64,000 nucleotides of DNA from Actinomycetales bacterium (GTDB lineage: Bacteria > Actinomycetota > Actinomycetes > Actinomycetales > Microbacteriaceae). How positions within the stretch are numbered: the first letter of the stretch is position 1; every line of letters starts with the position of its first letter. Below the pieces are notes generated by a model. That model was not told the DNA's origin and searched no databases. It saw only the letters and a list, made by a program, of their open reading frames with translations. The translations under genes and the position numbers were made by a program. The DNA lies in contig JAFKEN010000006.1 of the NCBI GenBank assembly GCA_017308515.1, positions 602,479-666,478 of the forward strand. The letters are read 5' to 3'. Shown here in pieces: positions 1 to 64,000 of this stretch.

Positions 1-29
1 CCGTCCCGCACCGATCCTCGGAGCCCGCG

Positions 30-804
30 GTGACCCGCCTCGCGGTGACCGAGGCCGACGACCCGCGCCTCGACGACTTCGCGCGCCGCACCGACGTCGC
101 GCTGCGCGGCGACCGCGGCGCCGAGCACGGGCTCTACCTCGTCGAGTCGCTGCTGCTGCTCGAACGGGCGCGCGCCGCCGGCCACCGGCCGCGCGCGCCG
201 GGCGGCGGAGGCCGCCGGGCCCGGGGTGCCGGTGTACGTCGGCGGCGACGCACTGCTCGCGGCGGTCACCGGGTACGCGCTGCACCGCGGCGTCGTCGCC
301 TCCTTCGAGCGGCCGGCGCTGCCCGAGCCGGCGGAGCTGCTGAGGGCGGCCCGGCGCGTCGTCGTGCTCGAGGACGTCGCCGACCCCTCCAACGTCGGGG
401 CGATCTTCCGGTCGGTCGCGGGCATCGGCGCCGACGCGGTGCTCGTGACGCCGCGCTGCAGCGACCCGTTCTACCGCCGCGCGATCCGGGTCTCGATGGG
501 GACGGTGCTCCAGGTGCCGTGGACGCGGGCGCCCGCCTGGCCCGACCTCGCCCCGCTGCTGCGCGGCGCGGGCTTCGCGATCGCCGCCCTCGCCCTCGCC
601 GACGACGCCGTGGCACTGCGGGAGTACGCCGCGCATCCGCCGGAGCGCGTCGCCCTCGTGCTGGGCGCCGAGGGTCCGGGACTCTCGTCGGAGGCGCTCG
701 CGGTCGCCGACACCCGCGTCGTGATCCCGATGCGGCACGGCATCGACTCCCTCAACGTCGCCGCGGCCGCCGCCGTCGCGATGTACGCGCTCGCCACCCC
801 CTGA
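30..804 (+). pseudogene. SpoU/TrmH-family RNA 2'-O-methyltransferase, frameshifted
   Basis: The gene would transfer methyl from SAM to a 2'-hydroxyl in tRNA or rRNA. The N-terminal part reads from a GTG at 30 in one frame (TRLAVTEADDPRLDDF, then LYLVESLLLLERARAAGHRPR). The catalytic part reads in another frame to the stop at 804. It carries all three SpoU motifs: DPSNVGAIFRSVAG, LVLGAEGPGLS and the knot motif with DSLNVAAAAAVAMY. The frame changes between about 190 and 225, and the linker there is shorter than I expect for the family, so a small deletion is likely. A GTG at 226 could start a 192-residue fragment that holds the catalytic domain but lacks the N-terminal substrate-binding part. 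A sequencing error is the alternative. The family call is firm; the substrate is not known. Confidence 0.8.
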
Positions 805-806
805 CC

Positions 807-828
807 CGTCACGGCTCCCTCCGTGACG
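807..828. terminator. Hairpin between convergent genes
   Basis: A perfect 8-bp stem, CGTCACGG / CCGTGACG with a 6-nt loop, lies 2 nt after the methyltransferase stop and before the end of the minus-strand ABC gene. There is no T-tract, so it is a hairpin-type stop signal at best and could serve both strands. Confidence 0.45.
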
Positions 829-909
829 TGGCGGAAGGGCGCGCGCGGCCGTCCGCCGGGGTGCATCTCCGTCCGGGAGACGCGCGACGCACGGGAGGTG
901 GACGGGAGG

Positions 910-2808
910 TCAGACGAGCAGCTGGTGCTGCGCGAGCTCGCGGTACAGCGGCGTGGAGTCGACGAGCTCGGCGTGCGTGCCGATGCCGACGACGCGGCCG
1001 TGATCCAGCACGACGATGCGGTCGGAGTCCACGACTGTCGAGAGCCGGTGGGCGATGACGAGCAGGGTGCGGTCCTCGGAGGCGGCCTCGATCGCATCCC
1101 GCAGCAGGCGCTCGTTGGTGCCGTCGAGCGAGGCGGTCGCCTCGTCGAGCAGCAGGATCGGCGCGCGCGTCAGCAGCGCCCGCGCGATCGCGAGCCGCTG
1201 GCGCTCGCCGCCGGAGAGCATCACCCCGTCTTCGCCGACGGCCGCGTCGAGACCCGCCGGGTCGCGGTCGAGCACCTCGCCGAGATTGACGGAGCGCAGC
1301 ACCTCGACGCACTCCTCGTCGGTGGCCGCGGGCGCCGCGAGCAGCAGGTTCTGGCGGATCGTGCCGGCCAGCACCGGAGCATCCTGCTCGACGTAGCCGA
1401 TCTGCGCGCGCAGCGCGACGCGCGGCAGCTCACGCACGTCGACGCCGCCCAGGAGCACGCGGCCCGCGGTGGTGTCGTAGAAACGCTCGATGAGCGCGAG
1501 GATGGTGCTCTTGCCCGCGCCGGAGGGACCGACGAGGGCGACGCGTGCGCCGCGGGGCACCTCGAACGACACGCCGCGCAGCACCTCGCGCTCGTGCGCG
1601 GAACCCCCGTCGGGGGTGTCGCCCGGCTCCCGATCCGTGCCCTCGGGAAGGGCGAGCCCCTCGGCGGCGAGGGCCTTCTCGGCCTCGGTCGCGTGCGCGT
1701 CCTCGGGGTAGCGGAAGCGCACCTCCTCGAACGCGATGGCAGGGGCTGCGGCGATCGGCGCGGGCGGGGTCGCGCCGGTCGGGGCGGCGTCGCCCTCGTC
1801 TTCGCTCGGGATGACGAGCACCTCCTGGATGCGCCCGAGCGCCCCGAGCGCCTGGTTCACCGAGCTGAGGGCCCCGAAGGCCTGCCCGAGCGGCATCACC
1901 ATGAGGAACAGGAACATGATGAACGCGACGAGGCTCGCGATCGTGATCGCGCCGGAGGCGACGCGGAAGCCGCCGACGCCGAGTACGACCAGGAACGACA
2001 CCTGCAGCGCGATGCCCGCGACCGGCACGATGAGCGCCGAGATCTTCGCGACCTTCACGCCCGCGCGGTAGGCGCCGTCGGCCTCCGCCTCGACGGCGGT
2101 CGTCTCGCGCTCGGTGGCGTTGGCGGCGCGCACCGTCCGGATCGCGCTCACGGCCCGCTCGACCGCCGCTGCGAGATCGCCGACCTTCTCCTGCTGCTCC
2201 CGGCTCGCGGTGCGGATCCGCCGCGACAGGGCGCCGACGCCGACGATCGCGACAGCGATCACGAGCGCCGTGAGCCCGAACAGCACCGGATCGATGATCA
2301 CCATGGCGACGAGCGCGCCGACGAAGGTGACCGCGCCGCCGATCGCGTCGATGAGTCCCTGCGTGATGACGGCGTACAGCAGGGTCGTATCGGATCCGAC
2401 CCGGGAGACCAGGTCGCCCGTCCTGCGGCGGTCGAACTCGGCGATCGGCAGGCGCAGCACTCGCCGCACGAGCGCCCGACGTGCCGAGAGCACGACGGAG
2501 GTGCCGGTGCGCTGCAGCAGGTAGTGCTGCACGCCTTGCAGCAGCGCGGTGACGATCACGAGTGCGACGAGGCCGACGACGAGCATGCCGAGCGGCTTCG
2601 ACTCGCCCACCAGGGTGATGACCTGGCTCACCAGCAGCGGCTGCACGAGGGTCGTCGCCGAGGCGACGAGGCTGATGACGACGACGACCGCCAGCACGCC
2701 GCGGTGCTCGGCGAGGTAGGGCAGGAGCTGTCGGAAGCCGACGCGGGGGCCGTCCTCCGGCGGGCGGCGGGAGAACGGGGAGCGGCGCGTCGGAGTGGAC
2801 GTGGACAT
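910..2808 (-). CDS. ABC exporter, fused permease and ATPase (half transporter)
   Basis: Type IV ABC exporter half-transporter of 632 residues, expected in the cytoplasmic membrane as a dimer. An N-terminal membrane domain with about six helices (residues 35-320) is followed by a nucleotide-binding domain with Walker A GPSGAGKS at 427-434, signature LSGGERQR at 531, Walker B ILLLDEA at 551 and a switch His in IAHRLS. About 38 mostly polar residues (roughly 369-408) are inserted between the RYP A-loop and VLRGVSFEV, which is unusual. The start was placed at the ATG opening MSTSTPT, because the open frame further upstream overlaps the regulator gene antisense to plausible coding. It lies 49 bp downstream of a small HTH gene on the same strand and may be co-transcribed with it. 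The substrate is unknown; drugs or lipids are typical. Confidence 0.9.
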   Translation of the reverse strand: MSTSTPTRRSPFSRRPPEDGPRVGFRQLLPYLAEHRGVLAVVVVISLVASATTLVQPLLVSQVITLVGESKPLGMLVVGLVALVIVTALLQGVQHYLLQRTGTSVVLSARRALVRRVLRLPIAEFDRRRTGDLVSRVGSDTTLLYAVITQGLIDAIGGAVTFVGALVAMVIIDPVLFGLTALVIAVAIVGVGALSRRIRTASREQQEKVGDLAAAVERAVSAIRTVRAANATERETTAVEAEADGAYRAGVKVAKISALIVPVAGIALQVSFLVVLGVGGFRVASGAITIASLVAFIMFLFLMVMPLGQAFGALSSVNQALGALGRIQEVLVIPSEDEGDAAPTGATPPAPIAAAPAIAFEEVRFRYPEDAHATEAEKALAAEGLALPEGTDREPGDTPDGGSAHEREVLRGVSFEVPRGARVALVGPSGAGKSTILALIERFYDTTAGRVLLGGVDVRELPRVALRAQIGYVEQDAPVLAGTIRQNLLLAAPAATDEECVEVLRSVNLGEVLDRDPAGLDAAVGEDGVMLSGGERQRLAIARALLTRAPILLLDEATASLDGTNERLLRDAIEAASEDRTLLVIAHRLSTVVDSDRIVVLDHGRVVGIGTHAELVDSTPLYRELAQHQLLV

Positions 2809-2857
2809 GGATGCTCGATTCGGAGAGAGACAGAGAGACGGTGGGGTGCGCCGACAC

Positions 2858-3073
2858 TCAGGCGCGCCCGTAGCGCTTGTGCACGGCTTGTTTGCTGACT
2901 TCGAGGCACAGAGCGATGAGCTGCCACGACGCGCCGGCGTTCCGGGCGCGTCGCACGGCCGTCGCCTCGATCCGATCGAGTTCGGCACGCATCCGATGAA
3001 CGGCGCGCAGGGCCTCGATCGGATCGTCGGACCCCGCTTCGGCCGCGAGCGTCGTGAGACCCGATCCATTCAT
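2858..3073 (-). CDS. Small HTH DNA-binding protein, probable autoregulator
   Basis: A 71-residue protein with a helix-turn-helix-like C-terminus (residues about 45-70, GASWQLIALCLEVSKQAVHKR), a type seen in small actinobacterial regulators. The start at 3073 fits a leaderless promoter: -35 TTGACC and -10 TATGGT (minus strand) spaced 17 bp, with 7 nt from the -10 to the ATG. An alternative ATG at 3085 would lie inside the -10. Two inverted repeats cover this promoter (see 3077-3120). It sits just upstream of the fused ABC exporter (minus strand) and divergent from a second ABC exporter, so it probably controls one or both. No ligand domain is visible. Confidence 0.7.
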   Translation of the reverse strand: MNGSGLTTLAAEAGSDDPIEALRAVHRMRAELDRIEATAVRRARNAGASWQLIALCLEVSKQAVHKRYGRA

Positions 3074-3076
3074 GTC

Positions 3077-3120
3077 GTCAACCATAGTTGACCTTCGACT
3101 CGGGGTCAATGCAGGTTGAC
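3077..3120 (-). promoter_or_regulatory. Promoter with two operator-like inverted repeats
   Basis: Minus-strand promoter: -35 TTGACC (complement of 3104-3109), 17-bp spacer, -10 TATGGT (complement of 3081-3086). Two inverted repeats overlay it: GTCAAC-N4-GTTGAC at 3077-3092 covers the -10, and GTCAAT-N4-GTTGAC at 3105-3120 covers the -35. The copies are offset by 28 bp. This is the layout of a repressor operator; binding by the adjacent HTH protein is inferred. Confidence 0.65.
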
Positions 3121-3186
3121 GCGCGGCCGCGCCAGGATCCGTCGCTGGCGGATGTGGACGCTGTCCACGATGTCGTCGCCCCGACA

Positions 3187-3199
3187 TAGGATCGAGCCC
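3187..3199 (+). promoter_or_regulatory. -10 box for leaderless start at 3200
   Basis: TAGGAT at 3187-3192 lies 7 nt before the GTG start of the ABC-2 ATPase. There is no Shine-Dalgarno sequence, which fits transcription starting at the start codon. Confidence 0.55.
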
Positions 3200-4168
3200 G
3201 TGACTCTCGCCGCCCCCTCCGCCGGAACGACCGGGGCCGGTGCCGCGGGCCCGGTGATCCGCGCCGTCGACCTGCGCAAGAGCTACGGCGATACCCACGC
3301 CGTCGACGGGCTCAGCTTCGAGGTGACGTCGGGGGAGGCCTTCGGCCTGCTCGGGCCCAACGGCGCCGGCAAGTCGACCACGATGCGCATGATCGGCGCG
3401 GTCACGACCCGCACCGGCGGCGAGCTCGAGATCCTCGGTCTCGACCCCGACCGCTCGGGCCCCGACATCCGCGCGCAGCTGGGCGTCGTGCCCCAGCAGG
3501 ACAATCTCGACGACGAGCTGCGGGTGCGCGAGAACCTCCTCGTCTACGGCCGCTACTTCGGCCTGCCCCGTGCGCAGGTCGCGCGCCGCGCCGACGAGCT
3601 GCTCGAGTTCGCGCAGCTCGCCGACCGGGCGAAGGCGCGCGTCGACGCGCTCTCGGGCGGCATGAAGCGCCGGCTCACGATCGCGCGGGCGCTCATCAGC
3701 GATCCGCGCATCCTGCTGCTCGACGAGCCGACGACCGGCCTCGATCCGCAGGCGCGGCACATCCTGTGGGATCGCCTGTTCCGCCTCAAGGAGCGCGGCA
3801 CCACGCTCGTGCTCACCACGCACCACATGGACGAGGCGGAGCAGCTGTGCGACCGGCTCGTGGTGGTCGACAAGGGCCGCATCATGGCCGAGGGATCGCC
3901 CGCCCAGCTGATCCGCGAGCACTCCAGTCGCGAGGTGCTCGAGCTGCGCTTCGGCTCCGACCGCAACGAGGCCGCCGCCGAGACGCTCGCGGGCGTCGGG
4001 GACCGCCTCGAGGTGCTCCCGGACCGCGTGCTCGTCTACGCGGCCGACGGCGAGGCGGCCCTCGTCGAGGCGCACGCGCGCGGCCTCGCGCCGATCACGA
4101 GCCTCGTGCGGCGCTCGAGCCTCGAAGACGTCTTCCTGCGGCTCACCGGCCGCTCGCTGATCGAATGA
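3200..4168 (+). CDS. ABC-2 type exporter ATP-binding protein (DrrA/NodI-like)
   Basis: A 322-residue ATPase energising an ABC-2 exporter. Walker A GPNGAGKST is at 52-60, signature LSGGMKRR at 151-158, Walker B ILLLDEP at 171-177, and a switch His follows in LTTHHMDEAEQLCDR. The C-terminal extension with SLEDVFLRLTG is the hallmark of drug/antibiotic-exporter ATPases of the DrrA type. The GTG start at 3200 was chosen because a -10 box (TAGGAT) lies 7 nt upstream and homology begins soon after. The stop overlaps the next ATG by 3 nt. Together with the two permeases it forms a three-gene exporter divergent from the HTH/ABC pair. The substrate cannot be told from sequence. Confidence 0.92.
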   Translation: MTLAAPSAGTTGAGAAGPVIRAVDLRKSYGDTHAVDGLSFEVTSGEAFGLLGPNGAGKSTTMRMIGAVTTRTGGELEILGLDPDRSGPDIRAQLGVVPQQDNLDDELRVRENLLVYGRYFGLPRAQVARRADELLEFAQLADRAKARVDALSGGMKRRLTIARALISDPRILLLDEPTTGLDPQARHILWDRLFRLKERGTTLVLTTHHMDEAEQLCDRLVVVDKGRIMAEGSPAQLIREHSSREVLELRFGSDRNEAAAETLAGVGDRLEVLPDRVLVYAADGEAALVEAHARGLAPITSLVRRSSLEDVFLRLTGRSLIE

Positions 4169-5010
4169 GCGCCCCGGCCCTGCCCGCGGTGTCGACGCCC
4201 ACCGCGGGGGGATCCGGCCCCCGTCGCGCGCCCCGGTTCGCGTGGTGGTACGTCACCGAGCATCTCCTCCGCGGAATGCGGGGCTACCTCCCGACGGTCG
4301 TCGCGACCGCGATCGGCACCCCGGTCGTCTACCTCGCCGTGTTCGGCATCGGCCTCGGGGCGCTCATCACCGAGAACGTCGCGCCCGCGGGTTCGGCCGC
4401 CACGACCTACCTGCAGTTCGTCGCCCCGGCCCTGCTGTGCATGTCGGCCTTTGCGCTCGCCTCCGAGGAGTTCAGCTTCGGCATCGCCCTGCACCTCACC
4501 TGGCGGAAGGTCTTCGAGGGCACCCGTGCGACCCCGATCGCCTCCGGCCAGATCGCCGACGGCTTCGTCGCCTTCGTCGCGATCCGCATGGTCATCACCG
4601 CGGGCGTCTACGGCGCGGTGATCGCGGCGTTCGGCGTCGTGCCGCTCGGGGCGATCCCGGCCCTCGTGCTGACCGGCGTGCTGGGCGGTCTCGCGGTGTC
4701 GCCGCTCGCCGTCTACGCCGCGCGCATCCAGGGCGAGAGCGGGCAGTTCGCGATCGTGCAGCGGGTGATCATCCTGCCGCTGACCCTGTTCTCGGGCACG
4801 CTGTTCCCGCTCACCCAGCTACCGATCTTCCTGCAGCCGATCGGGTGGATCTCGCCGCTGTGGCACGCCGCCGAGCTCGGCCGGTTCCTCGCGTTCGGGC
4901 CCTCCGGTCAGTGGGTGGCGGCGCTCGTGCACGTCGCCGTGCTCGTCGCGGTCGCCGCCGGCGGCTGGATCGGCCTGCGCGTCGTGCTCACCCGGAGGCT
5001 CGAGCGATGA
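4165..5010 (+). CDS. ABC-2 type transporter permease (first)
   Basis: A 281-residue membrane protein with about six hydrophobic segments and the ABC-2 membrane-domain pattern (WYVTEHLLRGMRG near the start, then IILPLTLFSGTLFPLTQLP before the last helices). The ATG overlaps the ATPase stop (ATGA), so translation is probably coupled. It pairs with the next gene as a heterodimeric permease, as in NodJ/DrrB-like exporters. Confidence 0.9.
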   Translation: MSAPALPAVSTPTAGGSGPRRAPRFAWWYVTEHLLRGMRGYLPTVVATAIGTPVVYLAVFGIGLGALITENVAPAGSAATTYLQFVAPALLCMSAFALASEEFSFGIALHLTWRKVFEGTRATPIASGQIADGFVAFVAIRMVITAGVYGAVIAAFGVVPLGAIPALVLTGVLGGLAVSPLAVYAARIQGESGQFAIVQRVIILPLTLFSGTLFPLTQLPIFLQPIGWISPLWHAAELGRFLAFGPSGQWVAALVHVAVLVAVAAGGWIGLRVVLTRRLER

Positions 5011-5846
5011 GCGCGACGACGACCTCCCGCCCGACCCGGCCCGACCCGGCGCGTCCCGGCGCCGGCGTGCGCGCGCTCTGGTCGGGCAACCCCGGCTCGA
5101 TCATCAACCGCGAGCTCATCGCGGCGCGCAGCACCAACTGGGCGGTGCTCGCCTCCGGCATCGCCGAGCCGATCTTCTACCTGCTCGCTCTCGGCATCGG
5201 GATCGGCGGATACGTCGGCGACATCGTCGCGGCCGACGGATCGCCCATCCCCTACGCCGCCTACATCGCCCCCGCCCTGCTGGCGGTCGCGGCGATGAAC
5301 GGCGCGCTCTACGACTCCACCTGGAACGTGTTCTTCAAGTTGCACGTGCAGCGCCACTACGAGGCGATGCTCGCGACGCCGCTCGGCCCGCTCGACGTCG
5401 CGGTGGGGCAGATCTCCTGGTCGCTGCTGCGCGGCGGCGTCTACGGGCTGGCGTTCCTCGGCGTCATGCAGGTGCTCGGGCTCAATCTGGCCTGGACGGC
5501 GCTGCTCGCGCTGCCCGCGATCCTGCTGGTCGCCTTCGGCTTCGCGAGCTTCGGCATGGGGCTGACGAGCTACCTGAAGAGCTTCCAGCAGATGGACTGG
5601 ATCTTCTTCGTCGTGCTGCCGATGTTCCTGCTGTCGGCGACGTTCTTCCCCATCACCGTCTACCCCGAGCCGGTGCAGTGGGTCGTCATGGCGCTGCCAC
5701 TCTGGCACGGGGTCGAACTCGTGCGCGGGCTCACGACCGGCCACCTCGACGCGGGGATGCTCGGCCACGTCGCGTACTACCTCGTGATGGCGGCGCTCGG
5801 GCTCACCTTCGCGACCCGCCGGCTGAAGGCGCTGTTCCTCAGCTGA
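5007..5846 (+). CDS. ABC-2 type transporter permease (second)
   Basis: A 279-residue paralogue of the preceding permease, again with six hydrophobic segments and the conserved PMFLLSATFFPITVYP stretch. The ATG overlaps the previous stop by 4 nt. The presence of two distinct permeases with a single ATPase suggests a 1:1 permease heterodimer with two ATPase copies. It ends 32 bp before the convergent ribH. Confidence 0.9.
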   Translation: MSATTTSRPTRPDPARPGAGVRALWSGNPGSIINRELIAARSTNWAVLASGIAEPIFYLLALGIGIGGYVGDIVAADGSPIPYAAYIAPALLAVAAMNGALYDSTWNVFFKLHVQRHYEAMLATPLGPLDVAVGQISWSLLRGGVYGLAFLGVMQVLGLNLAWTALLALPAILLVAFGFASFGMGLTSYLKSFQQMDWIFFVVLPMFLLSATFFPITVYPEPVQWVVMALPLWHGVELVRGLTTGHLDAGMLGHVAYYLVMAALGLTFATRRLKALFLS

Positions 5847-5878
5847 CCGCGCCGGCAGCGGCCGGCTCGGCGCACCGC

Positions 5879-6388
5879 TCAGTCGATGCCGGCCTCGTCG
5901 GGCCCGACGACCGGCAGCCCGGCCGCGATGCGGCGCAGGGTGCTGGCGGTCGCGATCGCGGCCTCCGCGGCGCGTCCGCCGACGTCCTCCTTCGAGTCGG
6001 GCAGGCCGGCGCGGTCGAGCCCCTGCCGCTCGTCGTCGACGGTGAGCACGCCGAACCCGACCGGCTTGCCGGTGTCGAGGGCGACGCGGGTGAGGCCGTC
6101 GGTCGCGGCGGCCGCCACGTAGTCGAAGTGCGGGGTCTCGCCGCGCACGATGACCCCGAGAGCGACCACGGCATCCGCGCCCGCCTCGAGGGCCGCCTTG
6201 CAGGCGAGGGGCAGCTCGAAGCTGCCCGCGACCTGCACCTCGGTGACGGTCGCGCCGGAGGCGTGCAGCACCCGGCGCGCGCCGCCGAGCAGGCCGCCGG
6301 CGATCTCGTGGTGCCACAGTCCGCTGACGATCGCGACGGTCAGGCCGGTGCCGTCGACGTCGAGCTGGGGGAGTCCTTCTCCGCTCAT
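5879..6388 (-). CDS. ribH: 6,7-dimethyl-8-ribityllumazine synthase
   Basis: Penultimate riboflavin enzyme; it condenses 3,4-dihydroxy-2-butanone 4-phosphate with 5-amino-6-ribitylaminouracil in the cytoplasm. The protein has 169 residues, slightly longer than many. Family motifs are VAGSFELPLACKAAL (53-67) and GVIVRGETPHFDYVA (78-92), with the probable catalytic His at 87. It is the last gene of the riboflavin operon, separated from ribBA by 92 bp holding a decamer tandem repeat. The operon order ribD-ribE-ribBA-ribH supports the call. Confidence 0.96.
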   Translation of the reverse strand: MSGEGLPQLDVDGTGLTVAIVSGLWHHEIAGGLLGGARRVLHASGATVTEVQVAGSFELPLACKAALEAGADAVVALGVIVRGETPHFDYVAAAATDGLTRVALDTGKPVGFGVLTVDDERQGLDRAGLPDSKEDVGGRAAEAAIATASTLRRIAAGLPVVGPDEAGID

Positions 6389-6400
6389 GGGGTTCCTCTC

Positions 6401-6460
6401 GGGGCTGGTCCGGGCTGGTCGGGGCTAGTCGCGGCTAGTCGGGGCTGGTCGGTTCTGGTC
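6401..6460. repeat. Decamer tandem repeat, six units
   Basis: Six consecutive 10-bp units related to GGGGCTGGTC fill most of the ribBA-ribH gap: units start at 6401, 6411, 6421, 6431, 6441 and 6451, with substitutions at a few positions (CTAGTC in two units). A partial seventh follows. On the operon strand the unit is GACCAGCCCC. No function is known to me. Confidence 0.85.
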
Positions 6461-6480
6461 GGGTCGGGGCGCGGGCCGGC

Positions 6481-7800
6481 TCAGGCGCCGGCCGCCTGGT
6501 CGATGCGGGTCTGCTCGCGGCGCGCCGCGAGCGCGGCGTCGAGCTCGTCGTGCGCCGGGAGCGCGTGGCCCATGCGGTCGCGCTTGGCCTCGAGGTAGGC
6601 CTCGTTGAACTCGCCGACGCCGACCACGAGGGGCTCCATGCCCTCGACCTCGACGCCGCGCTCGGTCAGCTGGCGGGCCTTCTCGGGGTTGTTGGACAGC
6701 AGCCGGATGCGCTGCAGGCCCAGGTCTTCGAGGATCGCCACGGCGGCGCCGTAGTCGCGCGCGTCGGCGGGGAGCCCGAGCCGCAGGTTCGCGTCGAGCG
6801 TGTCGAGCCCGTCCTCCTGCAGCCGATAGGCCTTGAGCTTGTTGATGAGGCCGATACCGCGGCCCTCGTGCCCGCGCAGGTAGATGACGGCGCCGCCGGT
6901 GTCGCGGATCCGCTCCAGCGCCGCCTGCAGCTGCGGCCCGCACTCGCACTTGAGCGAGCCGAAGGCCTCGCCGGTGAGGCATTCGGAGTGCACCCGCACG
7001 AGCGCGCCGTCGGCCGGCGGGATCCCGTCGGGGCCGTCGGAGATCCACGCGACGTGGTCGGCACCCGTCGAGCGGTCGCGGTAGGCCCGCACCCGGAAGG
7101 TGCCGTGCTCGGTCGGCACGCGAGTCTCGACCTCGAAGTCGACGCGGCGGAACTCCGGCACGTCGGGCTGCGCCTGCGGGTCGTTCTCGCAGCGCCGCTG
7201 CTCCATGAACCGCAGCAGATCCTCGATCGTGATGACCGGCAGGCCCACCGCCTCCCCCAGCCGCAGCAGACCGGGCAGACGCATCATCTCGCCGTCCTCG
7301 TCGACGATCTCCGCGATCGCCGCGACCGGCTGCAGGCCGGCGAGCTGCATGAGCGCGACGCCGGCCTCGGTGTGCCCGTCGCGCGCGGCGACGCCGCCGT
7401 CCACGGCGCGCAGCGGCAGGATGTGGCCCGGCCGGATCAGACTCTCCGGGGTCGATGCGGGGTCGGCGAGCACGCGCAGGGTGTGCGCGCGATCGGAGGC
7501 GGAGATGCCGGTCGAGAGCCGGTCGGCGGCGTCGACGCTCACCGTGTAGGCGGTGCCGCGCGGGTCCTGGCTGTCGGCCCACATGAGCGGCAGGCCGAGC
7601 CGGTCGGCCACCTCGTTGGTCATCGGGGCGCAGATGTAGCCGGAGCTGACCCGCACCATCCAGGCGACCCACTCCTGGCTCGCGGTCTCGGCCGCCAGGA
7701 TCACGTCGCCCTCGTTCTCGCGCCCCTCGTCGTCGGCGACGATGACGGGGCGGCCCTCGCGCAGTGCGGCGAGGGCGGTGGGGATGTCGGCGAGGCTCAT
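6481..7800 (-). CDS. ribBA: Bifunctional 3,4-DHBP synthase / GTP cyclohydrolase II
   Basis: Supplies both riboflavin precursors: DHBP from ribulose 5-phosphate, and the pyrimidine from GTP. It has 439 residues. The N-terminal RibB domain has DDEGRENEGD (23-32), RPGHILPLRA (123-132) and HTEAGVAL (143-150). The C-terminal RibA domain has zinc cysteines C274, C285 and C287, RGHEGRGIGL (309-318) and SNNPEK (369-374). All key residues are present in both halves, so both should be active. Its ATG overlaps the ribE stop by 3-4 nt. Confidence 0.97.
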   Translation of the reverse strand: MSLADIPTALAALREGRPVIVADDEGRENEGDVILAAETASQEWVAWMVRVSSGYICAPMTNEVADRLGLPLMWADSQDPRGTAYTVSVDAADRLSTGISASDRAHTLRVLADPASTPESLIRPGHILPLRAVDGGVAARDGHTEAGVALMQLAGLQPVAAIAEIVDEDGEMMRLPGLLRLGEAVGLPVITIEDLLRFMEQRRCENDPQAQPDVPEFRRVDFEVETRVPTEHGTFRVRAYRDRSTGADHVAWISDGPDGIPPADGALVRVHSECLTGEAFGSLKCECGPQLQAALERIRDTGGAVIYLRGHEGRGIGLINKLKAYRLQEDGLDTLDANLRLGLPADARDYGAAVAILEDLGLQRIRLLSNNPEKARQLTERGVEVEGMEPLVVGVGEFNEAYLEAKRDRMGHALPAHDELDAALAARREQTRIDQAAGA

Positions 7801-8474
7801 CGCACGGCCTCCGTTCCGACCGGGCTGGACGTCTCGGAGCGGAGGTCGTGCTCGACCTCGCCACCGCCGATGCCGAACTCGGCCATCCGCGCGATCTGCC
7901 GCGCGACGATGTCGGTCTCGACGTTGACGCGGTCACCCACCCGCTTCGCGCCGAGCACCGTCGCCTGCAGGGTCTCGGGGATGAGCGAGACCTCGAACCA
8001 CTGCGCGGCCTCGCCCGCGGGCGAGACGGCGCTCACCGTGAGCGAGACGCCGTCGAGCGCGATCGAGCCCTTGCGGGTGACGAGCGGGGCGAGCTCGCGG
8101 TCGAGCGCGAAGCGCAGCACCCGCCAGCCGGGCTGCTCCTCGCGGCCGATGACCTCGGCGGTGCCGTCGACGTGACCCTGCACGAGGTGGCCGCCGAGGC
8201 GGTGGCCGAGGGCGGCGGCGCGCTCGAGGTCGACCCGGTCGCCGACGGCGAGCTCGCCGAGCGTCGAGATGTCGATCGAGACGCCCATGACCTCGACCGT
8301 GAAGCTGTCGGGGCTCTGGTCGACGACCGTGAGGCACACGCCGTCGACCGAGATCGAGTCGCCGTGGCCGGCGTCGCTCGCGGCGAGCGGGGCGCGCACG
8401 GTGAGGCGCGCAGGCTCGCTGGCGCGGTCCCAGGAGGTGACCTCGCCGAGCTCTTCGATGATTCCGGTGAACAT
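7797..8474 (-). CDS. ribE: Riboflavin synthase alpha subunit
   Basis: Dismutates two lumazine molecules to riboflavin. It has 225 residues with the usual two lumazine-binding repeats: the first opens with MFTGIIEELG, the second follows GHLVQGHVDG. Both carry the DGVCLTV / DGVSLTV ligand motif. The start at 8474 (MFTGII) is the invariant family N-terminus; the open frame runs ten codons further but without homology. The ATG overlaps the ribD stop by one base. Confidence 0.96.
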   Translation of the reverse strand: MFTGIIEELGEVTSWDRASEPARLTVRAPLAASDAGHGDSISVDGVCLTVVDQSPDSFTVEVMGVSIDISTLGELAVGDRVDLERAAALGHRLGGHLVQGHVDGTAEVIGREEQPGWRVLRFALDRELAPLVTRKGSIALDGVSLTVSAVSPAGEAAQWFEVSLIPETLQATVLGAKRVGDRVNVETDIVARQIARMAEFGIGGGEVEHDLRSETSSPVGTEAVR

Positions 8475-9565
8475 CAGTCCTCGCTTCCGGAGGGTCGCGG
8501 GCACTCGGCCCGAGGGTGCAGCAGCAGGTGGAGGTCGTCGCCGAGCCGCTCGACGGCGTCGAGTTCGAGCCGGCGGGCCTCGGCGATGGTGCCCACGCCG
8601 AGCTCGCCGATCGACAGCCGGCTCGGGTCGAGCCCGCCCAGCAGCATCGGCGCGACGTAGACGCTGAACGCGTCGGCGTGCCCTCCCGCGATCAGCGCGG
8701 AGACGAGCGCGGGTCCCGCCTCGACGTAGACGCGGCGCAGGCCCCGGTCGTTCAGATCCCCGAGCACGGCGTCGAGGTCGCGGGTGCCGGTCTCGATCAG
8801 CCCGGCGGGGTGGCGGCGCAGCGCGGCGTCGACGGGGATCGCCCGCTCACCCACGACGACCGGGATCGGCTGGTGCGGGGCGAGCTCCCCGCCCTCGCCG
8901 CGCGCGGTCAGGCTCGGGTCGTCGGCGAGCACGGTGCCCGTGCCGGTGAGGATCGCGTCGGAGGCCGCGCGTTCCTCGTGCACGCGCTGCCGGGCGGCGG
9001 CGCCGGTGATCCACTGGCTCGTGCCGTCGGCGGCGGCGGCGCGCCCGTCGAGGCTCTGCGCCCACTTCACGGTGACCCACGGGCGGCCGCGGCGCACCGC
9101 GGTCAGCCAGAGGTGCAGGAACTCCTCGGCCTCGGCAGCGAGCACGTGCGGGACGACCTCGACCCCTCCCGCGCGCAGCCGGTCGGCGCCGTGACCGGAG
9201 ACCGCGCCCGGGTCCTCGACCGCGTACGCCACCCGTGCGACCCCGGCCTCGAGCAGCGCGACCGAGCATGGGCCGGTGCGACCGGTGTGGTTGCAGGGCT
9301 CGAGGGTGACGACGGCGGTGAGCCCGCGCGGGTCGACGCCGGCCGCGCGGGCGGCGGTGAGCGCCTCGACCTCGGCATGCGGGGTGCCGGCGCCGTGGTG
9401 CCAGCCCTCCGCGACAACGCGGCCGTCGGGGTCGAGCAGAACGCAGCCGACCTGCGGGTTGCCCCCGGTGACCGGGCCCCGCGCGGCGAGGTCGAGCGCG
9501 CGGCGCATCGCCGTCTCGAGGAGTTCGCCTTCGGTGGCGGTCGTGCCGCTCGTGTCGCTGATCAT
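8474..9565 (-). CDS. ribD: Riboflavin deaminase/reductase (bifunctional RibD)
   Basis: Second and third steps of the riboflavin pathway. With the ATG at 9565 the protein has 363 residues: a zinc deaminase domain (HAE at 63-65, PC at 90-91, C100 in CNHTGRTGPC) and a reductase domain with VKWAQSLDGR and TGTGTVLADDPSLTAR. A GTG at 9616 is in frame but lies only 18 nt from the riboswitch, so I prefer 9565, which leaves about 70 nt for an expression platform. It is the first gene of the operon and controlled by the FMN riboswitch. Confidence 0.93.
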   Translation of the reverse strand: MISDTSGTTATEGELLETAMRRALDLAARGPVTGGNPQVGCVLLDPDGRVVAEGWHHGAGTPHAEVEALTAARAAGVDPRGLTAVVTLEPCNHTGRTGPCSVALLEAGVARVAYAVEDPGAVSGHGADRLRAGGVEVVPHVLAAEAEEFLHLWLTAVRRGRPWVTVKWAQSLDGRAAAADGTSQWITGAAARQRVHEERAASDAILTGTGTVLADDPSLTARGEGGELAPHQPIPVVVGERAIPVDAALRRHPAGLIETGTRDLDAVLGDLNDRGLRRVYVEAGPALVSALIAGGHADAFSVYVAPMLLGGLDPSRLSIGELGVGTIAEARRLELDAVERLGDDLHLLLHPRAECPRPSGSED

Positions 9566-9633
9566 CCCGTGTCCGTCGTCGTCGACTCCGGGGATGCGCG
9601 AGACGCGCCCGGTCACGGCGCGTGCCGTGGCCG

Positions 9634-9780
9634 CGTGCTTCCTCTCATCCGGACTCTGACCGTCGGTTCCGGAATTCCACCGGATCGGCCCGGCCCCCGC
9701 GCCCGACTCGCGTCGGATCGTGGTGACCGGGTTCGCGGACTCTCACCGCCGGTGCGGAATTCCACCGCCCCCGGAGCACG
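9634..9780 (-). promoter_or_regulatory. FMN riboswitch (RFN element)
   Basis: On the minus strand the classic RFN core is readable: GGCGGTGGAATTCC, then ACCGGCGGTGAGAGTCC, then GATCCGGTGGAATTCCGG, then GACGGTCAGAGTCCGGATG and GAGAGGAAGC. The outer P1 stem is CGTGCT (complement of 9775-9780) with AGCACG (complement of 9634-9639). It lies about 70 nt upstream of ribD, as expected for feedback control by FMN. The expression platform type was not resolved. Confidence 0.93.
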
Positions 9781-9792
9781 TGCTCTGTCGAC

Positions 9793-9798
9793 AGGGTA
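9793..9798 (-). promoter_or_regulatory. Possible -10 box of the rib operon
   Basis: TACCCT on the minus strand lies about 12 nt before the riboswitch P1 stem, so transcription could start just ahead of the aptamer. No clear -35 box was found. Confidence 0.4.
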
Positions 9799-9926
9799 CA
9801 ACGCGGAGCCGCGAGCGGCATTCCCGCGGCGGGGGCGGACTCCGCGGGCTGCGGGCCTGGGTTGTGCGCCAAGCACTGCTGAATGCGCCGGCGTATGCGC
9901 CCGCGACGCGCACGTGCGGGCCCCTC

Positions 9927-9943
9927 CTCCGCATTCCTTCACG
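9927..9943. repeat. 17-bp direct repeat, copy 1
   Basis: CTCCGCATTCCTTCACG, identical to a copy at 10877-10893. The two copies bracket the DUF559-like gene at 10011-10904, 950 bp apart. In the right copy the sequence encodes the end of that gene (SAFLHGAA), so this left copy could be a remnant of a related gene end. Confidence 0.8.
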
Positions 9944-10010
9944 ACGATGCCGTTCCACCGCGACCGGCTGGAGCCGGCCGCCGACTGCCACCCGGGTCGA
10001 CGATCCCCCG

Positions 10011-10904
10011 ATGCGTGCCGACCTCGCGCAGCTCCTGCCCGACGGTTTCGCCCGCCGTGAGCATCTGCGCGCTCTCGGTGCCACCGACCGCCAGCTCGCG
10101 GTCGCTGTGGAGCAGGGAGCCCTCATCCGGATCCGCCCCGGCTGGTATGCCCGCGCCGGGGTCCATCCCGAACGTCAGGCGGCGATGTCCGCCGGCGGTC
10201 CGGCGACCTGCGCGAGCGAACTGCGTGCTCGCGGAGTGTGGACCCTGGAACGCGACCGACGTGTTCACGCCGCCCTCGACCCCCACGGTCACCCGGCGGT
10301 CGCGCGATCTCAGTCGATACGGGTGCACTGGACCCGCGAGCGCACCGGCCTGTCCGGAGGCGTCACGCTGGAGCGCGCGCTTCGCGATGCTGCCGGCTGT
10401 CTCACGCCGGGCGCGGTCGTCGCCGCGATCGACAGCGCCCTGCACCTGGGATTCACAACACCTCACCGTCTGACGGGGATTCCGAGCGGGGTTCTGGATC
10501 TGGTCGACGGCCGCGCCGAGTCCGGACTCGAGTCGATCGCGCGCGTGCGGCTGGCCCGGATCGGGTTGAGCGCGCGACCCCAGGCGCGGTTCGCCGGAGT
10601 GGGCCGGGTCGACCTCCTCGTCGAGGGGCGGCTGGTCGTCGAGACCGACGGCGACGAGTTCCACTCGTCGGCCGTCGCTCGGCGTCGCGACCGGGCCCGC
10701 GACGCCGCCCTCGCCGCTCTCGGGCTGCCGACGCTGAGGTTCGGAGCCGAGCAGGTGCTGTCTTCCGACCCCACGCTGGAAAGCTCCACGCTGGGCATGC
10801 TCGCGCGGCTCGTGGCGGTGAAGGATCGCGGACGACGGGTCGCGCGGGGGTGGCGGCGCGTGGATCCGCGATGGATCTCCGCATTCCTTCACGGTGCCGC
10901 GTGA
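10011..10904 (+). CDS. DUF559/AbiEi-antitoxin-like domain protein
   Basis: A 297-residue protein of a kind common in Actinobacteria and often duplicated. The N-terminal part (1-45, FARREHLRALGATDRQLAVAVEQG then LIRIRPGWYAR) resembles the winged-helix AbiEi antitoxin domain. The C-terminal part (about 200-280), with VDLLVEGRLVVETDGDEFH and the following Arg/Asp-rich helix, resembles the DUF559 Vsr-like nuclease fold. Catalysis has not been shown for such proteins, so I assign no reaction. No toxin gene is adjacent, which argues against a standard AbiE pair. It overlaps the 16-bp tandem array at its 3' end, and a second, broken relative lies at 29824-30742. Confidence 0.75.
   Translation: MRADLAQLLPDGFARREHLRALGATDRQLAVAVEQGALIRIRPGWYARAGVHPERQAAMSAGGPATCASELRARGVWTLERDRRVHAALDPHGHPAVARSQSIRVHWTRERTGLSGGVTLERALRDAAGCLTPGAVVAAIDSALHLGFTTPHRLTGIPSGVLDLVDGRAESGLESIARVRLARIGLSARPQARFAGVGRVDLLVEGRLVVETDGDEFHSSAVARRRDRARDAALAALGLPTLRFGAEQVLSSDPTLESSTLGMLARLVAVKDRGRRVARGWRRVDPRWISAFLHGAA
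10877..10893. repeat. 17-bp direct repeat, copy 2
   Basis: Second copy of CTCCGCATTCCTTCACG (first at 9927-9943). It lies inside the 3' end of the DUF559-like gene and abuts the 16-bp tandem array. Confidence 0.8.
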
Positions 10905-10972
10905 CCACGGCGCCGCGTGACCACCGTGCCGCGTGACCGCGGTGCCGCGTGACCACGGTGCTGCGTGACGCG
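10893..10972. repeat. 16-bp tandem repeat, five units
   Basis: Five units of consensus GGTGCCGCGTGACCAC start at 10893, 10909, 10925, 10941 and 10957. The first contains the stop codon of the DUF559-like gene, so extra units repeat the sequence of the coding end. The array fills most of the gap to the convergent trpS. Confidence 0.88.
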
Positions 10973-10994
10973 GGCGGCGGACCGTCGACCCCGC

Positions 10995-12855
<1,861 letters not shown>

Positions 12856-12921
12856 GGGGGCGAGCCTAGCCAGGGCCGGCGACGCCGGGCCGCGCGGGCA
12901 CGGTCGACGGGGAACGCTCGC

Positions 12922-14010
12922 TCAGACCCGTTCGCGCTTGCGGCGGGTGCGGCGCGCGAGCCAGCGCACCGCGGGCGGCAGATCGTTCTCGAGCTCCTCG
13001 CGGATCTCGCTCTCGAGCTGCGCACGCAGCTTCGCCTCCTGCTCCCGGCGCTCCCGATCGCCCCGGGGGTCGAGCGGAACCCCGCGATCCTCGGCGGAGA
13101 CGACGACCCACGCCGCGCCGAGGAGGATCACGGTGGACGCGAGGTTGAACCAGATGAGCAGACCGATGATGACCGCGAATCCGGCGAGCAGCGGGTTGCG
13201 GGTCGCGCCGCCGAGCAGGGAGTTCCCGAGCACCTGCAGCACGGCGAGCGCGAGCGCGCCGAACAGTGCGCCCTGCAGCAGTGGGACCCGGGGGATCGGA
13301 ACCCCCGCGAGCACGCGGTAGAGCGCGGCGAGAACGCCGGCGTCGAGCGCGAACATCAGGGCGATGGTCACGATGCGCGCGGCGACGGTGCCGGCGCCGG
13401 AGTCGGGATCCTGGCCGAGCACGGTGAGCAGCCACGCGGAGAGGCTCGTGCCGGCGGCGGCGAGCACGGCGGCGAGGATCAGGCCGACCCCGAAGGCGAG
13501 CCCCAGGACCAGGTCGCGCAGGAAGAGCAGCACCGGGTTGGTGGGCAGCTTGGGCAGCTGCGCGATCTCCCGCACCGCGTCGCGCGCGGCGCCCAGGGAG
13601 CCGACCACGGTGACGAGGGTGCTGACCAGGGCGACCGCGCCCGTCCAGCTGAACAGCTCGGTCGAGAAGAGGTCGGCGGGGTCGATCGCGCCGGAGCCGT
13701 CGCCGGTGTCGATGAGACCCGGCACGGCGCGCGCGATGATCCGGATCAGCGGGTCGACGAGCTCGCGGTTCGAGGAGACCACGATGCCCGCGATCGAGAA
13801 CCCGACCCAGAGCGCGGCGAAGATGGCGAACAGGGCGCGGAACGACAGCCCGGCCGCGAGCAGCGGCCCGCGGCGCTCGCCGAAGCGGGTGAGCACCCGC
13901 ACCGGCTTCAGGCGCTGGATGCGCGCGATCAGCCGCGTGATCCGCCCCTTCAGTCCGTTCGCCTGCTCGACGGACCGGGTCGTGGTCGTCGTCGAGCTGG
14001 AGCCGGTCAT
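12922..14010 (-). CDS. YihY/UPF0761-type inner membrane protein
   Basis: A 362-residue protein with about six transmembrane helices between residues 50 and 310, and charged cytoplasmic ends. The C-terminal tail is rich in Arg/Glu (EQEAKLRAQLESEIREELE). The pattern GRRGPLLAAGLSFRALFAIFAAL followed by periodic glycine-rich helices is that of the YihY/BrkB family, whose exact role is unsettled. The ATG at 14010 follows a TAGGGT -10 box (complement of 14018-14023) by 7 nt, favouring it over the upstream in-frame start. Confidence 0.88.
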   Translation of the reverse strand: MTGSSSTTTTTRSVEQANGLKGRITRLIARIQRLKPVRVLTRFGERRGPLLAAGLSFRALFAIFAALWVGFSIAGIVVSSNRELVDPLIRIIARAVPGLIDTGDGSGAIDPADLFSTELFSWTGAVALVSTLVTVVGSLGAARDAVREIAQLPKLPTNPVLLFLRDLVLGLAFGVGLILAAVLAAAGTSLSAWLLTVLGQDPDSGAGTVAARIVTIALMFALDAGVLAALYRVLAGVPIPRVPLLQGALFGALALAVLQVLGNSLLGGATRNPLLAGFAVIIGLLIWFNLASTVILLGAAWVVVSAEDRGVPLDPRGDRERREQEAKLRAQLESEIREELENDLPPAVRWLARRTRRKRERV

Positions 14011-14180
14011 GGCGACCACCCTAACGAGGCGCCTCGCGCTTCTCCGGGACGCGAGCGCCGTCGCGACGCGCCGCCGAGCGCCGGTGGGGCCCCCGAACAG
14101 GGGTCAGCCCGATTCCGGCCGCCTCGGGAATTCCGCCGGAACGGCGTCATACTCGAAGGGATCGGGTGTCTTCCTTCCTG

Positions 14181-14211
14181 AGAGGCCCGCGGTCCGCCGC
14201 GGGGTCCCTCT
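14181..14211 (+). other. Hairpin in the leader of the sigma-factor gene
   Basis: CCCGCGG / CCGCGGG (7 bp, loop TCCG) is extended by AGAGG / CCTCT, giving about 12 paired bases 40 nt before the start codon. It could shape translation of the sigma factor or end upstream transcription; function is unknown. Confidence 0.5.
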
Positions 14212-14250
14212 GAACCGACAGGGAGAGAGGCCCGGGAATGGATCAGGGGG

Positions 14251-15810
14251 ATGGCCGACGCTCAGACGGCGCTCGACGCTTCGGATACGGAGCTGATCGA
14301 GCGCGCGCGATCGGGGGATTCGCGCGCGTTCGGGGAACTGTGGCGACGCCACTACCTCCCCGCCGTCCGCGCCGCACGCCAGTTCACGTCGATCGATGCG
14401 GATGACCTCGTCTCCGAGGCGTACACCCGCATCTATCAGCGTGTGCTGGCGGGCGGCGGGCCCACCGGCGCCTTCCGCCCCTATCTGTACACGACGATCC
14501 GCCACCTGGCCGCGAGCTGGGGCACGGCGGAATCGCGCACCATCCAGGTGGAGATGATCGAGGACTTCCAGGACGAGCGGATCGCCGAGGACCCGGCGAC
14601 CGAGGCGCTCGACCGTACCCTCACGACGAACGCGTTCCGTTCGTTGCCGGAGCGCTGGCAGACCGTGCTCTGGTACACCGAGGTGGAGGGGATGGACCCG
14701 CACGAGGTCGCCCCGATCATGGGGCTCTCGGCCAACGGCGTCGCCGCCCTCTCGTACCGTGCGCGCGAGGGCCTGCGCAAGGCCTGGCTGCAGGCGCACA
14801 TCACCCGCAAGGGCGCCTCGGGCGAGTGCGCCTGGGCGCAGGCGCGGCTGGGCGAGCACGCCCGCGACGGGCTGTCGGCCCGCGACCGCACCCGCATGCA
14901 GGCCCACCTCGAGACCTGCACGAGCTGCCAGGTCGTCAGCGCCGAGGTCGACGAGGTCGGTTCGCACCTCGCGATGGTGCTGCTGCCGCTCGTGCTCGGC
15001 GGCGCCGCGGGCGGCGGACTGCTCGCGGCGCTCGCGGCGGGATCCGGCCCCGGCTCCGGCGTCGAGGTCGCTTCCGCGATCCCCGCGATGCCCGACTCGC
15101 TGCAGAGCCTCGTCGAGGGCGCGACCGCGGCGGGTGCCGCGGGGGCGACGGCGGCCGGCGGGCTCGCGTTCGGATCCTCGATGGCCGGCACGGGCGCCGC
15201 GATCGGCGGGCTCGCGGTCGCCGCGGCCCTCACGGGTGGCGCGCTCACGGCGGGCACCTTCACCGACCCCGGTGCCGGCACGGACTCCGGCGGCGGCACG
15301 ACGGTCGCGCAGGGCGAGGACCGCGTCGGCGACGTGCTGCCCGACGACGACGCGAGCGCCGCCGACCTCGACGCCCCGGTCGACCCGACCGCGATCCCCG
15401 ACGGTCTGAGCGGGTCGGGCGGGGGCTTGACCGGCACGGTCGACGGCCTCGTCGACGACGTGGTCTCCACGATCACCGGGGACGAGCCCCCTGCCGGCCA
15501 CGACGCGCCCGGCGGCGTGGTCGGCGCGACCGCCTCGCTCAACCTGAGCGGCACCGGAACGCCGGGCGCCCACGTCTCGCTGCAGGCCGCCGGCGTGGTG
15601 TACGCGACGACGACGGTCGGCCCCGACGGGCGCTACTCGCTCGCCGTCACCGGCCTGCCGGGCGGGCTGTCGAGCCTGACCCTCGTGCAGGACGTCGACG
15701 AGAGCCTGCTCGGCGGCCTGCTGGGCGGCGTCGTGAACGCCCTCAAGCCCCTGACGATCGGCGCGCTGAGCACCGACGGCTCCGGCATCTCGGTCGTGCC
15801 GGTCGGCTGA
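14251..15810 (+). CDS. ECF RNA polymerase sigma factor fused to zinc-finger and membrane domains
   Basis: A 519-residue fusion. Sigma region 2 spans about 12-75 (DADDLVSEAYTRIYQRV) and region 4 about 126-182 (LPERWQTVLWYTEVEGMDPHEVAPIMGLS). An anti-sigma-like zinc finger follows, with C193 and HLETCTSC (H219, C223, C226). Hydrophobic segments are at about 240-262 and 312-336. The rest (340-519) is acidic, with an Ig/carboxypeptidase-regulatory-like repeat near 428-475 (GVVYATTTVGPDGRYSLAVTG). Ordinary ECF factors end near residue 185. Actinobacteria have ECF groups with such C-terminal extensions, where sigma and its inhibitor are one chain. Release by proteolysis or conformational change is inferred. 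Start: the ATG after AGGGGG; no separate anti-sigma gene is adjacent. Confidence 0.87.
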   Translation: MADAQTALDASDTELIERARSGDSRAFGELWRRHYLPAVRAARQFTSIDADDLVSEAYTRIYQRVLAGGGPTGAFRPYLYTTIRHLAASWGTAESRTIQVEMIEDFQDERIAEDPATEALDRTLTTNAFRSLPERWQTVLWYTEVEGMDPHEVAPIMGLSANGVAALSYRAREGLRKAWLQAHITRKGASGECAWAQARLGEHARDGLSARDRTRMQAHLETCTSCQVVSAEVDEVGSHLAMVLLPLVLGGAAGGGLLAALAAGSGPGSGVEVASAIPAMPDSLQSLVEGATAAGAAGATAAGGLAFGSSMAGTGAAIGGLAVAAALTGGALTAGTFTDPGAGTDSGGGTTVAQGEDRVGDVLPDDDASAADLDAPVDPTAIPDGLSGSGGGLTGTVDGLVDDVVSTITGDEPPAGHDAPGGVVGATASLNLSGTGTPGAHVSLQAAGVVYATTTVGPDGRYSLAVTGLPGGLSSLTLVQDVDESLLGGLLGGVVNALKPLTIGALSTDGSGISVVPVG

Positions 15811-16074
15811 TCGCGCGACCGGGGGGCCGGCGGTAGGCGGCCAGCTCGCCGACCGCACGGGTCAGCGGGAAGATCTTCGGCGATCCGCGTCATAGTCCGA
15901 CCGCCCCGCCGTCTCTTGGGTGACGGTTCCTTGGAACCCGGCCGCCGGCTACCCGGCTTGCGGCGAGACCATGTCGGCCCTCGCGGTGTTCCCAGCCACC
16001 GCGGGGGCCGGCTGTCTCGCGGCGTGAGCTCGTCGCCGCGCGACGCCGTGGCCGGTTCCGCCGCGGTGGGTCGC
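15811..16074. other. Intergenic region with nested hairpins
   Basis: No gene seen. The convergent gap between the sigma factor and sdhB contains a long nested structure at 15963-16020: GCGAGAC / GTCTCGC enclosing a 13-bp stem GGCCCTCGCGGTG / CACCGCGGGGGCC with an 8-nt loop. A smaller GGTTCC-TT-GGAACC hairpin lies upstream. It may terminate the sdh operon, or encode a small RNA; I do not recognise a known riboswitch. Confidence 0.5.
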
Positions 16075-16854
16075 TTACGCGGTCGGGATCGAGGGGCGGC
16101 CCGACAGCACCGCGTTCTTGACCTCGGCGATCGCCTTCGTCACCTCGATGCCGCGCGGGCAGGCCTCCGAGCAGTTGAAGGTCGTGCGGCAGCGCCACAC
16201 GCCCTCCTTGTCGTTGAGGATGTCGAGGCGCACCGCGGCGCCCTCGTCGCGGCTGTCGAAGATGAACCGGTGCGCGTTGACGATCGCGGCCGGGCCGAAG
16301 TACTGCCCGTCGGTCCAGAACACCGGGCACGAGCTCGTGCACGCGGCGCACAGGATGCACTTGGTCGTGTCGTCGAAGACCGCGCGCTGGGCGACCGACT
16401 GGATCCGCTCCTTGCCGTCCTTCGGCTCCTTCGAGGCGATGAGGAACGGCTGGATCTCGCGGTAGGAGGCGAAGAACGGCTCCATGTCGACGATGAGGTC
16501 CTTCTCGAGCGGAAGCCCCTTGATCGCCTCGACGTAGATCGGCTGGCTGATGTCGAGATCCTTGATGAGGGTCTTGCACGCCAGCCGGTTGCGGCCGTTG
16601 ATGCGCATCGCGTCGGAGCCGCAGATGCCGTGCGCGCACGAGCGGCGGAAGCTCAGCGAGCCGTCCTGCTCCCACTTGATCTTGTGCAGCGCGTCGAGCA
16701 CCCGGTCGGTGGGGTACATCTCGACGTCGAAGTCCTGCCAGATCGGCTCGCTCATCGTCTCCGGGTCGAACCGGCGGATGATGAGCGTCACGGTGAACGC
16801 CGCGATGCCGGCCTCGATCGACGGGTTGCCGGGCTCCTCGGTCATGGTGGTCAT
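16075..16854 (-). CDS. sdhB: Succinate dehydrogenase iron-sulfur subunit
   Basis: Electron-transfer subunit of complex II, 259 residues. All three clusters are ligated: the 2Fe-2S site with CAHGICGSDAMRINGRNRLAC spread over about 21 residues, the 4Fe-4S site CILCAACTSSCP, and the 3Fe-4S site from CRTTFNCSEACPRG. It is the last gene of sdhCDAB. The first ATG (MTTMTEE) was used; a second lies three codons in. A 56-bp gap to sdhA holds a duplicate of the sdhA 3' end. Confidence 0.96.
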   Translation of the reverse strand: MTTMTEEPGNPSIEAGIAAFTVTLIIRRFDPETMSEPIWQDFDVEMYPTDRVLDALHKIKWEQDGSLSFRRSCAHGICGSDAMRINGRNRLACKTLIKDLDISQPIYVEAIKGLPLEKDLIVDMEPFFASYREIQPFLIASKEPKDGKERIQSVAQRAVFDDTTKCILCAACTSSCPVFWTDGQYFGPAAIVNAHRFIFDSRDEGAAVRLDILNDKEGVWRCRTTFNCSEACPRGIEVTKAIAEVKNAVLSGRPSIPTA

Positions 16855-16858
16855 GGCG

Positions 16859-16932
16859 TCAGTACTTCCGCTCCATTGTGTCGGCGCTGCCTGGTCGTCG
16901 GTGATCCATCGTGATCAGTACTTCCGCTCCAT
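16859..16932. repeat. Duplicate of the sdhA 3' end
   Basis: TCAGTACTTCCGCTCCAT occurs at 16915-16932, where it encodes the sdhA end (MERKY-stop), and again at 16859-16876 directly before sdhB. The offset is 56 bp, as from a partial tandem duplication. Confidence 0.85.
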
Positions 16933-18732
16933 GGGCTGATAGTCGGTGATCACGACGGGCTTCCAGTCGAGCCGGATGTGGTCGTCGGCGATCGAGCTGT
17001 GCGGGTCGCCGGTGAGGTAGGCCATCGTGTGCTTCATGTAGTTCTCGTCGTCGCGCTTCGGGTAGTCGTCGCGCATGTGGCCGCCGCGGCTCTCCTTGCG
17101 GTTGCGGGCGGAGTAGACGACGACCTCGGCGAGGTCGAGCAGGAACCCGAGCTCGATCGCCTCGAGCAGGTCGGTGTTGTAGCGGTGACCCTTGTCGTGG
17201 ATCCCCACGTTGCGGTAGCGCTCGCGCAGCCCCGCGATGATGCGGGTCACCTTCTCGAGCGACTCGTCGGTGCGGAAGACCTGCGCGTTGCGGTCCATCT
17301 CCTCCTGGAGCTCCTTGCGGATCGCGGCGATCCGCTCGGTGCCGGAGGAGTCGCGCAGCGATTCGACCATCTCGCGCACGGCCTTGGCCGGGTCGGCGGG
17401 CAGATCCACCCACGCCGCCGTCTTCGCGTACTCGACGGCGTTGTTGCCGGCGCGCTTGCCGAAGACGTTGATGTCGAGCAGCGAGTTGGTGCCCAGCCGG
17501 TTGGAGCCGTGCACCGAGACGCACGCGCACTCGCCCGCCGCGTAGAGGCCCGGCACGACCGTGTCGTTGTCGCGCAGCACCTCGGCCTTGACGTTGGTGG
17601 GGATGCCGCCCATCGCGTAGTGCGCCGTCGGCATGACCGGCACCGGCTCGACGACCGGGTCGACGCCCAGGTACGTGCGGGCGAACTCGGTGATGTCGGG
17701 CAGCTTGGTCTCGAGCACCTCGGCGCCCAGGTGGGTGCAGTCCAGCAGCACGTAGTCCTTGTGCGGCCCGGCACCGCGACCCTCCGCGACCTCCTGCACC
17801 ATGCAGCGGCTGACGATGTCGCGCGGTGCGAGGTCCTTGATCGTGGGGGCGTACCGCTCCATGAAGCGCTCACCGGAGGCGTTGCGCAGGATCGCGCCCT
17901 CGCCGCGAGCGCCCTCGGTCAGCAGGATGCCCAGGCCCGCGAGCCCGGTCGGGTGGAACTGGAAGAACTCCATGTCCTCGAGCGGCAAGCCCTTGCGCCA
18001 GACGATCCCGACGCCGTCGCCGGTGAGGGTGTGGGCGTTCGAGGTGGTCTTGTAGATCTTGCCGAAGCCGCCGGTCGCGAACACGATCGACTTCGCCTGG
18101 AAGACGTGGATCTCACCGGTCGCCAACTCGTAGGCCACGACCGCGGCGGGTCGGTCGCCGTTCATCGCGATGTCGAGCGCGTAGTACTCGTTGAAGAAGT
18201 TCACGCCGAGCTTGACGCAGTTCTGGAACAGCGTCTGCAGGATCATGTGGCCGGTGCGGTCGGCCGCGTAGCAGGCCCGACGCACCGGCGCCTTACCGTG
18301 GTCGCGGGTGTGCCCGCCGAAGCGGCGCTGGTCGATGCGGCCCTCCGGGGTGCGGTTGAAGGGCAGGCCCATGTTCTCGAGGTCGAGGACCGCGTCGATG
18401 GCCTCCTTGGCGAGGATCGCCGCCGCGTCCTGGTCGACGAGGTAGTCGCCGCCCTTGACGGTGTCGAAGGTGTGCCACTCCGCCGAGTCCTCCTCGACGT
18501 TCGCGAGCGCGGCGGCCATGCCGCCCTGCGCGGCCCCGGTGTGCGACCGGGTGGGGTAGAGCTTGGTGATGACCGCGGTGCGGGCCTTCGGCCCCGCCTC
18601 GATCGCGGCGCGCATCCCCGCCCCGCCGGCACCGACGATGACGACGTCGAAGCGGTGGTAGTGCACGCCGTCGACGACGGTCGAGGCGTACTCGTCGGTC
18701 TCGGCCGGGGGGGCCGTGTTGTCGCCCGCCAT
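16915..18732 (-). CDS. sdhA: Succinate dehydrogenase flavoprotein subunit
   Basis: Oxidises succinate to fumarate; 605 residues. FAD-binding [17 protein letters not shown] is near residue 30, the covalent-FAD His lies in [15 protein letters not shown], and [20 protein letters not shown] and the C-terminal [14 protein letters not shown] are typical. The start [15 protein letters not shown] was chosen over the longer open frame because the latter overlaps sdhD. It lies 2 nt after the sdhD stop. Confidence 0.97.
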
Positions 18733-18734
18733 GC

Positions 18735-19187
18735 TCACTGCGCTCCGCACAGCTCGGCGAGCACGCCCGAGCTGGTGTCGCCGATGCAGGGGTCGAAGGT
18801 CCAGAGCACGAGGGATCCCAACACGAGGAGGACGACGGTGGCTACCAGGAGCGCACCGAGGAGCACCGCGCGCAGGGCGCCGCGCGCGTAGTCGTTGACG
18901 ATCGTGCGCATCCCGTTCGCGCCGTGGATGAGGGCGAGCCAGAGGATGAGCGAATCCCACACGATCCAGAACGGGTTCGCGAGTTTGCCGGCCACGAAGG
19001 CGAAGTCGATCGCCCGCACGCCGGTGCCGAGGAACATGTTGATGAGCAGGTGGCCGAAGATCAGGACCACGAGCAGGATCCCCGAGGCGCGCATGTACAG
19101 CCACGCCCGCTTCTCGAGGCCCCGGGCCTTGCGCGGCGCGCGCGAGTAGCGCGGCGGCTCGACGGTCGTCGTCGCGGTGTCGGACAT
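18735..19187 (-). CDS. sdhD: Succinate dehydrogenase membrane anchor subunit
   Basis: A 150-residue anchor with three transmembrane helices (about 35-55, 75-95 and 110-132). With SdhC it binds heme b and quinone; the heme-region His lies in [11 protein letters not shown]. The ATG at 19187 is preceded by GGAGGT at 7 nt, which decides the start over a GTG at 19196 that would overlap sdhC. The position in sdhCDAB supports the call. Confidence 0.94.
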
Positions 19188-19188
19188 C

Positions 19189-19626
19189 TCAGGCACCTCC
19201 GAACACGTGCATGAGGTGGCGCGGGAGGAAGCCGGCCAGCAGCGCCACCCAGAGCACGATCGCGATCCAGAACAGCGGGCGCTGCACGCGGGTCGCGCCG
19301 GGGATGAAGTCGATCGCGATGATGCGCAGTCCGTTGAGCGCGTGCAGGCCGATCGCGGCCACGAGGCCCGCCTCGCCCAGGCCCATGATGGGCGTCTTGT
19401 AGGTGCCGATCACCGCGTCGTACGCGTCGGCGTCGAGCCGCACGAGCGCCGTGTCGAGGATGTGCACCAGCAGGAAGAAGAAGATCGCCACGCCGGTGAT
19501 GCGGTGCAGCACCCACGACCACATGCCCTCACGGCCCCGGTACAGGGTGCCGGCGATACGGCGCGGCTTCGGCGGATCGATCGTCGCGGTCGCGGCACCG
19601 GATGCGGGGCCGCTCTCCTCGTGCAT
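19189..19626 (-). CDS. sdhC: Succinate dehydrogenase cytochrome b556 subunit
   Basis: A 145-residue three-helix subunit with the family motif GMWSWVLHRITGVAIFFFLLVH and a second conserved His region GLHALNGLRIIAID. First gene of the operon. The ATG at 19626 has GGGAGT about nine bases upstream; the open frame extends eight codons further without support. A TAGACT -10 box lies about 97 nt upstream. Confidence 0.94.
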   Translation of the reverse strand: MHEESGPASGAATATIDPPKPRRIAGTLYRGREGMWSWVLHRITGVAIFFFLLVHILDTALVRLDADAYDAVIGTYKTPIMGLGEAGLVAAIGLHALNGLRIIAIDFIPGATRVQRPLFWIAIVLWVALLAGFLPRHLMHVFGGA

Positions 19627-19654
19627 GGAAATCGGACTCCCTCGGAGCACTCAC

Positions 19655-19676
19655 CCGGGTACGACTCGGTACCCGG
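19655..19676 (-). other. Hairpin in the sdh leader
   Basis: A perfect 8-bp stem CCGGGTAC / GTACCCGG with a 6-nt loop lies between the putative sdh promoter and the sdhC start. Whether it is an RNA element or a DNA-binding site cannot be told. Confidence 0.5.
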
Positions 19677-19722
19677 TGCGGTCGACGGGTGGCTCGCCGG
19701 TCGCGTCGGAACGGACCCCCTC

Positions 19723-19728
19723 AGTCTA
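19723..19728 (-). promoter_or_regulatory. -10 box of the sdh operon
   Basis: TAGACT on the minus strand, giving a leader of about 90 nt before sdhC. No strong -35 box was found. Confidence 0.45.
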
Positions 19729-19830
19729 GAGGGCGCGCACCGCGGACGCCGACCGCGGCGGACCCGGAATGTCTCGACGTCGAGACAGATCCGGCCGCCG
19801 CGCCCCGATCCGGGAGGCCGGGTCCACCGC

Positions 19831-20991
19831 TCAGGCGCCGGCGCGGGTGCCGAGCGGGGCGGTGCCGTCGAGGGCCCCGGCGCGCGCGGCGATGACGCTC
19901 GCGTAGTGCCCGAGCAGGTCGTCGCAGACCGCCGACCACGAGCGGTCGGCCACCTTGCGCCGCCCCGCCTGGCCCATGCGCGAACGCCGCTCCGGGCTCG
20001 CCACGAGCGCCTCGACCGCCTCGCGCAGTGCGCCCTCGCGGACCGGGTCGAACAGCAGGCCGTCGACCCCGTGATCGATGAGGTCGATCGGTCCGCCCGC
20101 CCGCGGGGCCGCGATCGGCAGGCCCGACGCGTGGGCCTCTTGCAGGGTCTGGCCGAAGGTCTCCTCCAGCCCGGTGTGGGCGAAGACGTCGAAGGCGGCG
20201 TAGGCGTCGGCGAGCTCCTCCCCGCGCAGGGTGCCCAGGAAGTCGACCGGCATGCCCTGTAGCGCTCGCGTCACGAGCGGCATCGACGGGCCGTCGCCGA
20301 CGACCGCGAGCCGCACGCCCGGCAGGCCGCGCAGTTCGGCCAGTCGCTCGACGCTCTTCTCCGGCGCCACGCGGCCCACGTAGCCGACGACGACCTCGCC
20401 GTCCGGCGCGAGCCGCGCGCGCAGGGCCGCGACCGCGGCCGAGGCGCGGCGCTCCGGGTGGTAGGTGACGACATCCACGCCGCGGCCCCACCGCTCCAGA
20501 CGGCTGACGCCGGCGGTGCGCAGGGCGGTCATCGCCGTCGTGGACGGGACGAGCGTCAGGTCGGCGCCCTCGTGGATCCACCGCACCACCCGCCAGGCGA
20601 AGCTCGAGGCGACCGCCAGCCGGTTGCGGCGCGCGTAGCCGGAGACGTCGGTCTGGTAGATCGCGACGCTCGGCACCCCGAGCCGGTTCGCGGAGGCGAT
20701 CGCCTGCGCGCCGAGCAGGAAGGGCGCCGCGACGTGCAGCACGTCGGGCTGGAAGGCCGAGATCAGGCTCGAGACCTGCGAGTTGGGCAGCCCCACCGGG
20801 AACTGGCGGTAGGCGAGCGCCGGCACCTCGTGCACGTCGAAGCCCGCGTACCGGCGGGGGGATCCGGCGGCCGGCACGATGAGCATCGCCTCGTGCCCGG
20901 CGTCGGCGAGGTGCTCCATGACCTTCACGACGCTCGTGGTCACCCCGTTGAGGGTCGGGAGAAAGCTCTCGCTGACGATCGCGACGCGCAT
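19831..20991 (-). CDS. GT4 glycosyltransferase, probable mannosyltransferase of the PimB/MgtA type
   Basis: A 386-residue GT-B fold enzyme. The N-terminal Rossmann half starts MRVAIVSESFLPTLNGVTTSV, a sequence typical of actinobacterial lipid mannosyltransferases. The C-terminal donor half has VGYVGRVAPEKSVERL, the EX7E-like HTGLEETFGQTLQEAHASGLP and GGPIDLI. GDP-mannose use fits the divergent manC next door, but the acceptor is not known. The start is the second ATG (20991), which puts GGGGAGG nine bases away; an ATG two codons upstream is only 3 nt from it. Confidence 0.88.
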   Translation of the reverse strand: MRVAIVSESFLPTLNGVTTSVVKVMEHLADAGHEAMLIVPAAGSPRRYAGFDVHEVPALAYRQFPVGLPNSQVSSLISAFQPDVLHVAAPFLLGAQAIASANRLGVPSVAIYQTDVSGYARRNRLAVASSFAWRVVRWIHEGADLTLVPSTTAMTALRTAGVSRLERWGRGVDVVTYHPERRASAAVAALRARLAPDGEVVVGYVGRVAPEKSVERLAELRGLPGVRLAVVGDGPSMPLVTRALQGMPVDFLGTLRGEELADAYAAFDVFAHTGLEETFGQTLQEAHASGLPIAAPRAGGPIDLIDHGVDGLLFDPVREGALREAVEALVASPERRSRMGQAGRRKVADRSWSAVCDDLLGHYASVIAARAGALDGTAPLGTRAGA

Positions 20992-21181
20992 CGGCATTCA
21001 CCTCCCCGGTGCGCTCCACGGTAGGAAGCGGGTCGGGCGGGCCGGTGAACTCCGCGTGTCGTGTCGCCGACGAACGGGGGTCGGGCGGCTGCACGGTCGG
21101 TCCCGCCGGGCCCGCTGAGGGCACGTCGGCCCCGCACCCGGGGCTGGGGGCGGCGTCCGTCGCCCGCCTAGGCTGGGCGGT

Positions 21182-22303
21182 ATGGCGAACGGTGCGCGCG
21201 GCCTCGACCGATTCCGGGCGGTTATCCCGGCCGGCGGAATCGGATCCCGGCTCTGGCCGCTGTCGCGGGCGGACGCCCCGAAGTTCCTCCACGACCTCAC
21301 CGGTTCGGGGGAGACGCTGCTGCGCGGCACGTGGGAACGGCTGGAGCCGCTCTGCGGTGCCGACCGCATCATGGTCGTGACCGGGCGCGCGCATCGCGAC
21401 GCCGTCGAACGGCAGCTGCCGGAGCTCACCGACCCGAACATCGTGCTCGAGGCCGAACCCCGTGACTCGTCGGTCGCGATCGGGCTCGCCGCGGCGATCC
21501 TGCGCCGCCGCGACCCCGAGGCGATCATCGGCTCCTTCGCCGCCGACCACGTCATCGGTGACGCCGACGCGTTCCGGTCGACCGTCGTGCAGGCCGTCGC
21601 GGCGGCCGACGCCGGCTACATCGCCACGATCGGGATCCGGCCGACCGAGCCGGCCGTCGGCTTCGGGTACATCCGCGTCGGCGACGCCCTCGCGGTCGAG
21701 GGCGCGCCCGACGCGGCGCTCGTCGAACGGTTCGTCGAGAAGCCCGACCGGGAGACCGCCGAGCGCTACCTCGCCGAAGGCGGTTACCTCTGGAACGCCG
21801 GCATGTTCATCGCCCGCGCCGACGTGCTTCTCGACCAGCTCGCGGCGGACCGGCCGCAGCTGCGCGCCGACCTCGAGGAGCTCGCGGAGGCGTGGGACGA
21901 TCCCGCGCTCCGGGGACCCGCCGTCGACCGCGTCTGGCCCCGGCTCGAGAAGGTCGCGATCGACTACTCGGTCGCCGAGCCCGCCGCCGCCGCGGGGCGG
22001 CTCGCCGTGATCCCGGGGTCCTTCGCCTGGGATGACGTCGGCGACTTCGCCTCGATCGCCAAGCTGATCTCGCAGGGGCGCACCGACCTCGCGATCCTCG
22101 GCGAGAACGCCCGCGTGCTCGCCGACGCCTCCACCGGCATCGTCGTCAGTCAGAGCGGCCGGATCATCTCCCTCGTCGGCGTGAAGGACATCGTCGTCGT
22201 CGACACGCCCGACGCGCTGCTCGTCACCACGAGCGCCGACGCCCAGCGCGTCAAGAGCGTCGTTGACGCCCTCAAGCTCAGTGGGCGCACCGAGGTGTTG
22301 TGA
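21182..22303 (+). CDS. manC: Mannose-1-phosphate guanylyltransferase
   Basis: Makes GDP-mannose from GTP and mannose 1-phosphate for glycolipids and glycans. It has 373 residues; the nucleotidyl-transfer signature GGIGSRLWPLSRADAPK is near residue 18, FVEKPDRETAERY near 181, and WNAGMFIARADV follows. There is no C-terminal isomerase (ManA) domain, so it is monofunctional. Leaderless: a TAGGCT -10 at 21169-21174 lies 7 nt before the ATG. It is divergent from the GT4 gene that could use its product. Confidence 0.95.
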   Translation: MANGARGLDRFRAVIPAGGIGSRLWPLSRADAPKFLHDLTGSGETLLRGTWERLEPLCGADRIMVVTGRAHRDAVERQLPELTDPNIVLEAEPRDSSVAIGLAAAILRRRDPEAIIGSFAADHVIGDADAFRSTVVQAVAAADAGYIATIGIRPTEPAVGFGYIRVGDALAVEGAPDAALVERFVEKPDRETAERYLAEGGYLWNAGMFIARADVLLDQLAADRPQLRADLEELAEAWDDPALRGPAVDRVWPRLEKVAIDYSVAEPAAAAGRLAVIPGSFAWDDVGDFASIAKLISQGRTDLAILGENARVLADASTGIVVSQSGRIISLVGVKDIVVVDTPDALLVTTSADAQRVKSVVDALKLSGRTEVL

Positions 22304-22480
22304 GTTCGTCGCGCGGCCCGCGCAGCGATGGTGCGTCGGACGCATCGATCGTGCGTGCGCGGAGCGCGATCCGCCATGTTCAGGGCGTCAACATTTCGTC
22401 GCGGTTACACCGGGATCGCGGGTTCGTAACGGTTGCGTCGCGGAGCCGTCGGGCCTTCCAACGGGGTCCGATCCAGCGGG

Positions 22481-22486
22481 TAGTCT
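22481..22486 (+). promoter_or_regulatory. -10 box of the BMP lipoprotein gene
   Basis: TAGTCT, 49 nt before the GTG start of the lipoprotein, in a 232-bp gap with no gene. The same gap contains GTAACGGTTGC at 22426-22436, identical to the core of the ArsR operator near 38860. Confidence 0.45.
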
Positions 22487-22535
22487 CGGCGACACCTGCT
22501 CGCCGACTGCGCGGGCGCACACTTGGAGGAACACA

Positions 22536-23633
22536 GTGACCCACACCACGCGCAAGGCCGCTCTCGCCGGCCTCGCCCTGCTCGGCGCGAGCTCGCTCGT
22601 GCTGGCCGGCTGCGCCGCCGCTCCCGACAGCGGCGAGACCACCGGCCCCGCCCTCGACTTCAAGCCCTGCATGGTCTCCGACCTGGGCGGGTTCGACGAC
22701 AAGTCGTTCAACCAGCTCGGCTACGAGGGCATCACCGAGGCCGCCAAGGAGCTCGGCGTCGAGGCCACCACGGTCGAGTCGAACGCCGAGTCGGACTACG
22801 TGCCGAACATCGAGAACCTCGTCTCCGAGGGCTGCGACCTGATCGTCACGGTCGGCTTCGCCCTCTCGGCGGCGACCGTCGAGGAGGCGCTCGCCAACCC
22901 CGACGTCATGTTCGCGATCGTCGACGACGCGGCGGACAACGACTTCAACGGCGAGACCGACGCCCCGAACATCAAGCCGATCCTGTTCGACACCTCGCAG
23001 GCCGCGTTCCTCGCCGGCTACGTGATGGCCTCGTACTCGACCTCGGGCATCGTGGGCACCTACGGCGGCATGAACTTCCCGACCGTGTCGATCTTCATGG
23101 ACGGCGCCGCTCAGGGCATCGACTACTACAACAGCGAGATGGGCACCTCCGTGAGCCTCCTCGGCTGGGACGAGGCCGCGCAGGACGGCACCTTCATCGG
23201 CTCGTTCGAGGCGGGCACCGACTCGTACAACGCCGCGAAGAACCTGATCGACCAGGGCGCCGACGTGCTGCTGCCGGTCGGCGGCCCGATCTACCAGTCG
23301 GCCATCGAGGCCATCGCCGACTCCGGCAAGGACGTCGCGATGGTCGGTGTCGATGCCGACCTCACCGAGACGGACCCCGACTCGGCGTCGCTGTTCCTGA
23401 CCTCGATCCTCAAGCAGATCAAGGTCGCGGTCGCCGAGGTCACCAAGGAGGCCTCCAGCGGGTCGCTCGACTACTCGCCGTACATCGGCACCCTCGGCAA
23501 CAGCGGGGTCGGCATCGCGCCGTTCCACGACTTCGAGTCGAAGGTCAAGCCGGAGCTCTCGGGCGAGGTCGACGCCATCGCGGAGGGCATCATCGGCGGC
23601 ACCATCCCGGTGAAGTCCTACCTCGCCGGCTGA
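22536..23633 (+). CDS. BMP-family nucleoside-binding lipoprotein
   Basis: Extracellular substrate-binding subunit of a nucleoside ABC importer, 365 residues. It has a lipoprotein signal peptide with lipobox LAGC and lipid-attached C26. The family motif MVSDLGGFDDKSFNQLGYEG is clear, as are later TVGFALSAA and GIVGTYGGMNFP. The GTG start has GGAGG six bases upstream. It precedes the matching ATPase and two permeases, and deaminase and phosphorylase genes, which point to nucleosides as the ligand. Confidence 0.94.
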   Translation: MTHTTRKAALAGLALLGASSLVLAGCAAAPDSGETTGPALDFKPCMVSDLGGFDDKSFNQLGYEGITEAAKELGVEATTVESNAESDYVPNIENLVSEGCDLIVTVGFALSAATVEEALANPDVMFAIVDDAADNDFNGETDAPNIKPILFDTSQAAFLAGYVMASYSTSGIVGTYGGMNFPTVSIFMDGAAQGIDYYNSEMGTSVSLLGWDEAAQDGTFIGSFEAGTDSYNAAKNLIDQGADVLLPVGGPIYQSAIEAIADSGKDVAMVGVDADLTETDPDSASLFLTSILKQIKVAVAEVTKEASSGSLDYSPYIGTLGNSGVGIAPFHDFESKVKPELSGEVDAIAEGIIGGTIPVKSYLAG

Positions 23634-23648
23634 CGCACCGCGTCACCA

Positions 23649-23680
23649 CGGGGGCCGATCCGTTCGCGGGTCGGCCCCCG
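23649..23680 (+). terminator. Hairpin after the lipoprotein gene
   Basis: A perfect 10-bp stem CGGGGGCCGA / TCGGCCCCCG with a 12-nt loop, 16 nt after the stop. It has no T-tract. Such hairpins often protect or partly end the transcript of a highly expressed binding protein. Confidence 0.6.
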
Positions 23681-23722
23681 CTCATTCCCTCGGCGGCGCT
23701 CCCACCCGCGCGTCGCCCCGAC

Positions 23723-23728
23723 TAGCCT
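23723..23728 (+). promoter_or_regulatory. -10 box of the nucleoside transporter ATPase
   Basis: TAGCCT 63 nt before the ATPase start suggests an internal promoter downstream of the lipoprotein hairpin. Confidence 0.4.
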
Positions 23729-23791
23729 GAGAGGGTCGCGACGACGCGATCCCGACGTCGCCCCGTGCCGACCCTGACGTGGAGGACATCC

Positions 23792-25300
23792 GTGAAACTC
23801 GAGCTCCGCGGGATCACCAAGCGGTTCGGCAGCCTGGTCGCCAACGACCACATCGACCTCACGGTCGAGCCGGGCGAGATCCACTGCCTCCTGGGGGAGA
23901 ACGGCGCGGGCAAGTCGACGCTCATGAACGTGCTCTACGGGCTCTACCAGCCCGACGGCGGCGACATCCTGCTCGACGACCGGGTCGTGCACTTCGCCGG
24001 GCCGGGCGACGCGATGCGCGCCGGCATCGGCATGGTGCACCAGCACTTCATGCTCATCCCGGTCTTCACGGTCGCCGAGAACGTCGCCCTCGGGCACGAG
24101 GCGACCCGGGCGGGAGTGCTCGATCTCGAGGCCTCGCGCACGCTCGTGCGCGAGATCTCCGCGCGCTTCGGCTTCGACCTCGACCCCGACGCCCTCGTCG
24201 AGGATCTCCCGGTCGGCGTTCAGCAGCGCGTCGAGATCGTCAAGGCCCTCAGCCGCGACGCCCAGGTGCTCGTCTTCGACGAGCCGACGGCCGTGCTGAC
24301 GCCCCAGGAGACCGACGAGTTCATGGCGATCATGCGCCAGCTGCGCGACGAGGGCACCTCGATCGTCTTCATCACCCACAAGCTGCGCGAGGTGAAGGAG
24401 GTGGCCGACCGGATCACGGTCGTACGCCTCGGCAAGGTCGTCGGCGAGGCCTCGCCCAGCGCCTCGAGCACCGACCTGGCCTCGATGATGGTGGGCCGCG
24501 CCGTCGACCTGTCGGTGCACAAGGATCCGCCCCAGCTCGGGGATCCGGCCCTCGTCGTGCGCGACCTCGCGGTCGCCGACGCGCTCGGCAATCACGTCGT
24601 CGACGGGATCGACCTCGAGGTGCGTGGCGGCGAGATCCTCTGCATCGCGGGGGTGCAGGGCAACGGGCAGACCGAACTCGTCGAGGCCCTCGTCGGCCTG
24701 CAGGATCGCGTCTCGGGTTCGGCCGAGCTCAACGGGCGCCAGCTGCTCGGCCGCCCCACGCGCGAGGTCATCGACGAGGGCGTCGGATTCGTGCCGGAGG
24801 ACCGCACCCTCGACGGCCTCGTCGGCGGGTTCACGATCGCCGAGAACCTCATGCTCGACCGCTCCGACGGCGCGCCCTTCGTGCGCCGGGGCGCGCTGCA
24901 GCGCGGTCTGCTCGACGAGTTCGCCCAGGAGAAGCTGGAGAGCTTCGACATCCGTGCGCAGGGCATCCGCACCAAGGTCGGCACGCTCTCCGGCGGCAAC
25001 CAGCAGAAGGTCGTGCTCGCCCGCGAGCTGAGCCGCGAGCTGTCGCTGCTGATCGCGTCGCAGCCGACTCGCGGCCTCGACGTCGGGTCGATCGAGTTCG
25101 TGCACGAGCAGATGGTCGCGGTGCGCGACTCCGGCATCCCGGTGGTGGTCGTGTCGACCGAGCTCGACGAGGTGGTCGGCCTCGCCGACCGCATCGCCGT
25201 GATGTACAAGGGCCGCATCGTCGGCATCGTGCCGCCCGACACCCCGCGCGAGCAGCTCGGGCTCATGATGGCCGGCGAGCGGATCGAGGAGGCGGCATGA
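23792..25300 (+). CDS. Nucleoside ABC importer ATP-binding protein
   Basis: A 502-residue protein with two tandem ATPase domains. The first has Walker A GENGAGKST, a signature-like PVGVQQRVEI and Walker B VLVFDEPTAVLTPQE. The second has a degenerate P-loop (GVQGNGQTE) and LSGGNQQKVVLARE, the pattern of YufO/NupO-type nucleoside and sugar importers. GTG start with GGAGG six bases upstream. It overlaps the next gene by 4 nt (ATGA). Confidence 0.95.
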   Translation: MKLELRGITKRFGSLVANDHIDLTVEPGEIHCLLGENGAGKSTLMNVLYGLYQPDGGDILLDDRVVHFAGPGDAMRAGIGMVHQHFMLIPVFTVAENVALGHEATRAGVLDLEASRTLVREISARFGFDLDPDALVEDLPVGVQQRVEIVKALSRDAQVLVFDEPTAVLTPQETDEFMAIMRQLRDEGTSIVFITHKLREVKEVADRITVVRLGKVVGEASPSASSTDLASMMVGRAVDLSVHKDPPQLGDPALVVRDLAVADALGNHVVDGIDLEVRGGEILCIAGVQGNGQTELVEALVGLQDRVSGSAELNGRQLLGRPTREVIDEGVGFVPEDRTLDGLVGGFTIAENLMLDRSDGAPFVRRGALQRGLLDEFAQEKLESFDIRAQGIRTKVGTLSGGNQQKVVLARELSRELSLLIASQPTRGLDVGSIEFVHEQMVAVRDSGIPVVVVSTELDEVVGLADRIAVMYKGRIVGIVPPDTPREQLGLMMAGERIEEAA

Positions 25301-26562
25301 GCAGCCCGACCCCCACCCTGAACCCCGACGCGCCCCTGCCGGGCGAGGACGACGGCGAGCGCGCGAACCGTTGGAACGACCTGCTGCGCCGCATCGCGAC
25401 CGGCAACGCCCTCGTCTCGGTGCTCGCCGTGCTGCTCGCGATCGTCGTCGGCGGCGTGCTCATCGCGGTCACCGACGAGGGCGTGCAGACCGCGGCGGGC
25501 TACTTCTTCGCCCGCCCCGGCGACACCTTCGCCGCCATCTGGAAGGCCGTCTCGGGCGCCTACGTCGCCCTGTTCCAGGGCTCGATCATCGACTTCCGCC
25601 AGTCCGATCCGCTGCGCGCGCTGAAGCCGATCACCCAGACGCTGCTGTTCGCGAGCCCGCTCATCGCCGCCGGACTCGGCGTGGCGATCGCCTTCCGCGT
25701 GGGCCTGTTCAACATCGGCGGCCGCGGGCAGATCCTGGTCGGGGCCGGCTTCGCCGGGTACGCGAGCTTCGCGTGGGATCTGCCGCCGGTGATCCACGTG
25801 ATCGTCGCGCTCGCGCTCGGCATCGCGGGCGGCGCGCTCTGGGGCGGCATCGCGGGCTTCCTCAAGGCCCGCACCGGCGCGCACGAGGTGATCGTCACGA
25901 TCATGCTCAACTACGTCGCGTACTACCTGCTGAGCTTCCTGCTGCGCACCCCGCTGCTGCAGAACCCCGGCTCGAACAACCCCAAGACCCCGCCCGCGCT
26001 CCCGTCCGCGCAGCTGCCGGCGATCCTCCCCGAGCCCTTCAAGCTGCACGTCGGGTTCATCCTCGTGATCGCCGCCACGGTGTTCGCGTGGTGGCTCATC
26101 GAGCGCTCGAGCCTGGGATTCAAGTTCCGCGCCGTCGGGCTCAACCCGCACGCCGCGCGCACCGCGGGCATCAACGTCGACCGGATGTACCTCTACGTCA
26201 TGCTCTTCGCCGGCGGCTTCGCGGGCCTCGCGGCGGCCAACGAGGTGCTGGGCACGACGACGACCGGCTTCACCTCCGGGGTGGATGCGGGCATCGGCTT
26301 CGACGCGATCACCGTCGCGCTCCTGGGCCGCTCGACCCCGTGGGGCACGTTCGCCGCCGGCCTGCTGTTCGGTGCGTTCAAGTCCGGCGGGTTCGCGATG
26401 CAGGCCTCGCAGGGCATCCCGATCGACATCGTGCTCGTCGTGCAGTCGATGATCGTGCTCTTCATCGCGGCGCCGCCCCTCGTGCGCTCGATCTTCCGGC
26501 TGCCGCAGCCGGGGCGCCCGCGGCGACGAGCCAAGTCCGAGCCGAAGGCGGTGGCGTCATGA
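25297..26562 (+). CDS. Nucleoside ABC importer permease (first)
   Basis: A 421-residue membrane permease of the BPD_transp_2 family with eight or more helices. Characteristic are FRVGLFNIGGRGQILVGAGF, the long hydrophobic LALGIAGGALWGGIAGFLKA, and FKFRAVGLNPHAARTAGINV. The N-terminal 30 residues are polar. The ATG overlaps the ATPase stop. Confidence 0.95.
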   Translation: MSSPTPTLNPDAPLPGEDDGERANRWNDLLRRIATGNALVSVLAVLLAIVVGGVLIAVTDEGVQTAAGYFFARPGDTFAAIWKAVSGAYVALFQGSIIDFRQSDPLRALKPITQTLLFASPLIAAGLGVAIAFRVGLFNIGGRGQILVGAGFAGYASFAWDLPPVIHVIVALALGIAGGALWGGIAGFLKARTGAHEVIVTIMLNYVAYYLLSFLLRTPLLQNPGSNNPKTPPALPSAQLPAILPEPFKLHVGFILVIAATVFAWWLIERSSLGFKFRAVGLNPHAARTAGINVDRMYLYVMLFAGGFAGLAAANEVLGTTTTGFTSGVDAGIGFDAITVALLGRSTPWGTFAAGLLFGAFKSGGFAMQASQGIPIDIVLVVQSMIVLFIAAPPLVRSIFRLPQPGRPRRRAKSEPKAVAS

Positions 26563-27839
26563 CCGCTGCGACGGTGACGGCGCCGGAGCGCTCCGGGGTG
26601 GGCCGGCTCGACCGGCGCTCCTGGAAGGTGCCGATCGCGTTCGGCCTGGTGACGCTCGCCGCGCTCGTGCTGTTCGTGATCCTGGGTCGCGACCGCATCG
26701 TGTCGTTCAACCTGTCGACCGGCACCGATCTCATCCAGCTTCCCCTTCTCGCGTTCCCGGCGCTCGCCGGCGGGATCGTCGTCACCGTCGTGCTCGCGGT
26801 CGTGACGGCGTTCGCGGTGTTCCGGGTCTGGGAGCGCCGGCCGGTGCCCCTGTGGGTCATCGTGATCGGCACGGTCGTCGCGATCGTCGGCTTCCTCGCC
26901 TGGGCGGGGGCCGGCGCCACGCTCCAGGTGCCGGGTCTGCTGACCGGCACCCTGTTCCTGGCGACCCCGCTCGTCTACGGCGCCCTGGCCGGCGTCATCG
27001 GCGAGCGCGGCGGCGTCGTCAACATCGCGATCGAGGCCCAGCTGCTCGGTGGCGCCTTCACCTCCGCGGTGGTGGCCAGCCTCACGCAGCAGCCCTTCGT
27101 CGGGCTCGCCGCGGCGGGTCTCGCGGGCATGCTCGTCGCGTTCCTGCTGGCCGCCTTCGCGATCAAGTACTTCGTCGAGCAGGTGATCGTCGGCGTCGTC
27201 ATCAACGTGCTCGTCTCCGGCCTCACCGGGTTCCTGTACTCGCAGGTGTTGACCGAGAACCGCCAGCTGCTCAACTCCCCGGTGCGCTTCGACCGCATCG
27301 ACATCCCGTTGCTGAGTCAGATCCCGGTGATCGGGCCGACCCTCTTCCGGCAGACGATCCTCGTCTACCTGATGTACGTGATCGTCGCGGTCGTCGCCTT
27401 CGCGCTCTACCGCACGAAGTGGGGTCTGCGGCTGCGCGCCGTGGGCGAGCACCCGAAGGCGGCGGACACGGTCGGCATCAACGTCGCCCGCACGCGCTTC
27501 TGGAACGTGGCGCTCGCCGGCGTCATCGCCGGCTTCGGCGGGGCGTTCTTCACGCTCGGATCCAACGGCGCCTTCAACAAGGACATGACGAACGGCGCGG
27601 GCTTCATCGCCCTCGCGGCGGTCATCTTCGGCGGCTGGGACCCGGTACGGGCGACCCTGGCGGCGCTGCTGTTCGGGTTCGCCTCGAACCTGCAGAACGC
27701 GCTCAGCGTGATCGGCTCGCCGGTGCCGAGCGAGTTCATGCTCATGCTGCCCTACGTCGTGACGATCGCCGCGGTCGCCGGACTCGTCGGCCGGTCGCGA
27801 GCCCCCGCCGCGGACGGCGTGCCGTACATCAAGAGCTGA
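26559..27839 (+). CDS. Nucleoside ABC importer permease (second)
   Basis: The 426-residue partner permease. Motifs parallel the first: GVIGERGGVVNIAIEAQLLG, LRLRAVGEHPKAADTVGINV. It carries extra N-terminal helices before the core (residues 25-150). It overlaps the first permease by 4 nt; the complex is expected to be lipoprotein + ATPase + this heterodimer. Confidence 0.95.
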   Translation: MTAATVTAPERSGVGRLDRRSWKVPIAFGLVTLAALVLFVILGRDRIVSFNLSTGTDLIQLPLLAFPALAGGIVVTVVLAVVTAFAVFRVWERRPVPLWVIVIGTVVAIVGFLAWAGAGATLQVPGLLTGTLFLATPLVYGALAGVIGERGGVVNIAIEAQLLGGAFTSAVVASLTQQPFVGLAAAGLAGMLVAFLLAAFAIKYFVEQVIVGVVINVLVSGLTGFLYSQVLTENRQLLNSPVRFDRIDIPLLSQIPVIGPTLFRQTILVYLMYVIVAVVAFALYRTKWGLRLRAVGEHPKAADTVGINVARTRFWNVALAGVIAGFGGAFFTLGSNGAFNKDMTNGAGFIALAAVIFGGWDPVRATLAALLFGFASNLQNALSVIGSPVPSEFMLMLPYVVTIAAVAGLVGRSRAPAADGVPYIKS

Positions 27840-27858
27840 CCGGGTCGGAGGCCCCACC

Positions 27859-28332
27859 ATGCCCGAATCCGTCGTGCCGCCCGCGGCCGTGTCGGAGGCG
27901 GCCGCCGCCTCGCCGGTCGATGTCGCCGCGATCGACTGGGACGGCCTGCGCGCCGCCGCCGTCGAGGCCTCGAGCCACGCCTACGTGCCCTACTCGCGCT
28001 TCCCGGTCGGGGTGGCCGCGCTCGTCGACGACGGGCGCGTGCTCACGGGCGCCAACGTCGAGAACGCGTCGTACGGGCTGACGCTGTGCGCCGAGTGCGC
28101 ACTGGTCTCGAGCCTGCACATGACCGGGGGAGGCGCGCTCGTCGCGTTCGCGTGCGTCGACGGTCACGGCGAGGCGCTCATGCCCTGCGGGCGGTGCCGG
28201 CAATTGCTCTTCGAGCACTCGGCGGAGGGGATGCTGCTCGCCACCGTCTCCGGCATCCGCACGATCGACGAGGTGATCCCCGACGCCTTCGGGCCGCGGA
28301 CCCTCGCCGCCTACCGAGCCGAGGAATCATGA
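27859..28332 (+). CDS. cdd: Cytidine deaminase
   Basis: Converts cytidine and deoxycytidine to uridine and deoxyuridine. It has 157 residues with the zinc motifs GANVENASYGLTLCAECAL and PCGRCRQLL, and the substrate loop YVPYSRFPVGVA. It lies 19 nt after the permease and overlaps the next gene, so imported nucleosides are processed by co-transcribed enzymes. The first ~20 residues are Ala/Val-rich and not part of the fold. Confidence 0.96.
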   Translation: MPESVVPPAAVSEAAAASPVDVAAIDWDGLRAAAVEASSHAYVPYSRFPVGVAALVDDGRVLTGANVENASYGLTLCAECALVSSLHMTGGGALVAFACVDGHGEALMPCGRCRQLLFEHSAEGMLLATVSGIRTIDEVIPDAFGPRTLAAYRAEES

Positions 28333-29624
28333 GCATCGAACCCTTCGACGTCGTCGACCTGATCAAGACCAAGCGCGATGGCGGAACCCTCACCACCGCG
28401 CAGATCGACTGGCTCGTCGACGCCTACACCCGCGGCTACGTCGCCGACGAGCAGATGTCGGCGATGACGATGGCGATCTTCCTGCGCGGCATGGAGCGCG
28501 AGGAGATCCGCGACCTCACCCTCGCGATGATCGCGACCGGCGATCGCCTCGACTTCTCGAGCCTGAGCAAGCGCACGACCGACAAGCACTCCACGGGCGG
28601 CGTCGGCGACAAGATCACCCTGCCGCTCGCTCCGCTCGTCGCCTCGTACGGGGTCGCGGTCCCCCAGCTGTCGGGCCGCGGGCTCGGCCACACCGGCGGC
28701 ACGCTCGACAAGCTCGAGTCGATCCCCGGCTGGCGCGCGAAGCTCTCCAACGCCGAGTTCATGACCCAGCTCGAGGAGGTGGGTGCGGTGGTGTGCGCCG
28801 CCGGATCGGGACTCGCCCCCGCCGACGGCAAGCTCTACGCGCTGCGCGACATCACCGGCACGGTGGAAGCGATCCCGCTCATCGCGAGTTCGATCATGAG
28901 CAAGAAGATTGCGGAGGGCACGGCGGCGCTCGTGCTCGACGTCAAGCACGGCTCGGGCGCGTTCCTGCAGGATCCGGCACGCTCGAAGGAGCTGGCCGAG
29001 ACGATGGTGGCGCTCGGTCAGGACGCCGGCGTCGCGACCCGCGCCCTGCTGACCAACATGCACGTGCCGCTCGGCCGCGCCATCGGCAACGCCAACGAGG
29101 TGCGCGAGTCGGTCGAGGTGCTCGCCGGCGGCGGCCCCGCGGATGTCGTGGAACTCACCGTCGAGCTCGCGCGCGAGATGCTGGCGCTCGCCGGGGTCGA
29201 CGGCGTCGACCCGGCCGAGCACCTGGCCGATGGGACGGCGATGGACTCCTGGCGCGCGATGATCGCGGCGCAGGGCGGGGATCCCGATGCGCCGCTGCCG
29301 ACGCCGAAGGAGACGCACACGGTGACCGCCGACCGCGACGGGGTGCTCACCCGGCAGCTCGCGCTGCCCTTCGGCATCGCGGCGTGGCGGCTCGGTGCCG
29401 GGCGCGCCCGCAAGGAGGACCCGGTCGACCATGCCGCGGGCATCGACCTGCACGTCAAGCCGGGTGACCCGGTGCGGGCGGGGGATCCCCTCTTCACCCT
29501 CGGCACGAGCGACACCGGCCGCTTCGCGCGCGCGCTCGAGGCGCTCGAGGGCGCCTGGGAGATCGGCGCCGAGGGCGACCCCGTCGACGACGGGGGTCCG
29601 CTCATCGCGGGCCGCGTCGGCTGA
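28329..29624 (+). CDS. deoA: Thymidine/pyrimidine nucleoside phosphorylase
   Basis: Cleaves thymidine or (deoxy)uridine with phosphate to base and (deoxy)ribose 1-phosphate. It has 431 residues; the family signature SGRGLGHTGGTLDKLESI and the phosphate site KHSTGGVGDK are intact, and the C-terminal alpha/beta domain follows (HVKPGDPVRAGDPLFTL). It directly follows cdd (4-nt overlap), completing cytidine → uridine → uracil. Confidence 0.96.
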   Translation: MSIEPFDVVDLIKTKRDGGTLTTAQIDWLVDAYTRGYVADEQMSAMTMAIFLRGMEREEIRDLTLAMIATGDRLDFSSLSKRTTDKHSTGGVGDKITLPLAPLVASYGVAVPQLSGRGLGHTGGTLDKLESIPGWRAKLSNAEFMTQLEEVGAVVCAAGSGLAPADGKLYALRDITGTVEAIPLIASSIMSKKIAEGTAALVLDVKHGSGAFLQDPARSKELAETMVALGQDAGVATRALLTNMHVPLGRAIGNANEVRESVEVLAGGGPADVVELTVELAREMLALAGVDGVDPAEHLADGTAMDSWRAMIAAQGGDPDAPLPTPKETHTVTADRDGVLTRQLALPFGIAAWRLGAGRARKEDPVDHAAGIDLHVKPGDPVRAGDPLFTLGTSDTGRFARALEALEGAWEIGAEGDPVDDGGPLIAGRVG

Positions 29625-29667
29625 GTGGCGCGACGCGCCGCCGCCCGTCCCCGCTCGCTCGCCACAC

Positions 29668-29688
29668 GTGAGGCGTCGGTTCTGGCCG
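29668..29688 (+). repeat. GAGGCGTCG-family repeat, copy 1
   Basis: GTGAGGCGTCGGTTCTGGCCG; matches copies at 30842, 30881, 30916 and 30951 that lie on the other side of the broken DUF559-like gene. Consensus about G-GAGGCGTCG-TTC--GCCG. Confidence 0.6.
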
Positions 29689-29725
29689 TTCTGCCGGGCG
29701 AGATCCGACCCGGAGTGACGCTTCG

Positions 29726-29781
29726 CGGCAGGCGGCAGGCGGCAGGCGGCAGGCGGCAGGCGGCACGCGGCACGCGGCACG
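29726..29781. repeat. Heptamer tandem repeat, eight units
   Basis: Five CGGCAGG units followed by three CGGCACG units in perfect 7-bp register, in the gap after deoA. Two CGGCACG units also occur at 55622-55635. Confidence 0.88.
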
Positions 29782-29796
29782 TCGATCCGGCCGCGA

Positions 29797-29822
29797 GTGA
29801 CGCGTCGCGGCAGACGCGTCAC
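29797..29822. terminator. Hairpin between deoA and the convergent broken gene
   Basis: A perfect 10-bp stem GTGACGCGTC / GACGCGTCAC with a 6-nt loop. It lies between convergent genes, so it may stop transcription from both sides. No T-tract. Confidence 0.55.
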
Positions 29823-29823
29823 G

Positions 29824-30742
29824 TCAGAGGTGGGTCGCGTCCGGGTCACCCGACCAGCCGCGCTCGAGCAGACGGCGGCGGATCACCCCCACGAGCCTCC
29901 GCGAGTCGGCCAGATCGGCGCGACCGCACCGCGTCGTGTGCCATCTCGAGATCCTCGAGATGCGGAACTCGCGCCAGGTCTCGCGCCCACTGCTGAGGAT
30001 CGGAGCGGTGGTGGTCGCCTTCGTACTCGATCGCCATGCGGAACCGCGGATAGGCGAGGTCGACGCGCGCGACGAAGCGTCCAGCGCGATCGCGGACGAC
30101 GAAGTTGCTCACCGGCCTCGGGAGCCCCGCGAGGATCACGCGCACTCGGATGATCGATTCCGGCGGGGATTCCGCTCCCGCATCGAGCAACCCCAGCGCC
30201 TCGCGGCGGAGCCGGGAGCCGCGGCGACCCGGATATCCCTCGACCACCTCCGAGAGCAGACCCCGAGGAGTGCCCGACGCGAGCAGATGATCACCCGCTG
30301 CGACGAGATCCTCGAGGCCCACGATCGTGGCGAGATCGCACCACGTCCGCTCGGGGGTGGTCGTGCGGACCCCGGAGGCGTCCATCAGATCGGTGGATCG
30401 GAAGAGCAGATGGTGGCCGACCGTCCCCTGCAATCGGGACGCGCGGCGACCTCGCGGCACCGAGACGTGCACGCCGCCGCGGCTCGCGGAGGGTGAGACG
30501 GGCATTCCGTGAAGGATCGCCGCCGTCGTATGGGTGAACCGCGTGTCCGGCGGGAGTTGACCCGCGAGCGCGCGGCACAGCCCGAGAAGAGTGGGGCGTT
30601 CACCGCCGCGGGATCGCACTCCGCGGAGCGGACTCTCGAGGTCGGCCCGGCGCAGTCGGCCGGGGTTCACCCCGGCACGGGCCGCGGCGCGCACGCCGAA
30701 GGTCGACTCGAGACCGGCCGGAAGCCGTGCGGGTGGGCGCAT
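29824..30742 (-). pseudogene. DUF559-like protein gene with a late frameshift
   Basis: A 298-residue frame opens with MRPPARLPAGLESTFG and carries a DUF559-like core (VARVDLAYPRFRMAIEYEGDHH, then DPQQWARDLARVPHLEDL). After that its frame turns nonsensical (EMAHDAVRSRRSGRLAEAR). One frame over, the expected C-terminus is readable: WHTTRCGRADLADSRRLVG, then VIRRRLLERGW, ending at 29824. A single-base change near 29945, in a CTCGAG-rich stretch, would restore it. It lies in a repeat-rich gap and is a relative of the gene at 10011. The function of the family is unproven. Confidence 0.75.
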
Positions 30743-30841
30743 GCGTCGACGATGGCCGCCGCCGCCCCGGTCCGGCCGCGCACGCGGGGACCCGGGGTGT
30801 CGGCGAGGTCGCGGGCGGCGTGGAGGACGGGATCCACCCGG

Positions 30842-30971
30842 CGAGGCGTCGATTCTTGCCGGTTTGAGGTACTGGGAACGGTCGAAGGCGACGCCTCAGC
30901 GGTGATGGCGCGGCACGAGCGGCGGGAATCGACGCCTCACAGAGGGAGAGCGGCAGCAGTCGACGCCTCGG
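30842..30971. repeat. GAGGCGTCG-family repeats, copies 2-5
   Basis: Four copies in 130 bp: plus strand at 30842-30862; minus strand at 30881-30900, 30916-30940 and 30951-30971. Copies at 30843-30855 and 30926-30938 form a perfect 13-bp inverted repeat (GAGGCGTCGATTC / GAATCGACGCCTC). The 240-bp gap between the broken gene and the nucleoside hydrolase holds no other feature. Confidence 0.65.
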
Positions 30972-30983
30972 CCCGCCGCCCAC

Positions 30984-31937
30984 TCAGGCCGGGTCGCCGA
31001 TGCGCTCGAGCGCGTCGACGACGTGATCCCAGAACAGGTCCGCGTCGATGCCGAGCGCGACCCGCTGGCGGTGACCCTCCGGGGCGGGGGCGCGCAGGTC
31101 GGCGACGGTCATGCCGAGGGTGAGCGTGCCCGACAGCTCGACGTCGAGCGGCGCGGCGCGCAGCTCGAGCACGGCGGGGTCGATCACGGCGGCGACCGCG
31201 ACGGGATCGTGCACCGGCGGGTGCACGAAACCCTGCGAGGCGAGGTAGGTCACGCCGAAGAAGTCGAGAAGCTCGCCCACGAACCGCGCCGGCGCCGTAC
31301 CGACGCCGTCGATCCGGGCCCGCACCTCGGGGGTCGCGAGCGCACGGTGCGTCACGTCGAGCCCGACCATCGTCACCGGCCAGTCCTCGTTCACGACGAT
31401 GTGCGCGGCCTCGGGGTCGATGAGGATGTTGAACTCGCTCGTCGCGCTCCAGTTGCCGCCGCCGACTCCGCCGCCCATGAAGACCACCTCGCGCACGCGC
31501 GGCACGATGCGCGGTTCGAGGCGGGCCGCGAGCGCGATGTTGGTGAGCGCGCCGGTGGGCACGAGCGTGATCTCGCCGGGATCGGCCGCCATCACGGTGT
31601 CGACGATCAGCTGGGCGCCGTGGCGGGGGTCGAGCTCGAGCGCCGGCTCGGGCAGGGCCGGCCCGTCGAGTCCCGAGTCGCCGTGGATGTCGGGGGCCAG
31701 CTCGACGTGGCGCACGAGCGGCCGCGACGCGCCCCGCGCGAAGGGGATGCCCGCGATGCCGGCGACCCGCGCGACGCCGAGCGCGTTGCGGGTGACGTTC
31801 TCGATCCCCGCGTTGCCGGCGACGGTTGTGACCGCGACGAGGTCCACTGCGGGGCTGCCCCACGCCAGCAGCATCGCGATCGCGTCGTCGTGGCCCGGGT
31901 CGCAGTCGAGCAGGATGCGGCGGGGTGCGTCACTCAC
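30984..31937 (-). CDS. Inosine-uridine preferring nucleoside hydrolase
   Basis: Hydrolyses nucleosides to base and ribose. It has 317 residues with the N-terminal calcium/ribose site DCDPGHDDAIA (11-21), VPTGALTNIALA and a C-terminal HDPVAVAAVIDP. The GTG start is leaderless: a TAGCCT -10 (complement of 31944-31949) lies 6 nt upstream. Divergent from adenosine deaminase, within the nucleoside salvage region. Substrate range cannot be predicted precisely. Confidence 0.94.
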   Translation of the reverse strand: MSDAPRRILLDCDPGHDDAIAMLLAWGSPAVDLVAVTTVAGNAGIENVTRNALGVARVAGIAGIPFARGASRPLVRHVELAPDIHGDSGLDGPALPEPALELDPRHGAQLIVDTVMAADPGEITLVPTGALTNIALAARLEPRIVPRVREVVFMGGGVGGGNWSATSEFNILIDPEAAHIVVNEDWPVTMVGLDVTHRALATPEVRARIDGVGTAPARFVGELLDFFGVTYLASQGFVHPPVHDPVAVAAVIDPAVLELRAAPLDVELSGTLTLGMTVADLRAPAPEGHRQRVALGIDADLFWDHVVDALERIGDPA

Positions 31938-32098
31938 CCGCCGAGGCTAGCGCGGGCCGGGTCGCGTCCGTGCTCGACGGGAGTCCGTGGGCCGCGCCCG
32001 GCCGGCCCGCCGCCGGGCCCCGAGCCGGAGTGAGTCGGGCCCGGCGCGCGGCCCGACTCCCGGCCCGCGCACAGCGGGCGCCCGGATACGCTGGGCGG

Positions 32099-33205
32099 GT
32101 GACCGAGCTGCCCCTGCGGGACCTGCCGAAGATCTCGCTGCACGACCACCTCGACGGTGGACTGCGCCCCGCGACGGTTCTCGAGCTCGCCGCCGAGGAG
32201 AGCCTCGAACTGCCGGGCGGCGCGCCGCAGGCGGAGCCCTCGGAGGCCTCCGCGCAGGCGCTCGCCGAATGGTTCCGACAGCGCTGCACCTCCGGCTCGC
32301 TCGTGGAGTACCTGACGACCTTCGACGTCACGCTCGCGGTCATGCAGACCCGCGCCGGCCTCACCCGGGTCGCCCGCGAGTTCGTCGAGGATCTCGTCGC
32401 CGACGGCGTCATCTACGGCGAGATCCGCTGGGCGCCCGAGCAGCATCTGCGCCGCGGGCTGTCCCTCGACGACGCGGTCGAGGCGGTGCAGGAGGGCATC
32501 GACCAGGCGATCGAGGCCTCCGACCGCGTGATCCGCGTCGGTCAGCTCGTCAGCGCGATGCGTCAGGCCGACCGCGGCGTCGAGATCGCCGAGCTCGCGC
32601 TGCGGCACCGCGACCGCGGCGTGGTCGGCTTCGACATCGCCGGGCCCGAGGCGGGCTTCCCGGCCTCCCGGATGCGCGAGGCCTTCGAACTGCTCCAGCG
32701 CGAGATGCTGCCGGTCACCGTGCACGCGGGCGAGGCGGACGGGCTGGAGAGCATCCGCGGCGCGCTCATCGACGGGCACGCGCTGCGCCTGGGCCACGGG
32801 GTGCGGATCGCCGAGGACGTGACGATCGACTCCGAGGATGACGAGGGCGTGAGCGTCTCGCTCGGCCGACTCGCCTCGTGGGTGCGCGACCGGCGCATCC
32901 CGCTCGAGGTGAGCCCGAGCTCCAACCTGCAGACCGGGGCGTTCGCCGCGTGGGGCGACACGCTCGCCGACCACCCGCTCGACATGCTGTTCCAGCTCGG
33001 GTTCCGGGTGACGGTCAACACCGACAACCGGCTGATGAGCGCGACCTCGCTGACGCGCGAGCTGGGCCTGCTCGTCGACACCTTCGACTACGGTCTCGCC
33101 GAGCTGCTGCAGCTGCAGCTCAACGCCGCCGAGGGCGCGTTCCTGCCGCTCGAGGACCGCGACGAGCTCGCCGACCTGCTGCACGAGGGGTTCGGGACCG
33201 CCTGA
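32099..33205 (+). CDS. add: Adenosine deaminase
   Basis: Deaminates (deoxy)adenosine to (deoxy)inosine. It has 368 residues; zinc ligands are in LHDHLDGGLRP, HAGEADG, LGHGVRI and NTDNRLMS, all intact. The GTG start at 32099 has a TACGCT -10 at 32087-32092, 6 nt upstream, so a leaderless start. Its stop overlaps the following gene by one base. Inosine made here would feed the purine phosphorylase at 35389. Confidence 0.96.
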   Translation: MTELPLRDLPKISLHDHLDGGLRPATVLELAAEESLELPGGAPQAEPSEASAQALAEWFRQRCTSGSLVEYLTTFDVTLAVMQTRAGLTRVAREFVEDLVADGVIYGEIRWAPEQHLRRGLSLDDAVEAVQEGIDQAIEASDRVIRVGQLVSAMRQADRGVEIAELALRHRDRGVVGFDIAGPEAGFPASRMREAFELLQREMLPVTVHAGEADGLESIRGALIDGHALRLGHGVRIAEDVTIDSEDDEGVSVSLGRLASWVRDRRIPLEVSPSSNLQTGAFAAWGDTLADHPLDMLFQLGFRVTVNTDNRLMSATSLTRELGLLVDTFDYGLAELLQLQLNAAEGAFLPLEDRDELADLLHEGFGTA

Positions 33206-33672
33206 TGCCCATCCCCCCGCTGCCCGACGCCGCCGTCGAGCTGCGCGCCCCCGCCGCCGACTGGCGGGAGGCGGTGCGGCTCGCCGGGGCCGCCCTGACG
33301 CGCTCGGGTGCGGCGGCGCCGAGCTACGCCGACTCGATGGTCGCGCTCGTCGAGCGGCACGGCCCCTACATCGTCATCGCGCCGGGACTCGCGCTCGCGC
33401 ACGCCCGCTCCGACGGCGACGTGCACGCCGACGGTCTCGCGGTCGTCACGCTCGCCGAGCCGGTCGCCTTCGGGCACCCCCACAACGACCCGGTGCGCGT
33501 CGTGCTGGGGCTCGCTCTCGGCTCGGTCGCGCGCCAGATCGGCGCCCTCTCGGCGCTCGCGAACGTCTTCAACGACTCCGACGCGGTGGCGCGGATCGCG
33601 GCCGCCGACTCCGCCGAGGAGGTGCGGTCGGTGCTCGGCGTCGCCGCGAGCGAGCCCGCCGCGTCGAGCTGA
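33205..33672 (+). CDS. PTS EIIA domain protein (mannitol/fructose/ascorbate type), orphan
   Basis: A 155-residue single-domain EIIA. The phosphorylatable His is probably H66 in IAPGLALAHARSDGDV, the usual context of the PTS EIIA-2 family. No EIIB, EIIC or HPr gene lies nearby, so it may work with a remote permease or be regulatory. The ATG overlaps the add stop (TGATG), indicating co-transcription with adenosine deaminase. Confidence 0.88.
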   Translation: MPIPPLPDAAVELRAPAADWREAVRLAGAALTRSGAAAPSYADSMVALVERHGPYIVIAPGLALAHARSDGDVHADGLAVVTLAEPVAFGHPHNDPVRVVLGLALGSVARQIGALSALANVFNDSDAVARIAAADSAEEVRSVLGVAASEPAASS

Positions 33673-33712
33673 CCCCGCTCGCGACCCGGCCCCGCCGTCG
33701 GTCCGAACCGGC

Positions 33713-35392
33713 TCAGACCAGCAGCGCCCGCATCGCCGCCTCGAGCTCGGCGACCGCCGCCCGCGCGGTCGCGAGCCGTGCCTCGGCGTCGCCCTCGAGC
33801 GACCACGCGTCGAGGTAGCACTTGAGCTTCGGCTCGGTGCCCGAAGGTCGCACGATGACCCGCGCCCCCTCCAGGCGGAAGCGGAGGATGTCGCTGCGCG
33901 GGTAGTCGCCGACGCCGGCGGCGAAGTCGTCCACGGCCTCGACCGGGCGGCCGCCGATTGCGGTCGGCGGGTCCGCGCGCAGTGCGGCGGTCATCCGGGA
34001 GATGTCGGCGAGCTCCGCGACCCGCAGGGAGATCTGCGCGGAGGCGTACCCGCCGATCTCCGCGGCGAACTCGCGCAGGTGGTCGCCCAGTGTCGCGCCG
34101 CGCTCGGCCAGCTCCCCGGCGAGGGCGAGCACTGCGACCATCGCCGAGATGCCGTCCTTGTCGTGCACCGTCGCGGGGTTCACGAGGTAGCCGAGCGCCT
34201 CCTCGTACCCGAAGATCAGGTCGGGGGTGCGCGAGATCCACTTGAACCCGGTGAGGGTCTCCACGCCGACGAGCCCGAAGCGCTCCGCGACCGCGCCGAG
34301 CGCGGGGGAGGAGACGAGCGAGCGGGCCAGGCGGCCGGGCTCGTGCGCGGCGACGGGGGCGGTGCGGGCGGCGCGCCAGCCCAGCAGCCAGCCGACCTCG
34401 TTGCCGGAGAGCTGCCGCCATCCCTCCGCCGCGGCCGGGTCGGGGATCGCGACCGCGAGCCGGTCGGCGTCGGGATCGTTGGCGATGACGAGGTCCGCCG
34501 CGTGCTCCCGCGCGAGGGTGAGGGCGAGGTCGAGCGCGCCGGCCTCCTCGGGGTTGGGGAACGCGACGGTCGGGAAGTCGGGATCGGGCTGGGCCTGCTC
34601 GGGCACCACGATCGGGGTCGGCAGCCCCGCGGCGTCGAGCACGCGCTGCGCGGTCTCTAGCCCAACGCCGTGCATCGGGGTGTAGACGACCCGCAGCCCC
34701 GCCGCGGGCCCGGCGAGGGCGGCGGTCGCCGCCACGTAGGCGTCGAGGACGCCCTCGTCGGCCGTCGCGTAGGCCTCGGAGCGGGGCAGCTCGGTGATCG
34801 GCCGCCGGGCGACCTCGAGGATCCGCGTCTGGATCTCGCCGTCGGACGGCGGCACGATCTGCGAGCCGCCGTCGGCGCCGCCCAGGTAGACCTTGTACCC
34901 GTTGTCGCGGGCGGGGTTGTGGCTCGCGGTCACCATGACCCCGGCCGCCGCGTCGAGGTGGCGCACCGCGAAGGCGAGCACCGGGGTGGGCAGGGCGCGC
35001 GGCAGCAGGACCGCCTCGAGCCCCGCGCCGGCGAACAGCTCGACCGAGTCGCGCGCGAAGCGCTCGGAGTTGTGGCGGGCGTCGTAGCCCACGACCACGC
35101 GGGGCGCGGAGCCGGACCCGGCTCGATCGCGCAGGAACGCGGCGAGCCCCGCGGCGGCCTGCGCGACGAGCACCCGGTTCATGCGGGTGGGACCGGCGCC
35201 GAGCTCGCCCCGCAACCCCGCCGTGCCGAAGTCGAGCCGGCCGGAGAAGCGCTCGGTGAGGTCGGCGACCGCCCCCGTCACGCCGGCGGTGGCCGCCTGC
35301 AGCAGGTCGTGCAGTTCGGCGCGGGTCGCGGGGTCGGGGTCCTGGGCGAGCCACGCCTCGGCGGCCGCCACGATCGGGTCACGCTCGGTCAC
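33713..35392 (-). CDS. Phosphoglucomutase/phosphomannomutase family phosphosugar mutase
   Basis: A 559-residue alpha-D-phosphohexomutase. The active Ser is in TASHNPARDNGYKVY, the magnesium loop is DPDADRLAV, the sugar loop lies near GYEEALGY, and the phosphate loop is GTEPKLKCY. The length and sequence match PgmB/ManB-type mutases that in Actinobacteria can also act on (deoxy)ribose 1-phosphate. Its GTG overlaps the purine phosphorylase stop by 4 nt, so a role in ribose-1-phosphate use is likely, by context. Confidence 0.9.
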   Translation of the reverse strand: MTERDPIVAAAEAWLAQDPDPATRAELHDLLQAATAGVTGAVADLTERFSGRLDFGTAGLRGELGAGPTRMNRVLVAQAAAGLAAFLRDRAGSGSAPRVVVGYDARHNSERFARDSVELFAGAGLEAVLLPRALPTPVLAFAVRHLDAAAGVMVTASHNPARDNGYKVYLGGADGGSQIVPPSDGEIQTRILEVARRPITELPRSEAYATADEGVLDAYVAATAALAGPAAGLRVVYTPMHGVGLETAQRVLDAAGLPTPIVVPEQAQPDPDFPTVAFPNPEEAGALDLALTLAREHAADLVIANDPDADRLAVAIPDPAAAEGWRQLSGNEVGWLLGWRAARTAPVAAHEPGRLARSLVSSPALGAVAERFGLVGVETLTGFKWISRTPDLIFGYEEALGYLVNPATVHDKDGISAMVAVLALAGELAERGATLGDHLREFAAEIGGYASAQISLRVAELADISRMTAALRADPPTAIGGRPVEAVDDFAAGVGDYPRSDILRFRLEGARVIVRPSGTEPKLKCYLDAWSLEGDAEARLATARAAVAELEAAMRALLV

Positions 35393-36225
35393 AGCGCGGC
35401 GACCACCTTCGCCAGCAGGGCGCCGATCACGGGTTCCGCCGCCTTCCCGGCCGCGAGCACCTCGGCGTGGCTGAGCGGGTCGGGCGAGATGCCGGCCGCG
35501 AGGTTCGTGATGAGCGAGAACCCGAGGATCTCCATGCCCGCCTGGCGCGCGGCGATCGCCTCGAGCGCGGTCGACATCCCCACGATGTGCCCGCCGATCG
35601 CCTTGGCCATCTGCACCTCGGCCGGGGTCTCGTAGTGCGGGCCGCGGAACTGCACGTAGACGCCCTCGTCGAGCGCCGGGTCGATGCCGCGGGCGAGCTC
35701 GCGCAGGCGGCGGCTGTACAGGTCGGTGAGGTCGATGAAGGTGGCGCCCTCGAGCGGACTCGCGGCGGTGAGGTTGATGTGGTCGCTGATGAGCACCGGG
35801 GTGCCGGGGGTCCAGTGCTCCTTGATGCCGCCCGCGCCGTTGGTGAGCACCATGACCCGCGCGCCGGTCGCGGCGGCCGTGCGCACCGAGTGCACGACGC
35901 GACGCACCCCGTGCCCCTCGTAGAAGTGGGTGCGGGCGCCGATGACGAGGGCGCGTGCGCCGCTCGGCAGCAGGATGCTGCGCAGCGTTCCCGAGTGCCC
36001 CGCGACCCCCGAGGCGCTGAAGCCCGGCACCTCGCCGGCGGGGACCGTCGCGGTCGTCTCGCCGATGAGATCGGCGGCCGCGCCCCATCCGCTGCCGAGG
36101 GTCAGCGCCACGTCGTGACGGTCGACGCCGGTGAGTTCCGCGATCCGCGCGGCGGCGTCGCGCGCCACCTCGAAGGGATCGGCGGCCGGGTCGTCGAGGG
36201 GGTTCGAGGCCGCGTCCATCGCCAT
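35389..36225 (-). CDS. punA: Purine-nucleoside phosphorylase
   Basis: Phosphorolysis of inosine and guanosine to base and ribose 1-phosphate. It has 278 residues of the trimeric PNP family: LGSGWG near residue 43, GHSGTLR, GARTHFYEGHG, TNGAGGIKE and FRGPHYETPAE. Leaderless start: a TAGAGT -10 (complement of 36232-36237) lies 6 nt before the ATG. First of a two-gene operon with the mutase. Confidence 0.95.
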   Translation of the reverse strand: MAMDAASNPLDDPAADPFEVARDAAARIAELTGVDRHDVALTLGSGWGAAADLIGETTATVPAGEVPGFSASGVAGHSGTLRSILLPSGARALVIGARTHFYEGHGVRRVVHSVRTAAATGARVMVLTNGAGGIKEHWTPGTPVLISDHINLTAASPLEGATFIDLTDLYSRRLRELARGIDPALDEGVYVQFRGPHYETPAEVQMAKAIGGHIVGMSTALEAIAARQAGMEILGFSLITNLAAGISPDPLSHAEVLAAGKAAEPVIGALLAKVVAAL

Positions 36226-36279
36226 GCCCTCACTCTAGGCGGGCCGCGACCCGCGCGGCCCATGCGGTTGAATGAGGGC

Positions 36280-37716
36280 ATGCCGATCTCGTTCGAGCGC
36301 ACGCACAAGCTGGCCGTCCTCGGCGGCGGTCCCGGCGGCTACGAGGCGGCTCTGACCGGGGCGCAGCTCGGCGCCGAGGTGACGCTGGTCGAACGCGCCG
36401 GGGTCGGCGGCGCGGCCGTGCTGACCGACGTCGTGCCCTCCAAGTCGCTCATCGCCACCGCGGAGGCGGCGCTCAGCGTGGGCGAGGCGGCGGATCTGGG
36501 CGTGCAGTTCTTCGTGCGCGGCGAGAGCGGTCGCGCGGTCCGCCCCCAGGTCACGGTGAACCTCGAGGCCGTCAACCAGCGCCTGCTCTCGCTCGCGCGC
36601 CAGCAGTCGGAGGACATGAAGGCGCAGCTCGTGCGCGCCGGCGTGCGCATCCTCGCCGGCGACGGCCGACTCGACGGCCCGGGCCGCGTGGTCGTCTCGA
36701 CCGGGCACGGCAAGAAGCGCACCGACTTCGACGAGGTCGAAGCCGACACCGTCGTCGTCGCGGTCGGCGCGAGCCCGCGCGAGCTGGCGAGCGCCCCGCC
36801 GGACGGCGAGCGGATCCTCACCTGGAAGCAGCTCTACGCCCTCGACAGCGTGCCCGAGCACCTCATCGTCGTCGGCTCGGGCGTCACCGGGGCCGAGTTC
36901 GCCTCGGCCTACCGCGCGCTCGGCGCCGAGGTCACCCTGATCTCGAGCCGCGACCAGGTGCTGCCCGGCGAGGACGCCGACGCGGCGGCCGTGATCGAGA
37001 AGGTCTTCACGCGCGGCGGCATGCACGTGCTCAGCAAGAGCCGGGCCGAGAAGGTCGAACGCACCGACGACGGCGTGCGCGTGACCCTCACCGACGGCCG
37101 GGTCGTCGAGGGCTCGCACTGCCTCATGGCGGTCGGGTCGATCCCGAACACGGCGGGGATCGGGCTCGAGGAGGCGGGCGTGCAGCTGGCCGACTCCGGG
37201 CACATCCGCGTCAACCGGGTGGCGCGCACCTCGATGCCCTCGGTCTACGCGGCGGGGGACTGCAGCGACTTCCTGCCGCTCGCCTCGGTCGCCTCGATGC
37301 AGGGGCGAACGGCCGTCTTCCACGCGCTCGGCGACGCCGTCAACCCGACCGAGTTGCGCAACGTGACGAGCAACATCTTCACCCAGCCCGAGGTCGCGAC
37401 GGTCGGATGGAGTCAGAAGCAGATCGAGGACGGCGTCGCCCAGGGCGTGGTCTACAAGCTCCCGCTGCCGACGAATCCGCGGGCCAAGATGCTCGGGCTC
37501 AAGGAGGGCTTCGTCAAGCTCTTCGCCCGCACCGGATCCGGAACCGTCATCGGGGGTGTCGTCGTCGCCCCGCGCGCGAGTGATCTGATCCTGCCGATCG
37601 CCCTCGCGGTCGAGCACCGGCTCACCGTCGACCAGCTCGCGACGGCCTTCAGCGTCTACCCCTCGCTCTCCGGGGCGATCACCGACGCCGCCCGCGCGAT
37701 GCACATCGTCGAGTAG
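36280..37716 (+). CDS. NAD(P)H quinone reductase of the LpdA type (flavin disulfide reductase homologue)
   Basis: A 478-residue FAD/NAD(P)H enzyme. FAD motif LAVLGGGPGGYEAALTGAQLG is at about 11-31, the NAD motif LIVVGSGVTGAEFASAYRALG in the middle, and YAAGDCSDFLPLASVASMQG follows. The redox CxxxxC of true lipoamide dehydrogenases is replaced (GVGGAAVLTDVVPSK), as in the mycobacterial LpdA quinone reductase. A possible -10 (TTGAAT, 36268-36273) lies 6 nt before the ATG. Divergent from punA with 54 bp between starts. Confidence 0.9.
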   Translation: MPISFERTHKLAVLGGGPGGYEAALTGAQLGAEVTLVERAGVGGAAVLTDVVPSKSLIATAEAALSVGEAADLGVQFFVRGESGRAVRPQVTVNLEAVNQRLLSLARQQSEDMKAQLVRAGVRILAGDGRLDGPGRVVVSTGHGKKRTDFDEVEADTVVVAVGASPRELASAPPDGERILTWKQLYALDSVPEHLIVVGSGVTGAEFASAYRALGAEVTLISSRDQVLPGEDADAAAVIEKVFTRGGMHVLSKSRAEKVERTDDGVRVTLTDGRVVEGSHCLMAVGSIPNTAGIGLEEAGVQLADSGHIRVNRVARTSMPSVYAAGDCSDFLPLASVASMQGRTAVFHALGDAVNPTELRNVTSNIFTQPEVATVGWSQKQIEDGVAQGVVYKLPLPTNPRAKMLGLKEGFVKLFARTGSGTVIGGVVVAPRASDLILPIALAVEHRLTVDQLATAFSVYPSLSGAITDAARAMHIVE

Positions 37717-37737
37717 CCCGCGACCGGGTGGGCGCGC

Positions 37738-38532
37738 TCAGACGCCGCTCACCTGCACCGCCCACGGGCGCACCCGCAGCACGAAGAGGTCGCCCGCGAC
37801 CGAGCCGTCGGCCTCGGCCGCGGCGACCCAGTACGCCGCGTCGGCGGGGTCCACCCGGATCACCGTCTGACCGTGCCCCGGATCGTCGGGCAGGGGACCG
37901 GCGGCGACGAGCACTCCCGCCTCGCCCGCCGACCGCAGGAACGCGAGGTGCTCGCCGAACAGCGGATGCGCGAAGACCGACCCGTCGCCGGCCGCGGCTC
38001 CGACTGTGTGGTCGAGCACGAGCCAGACCGGATCCGGACCGGGTGCACCGCCCTCGCGCTCGGCGCCGCTCTCACCCTCCGCGCCCTCGATGCCGCTCTC
38101 GCCCGCGGAGCGGGCTCGCGCGAACCTCTCCAGCACGAGCGGCCATCCGCTCCGGTACTCGTCGCGCGCCTCGGCGGGCGCCGCGTAGTGCTCCCACCCG
38201 CGGTGCTCGAGCGTGACGAGCGTGCGGGTCGCGTCGATCCCGACGAAGGCGACCTCGACCTCGCCGCGGTCGTCGTCGGATCCGGGATGCCAGGAGAAGC
38301 GCAGCCGGTGCGGCGGATGCGCCTCGCGCACGGTGCCCCAGACGCTGCGCTCGCCCGAGGCGGAGGTCTCGACGATCTCGTCGCCCTCGAATGCGACGGT
38401 CGTGCCGGCGTCGAACACGGCGAAGCGCTCGAGCGGCCACCAGGCGCCGATCCGCTCGGTCCACGCGCGGTAGGCGCGTTCGGGGGTCGCCGCGACGACG
38501 ATCTGACGGCGGAGGGCGGGCAGCGCGCTCAT
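37738..38532 (-). CDS. SRPBCC (AHSA1-like) domain fused to YCII-related domain
   Basis: A 264-residue two-domain protein. Residues 1-135 resemble the activator-of-Hsp90/START-like lipid-binding fold (ATPERAYRAWTERIGAWWPLERFAVF). An acidic linker (GESGIEGAEGESGAEREGG) leads to a YCII-like domain at about 165-264 (GPLPDDPGHGQTVIRVDPA). Such genes usually sit beside an ArsR regulator, as here: its ATG overlaps the regulator's stop by 4 nt. No enzymatic activity is known. Confidence 0.85.
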   Translation of the reverse strand: MSALPALRRQIVVAATPERAYRAWTERIGAWWPLERFAVFDAGTTVAFEGDEIVETSASGERSVWGTVREAHPPHRLRFSWHPGSDDDRGEVEVAFVGIDATRTLVTLEHRGWEHYAAPAEARDEYRSGWPLVLERFARARSAGESGIEGAEGESGAEREGGAPGPDPVWLVLDHTVGAAAGDGSVFAHPLFGEHLAFLRSAGEAGVLVAAGPLPDDPGHGQTVIRVDPADAAYWVAAAEADGSVAGDLFVLRVRPWAVQVSGV

Positions 38533-38846
38533 GACTCCTCCTCGAGGTGCGCGGCGAACGCGGCGAGCGCCGCATCCCAGGTCTCGGTGAGCCACACCTG
38601 CAGCGGTGCGAGCCCCTCGGGGGCGAGCGCGTAGAGGTTCCGGGTGCCGACGGCAGTGTGGGTCACGACGCCGGCGCCCTCGAGCACCGCGAGATGCTTG
38701 CTGACCGCGGGCCGCCCGATCGGCAGGCGCTCGGCCAGGAGCCCGACCGGTCGGGGCCCGTCGCGCAGCGCCTCCGCGATGCGGCGGCGCATCGGATCGC
38801 CGAGGGCGTCGAGCACGGCGTCGGCGCGGGCGGAGGCGGCGGTCAT
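38529..38846 (-). CDS. ArsR-family transcriptional regulator
   Basis: A 105-residue winged-helix protein; recognition region RLPIGRPAVSKHLAVLEGAGVV, DPMRRRIAEALRDGP before it. There is no metal-binding Cys motif, so it is of the SRPBCC-partner type rather than a metal sensor. Leaderless start: a TAGGGT -10 (complement of 38853-38858) lies 6 nt before the ATG. Three tandem copies of a 12-bp motif lie directly upstream (38860-38905), the likely operator for self-repression. Confidence 0.93.
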   Translation of the reverse strand: MTAASARADAVLDALGDPMRRRIAEALRDGPRPVGLLAERLPIGRPAVSKHLAVLEGAGVVTHTAVGTRNLYALAPEGLAPLQVWLTETWDAALAAFAAHLEEES

Positions 38847-38852
38847 ACCGTC

Positions 38853-38905
38853 ACCCTAGAGCAACCGTTACTCACGAGCAACCGTTACCCGGAAGCGACC
38901 GATAC
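38853..38905 (-). promoter_or_regulatory. ArsR promoter with iterated operator
   Basis: The -10 TAGGGT (38853-38858, minus strand) is followed upstream by three repeats at exact 17-bp steps: AGCAACCGTTAC at 38860 and 38877, and a variant AGCGACCGATAC at 38894. They would cover the -35 region. Repression by the ArsR protein is inferred. Confidence 0.7.
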
Positions 38906-38947
38906 GCGTACGGGGGCGACGCTCGGCTGACGCGTTGCCCGCAGGGC

Positions 38948-39049
38948 GAGGACCAGGAGATTCGTCGCCCGAAGGCGAGCGCTAGCTGATTCGTCGCCCG
39001 ACGGGCGAGGACTAGGAGATTCGTCGCCCGAAGGCGAGCGCTAGCTAAT
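38948..39049. repeat. 59-bp direct repeat with internal palindromes
   Basis: A 59-bp unit starts at 38948 and again at 39007. Each contains GATTCGTCGCCCGAAGGCGAG, where TCGCC-CGAA-GGCGA can form a hairpin; a third related half-unit lies between. The array ends inside the stop codon of the biotin carboxylase gene. Confidence 0.8.
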
Positions 39050-40798
39050 GCTGAGCAGCACGTGCCCCGCGCCGACCGTGGTGCCGACGGTCGCGTCGAT
39101 GCCGCCGACCACGCCGTCCTTGTGGGCGGTGAGCGGCTGCTCCATCTTCATCGCCTCGAGCACGACCACGAGATCCCCCGCGACCACCTTGTCGCCCTCC
39201 GCGACGGCGAGCTTCACGATCGTGGCCTGCATGGGCGCGGTCACCGAGTCGCCGCTCGCGCCGCGCGCGCCGCCGCCGACCGAGCGGCGCTTGGGCGCGG
39301 GCGCGTTGCTCGAGGACCCGTTGGTGGGCAGCAGCGTCGTCGGCAACGAGACCGACAGCCGCTTGCCGTCGACCTCGACGAGCACGCTGTGCCGCTTCTC
39401 CGGGGCGCCCGGCTCGGCGAGCATGCCGCCCCAGGGCTCGAGGTCGTTGACGAACTCCGTCTCGATCCACCGGGTGTAGACGCCGAAGCGGCCGTCGACG
39501 GCGGTGAACGCGGGATCGCGCACGACCTTCCGGTGGAACGGCAGCACCGTCGGCAGACCCGCGATCTCGAACTCGTCGAGTGCGCGCCGTGCGCGTTCGA
39601 GGGCGTCCTCGCGGGTGTGCCCGGTGACGATGAGCTTGGCCAGCAGCGAGTCGAACGCGCCGGAGATCTCGTCGCCGGTCGTGACGCCCGAGTCGACGCG
39701 GATGCCGGGCCCGCCCGGGAAGCGCAGCACCGAGATCGGGCCGGGCATCGGCAGGAAGCCCCGCCCCGGATCCTCGCCGTTGATGCGGAACTCGATCGAG
39801 TGGCCGTGCGGCTCGGGGTCGGGGTAGTCGAGGATGCCGCCCTCGGCGATGCGGAACTGCTCGCGCACGAGGTCGAGGCCGGTGACCTCCTCGGAGACCG
39901 GGTGCTCGACCTGGAGCCGGGTGTTGACCTCGAGGAAGCTGACCGTGCCGTCCTTGCCGATCAGGAACTCGCAGGTGCCGGCGCCGAGGTAGCCGACCTC
40001 CTGCAGGATCGCCTTGCTCGAGCGGTAGAGCAGCTCGCGCTGCTCCTGGGTCAGGAACGGCGCCGGGGCCTCCTCGACGAGCTTCTGGTGGCGGCGCTGC
40101 AGCGAGCAGTCGCGGGTCGAGACGACGACGACGTTGCCGTCGGCGTCGGCGAGGCACTGGGTCTCGACGTGGCGGGGCTCGTCGAGGTACTTCTCGACGA
40201 AGCACTCGCCGCGGCCGAAGGCGGCGACCGCCTCGCGGGTGGCCGAGTCGAACAGCTCCGGGATCTCCTCGCGGGTGCGCGCGACCTTGAGTCCGCGCCC
40301 GCCGCCTCCGAACGCGGCCTTGATGGCGACCGGGAGCCCGACCTCGTCGGCGAAGGCGAGCACCTCGTCGACGCCCTCGACGGGGTTGAGCGTGCCGGGG
40401 GCGAGCGGGGCGCCGACCTTCTCGGCGACGTGGCGCGCCGAGACCTTGTCGCCGAGGCGCTCGATCGCGTCGGGGCCGGGGCCGATCCAGATCAGCCCGG
40501 CGTCGATGACGGCACGGGCGAAGTCGGCGTTCTCCGCGAGGAAGCCGTAGCCCGGATGCACGGCGTCGGCACCGGAGCGCCGCGCCACGGAGAGGATCTT
40601 GTCGATGACGAGGTAGGTCTCGGCGCTCGTCGCGCCACCGAGCGCGTAGGCCTCGTCCGCGAGCTTCACGTGCCGCGCGTCGCGATCCTGGTCGGCGTAG
40701 ACGGCGACGGTGGCGATCCCGGAGTCGCGGGCGGCGCGGATGACGCGCACCGCGATCTCCCCCCGGTTCGCGATGAGGACCTTCGTGATGCGGGCCAT
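39041..40798 (-). CDS. Acyl-CoA carboxylase alpha subunit: biotin carboxylase and biotin carrier
   Basis: A 585-residue fusion. The biotin carboxylase/ATP-grasp part begins [22 protein letters not shown], with the glycine-rich loop [12 protein letters not shown], catalytic [18 protein letters not shown] and the FRINGEDP region. The C-terminal carrier domain has EAMKMEQ with biotinylated K551. This AccA3-type chain serves acetyl- and propionyl-CoA carboxylases with the beta and epsilon subunits at 46264-48131. A -10-like TAGGCT lies about 12 nt before the ATG. Confidence 0.95.
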
Positions 40799-40886
40799 GA
40801 CATACGAGCCTATTGGCCCCGAACGGGGGCTCGTTTGTCGGCGAGGGACAGAAAGCCCGGGGCAGCCTTGTCGACCTCGTACGGGC

Positions 40887-41552
40887 TCAGCGGTTCCAGA
40901 GCGCGGGCCAGGCGTGCCCGAGGCGCCGCACGAGCCGCCGCAGGCTCGGGATGCTCACCCCCACGACGGTGTGCGGGTCGCCGACGATCGACTCGATGAA
41001 CCCGGCACCCTTCGAGTCGATCGTGAACGCCCCGGCGACCTCGAGCGGCTCGCCCGTCGCGACGTAGGCGTCGATCTCGTCGTCGTCGAGGTCGGCGGCG
41101 AAGCGCACCTCGGCGGCGACGTGCTCGCCCGCGGCGGCCACCGGGATCCCGTCGCGCAGCTCGACGAGCCAGTGGCCCGAGTGCAGCACCCCCGAGCGCC
41201 CGCGCTGCGCCCGCCAGCGCCGGGCGGCCACGTCGGGCAGGTGGGGCTTGCCGTAGACCGTGCCGTCGAAGGCGAAGGCCGAGTCGCCGCCCAGGACGAG
41301 CGCGTCGCGGGGGGCGTCGGGGATCCCGGCGATCCGCCCCGGCGCGCCGTCCACCCCGGCGACCGCCTCGCTCTTGAGGCGCGCGAGGTGCATCACGAGC
41401 TCGGCCGCCTCGAGCGGGCGCCCGCGGCGCCGCTCCTCCGCCGACACCGCCGCCTCCTCGTCGACGCCGGGGGCGACCGGCACGGGCTCGATGCCGACGG
41501 CGCGCAGGGTCGCGAGGCGGGCCGGCGAGGTGCTGGCCAGGACGAGGCGCAG
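40887..41552 (-). CDS. maf: Maf-family nucleotide pyrophosphatase, probable CTG start
   Basis: A housecleaning pyrophosphatase of 221 residues if it starts at 41552. Family motifs: [18 protein letters not shown] at the N-terminus, [15 protein letters not shown] (normally GADTVV-like), and [17 protein letters not shown]. No ATG, GTG or TTG is close upstream in frame; the codon at the conserved N-terminus is CTG. The start codon of the divergent methyltransferase lies 21 bp away. A start further upstream would read through that gene. Confidence 0.85.
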
Positions 41553-41561
41553 GGCGGCTCC

Positions 41562-41573
41562 TATCCTCGGAGG
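41562..41573 (+). promoter_or_regulatory. -10 box in the maf / RNA methyltransferase divergent gap
   Basis: TATCCT at 41562-41567 lies 6 nt before the ATG of the methyltransferase. Only 21 bp separate the two divergent starts, so the two promoters must overlap. Confidence 0.6.
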
Positions 41574-42857
41574 ATGGGCGAGATGGCGGGGCGCGAGATC
41601 GAGGTCGAGGTTAGCAAGATCGCTCACGGCGGCGTCGGGGTGGCCCGGCACGCGGGGCGGGTCGTCTTCGTCGCGGACGCGATCCCCGGCGAGCGGGTCG
41701 TCGCGCGCGTGGCCGACGACTCCCGGGATCGGTTCTGGCGCGCCGACACCCTGCGCGTGCTGGATCCGAGCCCCCATCGGCGACCGCACGTCTGGCCCGA
41801 GGCGGGGCTTGAGCGGGATCCGGCCGAGCGCCCCGGCGGCGCCGAGTTCGGCCACATCGACCCCGCCCACCAGCGCGAGCTCAAGGCCGCCGTGCTGACC
41901 GAGGCGCTCGAGCGGATGGCCTCGCTGCATCGCGAGGTCGAGGTGGAGGCCCTCCCCGGCCCCGCCGACGGCACCGGCTGGCGCATCCGGGTGCGGCTGC
42001 ACGTCGCCGACGACGGATCGGTCGGCCCCTACGCCGCGCGCTCGCACCGTGTCGTGCCGGTGGCGAGCCTGCCGCTCGCCGTCGAGGAGGTGCGCGAGCT
42101 CGCGCCGCTGGGACAGGCCTTCCCCGAGCTGGCGGGATCCGGATCCGCCCGGCGCCGGCGCGGCGAGGCCGCCGATCGGGCGCGAGCGGTCGACGTGATC
42201 GCCCCCTCGGGCGGCTCGGCGCGGCTCGTCCTGGGCCGGCAGGACCCGACCGCGATCGTCGAGAAGGTGGGCGAGCGGGAGTTCCGGGTCGACGACACCG
42301 GCTTCTGGCAGGTGCACCGGCACGCCGCCGCGACGCTCTCGGCCGCCGTCGTCGACGCGATCGACCCCGAGCGCTTCGACCCCGGCGCCGGCAACCTCGA
42401 CCTCTACGGCGGCGTCGGGCTCTTCGCGGCGGCGCTCGGCGACCGCTTCGGTCGCGCGACCCGCGTGACCAGCGTCGAGGCCGACGAGCGGGCGACCGAG
42501 CACGCCGCCGAGAACCTCGCCGACTGGGTCGGCGCGCGCACCGTGACGGCCAAGGTCGAGCAGTGGGTGCGCGGTCTGGGTGCGCTCCCGGGGCCCGAAC
42601 GCGACCGCCTCGCGGCGGGCAGCGTCGTGCTCGATCCGCCGCGCTCGGGCGCCGGCCGGGAGGTGCTCGTGGCGCTCGCCGCGGTTGCGCCGCGGCAGAT
42701 CGTCTACGTCGCCTGCGATCCGGTCGCCCTCGCGCGCGACATCGGCACCCTCGAGGAGCTCGGCTACCGGCTGGAGACCCTGCGCGCCTTCGACCTGTTC
42801 CCCGCGACGCACCACGTGGAGGCGGTCGCCCGCCTCGCCCCCGCACGGGAGTCGTGA
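41574..42857 (+). CDS. TRAM-domain RNA (uracil-5-)-methyltransferase, RumA/TrmA-like
   Basis: A 427-residue SAM enzyme. The N-terminal TRAM domain (1-60) precedes the catalytic domain with NLDLYGGVGLFAAALG, SVVLDPPRSGAG, and the catalytic Cys in VYVACDPVALARDI. The Cys residues of the iron-sulfur cluster of E. coli RumA are absent (RPGGAEFGHI where CGG is usual), as in other actinobacterial members. The target is probably a uridine in rRNA or tRNA. Leaderless start. Confidence 0.9.
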   Translation: MGEMAGREIEVEVSKIAHGGVGVARHAGRVVFVADAIPGERVVARVADDSRDRFWRADTLRVLDPSPHRRPHVWPEAGLERDPAERPGGAEFGHIDPAHQRELKAAVLTEALERMASLHREVEVEALPGPADGTGWRIRVRLHVADDGSVGPYAARSHRVVPVASLPLAVEEVRELAPLGQAFPELAGSGSARRRRGEAADRARAVDVIAPSGGSARLVLGRQDPTAIVEKVGEREFRVDDTGFWQVHRHAAATLSAAVVDAIDPERFDPGAGNLDLYGGVGLFAAALGDRFGRATRVTSVEADERATEHAAENLADWVGARTVTAKVEQWVRGLGALPGPERDRLAAGSVVLDPPRSGAGREVLVALAAVAPRQIVYVACDPVALARDIGTLEELGYRLETLRAFDLFPATHHVEAVARLAPARES

Positions 42858-42929
42858 CGGCCGCGGCGGCCGGGAGCGCCGCTAGCATGGCCCCGAGGCG
42901 GGTTCGGGTCCGCCCGGTTGGGAGTCTCG

Positions 42930-43625
42930 GTGGACACTGCTGAGCGCCCCAGCGCGGGTCCGGGCGCGGCGGTGCGCGTCGCGGTGGTCGACGACCACGA
43001 GTCGGTGCGGCTCGGTCTGCGGGCCGCCTTCCAGGAGGCGGGTCACCATCTCGTCGCCGAGGCGGCGAGCGTCGCGCAGCTGCAGGAGGCGCTCGCCGGG
43101 GAGCGGGTCGAGGTCGTCGTGCTCGACCTGTCGCTCGGCGACGGCTCCACCGTCACCGAGAACGTCAAGCGCCTGCACGACGCGGGGGCCGCGGTGCTCG
43201 TGCACTCGATCGCCGACCGCGTCGGGCTCGTGCGCGAGGCGCTCGCGGCAGGCGCGGCCGGGGTCGTTCCGAAGGCCTCGAGCGCCCGGAAGGTCGTGGA
43301 TGCGGCGGTCGCCGCCTCGCACGGCGAGATCCTCACCAATCTGGAGTGGGCCTCCGCGATCGACGCCGACCCCGACTTCGCCCGCGCGCAACTGGGACGA
43401 CGGGAGCGGGAGATCCTGCACCTCTACGCCTCCGGTCTCCCGCTCAAGGTCGCTGCGCAGCGTCTCGGGATCGGCTACTCGACCGCGCGCGAGTACCTCG
43501 ACCGCATCCGCACGAAGTACGTCGAGGTCGGTCGGCCCGCCCCCACCAAGGTGGACCTGCTGCGTCGCGCGGTGGAGGACGGCATCCTCCCCGGCCTCGA
43601 CGCCGAGCCCCCCGACGAGCGGTGA
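42930..43625 (+). CDS. Two-component response regulator, NarL/FixJ-like
   Basis: A 231-residue regulator: receiver domain with DD at 21-22 and phosphorylation site D66 in VVVLDLSLGDGS, and a LuxR-type HTH at about 150-200 (LGRREREILHLYASGLPLKVAAQRLG). The GTG at 42930 has GGGAG five bases upstream; a TTG at 42918 is the alternative. A 21-bp sequence spanning its stop is duplicated in tandem. It precedes a histidine kinase, its probable partner. Confidence 0.92.
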   Translation: MDTAERPSAGPGAAVRVAVVDDHESVRLGLRAAFQEAGHHLVAEAASVAQLQEALAGERVEVVVLDLSLGDGSTVTENVKRLHDAGAAVLVHSIADRVGLVREALAAGAAGVVPKASSARKVVDAAVAASHGEILTNLEWASAIDADPDFARAQLGRREREILHLYASGLPLKVAAQRLGIGYSTAREYLDRIRTKYVEVGRPAPTKVDLLRRAVEDGILPGLDAEPPDER

Positions 43626-43646
43626 GAGCCCTCCGACGAACGGTGA
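43605..43646. repeat. 21-bp tandem duplication over a stop codon
   Basis: Two copies (43605-43625 and 43626-43646) differ at two positions. Each would encode EP-P/S-DER-stop, so the real stop is followed by a ghost copy of the gene end. Confidence 0.85.
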
Positions 43647-43650
43647 CCGG

Positions 43651-44868
43651 ATGAGCGCCGCGCCGGTTCGCGCGCCGCGGGCACCCGCGCCGCGCCCGGG
43701 ATCGCGAGCCCTCGCGCGCGTCCGCGTCGCCGTCGGGCGGGCCACCGTGGCCTTCGCGATCGCGACCTTCATCGAGGCGGGCCCGATCATCACCGCGCCG
43801 GCGGGGAGCGTCGATCCGGTCTTCAACGCCTTCGGCGTCGGCGGCATCGTCGGCGTGCTGCTGACCGCCCTCCTGGCCGTGGCGGTGGGACGGCCCGTGC
43901 GGCTCGGCCTCGCGCTGTTCTCCTTCGCCGTCGTGCTGGGCCTGTTCGTCTGGTTGATCGCGGCGGGCCTCGGCGCGGTGACGGGCTCCTCGCCCTGGGT
44001 TGCGCGCCTCGTCCCGGCCGCGATCGCGGCGGCGAGCGTCGCCGGCTCGTGGCCGGCGGGTGCCGCGATCGCGGTGCTGTGCACCGGACTGCAGCTCGTG
44101 ACGCGGATCGGCCCCTGGAGCGCGGGGGAGGGGCGCCTCGCGGTGGCGCTCGACACGGCCGCCGCGCTCGTGACCGGCGGCATCATCGTCGCGGTCGTCG
44201 GCGTGCTGCTGGCGCACGCGGCGCGGCTGGATCGCGACCGCGACGCGGCCGCCGCGCGCTTCCGATCGGTGAGTCGACGTGAGGCGATCGAGGCCGAGCG
44301 GCTGCAGGTGGACGCGCTCGTGCACGACTCGGTGCTGACCACGCTGCTGACGGCGGCCCGTGCCCGCGACCCCGAGTCTCAGGCGCTCGTCGCCACGATG
44401 GCGCGCGACGCGCTCGAGCGGCTCGGACGCGCGGCCGAGGAGGACGGCACGCCGGACGGCACCGTGGCCCTCACCCGGCTCTCCGACCGGCTGGAACGCA
44501 GTGCGCAGGAGCTCTCGGCCGAGTTCCAGGTGACGGTCGACGTGCCGGCCTCCGGGCGCATCCCCGGTTCGGCCGCCGACGCCCTGCACGCCGCGACGCT
44601 GCAGGCCATGGTCAACAGCGCGCAGCACGCCGGCCCGGCGCGGCGCCGACTGCACGTCGGCTGGCGCGAGGGCACGGTCGTCGTCGAGGTCGACGACGAC
44701 GGGGTCGGCTTCGATCTCGGGGCCGGGCGCGGCGTGCGCATGGGGGTGAGGTTCTCGATCCTGGAGCGGATGCGGCACGCCGGCGGATCGGCGACGGTCG
44801 AGAGCCGGCTCGGGGCCGGCACCCGGGTGCACCTGGTCTGGCCGGACGGCCCGGGAGATCTGCCATGA
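43651..44868 (+). CDS. Sensor histidine kinase
   Basis: A 405-residue membrane kinase. About five to six helices in the first 200 residues are followed by a dimerisation segment with the probable phospho-His in DALVHDSVLTTLL and a C-terminal HATPase domain (N-box LQAMVNSAQHAGP, G1 DDDGVGFD). It lies 26 nt after the response regulator and overlaps the next gene by 4 nt. The signal is not known. Confidence 0.9.
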   Translation: MSAAPVRAPRAPAPRPGSRALARVRVAVGRATVAFAIATFIEAGPIITAPAGSVDPVFNAFGVGGIVGVLLTALLAVAVGRPVRLGLALFSFAVVLGLFVWLIAAGLGAVTGSSPWVARLVPAAIAAASVAGSWPAGAAIAVLCTGLQLVTRIGPWSAGEGRLAVALDTAAALVTGGIIVAVVGVLLAHAARLDRDRDAAAARFRSVSRREAIEAERLQVDALVHDSVLTTLLTAARARDPESQALVATMARDALERLGRAAEEDGTPDGTVALTRLSDRLERSAQELSAEFQVTVDVPASGRIPGSAADALHAATLQAMVNSAQHAGPARRRLHVGWREGTVVVEVDDDGVGFDLGAGRGVRMGVRFSILERMRHAGGSATVESRLGAGTRVHLVWPDGPGDLP

Positions 44869-45887
44869 GCCGCTCCCTCATGCCGCGCCAGGTCGCCTGG
44901 CTGATCGCCGCCGTCTTCGCCGTCACCTTCACGACCGTCGGCATCATCGCGGTCGTCGCCCGCGCCGGGGGGCCGTCCGCCGCGGCCGCCCTCGTGCTCT
45001 ACGTCGCATTGCAGGCCTGGGTGCTCGTGCCGGGCCTGCGCGAACCGCTCGCGCCTCCGATCGCCGCGGCCCTCGCGGTCGGGTCGACCGCGGTCGCGGT
45101 GCTGAGCGCGCTCGGACTCCCCCCCGACGCGGCCGACCGCTCGACGGTCTGGTACGTCTCGGCGGTGGGCGGCCTGCTGGTGGCGATCGCCGCACGCGGG
45201 CGGCCGATCGCCGCCTGGATCGGCTACCTCGGCCTGCTCGCACACACACTGGTCACCCTGGCCCCCACGCCGATCGCGACGAGCGGCATCGTGGCGGTCG
45301 GGGTCTGGATCGGCGCGGCGCAGATCCTCATGCGTACGCTCGACGGCGCGGTGCGCGATTCGCGCCGCATCGAGGAGGCGGAGCGCGCCGCGAGCGGCTG
45401 GGTGGCGGCGCAGGAGGCCGTGCTGCTCGAGCGCCGCGTGCGCATCGCGCAGACCACGCTCGTCGCCGCGCCCATGCTCGAGATCATCGCCGCCTCCGGG
45501 GGCCGGCTCGAGGAGGCCCAGCGCGAGGAGTGCCTGCGGCTCGAGGCGGCGCTGCGGGACGAGATCCGCGGTCGCCGCCTGCTCGACGACGGCGTGCGCG
45601 AGGCGGTGCGCGCCGCGCGGGCCCGTGGGGTGCACGTGACCCTCCTCGACGAGGGCGGCATCGACGACCTCGACCGCATCGACCTCGCACGCGTGCGCTC
45701 GGAGATCTCCGGGGCTCTCCATGTCACCGATGTCGATCGGATCGTGGTGCGCACCGTCGCGAGCGACTCGGAGACGGCGGTCACGGTCGTCGGGCTGCGC
45801 CGCGTGGAGGCGAGCGGCGGCGACTGGGACGGTGAGGACGACGAGGTCGAGCTGTGGCGGGAGATCCCGCGGAGACTCGACGGCTGA
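44865..45887 (+). CDS. Kinase-like membrane protein, third gene of the two-component cluster
   Basis: A 340-residue protein not recognised as a standard kinase. Five to six hydrophobic helices (10-165) precede a coiled-coil-like helical part (EEAERAASGWVAAQEAVLLERRVRIAQ) similar in place to a kinase dimerisation domain. A region rich in Arg and Glu follows. Neither a phospho-His motif nor ATPase N and G boxes are visible. It probably descends from a kinase that lost its ATP-binding domain, and may modulate its neighbour. The ATGA overlap indicates co-translation. Confidence 0.6.
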   Translation: MSRSLMPRQVAWLIAAVFAVTFTTVGIIAVVARAGGPSAAAALVLYVALQAWVLVPGLREPLAPPIAAALAVGSTAVAVLSALGLPPDAADRSTVWYVSAVGGLLVAIAARGRPIAAWIGYLGLLAHTLVTLAPTPIATSGIVAVGVWIGAAQILMRTLDGAVRDSRRIEEAERAASGWVAAQEAVLLERRVRIAQTTLVAAPMLEIIAASGGRLEEAQREECLRLEAALRDEIRGRRLLDDGVREAVRAARARGVHVTLLDEGGIDDLDRIDLARVRSEISGALHVTDVDRIVVRTVASDSETAVTVVGLRRVEASGGDWDGEDDEVELWREIPRRLDG

Positions 45888-46263
45888 CCGCCCGCGTCAA
45901 CGCGATCCCGGTGATGTCGCCGAGTGCGAGCGCCGGGGGCCGACGGCATGGCCGGTGACGAACTTGCCGTTAACGAGCCGAGGGCCGGACACCCCGTCCG
46001 GCCCTCGCCCAATCGGGTGAGCGATAACCCGAATATCGCTCGACCCGCCCCCGCGTCGGGAGCCGCTTACCCTGGAGGCTCCGACGCGTGGACGTGTGAT
46101 ACACGTCCGTTGAAAGCCATCATTGATGAGGGCACCCACTCCCGATAGTCGGCATTTGGGGGGACACCCTGTCCCCCCTGGCCGACGGGTCCTCGTCGGC
46201 CGCTCCCGATCCGCCCGTCTGGCCCGGAATTCCGGGCCACACCGGGGTGCTCGAGGGCTCGGA
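45888..46263. other. Non-coding stretch with clustered hairpins
   Basis: No gene seen. Inverted repeats fill it: a 12-bp stem CGAGGGCCGGAC / GTCCGGCCCTCG (45979-46007, 5-nt loop); GAGCGATA / TATCGCTC (46019-46041); GCGTCG-GAGCC / GGCTC-CGACGC with a one-base bulge (46053-46087); GGACGTGT / ACACGTCC (46090-46108, 3-nt loop); GGGGGGACA / TGTCCCCCC (46158-46178); GCCGACG / CGTCGGC (46181-46200); and the perfect 18-bp palindrome GGCCCGGAATTCCGGGCC (46221-46238). Convergent gene ends flank it. The first stem suits a terminator; the whole suggests a structured RNA. Confidence 0.6.
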
Positions 46264-46500
46264 TCAGCCCGAGAACGACCGCCACCCGGGCTCGAGCGGA
46301 TGGCGCAGTCCGCGTTGGGAGCGCGACCACGCACTCGGCGACCCGTCCTCACGGGTGCGCTGCTCGGCGACGGCCTGCTCGAGCGCCGCCGTGATGACGG
46401 CCGTCGCCGCCGCGACCTCCTCGGGGGAGGGGTTGCCGCCGGTGAAGCGGATGTCGACGCCGGCCTCCGCGCCTCCCCGTCCGCCGCTCGCCGCGCTCAC
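46264..46500 (-). CDS. accE: Acyl-CoA carboxylase epsilon subunit
   Basis: A 78-residue accessory subunit found only in Actinobacteria, which helps hold the alpha-beta carboxylase complex together. Typical sequence: [21 protein letters not shown] then [14 protein letters not shown]. It overlaps the beta-subunit gene by 4 nt, the usual position. Confidence 0.85.
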
Positions 46501-48131
46501 AGCGGGATGTTCCCGTGCTTCTTCGGCGGCTGGCTGGCGCGCTTGGTGCGCAGCGCCCGCAGCGCCTTGACGACCGCGATGCGGGTCGCCGCCGGCTCGA
46601 TGACGCCGTCGAGCTCACCGCGCTCGGCGGCCAGGAAGGGCGAGGCGACGTTGTAGGTGTATTCGTTCGCGAGGCGCGTGCGCACCGCCGCGACGTCCTC
46701 CCCGGCCTCCTCGGCTCTCTTGAGGTCGCCGCGGTAGAGGATGTTCACCGCGCCCTGGCCGCCCATGACCGCGATCTCGGCCGTCGGCCAGGCGAAGTTG
46801 AGGTCGGCGCCGAGCTGCTTGGAGCCCATGACGATGTAGGCGCCGCCGTAGGCCTTGCGGGTGATGACCGTGACGAGCGGCACCGTCGCCTCGGCGTAGG
46901 CGTAGAGCAGCTTCGCTCCCCGGCGGATCACGCCCGTCCACTCCTGGTCGGTGCCGGGCAGATAGCCGGGCACGTCGACCAGGGTGAGGATCGGGATCGA
47001 GAACGCATCGCAGAAGCGCACGAAGCGGGCCGCCTTCTCGCCGGCGTCGATGTTGAGGGTCCCCGCCATCTGCGAGGGCTGGTTGGCGATGATCCCGATG
47101 CTGCGCCCCTCGACCCGCGCGAAGCCCACGACGATGTTCGGTGCGAACAGCGGCTGCACCTCGAGGAAGTCCTCGTTGTCGACGATGTGCTCGATGACCT
47201 CGTGCACGTCATAGGGCTGGTTGGGGGAGTCGGGGATGATCGTGTCCAGCCGCCGGTCGCGGTCGGTGATCTCGAGCCCGATCTCGCTCTCGTAGACCGG
47301 GGCGTCGGCGAGGTTGTTGTCGGGCAGGAACGAGATGAGGGTGCGCGCGTAGTCGAGCGCGTCCTGCTCGTCGTCGGCGAGGTAGTGCGAGACGCCCGTG
47401 CGGGTGCTGTGGGTGTACGCGCCGCCGAGCTCGTCCATGCCGACGTCTTCGCCCGTGACGGTCTTGATGACGTCGGGGCCGGTGACGAACATCTGGCTCG
47501 TCTTGTCGACCATGATCACGAAGTCGGTGAGGGCCGGGCCGTAGACGGCGCCGCCTGCGGCGGGGCCCATGATGATCGAGATCTGGGGGATCACGCCCGA
47601 GCTGGCCGTGTTGAGCCGGAAGATCTCGCCGTACTTGCCGAGCGCGACGACGCCCTCCTGGATGCGCGCGCCGCCGGAGTCGAGCATGCCGATGATCGGC
47701 ACGCCGGTCTTCAGCGCGAGCTCCATGACCTTGATGATCTTCTCGCCCGCGACCTCGCCGAGGCTGCCGCCGAAGATCGTGAAGTCCTGCGCGTAGACCG
47801 CGACCTGACGACCGTGGATGGTGCCGGTGCCGGTCACGACCGCGTCGCCGTAGGGGCGCTTGGCCTCCATGCCGAAGGCGTGGGTGCGGTGTCGCACGAA
47901 CTCGTCGAGCTCGACGAAGCTGCCCTGGTCGAGCAGCTCCTCGATGCGCTCGCGGGCGGTCTTCTTGCCCTTGGCGTGCTGCTTCTCGATCGCCGCCTCG
48001 CCGCTCGCCGTGACGGCCTCGTGGTAGCGCCGCTTGAGGTCGGCGAGCTTGCCGGCCGTCGTCAGCAGGTCGGGAGCGGCCGAGGCCTCGTCGTTCCGGG
48101 CGGCGTCGGCGCTGTCGCTGCTGGGAGTCAC
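46497..48131 (-). CDS. Acyl-CoA carboxylase carboxyltransferase (beta) subunit
   Basis: Moves CO2 from biotin to acetyl- or propionyl-CoA, making malonyl- or methylmalonyl-CoA. It has 544 residues, two crotonase-like halves; oxyanion motifs lie near [16 protein letters not shown] and [18 protein letters not shown] start, leaderless: a TAGGCT -10 (complement of 48138-48143) lies 6 nt upstream. The residue that sets the acyl preference was not assigned. Confidence 0.94.
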
Positions 48132-48256
48132 GGCCTCAGCCTAGCGACGGGCCCCGGAGGGGGGCGGCTGCACGGAACCTCCAAGGTCGCGCGCCGTCCT
48201 TGTGCGGATTCGTCGGGCGCTCTCCCGTCCGCGCGATCTCCTCGCGCCCGCGGCGT

Positions 48257-49030
48257 TCAGCGCGTCACTCGGCGGAACCGTCGCGCGAGGCCCCAGGCGG
48301 TGACCCGCAGCATCGCCTCCGCCACGATCGCGGGGCTCATCTTCGAGCGGCCGTGCTCGCGTTCGCGGAACTCGATCGGCACCTCCGCGATCCGGCCGCC
48401 CGCCTCGTGCACGCGGCGGGTCAGGTCGATCTGGAAGCAGTAGCCGCGCGAGTCGACGGGGCGCGCGATCGCGCCGCGGAGCGCCTCCGCGCGGAACGCG
48501 CGGAACCCCGCGGTGACGTCGCGCGCCGGCAGTGCGAGCGCCCGGCGCGCGTAGCCGTTGCCCGCGTCGCTGAGCGCTCGGCGGTACCAGGGCCAGTCGA
48601 CGATCCGCCCGCCGGGAACGCGGCGCGAGCCGATGACGAGCTCGACCGGGTCGCTCGCGTCGTCGAGGCGCGCGAGCAGCGCGGGGATCGCGGCGGCCGG
48701 GTGCGATCCGTCGGCGTCCATCTCGAGCACGACCGCCGCCCCGTCGTCGAGGGCTCGTGCGAAGCCCGCGAGGTACGCGTGGCCGAGGCCCTCGCGCCCG
48801 GCCCGGTGCAGCACGGAGATCCGCGGCTCCTCGGCCGCGAGGCGATCCGCGAGCTCGCCCGTGCCGTCGGGGCTCGCGTCGTCGACGACGAGCAGCCGGA
48901 TCTCCGGGTCGACCGCGAGCACGGCGCGCGCCACCCGCTCGAGGTTGAGCGCCTCGTCGAAGGTGGGCATCACGACGACCGCCGGGCCGCGGCGTGCGGC
49001 CGGCCCGGTCCGGTCGGTGCGCGCGCCCAT
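48257..49030 (-). CDS. Polyprenol monophosphomannose synthase-like GT2
   Basis: A 257-residue GT-A glycosyltransferase of the Dpm1/Ppm1 kind, transferring mannose from GDP-mannose to polyprenyl phosphate. Motifs: VVMPTFDEALNLERV, VVDDASPDGTGELAD, the metal site LEMDADGSHP, and GYCFQIDL with PIEFREREHGRSKMS. There is no C-terminal membrane domain. Leaderless: a TAGGGT -10 lies 7 nt before the ATG. Confidence 0.88.
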   Translation of the reverse strand: MGARTDRTGPAARRGPAVVVMPTFDEALNLERVARAVLAVDPEIRLLVVDDASPDGTGELADRLAAEEPRISVLHRAGREGLGHAYLAGFARALDDGAAVVLEMDADGSHPAAAIPALLARLDDASDPVELVIGSRRVPGGRIVDWPWYRRALSDAGNGYARRALALPARDVTAGFRAFRAEALRGAIARPVDSRGYCFQIDLTRRVHEAGGRIAEVPIEFREREHGRSKMSPAIVAEAMLRVTAWGLARRFRRVTR

Positions 49031-49110
49031 CGGAAGAACCCTACGCGGGCGGGCGCTCCCTCGGCGCCGCCTGCCGCGCCGTCGCGGCCGCGGTGCCTAG
49101 GCTGACCGCC

Positions 49111-49896
49111 ATGCTGCGCCTGCCCCGCACCCAGGCGGTCGTCGACGCGGTCGCCGGGTCGCTCGAGGTCGTCGACTCGAGCCCCTCGACGAACGCCGTG
49201 CTGCGCGAGCGCGCCGAGGTCGCGCACGCGGCCGTGCTCGTCACCGACCACCAGACGGCGGGGCGCGGGCGGCTCGACCGGGCCTGGTCGGCGCCCGCGG
49301 GAGCGTCGGTGGCGGTGTCGGTCGCGCTGCGGCCGATCGACGGTCGCGGTCGCCCGCTGTCGACCGAGCGCCTGGGCTGGATCCCGCTCGCGGCCGGGCT
49401 CGCGATGGTCGACGCGCTCGATCCGGTGCTCCCCGCCCCGGTCGCGCTCAAGTGGCCCAACGACGTGCTCGTCGGCGGCGCGAAGCTGTGTGGCGTGCTC
49501 GCGGAGCTCGCCTCGAGCGGGGCGCTCGTCGTCGGGGCGGGCCTCAACACGAGGATGACCCCCGCGCAGCGCCCGGTGCCGACGGCGACCTCGCTCGCGA
49601 TCGAGGGCGCGCCGGCCGACGACGACACCGTCGACGGGATCCTCGCGCGCTACCTGCGCGCCCTCCTCGACGACGCCGCAGCGCTCGCCGACGGCGACGC
49701 CGCCGCGACCGGGCTCGCCGCGCGCGTCGCCGCGCGCTGCGCCACCCTCGGGTCACGCGTGCGGGTCGAGCTGCCGGGGGGCGGCGCGAGCCTCGGCATC
49801 GCGGTCGGGCTCGACGACGCGGGGCGGCTGCGCGTGCGCGGGGACGGCGGCGCGGAGACGACCGTCGCGGCCGGCGACGTCGTGCACGTGCGATGA
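49111..49896 (+). CDS. birA: Biotin--acetyl-CoA-carboxylase ligase
   Basis: Attaches biotin to the carrier domain encoded at 39041. It has 261 residues with no N-terminal HTH, so it is an enzyme only. Biotin/ATP loop TAGRGRLDRAWSAP, and KWPNDVLVGGAKLCGVLAEL are intact. Leaderless: a TAGGCT -10 (49098-49103) lies 7 nt before the ATG. It lies near the carboxylase beta gene. Confidence 0.94.
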   Translation: MLRLPRTQAVVDAVAGSLEVVDSSPSTNAVLRERAEVAHAAVLVTDHQTAGRGRLDRAWSAPAGASVAVSVALRPIDGRGRPLSTERLGWIPLAAGLAMVDALDPVLPAPVALKWPNDVLVGGAKLCGVLAELASSGALVVGAGLNTRMTPAQRPVPTATSLAIEGAPADDDTVDGILARYLRALLDDAAALADGDAAATGLAARVAARCATLGSRVRVELPGGGASLGIAVGLDDAGRLRVRGDGGAETTVAAGDVVHVR

Positions 49897-50447
49897 GCGG
49901 TCGCCGCCTCACCGAGGGCGAGGAGATCGTCGCGCGCCTCGGGCCGCATCCGCGGGCGCTGCTGGGGCCGATCGTCGCCCTGCTGCTCGTCGTCGCCGCG
50001 GCGGCGTACCTCTGGGGGGTGCTGCCCGAGCGCTGGATGGCGGACGTCGCGGCCGGTATCGGCGTGCTCGTGCTCGTCGTCGGGGCGTTGCCGCCCGTGC
50101 TGCGCTGGGCGGGGACGCGCTATCTGCTCACCACCCGGCGGCTGATCGTCGCCAGCGGGGTGCTCGGGCGCAGCCGCCGCGAGCTGCTGCTCGCGCGGGT
50201 CGGCGAGGTCGCGGTACGCCGGCGCGGGTTCGCGGCGCTGTGGGGCTGCGGCGACGTGCTCGTGCACAGCGCGGGGGATCCGCTCGTGCTGGGCGACGTC
50301 GCGCGGCCGCGTCTGGTGCAGGCCGCGATCCTCGAGCTCGTCGAGGCGCGTGTGGGCGCGGGCGCCTCGGACGACGAGGACGAGTGGGGTGACGGGGACG
50401 AGGACGACACCGGCGGGTGGGAGGACGTTCACGAACCCGACCGGTGA
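49893..50447 (+). CDS. PH-like (bPH2) membrane protein
   Basis: A 184-residue protein with two membrane helices (about 25-45 and 50-70), followed by a bacterial PH-like domain with YLLTTRRLIVASGVLGRSRRELLL and FAALWGCGDVLVHSAGDPLVL. The C-terminus is acidic. The ATG overlaps the birA stop by 4 nt. Function unknown. Confidence 0.85.
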   Translation: MSGRRLTEGEEIVARLGPHPRALLGPIVALLLVVAAAAYLWGVLPERWMADVAAGIGVLVLVVGALPPVLRWAGTRYLLTTRRLIVASGVLGRSRRELLLARVGEVAVRRRGFAALWGCGDVLVHSAGDPLVLGDVARPRLVQAAILELVEARVGAGASDDEDEWGDGDEDDTGGWEDVHEPDR

Positions 50448-50499
50448 CATTCACCCCCGTCCGGCGGGCGCGTGACCCGGCGCGGTTACCGTCGCGGCC

Positions 50500-51828
50500 A
50501 TGAGGATCTCGGTGATCGGCTGCGGCTACCTCGGCGCCGTCCACGCGGCGGCACTCGCGTCCCTCGGGCACGACGTCATCGGCGTCGACAGCGACGGCGA
50601 CAAGATCGCGCTGCTCGAGACCGGCGCCGCCCCGTTCTTCGAGCCCGGTCTCGAGCCGCTGCTCGTGCAAGGCCTCGCCTCCGGCCGGCTGCGCTTCCGC
50701 CGCCGGCTCGAGGAGGCCGCCGCCGCCGAGGTGCACTTCGTCACCGTCGGCACCCCCCAGCGGCCCGACGGCTCGGCCGACCTCTCGGCCGTCGAGGCGG
50801 TCGTCGCCGGGCTCGCGGGGGTGATCCGCACGGGCGCGCTCGTCGTGGGCAAGTCGACGGTGCCGGTGGGCACCGCGGCGCGACTCGCCGACGTGATCGT
50901 CGCCGCCGGCGGGCGGTTGGCGTGGAACCCGGAGTTCCTGCGCGAGGGTCTCGCGGTGCAGGATTCGCTGCACCCCGACCGTCTCGTCTACGGCCTCGCC
51001 GAGGGCGACGCCTCCTCGGAGGAGGTGCTCGACGCGGTCTACGCCGAGGTGCTGCGCGAGGGGATGCCGAAGGTCGTCACCGACCTCGCGACGGCCGAGC
51101 TCGTCAAGGTCTCGGCCAACGCGTTCCTCGCGACCAAGATCTCGTTCATCAACGCGATGGCGGAGATCGCCGAGGCGACCGGGGCCGACGTGACGCAACT
51201 GGCCGACGCGATCGGGGTGGATGCGCGCATCGGCCGGCGCTTCCTGGGCGCGGGGGTCGGCTTCGGCGGCGGCTGCCTGCCCAAGGACATCCGCGGCTTC
51301 GTCGCGCGCGCCGAGGAGCTCGGCACCGGGCGCTCCGTCGCCTTCCTCCGGGAGATCGACGCGATCAACCTGCGCCGCCGGGAGCGCGTCGTCGAGCTGG
51401 CGCGGGAGTCGCTCGGCGGCTCCCTCGCGGGGCGGCGGATCGCGGCGCTCGGCCTCGCCTTCAAGCCCGACTCCGACGACGTGCGCGACTCGCCCGCGCT
51501 CGCGGTGGCGGGGATGCTCGCCGACGCCGGCGCCCGAGTCGTCGCCCACGATCCCGCGGCCGTCGACACTGCGCGCCTGCGCCGCCCCGACCTGGACTAC
51601 ACCCGCGACCTCGGGCAGGCGCTCGTGGGGGCGGAGGCGGTCGTCGTGCTGACCGAATGGGGAAGCTACCGCGAGCTCGACCCCACCGAGGCCGGCTCAG
51701 TGGTCGCGGGCCGCCGGCTCGTCGACGCCCGGAACTGCCTCGACCGGGAGGCCTGGGCCGCGGCCGGCTGGGAGGTCCGCTCGCCCGGTCGCCCCGCCCG
51801 GCTGCCGCTCGTCGCGCGCGCCGGCTGA
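50500..51828 (+). CDS. ugd: UDP-glucose 6-dehydrogenase
   Basis: Makes UDP-glucuronate for envelope polysaccharides. It has 442 residues: Rossmann motif GCGYLGAVHA at 7-16, FLREG at 146-150, and the catalytic C259 in GGGCLPKD. Leaderless: a TACCGT -10 at 50487-50492 lies 7 nt before the ATG. Its last 132 bp overlap the convergent gtrA gene antisense. Confidence 0.95.
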   Translation: MRISVIGCGYLGAVHAAALASLGHDVIGVDSDGDKIALLETGAAPFFEPGLEPLLVQGLASGRLRFRRRLEEAAAAEVHFVTVGTPQRPDGSADLSAVEAVVAGLAGVIRTGALVVGKSTVPVGTAARLADVIVAAGGRLAWNPEFLREGLAVQDSLHPDRLVYGLAEGDASSEEVLDAVYAEVLREGMPKVVTDLATAELVKVSANAFLATKISFINAMAEIAEATGADVTQLADAIGVDARIGRRFLGAGVGFGGGCLPKDIRGFVARAEELGTGRSVAFLREIDAINLRRRERVVELARESLGGSLAGRRIAALGLAFKPDSDDVRDSPALAVAGMLADAGARVVAHDPAAVDTARLRRPDLDYTRDLGQALVGAEAVVVLTEWGSYRELDPTEAGSVVAGRRLVDARNCLDREAWAAAGWEVRSPGRPARLPLVARAG

Positions 51829-52356
51829 CGGGGTCTGCCGCACGCCCGGACCCGGGGCCGCGGAGCCGGTGGCCTCGTCGGTGGGCGCCGGAGCCCCGTC
51901 GGTCTCCGGGAACACCGCGGGCGCGGTGTCGCCGCGGTGGGGCGCGAAGACCCACAGCCGGTAGAGCGCGAAGCGGAACAGGGTGCCGAGTCCCAGGCCG
52001 ACGACGTTCGCCGAGAGGTTGTCGGCGAGCGCGCTCGTGAAACCGAGCAGGTAGTGCGAGACCCAGAGGCAGCCGAGGCCGATGAGCATGCCGCCGACGC
52101 TGACGGCCGCGAACTCGACCCCCTCGCGCGCGAGCTGCCGCCCGCGGTGCGCGCGGAAGGTCCAGAGCCGGTTGCCGATCCAGTTGGTCACGATCGCGAG
52201 ACTCGTCGAGATGACCTTCGCGATCACCGGCCCCTCGTGCAGCGCCTCGGGCGCCAGCACGGTGAGCCGCAGCGCGTTGAAGACGGCGAAGTCGACGACG
52301 AAGCCGACCGCGCCGACGCCGAGGAAGCGGGCGAACTGCCCGAGCAGCTGGCGCAT
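51697..52356 (-). CDS. GtrA-family membrane protein
   Basis: A 219-residue four-helix protein (about 8-30, 42-62, 80-105 and 115-138) of the GtrA type, thought to flip or transfer polyprenyl-linked sugars. The sequence opens MRQLLGQFARFLGVGAVGFVVDF. The last 80 residues are Pro/Gly/Ala-rich, without homology, and read opposite the end of ugd. The tail may be a drifted extension. Confidence 0.88.
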   Translation of the reverse strand: MRQLLGQFARFLGVGAVGFVVDFAVFNALRLTVLAPEALHEGPVIAKVISTSLAIVTNWIGNRLWTFRAHRGRQLAREGVEFAAVSVGGMLIGLGCLWVSHYLLGFTSALADNLSANVVGLGLGTLFRFALYRLWVFAPHRGDTAPAVFPETDGAPAPTDEATGSAAPGPGVRQTPSAGARDERQPGGATGRADLPAGRGPGLPVEAVPGVDEPAARDH

Positions 52357-52481
52357 CGCTCTCCGCGGAGTGGGTGGGTGGTCCGTGACCCGGGAGCCCG
52401 GCCGGGTGGCCGGCGGGTCGCGCTAGGGTCGACGTCGCGGCAGTCTAGCCGCGGCAGTCGGAGCGTCCGCCGGGAGGGCCG

Positions 52482-53648
52482 TTGAGGATCGGGGTGATCG
52501 GCGGGGGCCAGCTCGCGCGCATGATGATCCCGCCCGCCGTCGCGCTCGGCCTCGAGCTGCGCGTTCTCGCGGAGACCGAGGGCTCCTCGGCCGGGCTCGC
52601 CGCGACCGCCGTCGGCGACTACCGGGATGCGGCGACCGTGCTCGCCTTCGCGCGCGGCGTCGACGTGGTCACCTTCGATCACGAGCACGTGCCGCAGGAG
52701 GTGCTCGCCGAGCTCGTCGCGGCGGGCGTCGCGGTGCACCCCGGACCGGAGGCCCTCGCCGTCGCGCGGGACAAGATCCTCATGCGGCGCCGGCTCAGCG
52801 AACTCGGCGCGCCGATCCCGGCGTGGGCGGTCGTCACCGATGCCGGCGAGCTCGCGGCGTTCCTCGCCGAGCAGGGCGGCCGCGCGGTCGTCAAGACGCC
52901 GCGCGGCGGCTACGACGGCAAGGGCGTGCGGGTGGTGACGCGTCCCGAGGAGGTCGCCGACTGGTTCGCGGAGGCCGGCGCATCCGCCGAGGGCGCGGAC
53001 GGCTCCCCGGCGGGACTGCTCGCCGAGGCATTCGTGCCCTTCCGCCGCGAGCTGGCCCAGCAGGTCGCCCGGCGACCGTCGGGGCAGGTCGTCGCCTGGC
53101 CGCTCGTCGAGACGGTGCAGCGCGACGGGGTGTGCGCGGAGGTGACGGCGCCGGCGCCGGGGGCCGAGGCGTCCGCCCCCGGATCGACCGGCGATCTCGC
53201 CGCGCGGGCCGAGGCGCTCGCGACCCGCATCGCGGAGGGCCTGGGCGTCACCGGCGCCCTCGCGGTCGAGCTCTTCGAGACCGCCGAGGGCGAGCTGCTC
53301 GTCAACGAGCTCGCGATGCGCCCGCACAACTCCGGCCACTGGTCGATCGACGGCGCCGTCACGAGCCAGTTCGAGCAGCACCTGCGCGCCGTCGCCGACC
53401 TGCCGCTGGGCGATCCCGCGCCGACCGCGGCGTGGAGCGTCATGGTCAACGTGCTCGGCGGCCCGAGCGGGCAGACCATGCTCGACCGCTATCCCGCCGC
53501 GATGGCGGCCCAGCCCGCCGCGAAGCTGCACTCCTACGACAAGTCCTCGCGGCCCGGCCGCAAGGTCGGCCACGTCACCGTCACGGGCGACGACCTCGAG
53601 TCGGTGCGCGCGCAGGCGCGTGCCGCGGCGGCGTTCTTCCAGGGCTGA
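52482..53648 (+). CDS. purK: N5-carboxyaminoimidazole ribonucleotide synthase
   Basis: Purine step using ATP and bicarbonate on AIR. It has 388 residues of the ATP-grasp fold: GVIGGGQLARMM at the N-terminus, the loop VVKTPRGGYDGKGVR, ELLVNELAMRPHNSGHW. TTG start with GGGAGGG a few bases upstream. Followed by purE after 16 bp. Confidence 0.95.
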   Translation: MRIGVIGGGQLARMMIPPAVALGLELRVLAETEGSSAGLAATAVGDYRDAATVLAFARGVDVVTFDHEHVPQEVLAELVAAGVAVHPGPEALAVARDKILMRRRLSELGAPIPAWAVVTDAGELAAFLAEQGGRAVVKTPRGGYDGKGVRVVTRPEEVADWFAEAGASAEGADGSPAGLLAEAFVPFRRELAQQVARRPSGQVVAWPLVETVQRDGVCAEVTAPAPGAEASAPGSTGDLAARAEALATRIAEGLGVTGALAVELFETAEGELLVNELAMRPHNSGHWSIDGAVTSQFEQHLRAVADLPLGDPAPTAAWSVMVNVLGGPSGQTMLDRYPAAMAAQPAAKLHSYDKSSRPGRKVGHVTVTGDDLESVRAQARAAAAFFQG

Positions 53649-53664
53649 GCCCTAGCATCGGGGC

Positions 53665-54204
53665 GTGCCCGCCGCCGCCCCCGTCGCCGTCGTGATGGGA
53701 TCCGACTCCGACTGGAGCACCATGTCGGCGGCGGTCGACGCGCTCGCCGAGCTCGGCGTCGACTGCGAGGTCGAGGTCGTCTCGGCCCACCGCACCCCGC
53801 GCGGCATGATCGACTTCGGCTCGGCGGCGGCCGGTCGCGGCCTCCGGGTGATCATCGCGGGCGCGGGCGGCGCCGCCCACCTGCCCGGCATGCTCGCCTC
53901 CGTCACGACCCTGCCGGTCATCGGCGTGCCGGTGCCGCTGAAGCACCTCGACGGGCTGGACTCGCTGCTCTCGATCGTGCAGATGCCGGCCGGGATCCCG
54001 GTGGCAACCGTCTCGATCGGCGGGGCCCGGAACGCCGGCCTGCTCGCGGCACGCATCCTGGCCGTCTCCGACCCCGAGCTCGCGCGCCGTCTCGCGGACT
54101 TCGCCGGGAGCCTCGAGACGATGGTGGCTGAGAAGAACGCGGCCCTGCGCGACGCGCGCGGGGCGGACCCCGGGGCCGGTGGCGCCGGCGCGGGCGAGCA
54201 CTGA
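53665..54204 (+). CDS. purE: N5-carboxyaminoimidazole ribonucleotide mutase
   Basis: Rearranges N5-CAIR to CAIR. It has 179 residues with [12 protein letters not shown] and AHRTPRGM, and [15 protein letters not shown] start, leaderless: a TAGCAT -10 at 53653-53658 lies 6 nt upstream, so it can be transcribed apart from purK. Confidence 0.95.
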
Positions 54205-54212
54205 GCGCAGCC

Positions 54213-55598
54213 ATGTCGGCCACCCAGCCGGTGCGCTACCCGGATGCGCGCAATCGATCCGTCATGACCCGCCGGGCCTGGACGCTCGTCGGGCTCAACG
54301 TGCTCATCCCCGGCTCGGCGCAGGTGCTCGCCGGCGATCGCCGGCTCGGGCGCTTCGGTCTCGGCGCGACGCTCGTGCTGTGGACCCTCGCCGTGCTGCT
54401 CGGGCTCGTGGCGATCGTCCGGCGCGAGTGGATCCTCACCCTCGCGACCAACTCCTGGGCGCTCGGGGCGGGGGTGCTGGTGCTCGCCTTCTACGCCGTG
54501 CTGTGGGTGATCCTGACCCTCGACACCCTGCGTCTCGTGCGCTTCGTCAAGGTCGCGCCGGGCGCGCGCGCCCCGCTCGCGCTGCTGTCGCTCGTCGTGC
54601 TCGGCGCGCTCGTGGGCGGCTCCGCCTTCGCGGGCACGCGCGCCGTCTCGGCGATCGGCGTGCTCCAGACCGTCTTCGGCGGCGGCGCGACCTTCGCCGA
54701 CCCGATCGACGGGCGCTACAACATCCTGCTGCTCGGCGGCGACGCCGGGCCCGACCGCGACGGGCTGCGACCCGACTCGACCTCCGTCGTGAGCATCGAC
54801 GCCGAGACGGGCGAGAGCGTCATCTTCGGGATCCCGCGCGACCTGCTCGACGCGCCGTTCCCCGCCGACAGCCCGATGGCGGCGCTCTACCCGAACGGCT
54901 ACGGCTACGACGACGTGTGCAACGTCGACGTCTGCCAGTTCAACTCGATCTACACCGAGGTCGAGGTCAACTCGCCCGAGCTCTACCCCGACGCGGCGGC
55001 GCAGGGTTCCTCGCCCGGCATCGAGGCGACCCGCGACGCGGCCGAGGGGGTCACGGGGCTCACCATCCCGTACTACGTGCTGATCGACATGGAGGGCTTC
55101 TCGCAGCTGATCGACGCGCTCGGGGGGGTGGATGTGACCGTGACGGAGCGCGTGCCGATCATCTTCGACCTCGACGACGACGGGAACCTCACGGGCGACG
55201 GCGAGTGGATCGAGCCGGGGCGACACCACTTCAACGGCTACTACGCGCTCTGGTATGCCCGCGCACGACACGGCACGAGCGACTACGACCGGATGGCCCG
55301 CCAGAAGCAGATCGAGGAGGCGATGCTCGTGCAGATGGACCCGGCGAACGTGCTGCTGCACTTCAACGAGGTCGCCGCGGCGGGCGCGGACGTCGTCCGC
55401 ACCGACATTCCCTCGAGCCTGCTCGGCCATCTCGTGGAGCTCGGCCTGCGCGCCAAGCAGCTGGCGGAGCCGGTCACGACGGTCGACTTCGTCCCGCCGG
55501 ACTGGTCCCCCGAGTACCCCGACTTCGCGGCGATCCAGGCCCAGGTGCAGAGCCTCGTCGGGCCGCCGCCGACCGAGAGCCCGGCACCGCAGGGCTGA
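54213..55598 (+). CDS. LytR-CpsA-Psr (LCP) family envelope ligase
   Basis: Probably attaches polysaccharide to peptidoglycan outside the membrane. It has 461 residues: four membrane helices (25-160), then an LCP domain with NILLLGGDAG, RPDSTSVVSID, FGIPRDL, and RHGTSDYDRMARQKQ. It directly precedes rhamnose and glycosyltransferase genes, fitting attachment of their product. Confidence 0.92.
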   Translation: MSATQPVRYPDARNRSVMTRRAWTLVGLNVLIPGSAQVLAGDRRLGRFGLGATLVLWTLAVLLGLVAIVRREWILTLATNSWALGAGVLVLAFYAVLWVILTLDTLRLVRFVKVAPGARAPLALLSLVVLGALVGGSAFAGTRAVSAIGVLQTVFGGGATFADPIDGRYNILLLGGDAGPDRDGLRPDSTSVVSIDAETGESVIFGIPRDLLDAPFPADSPMAALYPNGYGYDDVCNVDVCQFNSIYTEVEVNSPELYPDAAAQGSSPGIEATRDAAEGVTGLTIPYYVLIDMEGFSQLIDALGGVDVTVTERVPIIFDLDDDGNLTGDGEWIEPGRHHFNGYYALWYARARHGTSDYDRMARQKQIEEAMLVQMDPANVLLHFNEVAAAGADVVRTDIPSSLLGHLVELGLRAKQLAEPVTTVDFVPPDWSPEYPDFAAIQAQVQSLVGPPPTESPAPQG

Positions 55599-55621
55599 GC
55601 TCGGTCCACGGCGCACGCGGC

Positions 55622-55635
55622 GGCACGCGGCACGC
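55622..55635. repeat. Two CGGCACG heptamers
   Basis: CGGCACG repeated twice in the 37-bp convergent gap, the same unit as at 29761-29781. Confidence 0.6.
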
Positions 55636-56679
55636 TCAGAGCGCCGCGTGGAGCTCCCACAGGCGCCGTCCCGCGTCGCGGCCGTCGAAGGCGCGGGAGC
55701 GGTCCTCGCCGAGCACCGCCGCTCGGGCGGCCGCGTCGGGGTCGCCGAGCAGGCGATCGAGCTCGGCGGCCAACAGCACCGGGACCTCGCCCTCGTCCTC
55801 CGCCGGAACGGTCTCGACGGCGTCCCCGAGCAGTTCCGTCACCGACGGCGAGGACACCGCGACCACGAGCGTGCCGGCGGCCAGCGCGTCGCGCACCGCG
55901 GGTGCGAAGCGGTCGACGGCGTCGGCGTGCACGAGCGCACCCGCCCGGTCGATCATCACGGCGAGGTCCGCCTCGGTCGCGACGGACGCGTCCGCGACCA
56001 CGAGCGCCAGGCTCTCGCCGAGCCGGGGGATCGCCTGCGCGACGCGCTCGCGCGCGACCGGGTCCGGGTCGACCAGGAGCAGGTAGCGCTCGGGAAGGCC
56101 CAGCCGCTCGGCCACCCGATCGGGATCCGCCGGGCGGGGGAGCGGATCGGGATCCACCGGGGGCACGACCCGCACCCGGTCGCCGAGCGCCAGGTGCTCG
56201 CGCAGGGCGTCGGCGACGGCGTGTGTGGGGGCGATCACCGCATCGGCGAAGCGCTCGGCCCGCGTCGCCATCCGGCGGGTCCAGGAGGCGTCGGCCACGA
56301 GATCCGGATGCGTCCAGGCGCCCGCGTCGGCGATCGTGACGACGAGCTGGTCGCCGTCGTGCAGCCGGTCGTGACGGCGCAGCGGGGCGAGGAGCCCCGG
56401 GGCGTGCACCGCCCCGCGGCGGGGAAGGGCGAGGCCACGCGACCACGCTGCGGCGAGCTCGCGCCGCGCGAGGGCGTGCTTCTCGAGCCCGGCCAGACCG
56501 GGGACCAGCTCGCCGAGCCGGGCGTAGTCGGACTCCGGTGAGGCCGCGACCATCCCGATCACCTCGGCGCCGGCGGGCGCGGTGGCGGAGAGGGCCCGCA
56601 CCGCGGCCCGTGCGATGCGCCCGGCGGTCGCGGTCGCCGGCGCGAGCACGTCGTCGACGACGACCCGCAGCGTCGTCAC
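55636..56679 (-). CDS. GT4-like glycosyltransferase, divergent
   Basis: A 347-residue protein with a GT-B layout: N-terminal VTTLRVVVDDVLAPATATAG, a middle DAVIAPTHAVADALREHL, then a weaker donor half with RVRVVPPVDPDPLPRPADPD and VHADAVDRFAPAVRDALAAGT, which matches the EX7E region loosely. The donor sugar is not clear. GTG start overlapping the rmlD stop by 4 nt, so it belongs to the rml minus-strand group. Confidence 0.78.
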   Translation of the reverse strand: MTTLRVVVDDVLAPATATAGRIARAAVRALSATAPAGAEVIGMVAASPESDYARLGELVPGLAGLEKHALARRELAAAWSRGLALPRRGAVHAPGLLAPLRRHDRLHDGDQLVVTIADAGAWTHPDLVADASWTRRMATRAERFADAVIAPTHAVADALREHLALGDRVRVVPPVDPDPLPRPADPDRVAERLGLPERYLLLVDPDPVARERVAQAIPRLGESLALVVADASVATEADLAVMIDRAGALVHADAVDRFAPAVRDALAAGTLVVAVSSPSVTELLGDAVETVPAEDEGEVPVLLAAELDRLLGDPDAAARAAVLGEDRSRAFDGRDAGRRLWELHAAL

Positions 56680-57533
56680 GGGTGTCGCACCGCCCCCGCG
56701 GCGAACGCGGCGCGGAGCGCGTCGCGCCAGGGCCGCATCGGCGCGAGTCCGGCGCGCGCCCATCCCGCGTGACCGAGAACCGAGAACGCGGGGCGAGGGG
56801 CCGGCCGCGGGAACGAGGCGCTGTCGGTCGGGAGGACGCGCGCGGGATCCAGCCCCGCCTCCTCGAACACGGCGCGGGCGAACTCGAACCAGCTCGCCCG
56901 ACCCGAGTTGGTGCCGTGGTAGGCACCGGGCGGAGCGTCGGCCTCGACCATCGCGACGATGCGCTCGGCGAGATCGGCGGTCCAGGTCGGCTGGCCGACC
57001 TGGTCGGTCACGACGCTCACGGTGTCGCGTTCGGCGGCCAGGCGCAGCATCGTGCTCGCGAAGTTGGGGCCGCCCGCGCCGTAGATCCACGCGGTGCGGA
57101 CGATCCAGGAGCGATCGGGCAGCGCCGCGCGCACGGCGCGCTCCCCGGCGGCCTTCGTGCGCCCGTAGGCGCCGAGCGGGGCGAGCGGGGCGTCCTCGGC
57201 GTAGGGCTCGCTCGCGTCGCCGGGGAAGACGTAGTCGGTGCTCACCTGCAGTATCCGACCCGCACCCTCGGCGACCGCGCGGGCCAGGTTGCCCGCCCCC
57301 GTGCCGTTGATCGCGAGCGCGCGCTCCTCCTCGGTCTCCGCGTCGTCGACGCGGGTGTGCGCGGCGGCGTTGACGACCACGTCGTAGCCGGCGACCGCCC
57401 CGCGGACCGCCTCCGCGTCGCGGATGTCGAGCTCGCGGCTGCCGACGAGCGTCGCGTCGCGCCCGTCGAGCGCGCGGGCGAGGTCGGCGCCGAGCATGCC
57501 GGTGCCGCCGACGACGAGCCAGCGCCGAGTCAT
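56676..57533 (-). CDS. rmlD: dTDP-4-dehydrorhamnose reductase
   Basis: Last step of dTDP-L-rhamnose synthesis. It has 285 residues: GGTGMLGADLARAL at the N-terminus, QVSTDYVFPGD and the catalytic pair in YGRTKAAGE. It sits 10 bp downstream of rmlB on the same strand. Confidence 0.95.
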   Translation of the reverse strand: MTRRWLVVGGTGMLGADLARALDGRDATLVGSRELDIRDAEAVRGAVAGYDVVVNAAAHTRVDDAETEEERALAINGTGAGNLARAVAEGAGRILQVSTDYVFPGDASEPYAEDAPLAPLGAYGRTKAAGERAVRAALPDRSWIVRTAWIYGAGGPNFASTMLRLAAERDTVSVVTDQVGQPTWTADLAERIVAMVEADAPPGAYHGTNSGRASWFEFARAVFEEAGLDPARVLPTDSASFPRPAPRPAFSVLGHAGWARAGLAPMRPWRDALRAAFAAGAVRHP

Positions 57534-57543
57534 GGCCGCCCGG

Positions 57544-59202
<1,659 letters not shown>

Positions 59203-59206
<4 letters not shown>

Positions 59207-60072
59207 AGGGCATCATTCTGGCCGGCGGCTCCGGCACGCGACTGTGGCCCATCACGAAGGGCATCTCGAAGCAGCTCGTGCCGGTGTTCGACAAGCCGAT
59301 GATCTACTACCCGCTGTCGACGCTGATGGCGGCCGGCATCCGCGAGGTGCTCGTCATCACGACCCCGGAGTACGCCTCGCAGTTCCAGGCGCTGCTGGGC
59401 GACGGGTCCGATCTCGGGATGACGATCTCGTACGCGCAGCAGCCCAGCCCCGACGGGCTCGCCCAGGCCTTCCTGATCGGCGAGCGGTTCCTGGGCGACG
59501 ACGCGGTCGCGCTCGTGCTCGGCGACAACATCTTCCACGGCGGCGAGCTGGGCGGCCAGCTCGCCCGGTACACCGACGTCGACGGCGGCCTGATCTTCGC
59601 CTACGAGGTCGCCAACCCGCAGGCGTACGGCGTCGTCGAGTTCGACGCCGCCGGGCGGGCCATCTCGATCGAGGAGAAGCCGGCCGAGCCGAAGAGCCGC
59701 TTCGCGGTGCCGGGGCTGTACTTCTACGACAACTCCGTGATCGAGGTGGCCCAGGGCGTGCGCCCGAGCGCGCGCGGCGAGCTCGAGATCTCGAGCGTCA
59801 ACGAGCACTACCTGAAGGCCGGCCGCCTGCAGGTCCACGTGCTCGATCGGGGCACGGCGTGGCTCGACACCGGCACCTTCGAATCGATGATGCAGGCCTC
59901 CGAGTACGTGCGCGTGATCGAAGCCCGGCAGGGCATCAAGCTGGGTTGCATCGAGGAGCTCGCCTGGCGGGCGGGCTGGATCGACGACGCCCAGCTCGAG
60001 CGCCTCGCCGAACCGCTCGCGAAGAGCGGGTACGGGGCGTACCTGCGACGGCTCCTCGAGTCCGGGCGATGA
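59203..60072 (+). CDS. rmlA: Glucose-1-phosphate thymidylyltransferase
   Basis: First step of dTDP-rhamnose synthesis. It has 289 residues: [30 protein letters not shown], and [20 protein letters not shown] start overlapping rmlC by 4 nt. All four rml genes lie together in two divergent pairs. Confidence 0.96.
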
Positions 60073-61130
60073 CCCCCGGCCCGGCCGCCTCCGGGCCGCC
60101 CGCCCCGACCTCTCCCCGCGTCTCGGTCGCCCTGTGCACCCACCAGGGAGCGGCATTCGTCGGGGAGCAGGTGGCGAGCATCCTCGCTCAGGAGCCGGCA
60201 CCGTTCGAGATCGTGCTCGGCGACGACGCGTCGAGCGACGACACGGTCGCGATCGTCGAGCGGCTGGTCGCCGAGCACCGCGCGGGCGGCGGCGCCACCG
60301 GACTCGTCGTGCGGCGGCACCGACCCGCGCTCGGGGTGACGGGCAACTTCGCCGACGCCCTCGCCGCGGCGCGCGGCGAGCTCGTCGCGCTGAGCGACCA
60401 GGACGACGTGTGGCATCCCGGTCGGCTCGCGGCCCTCCTCGCGGTCTTCGCCGCCGAACCGGCGGTGCGGCTCGTGCACAGCGACGCGCGGCTCGTCGAT
60501 GCGTCGGGGACGCCCACCGGCGAGACCCTGCTGCGCTCGCTCGAGGCGACCGCGGGCGAGAGGGCCTCGCTCGAGCGCGGGGACGGGTTGGCCGCCCTGC
60601 TCCGGCGCAACCTCGTGACCGGGGCGACCGCGGTACTGCGCCGGGATCTCGTCGACGACGCGACGCCGTTCCCCGCCGAGTGGGTGCACGACGAGTGGCT
60701 CGCGGCGCTCGCCGCCGCGACCGGCGGCGTGCGGCTGGTGCCGGAGCCGCTCATCGACTACCGCCAGCACGGCGGCAACCAGATCGGGGCGCGACGCCCG
60801 ACCATGGCCGACCGCTGGGCGCGGCTGCGGGAGCCGCGGGAACCCCGGGCGTCGACGCGGGTGGTGCGCAGCGCCGCGCTCGTGGCGCGCCTGGAGCGGC
60901 TCGGGGACGCCGTCCGCCCGGACGCGCTCGCGCGGGCCCGGGCCCGGCTCGCGCACGAGGAGCGCCGACGTGCGCTGCCGCGCGTGCCGGTCGCGCGGAT
61001 CCCGCGGATCGCCGCGGCGGTGCTCCGCGGCGACTACTCCCGCTACTCGCGGGGGCCGATCGACGTGCTCCGCGACCTGGTGCAGCCCGCGGGGGAGACT
61101 CAGCCGAGGGATCCTAGGCTGAGCGCGTGA
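60069..61130 (+). CDS. GT2 glycosyltransferase, rhamnosyltransferase-like
   Basis: A 353-residue GT-A enzyme: [37 protein letters not shown], and the metal/acceptor motif [13 protein letters not shown], as in rhamnosyl- and galactosyltransferases of polysaccharide clusters. It overlaps rmlA by 4 nt, so dTDP-rhamnose is a reasonable donor. Confidence 0.87.
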
Positions 61131-61158
61131 TGCCCCATCCCGGCCCGGAGCCGACCCG

Positions 61159-62562
61159 ATGACGCGCGTGCTGGTCGTGACGAGCGACCCGATCGGGCGC
61201 CGGATGGCCGGGCCCGCCATCCGCACCTGGAACATCTGCCGTCGGCTGCAGCAGGAGGGTCACGAGGTGCGCCTCGTCACCACCTCGACGCTCGAGCCGA
61301 TTCCGGCGGCGTTCGAGCTGCACCTCGTGCCGCCGGGGCGTCACCGCGCCTTCGGGCGGCTGGAGCGGTGGGCGGAGGTGATCGTCTTCCAGGGGCACGC
61401 GATGTCGATGTTCCGCACTCTCCGCCGCAGTCGCAAGCGGCTGGTCGCCGACATCTACGACCCGATGAACATCGAGCAGCTCGAGCAGGCCAAGACCCGC
61501 CCGATGCGCGAGTACATCAAGGTGGTCTCCGACCGCACCGAGCTGCTCAACGAGCAGCTGCTGCGCGCCGACCTGCTGCTCGCCGCCTCCGACCGCCAGC
61601 GGCTCTTCTACCTCGGTCAGCTCGCCGGGCTCGGCCGGGTGAACCCGCTCACCTACGGCGACGACCCCGACCTGGCGCGCCTGCTCGCGGTGGTGCCCTT
61701 CGGAATGACCTCGGAGGATCCCGTCGCCACCGGCCCCGCGATGCGCGACGTCGTGCCCGGCATCGCGCCCGACGACAAGATCGTGCTCTGGGCCGGGGGG
61801 CTGTACGACTGGTTCGACCCGCACACCCTGATCCGCGCGATGGCGACGCTCGCCGAGCGCCGCCCGAACGTGCGCCTGTTCTTCCAGGGGACGAAGCATC
61901 CGGGCGTTCCGGTGATGCCCGTCGTCGCGTCGTCGATCGTCCTCGCCCGCGAGCTCGGGGTGCTCGACTCGGTGGTCTTCTTCAACGACTCCTGGGTGCC
62001 CTACGACGAACGTCAGAACTACCTGCTCGAAGCGGATCTGGGCGTCAGCACGCACGGCTCGCATCTCGAGACGACGCTCGCCTTCCGCACCCGCATCCTC
62101 GACTATCTCTGGGCGGGGCTGCCGATGGTGGTCACGCAGGGCGACAGCTTCGGTGAACTGGTCGCCCGCGAGGGTCTCGGCGAGGCCGTGCCGCACGCCG
62201 ACCCCGACGCGCTCGCGGACGCGCTCGAACGGGTGCTGTTCGACGACGCCGTCGCCGCGGACGCGCGAGCCGCGGTCGCACGCGTGCGCGAGCGGTTCCG
62301 GTGGGAGGTCGTGCTGCAGCCCCTGGTCGACTACGTCGCTGCGCCGTGGGAGGCGCCCGACCACGCCCTCGTGCCGCGCGAGAGCGTGGTGCGCGCGCGT
62401 CGCGTCAAGCACTGGGGCCTGCGCCACGACTGGCGACGGTTCCAGCACTATCTGCGCGAAGGCGGCCTCCGGGCCGTCGGCACGAAGGTCGGAGATCGGC
62501 TTCGCGCTCGCTCGGTCGCCGTGCGATCCGAAGCTGAGCCGCCGTCGTCTCGGGGCGCCTGA
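61159..62562 (+). CDS. GT4-like glycosyltransferase
   Basis: A 467-residue GT-B enzyme: VVTSDPIGRRMAGPAIRTWN near the N-terminus, WAGGLYDWFDPHTLIRAM in the donor half and ADLGVSTHGSHLETTLAFRTR. The last 90 residues are an Arg-rich extension (ARRVKHWGLRHDWRRFQHYL). The upstream spacer holds CGGAG eight bases before the ATG. Confidence 0.85.
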   Translation: MTRVLVVTSDPIGRRMAGPAIRTWNICRRLQQEGHEVRLVTTSTLEPIPAAFELHLVPPGRHRAFGRLERWAEVIVFQGHAMSMFRTLRRSRKRLVADIYDPMNIEQLEQAKTRPMREYIKVVSDRTELLNEQLLRADLLLAASDRQRLFYLGQLAGLGRVNPLTYGDDPDLARLLAVVPFGMTSEDPVATGPAMRDVVPGIAPDDKIVLWAGGLYDWFDPHTLIRAMATLAERRPNVRLFFQGTKHPGVPVMPVVASSIVLARELGVLDSVVFFNDSWVPYDERQNYLLEADLGVSTHGSHLETTLAFRTRILDYLWAGLPMVVTQGDSFGELVAREGLGEAVPHADPDALADALERVLFDDAVAADARAAVARVRERFRWEVVLQPLVDYVAAPWEAPDHALVPRESVVRARRVKHWGLRHDWRRFQHYLREGGLRAVGTKVGDRLRARSVAVRSEAEPPSSRGA

Positions 62563-62592
62563 GAACCGTCTCCGCGCCGATACGCTGGACGG

Positions 62593-64000
62593 ATGCTCGC
62601 CGCCGCCCGGTCCGCGTTCGCCCTCCTGACGCGGCGCGAGCGCGCCGTCTACGCGCTGCTCGTGGCGGCTCGAGCGCTCGTCGGGATCCTCGACGTGCTC
62701 GGCATCCTCATGGTCGGCGTGGTCGCGGCGCTCGGCGCGACCCGCCTCTCGGGAAGCGGCAGCAGCTTCCTCGGCATCGAGCTGCCCGACCTCCGGGGGA
62801 GCGAGCTGCTGGGCCTGGTCGTCGTGGTGCTCTCCATCTTCGTGGTCAAGGCGGCACTGGCGATCGGCCTCTCCCGTGCCCTGATGTGGTACATCGCGCG
62901 GATCGAGGCCCGGAACGCGGCGGCCCTCAGCCGCCACCTCCTCGGGGGGACGCTCGAGAACGCTCGACGCATGTCGAAGGCCGAGTTCCAGTTCGCGATC
63001 ACCGAGTCGACCGCGTGGACCTTCACGGGGATCCTCGCGAACGTGTCGAGCATCTTCGTCGAGGGCTTCCTGCTGGTACTGGTCGCGGCCGCGTTCCTCG
63101 TCGTCGACCCCGTCGTCGCGCTCTTCGCGCTCGGGTACTTCGCGCTCATCGTGGTGGGCATGCAGGCGGGCATCGGCCGCATCCTCAAGCGCTCGGGGGA
63201 GGACGCGGCGGCTGCGACGGTCGAGACGACCCGCGCCGTGGCCGACACCCTCGACACCTTCCGCGAGATCGCGGTGCTCGGTCGCCAGCGGCTGTACCTG
63301 GAGCGCCTGCGGGCCTCGCGCACGCGACTCGCCCGCAGCGGCGCCACGCTCTCCTTCCTCGCCGGCATGCCGCGGTACGTGATCGAGACCGCCCTCATCC
63401 TCGGCGTCGTGGTCTTCGTCGGGCAGCAGCTGCTCGCCGGTCAGCTGGTCGACGGGCTCGCGACGCTCGGCGTCTTCCTCGGGGGCGCGGTGCGCATCAT
63501 GGGCGCGATCCTCCCGCTGCAGACCGCCGTGGCGGCGCTCAAGGTCAACGCCGAGCGGTCCGCTCTCGCACGGGGCCTGCTCACGGCGCTTCCGGCGCGG
63601 GAGCGGGAGACCGACCCGGCCGCGGCGCCCGCCGGCGGCGGGGCGACCCCGCCGACCACGGCGCCGGCCGCGCCCAGTCCGCTGGCGGTCGAGGTGCGCG
63701 AGCTCGAGTACCGCTATCCCGATGCGACGGAGGCGCTCGCGGGCGTCTCGCTGACGATCGAACCCGGTCAGTTCGTCGCCGTGATCGGACCTTCCGGCGC
63801 GGGCAAGAGCACCCTCGTCGACGTCGTGACCGGTCTCGCCGAGCCGAGCGGCGGATCGGTGCGGATCGACGGTCTCGCCCCGGCGGCTCTGCGTGAGCGG
63901 CGTCCGGGCGCGGTCTCCTACGTGCCGCAGAAGCCGGGTCTCGTGACGGGCACGATCGCCGAGAACGTCGCTCTCGGCATCGACCCGGCCGAGATCGACC
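62593..64000 (+). CDS. ABC exporter (fused permease and ATPase), 3' end outside window
   Basis: Partial: 469 codons to the window end without a stop. Membrane domain with about six helices (residues 15-330), a Pro/Ala linker, then an ATPase domain with VEVRELEYRYPDATEAL, Walker A GPSGAGKST and a Q-loop in SYVPQKPGL. The signature and Walker B are beyond the end. Leaderless: a TACGCT -10 at 62581-62586 lies 6 nt before the ATG. Placement suggests export of a polysaccharide intermediate. Confidence 0.9.
   Translation, partial: MLAAARSAFALLTRRERAVYALLVAARALVGILDVLGILMVGVVAALGATRLSGSGSSFLGIELPDLRGSELLGLVVVVLSIFVVKAALAIGLSRALMWYIARIEARNAAALSRHLLGGTLENARRMSKAEFQFAITESTAWTFTGILANVSSIFVEGFLLVLVAAAFLVVDPVVALFALGYFALIVVGMQAGIGRILKRSGEDAAAATVETTRAVADTLDTFREIAVLGRQRLYLERLRASRTRLARSGATLSFLAGMPRYVIETALILGVVVFVGQQLLAGQLVDGLATLGVFLGGAVRIMGAILPLQTAVAALKVNAERSALARGLLTALPARERETDPAAAPAGGGATPPTTAPAAPSPLAVEVRELEYRYPDATEALAGVSLTIEPGQFVAVIGPSGAGKSTLVDVVTGLAEPSGGSVRIDGLAPAALRERRPGAVSYVPQKPGLVTGTIAENVALGIDPAEID

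Follow-up and report, generated by a model that had tools for sequence, protein, structure and literature searches.

The window analysed here, a stretch of 64,000 nucleotides from a genome of the Microbacteriaceae, carries near its start a small gene for a stand-alone helix-turn-helix (HTH) protein with two palindromic sites in its promoter (Table 1). The initial annotation had placed this regulator between two exporter loci, and this is what we find: an ABCB-type exporter gene lies 49 bp downstream on the same strand, and a DrrA/NodI-like ABC-2 exporter is encoded divergently. The downstream exporter combines ABC_membrane and ABC_tran on one polypeptide, as expected of an ABCB-type multidrug exporter, and has P-glycoproteins and BmrA among its best PDB matches. 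The HTH protein ends at residue 71 and was rightly described as too small for a ligand domain; a match to Clp_N was absent from both the HTH and the exporter proteins. AlphaFold2 predicted a confident four-helix monomer (pLDDT 91) in which helices 50-57 and 61-68 form the HTH. The protein has no match in NCBIfam and only a sub-threshold one in Pfam, its homologues match assorted HTH/sigma-region-4 models weakly, and Foldseek against the PDB returned low-confidence matches only, many of them to generic HTH proteins and none specific. Homologues were found in 114 of 300 genomes of the family.

Table 1. Features around the HTH gene, in coordinates of the 64,000-nucleotide window.
Feature	Position	Strand	Remarks
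ABCB-type (BmrA/MsbA-like) half-transporter exporter, 632 aa	910..2808	-	presumed same operon as HTH gene
Stand-alone HTH protein, 71 aa, probable autorepressor	2858..3073	-	predicted HTH helices 50-57, 61-68
Promoter-proximal operator, GTCAACCATAGTTGAC	3077..3092	.	overlies -10; perfect 6-4-6 palindrome
-10 element TATGGT	3081..3086	-	embedded in proximal operator
-35 element TTGACC	3104..3109	-	first five bases within distal operator
Promoter-distal operator, GTCAATGCAGGTTGAC (GTCAACCTGCATTGAC on gene strand)	3105..3120	.	contains -35 TTGAC
DrrA/NodI-like ABC-2 ATPase	3200..4168	+	divergent; GTG start, own -10 TAGGAT at about 3187
ABC-2 permease of divergent exporter	4165..5010	+	
Second ABC-2 permease of divergent exporter	5007..5846	+	

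The twin sites reported earlier, offset by 28 bp and laid over the -10 and -35 elements of a promoter with a 17-bp spacer, are present at 3077-3120 as described. Both are 16 bp long and of the GTCAAC-N4-GTTGAC type, with N4 centres spaced 28 bp apart; the distal operator GTCAATGCAGGTTGAC deviates by one half-site letter. On the minus strand, 17 bp separate TTGACC from TATGGT, and the order on the HTH strand is GTCAACCTGCATTGAC-CCCGAGTCGAAG-GTCAACTATGGTTGAC-GAC-ATG. Because the ATG of the HTH gene at 3073 follows only 7 nt after the -10 element, its mRNA is probably leaderless.

The suggestion that the regulator controls efflux can be upheld for the downstream exporter, in the form of operon linkage, but not for the divergent one. 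The operators lie off the core promoter of drrA, which is further away, and only some members of the exporter group have the divergent gene next to the HTH gene, so that control of the divergent exporter is unsupported and its ATPase cannot clearly be assigned to the regulated unit. Upstream of the drrA start, a perfect 6-3-6 palindrome, GTGGAC-GCT-GTCCAC, is found at 3153-3167. We considered it as a second operator for drrA and rejected it, as it is absent from six relatives with a divergent drrA.

Within the window alone, the sites would not attract attention: with up to two mismatches the pattern was found four times against 3.56 expected, which is unremarkable. In the 2.85-Mb host genome, however, the exact pattern has no second exact copy. 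It is conservation and not this window statistic that makes the twin-site observation certain. Among homologues picked by protein similarity only, both sites were present in all 29 family promoters; in a set of 80 named homologues across Actinomycetota, 74 promoters had two sites and five had one. The alignment of orthologous promoters that had been proposed as a check of the initial annotation thus shows the operators to be conserved. Random windows from the same loci held even a single site in 0 of 4770 (family set) and 38 of 15130 cases (named set). In operator-based searches, the twin pattern occurred in 53 of 300 family genomes and a looser version in 68 of 396 order genomes, and a reversed control pattern gave zero matches in both collections. 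An HTH gene adjoined the sites in 29 of 30 order-level loci selected by operator; loci fetched via the operator pattern (L035-L094) were excluded from the main counts to avoid circularity. At the exceptional locus (L065, 1501-1545), intact twin operators precede a truncated, N-terminally similar HTH frame that stops short of the recognition helix.

The exact palindrome was counted 69 times in 40 HTH-bearing genomes, with 65 copies inside HTH promoters, and once in 20 genomes for which no HTH match was listed. Given this near-exclusivity, the high-affinity regulon of the putative repressor appears to be limited to its own operon. The remaining four exact sites all belong to one genome (G212, at C5:59220-59324 and C1:428245; L212, L213), where three of them cluster within 105 bp and are possible extra targets. 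As a candidate for a wider regulon in the host genome, we found a lone near-palindrome with one mismatch between divergent genes (C4:439184). No HTH homologue was seen there, and we take this match as chance or as the site of another regulator.

The half-site sequence changes with the recognition helix. In a table of 165 loci, a few of which (L214-L219) were entered from operator-search coordinates, and whose counts represent related sequences and not independent events, so that the patterns are correlations, the QAVH(K/R) helix goes with GTCAAC-N4 in 114 and AGCAAC-N4 in 14 loci, QAAHK with AGCAAC in 8 of 9, QSVH(A/T/L) with GTCAGT in 11 of 11, and the QAAQKRF helix of fused ClpC2 proteins with GTCAAC-N5 in 11 of 12. 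An order-wide search for further GTCAGT-type twin sites gained one locus. RelI-like QAAFQ and QGAQQ proteins (two each) had none of these operators. From this co-variation it follows that the HTH protein itself most likely reads the sites, and a testable recognition code may connect helix residues (QAVH, QSVH, QAAQ) with half-site or spacing. The host genome contains a second HTH gene of the family outside the window (L190, G000:C4:77042-77276), behind which lie a Clp_N-like gene and a gene for a DrrA-type ATPase. The promoter of this second HTH gene shows the same twin geometry in the AGCAAC dialect, with the sites AGCAACTCATGTTGAC and AGCAACTACGGTTGCT. With such distinct operators, the 71-aa HTH circuit and that of its Clp_N-linked paralogue look insulated from each other.

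In the promoters of relatives, operator and promoter share the same bases. Of 91 promoters, 60 have a -35/-10 spacer of 17 bp and 28 have one of 18 bp, and the first ATG or GTG lies 2-5 nt past the proximal site in 90 of 92. At a centre spacing of 27, the TA of the -10 element mostly falls on the second base of N4, at 28-29 mostly on the first. Centre spacing tracks the promoter spacer and not whole helical turns, and thus gives no hint of cooperativity. One genus (L014, L016, L018) has its second operator shifted downstream by 18 bp, away from the -10 and at about +1 to +16, intact or nearly so and with a Shine-Dalgarno-type leader behind it; the two operators, both upstream of the HTH start, are here 46 bp apart centre to centre. 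An operator that is displaced yet conserved is not merely a promoter motif, and operator function is thereby set apart from promoter function.

The twin-operator layout as such is already known from ClpC2 (PMC10030653). In mycobacteria, ClpC2 (Rv2667) is associated with the pseudopalindrome CGTCAAC-n5-GTTGACG, which is duplicated in many species (Taylor et al. 2023, PMC10030653). These sites overlap both core elements (-35 and -10) of a promoter for which a leaderless transcript was inferred, ClpC2 binds them in EMSA and represses itself, and cyclomarin A releases it (PMC10030653). Our locus resembles this system in its GTCAAC/GTTGAC half-sites, in their duplication over -35 and -10, in a start codon within a few nucleotides, in its probable autoregulation and in the protein itself, which is homologous to the N-terminal region of ClpC2. 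With hhalign, alignment A2 matched the fused-ClpC2 profile at 97% (E = 1.2e-10), residues 28-70 corresponding to ClpC2 41-83. The salt bridge D46-R57 of the ClpC2 dimer is retained as D33-R44 in the 71-aa protein, and A43 and R44 are invariant in A2. A direct match to the ClpC2 structure 8ADA is weak (E = 0.008), and the homology rests on the profile-profile comparison.

The two systems also differ. ClpC2 is longer, at about 250 aa, and binds cyclomarin A through a Clp_N-like domain, whereas the 71-aa protein is without Clp_N. Fused ClpC2 loci (L178-L189) share the half-sites but have one extra central base (N5 versus N4 here), and their recognition helix reads QAAQKRF instead of QAVHKR. No exporter has been described in the ClpC2 operon, in contrast to the ABC exporter downstream of our HTH gene. 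A literature search on the operator together with an exporter or Microbacterium returned nothing relevant. What appears to be new is a ClpC2-type twin-operator autorepression by a sensor-less, stand-alone HTH protein that uses N4 sites and is coupled to efflux.

The published proposal for ClpC2 is that its C-terminal Clp_N-like domain contacts DNA, and R185A/R189A exchanges weakened binding (PMC10030653). Since the operators occur with HTH proteins whether or not a Clp_N domain is present, the N-terminal HTH is most likely the sequence-specific reader. This suggests that also in ClpC2 sequence specificity comes from the N-terminal HTH instead of the C-terminal domain preferred in the published account, and we predict that ClpC2 reads DNA through this HTH. 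The effect of R185A/R189A could then reflect an auxiliary contact. Of the deposited ClpC2 structures (PDB 8ADA, 8AD9), 8ADA covers the N-terminal fragment 4-72 and ends with V72, directly before the recognition helix TKQAAQKRF of full-length homologues, and this may be the reason that the published proposal turned to the C-terminal domain.

Relatives carry different genes behind the HTH gene. The exporter follows in the Microbacteriaceae and at a few other loci (L076-L078, L117-L118), and a Clp_N gene, resembling a split ClpC2, in Streptomyces, Actinomadura, Rhodococcus, Isoptericola and relatives. At Arthrobacter-type loci, we saw no common downstream gene, and the HTH gene apparently stands alone. 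One type of twin-operator promoter serves a Clp_N sponge, an exporter or apparently nothing, and the ClpC2 circuit is a single instance within a modular family of mini-repressors that spans the phylum. This family, the ClpC2 parallel and the leaderless start were overlooked in the initial annotation, the interpretation of which is supported in part.

Its proposal of autoregulation has gained strong support, as the operators are conserved upstream of orthologues, are almost absent elsewhere and co-vary with the recognition helix. We consider it very probable that the 71-aa HTH protein, as a homodimer, represses its own leaderless HTH-exporter operon through two promoter-embedded operators. One homodimer would bind each palindrome, with the GTTGAC-type half of the distal operator doubling as the -35 TTGAC, while the middle of the proximal one provides the -10 TANNGT. 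Bound HTH protein would exclude RNA polymerase and shut off the operon of HTH and ABC exporter, resulting in negative feedback on the repressor plus its exporter. In this scheme, we infer that the protein represses and does not activate, that it binds as a dimer, that the exporter is co-transcribed and that the operon is inducible. As no Clp_N sensor is fused to the HTH, the exporter must be derepressed in some other way; a ligand on the HTH dimer, proteolysis of the repressor or a partner protein are candidates. A conserved actinobacterial drug-type exporter would in this way be given a single dedicated regulator.

Possibly, although we regard it as unlikely, the exporter operon represents a split ClpC2 defence. 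A signal perceived by another protein, such as ClpC1 or the separate Clp_N protein of this genome, would release the HTH protein, and a proteostasis alarm would induce a peptide or drug exporter. Clp-targeting peptide antibiotics or unfolded protein might be the trigger, and the exporter would replace the ClpC2 sponge.

We consider it very unlikely that a different regulator binds the operators, e.g., a Clp_N protein or a global repressor. Such a role would agree with the DNA contact proposed for the Clp_N-like domain of ClpC2 and the weakened binding of R185A/R189A (PMC10030653) and with the separate HTH and Clp_N pair in the host genome. However, the operators follow the HTH gene whether its neighbour is a Clp_N gene, an exporter or apparently nothing related, and the Clp_N-linked paralogue has its own AGCAAC dialect.

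We are similarly disinclined to see the HTH protein as an activator of its promoter, or as a RelI-type antitoxin-like autoregulator, instead of an efflux repressor. RelI (PDB 9SDC) is the best-scoring solved relative of the 71-aa protein (profile E = 1.5e-7), and this antitoxin (Rv2664, PMC13284704) is likewise a small HTH protein from actinobacteria that belongs to the same superfamily; the HTH region common to RelI and ClpC2 has been noted before (PMC13284704). However, RelI has a partner toxin, RelS, that occupies its HTH, and no operator was reported (PMC13284704). A RelS/BrnT-like toxin gene is absent next to our HTH gene, the neighbours being two ABC exporter loci and the gene downstream an exporter. 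The RelI helix reads QAAFQRF, and the two RelI-like loci examined (QAAFQ) are without twin operators, matching the published lack of inverted repeats upstream of RelSI (PMC13284704). Sites over both -35 and -10 moreover have an exclusion geometry, and ClpC2 represses from such sites.

That the sites are merely a strong, unusual sigma promoter (TTGAC, TANNGT) with incidental palindromes is hardly credible and largely refuted: -35 and -10 indeed lie inside the sites at a preserved spacer of 17-18 bp, but the outer GTCAAC halves, needed by no promoter element, are equally conserved, the second operator persists off the -10 in L014, L016 and L018, half-sites change with the recognition helix, and the motif is restricted to HTH promoters, which contain 65 of the 69 exact sites.

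Efflux repressors of the QacR/TetR, LmrR/PadR and MarR types contain ligand domains and repress themselves via palindromic operators over exporter-operon promoters. Unlike these, the 71-aa HTH protein has no ligand-binding domain, and it matched no family profile that would place it with MarR, TetR or PadR. At the edge of the window, a TrmH-type rRNA-methyltransferase-like gene on the plus strand (about 30-804) is seemingly split over two frames near 180-226, possibly by a frameshift or a sequencing error.
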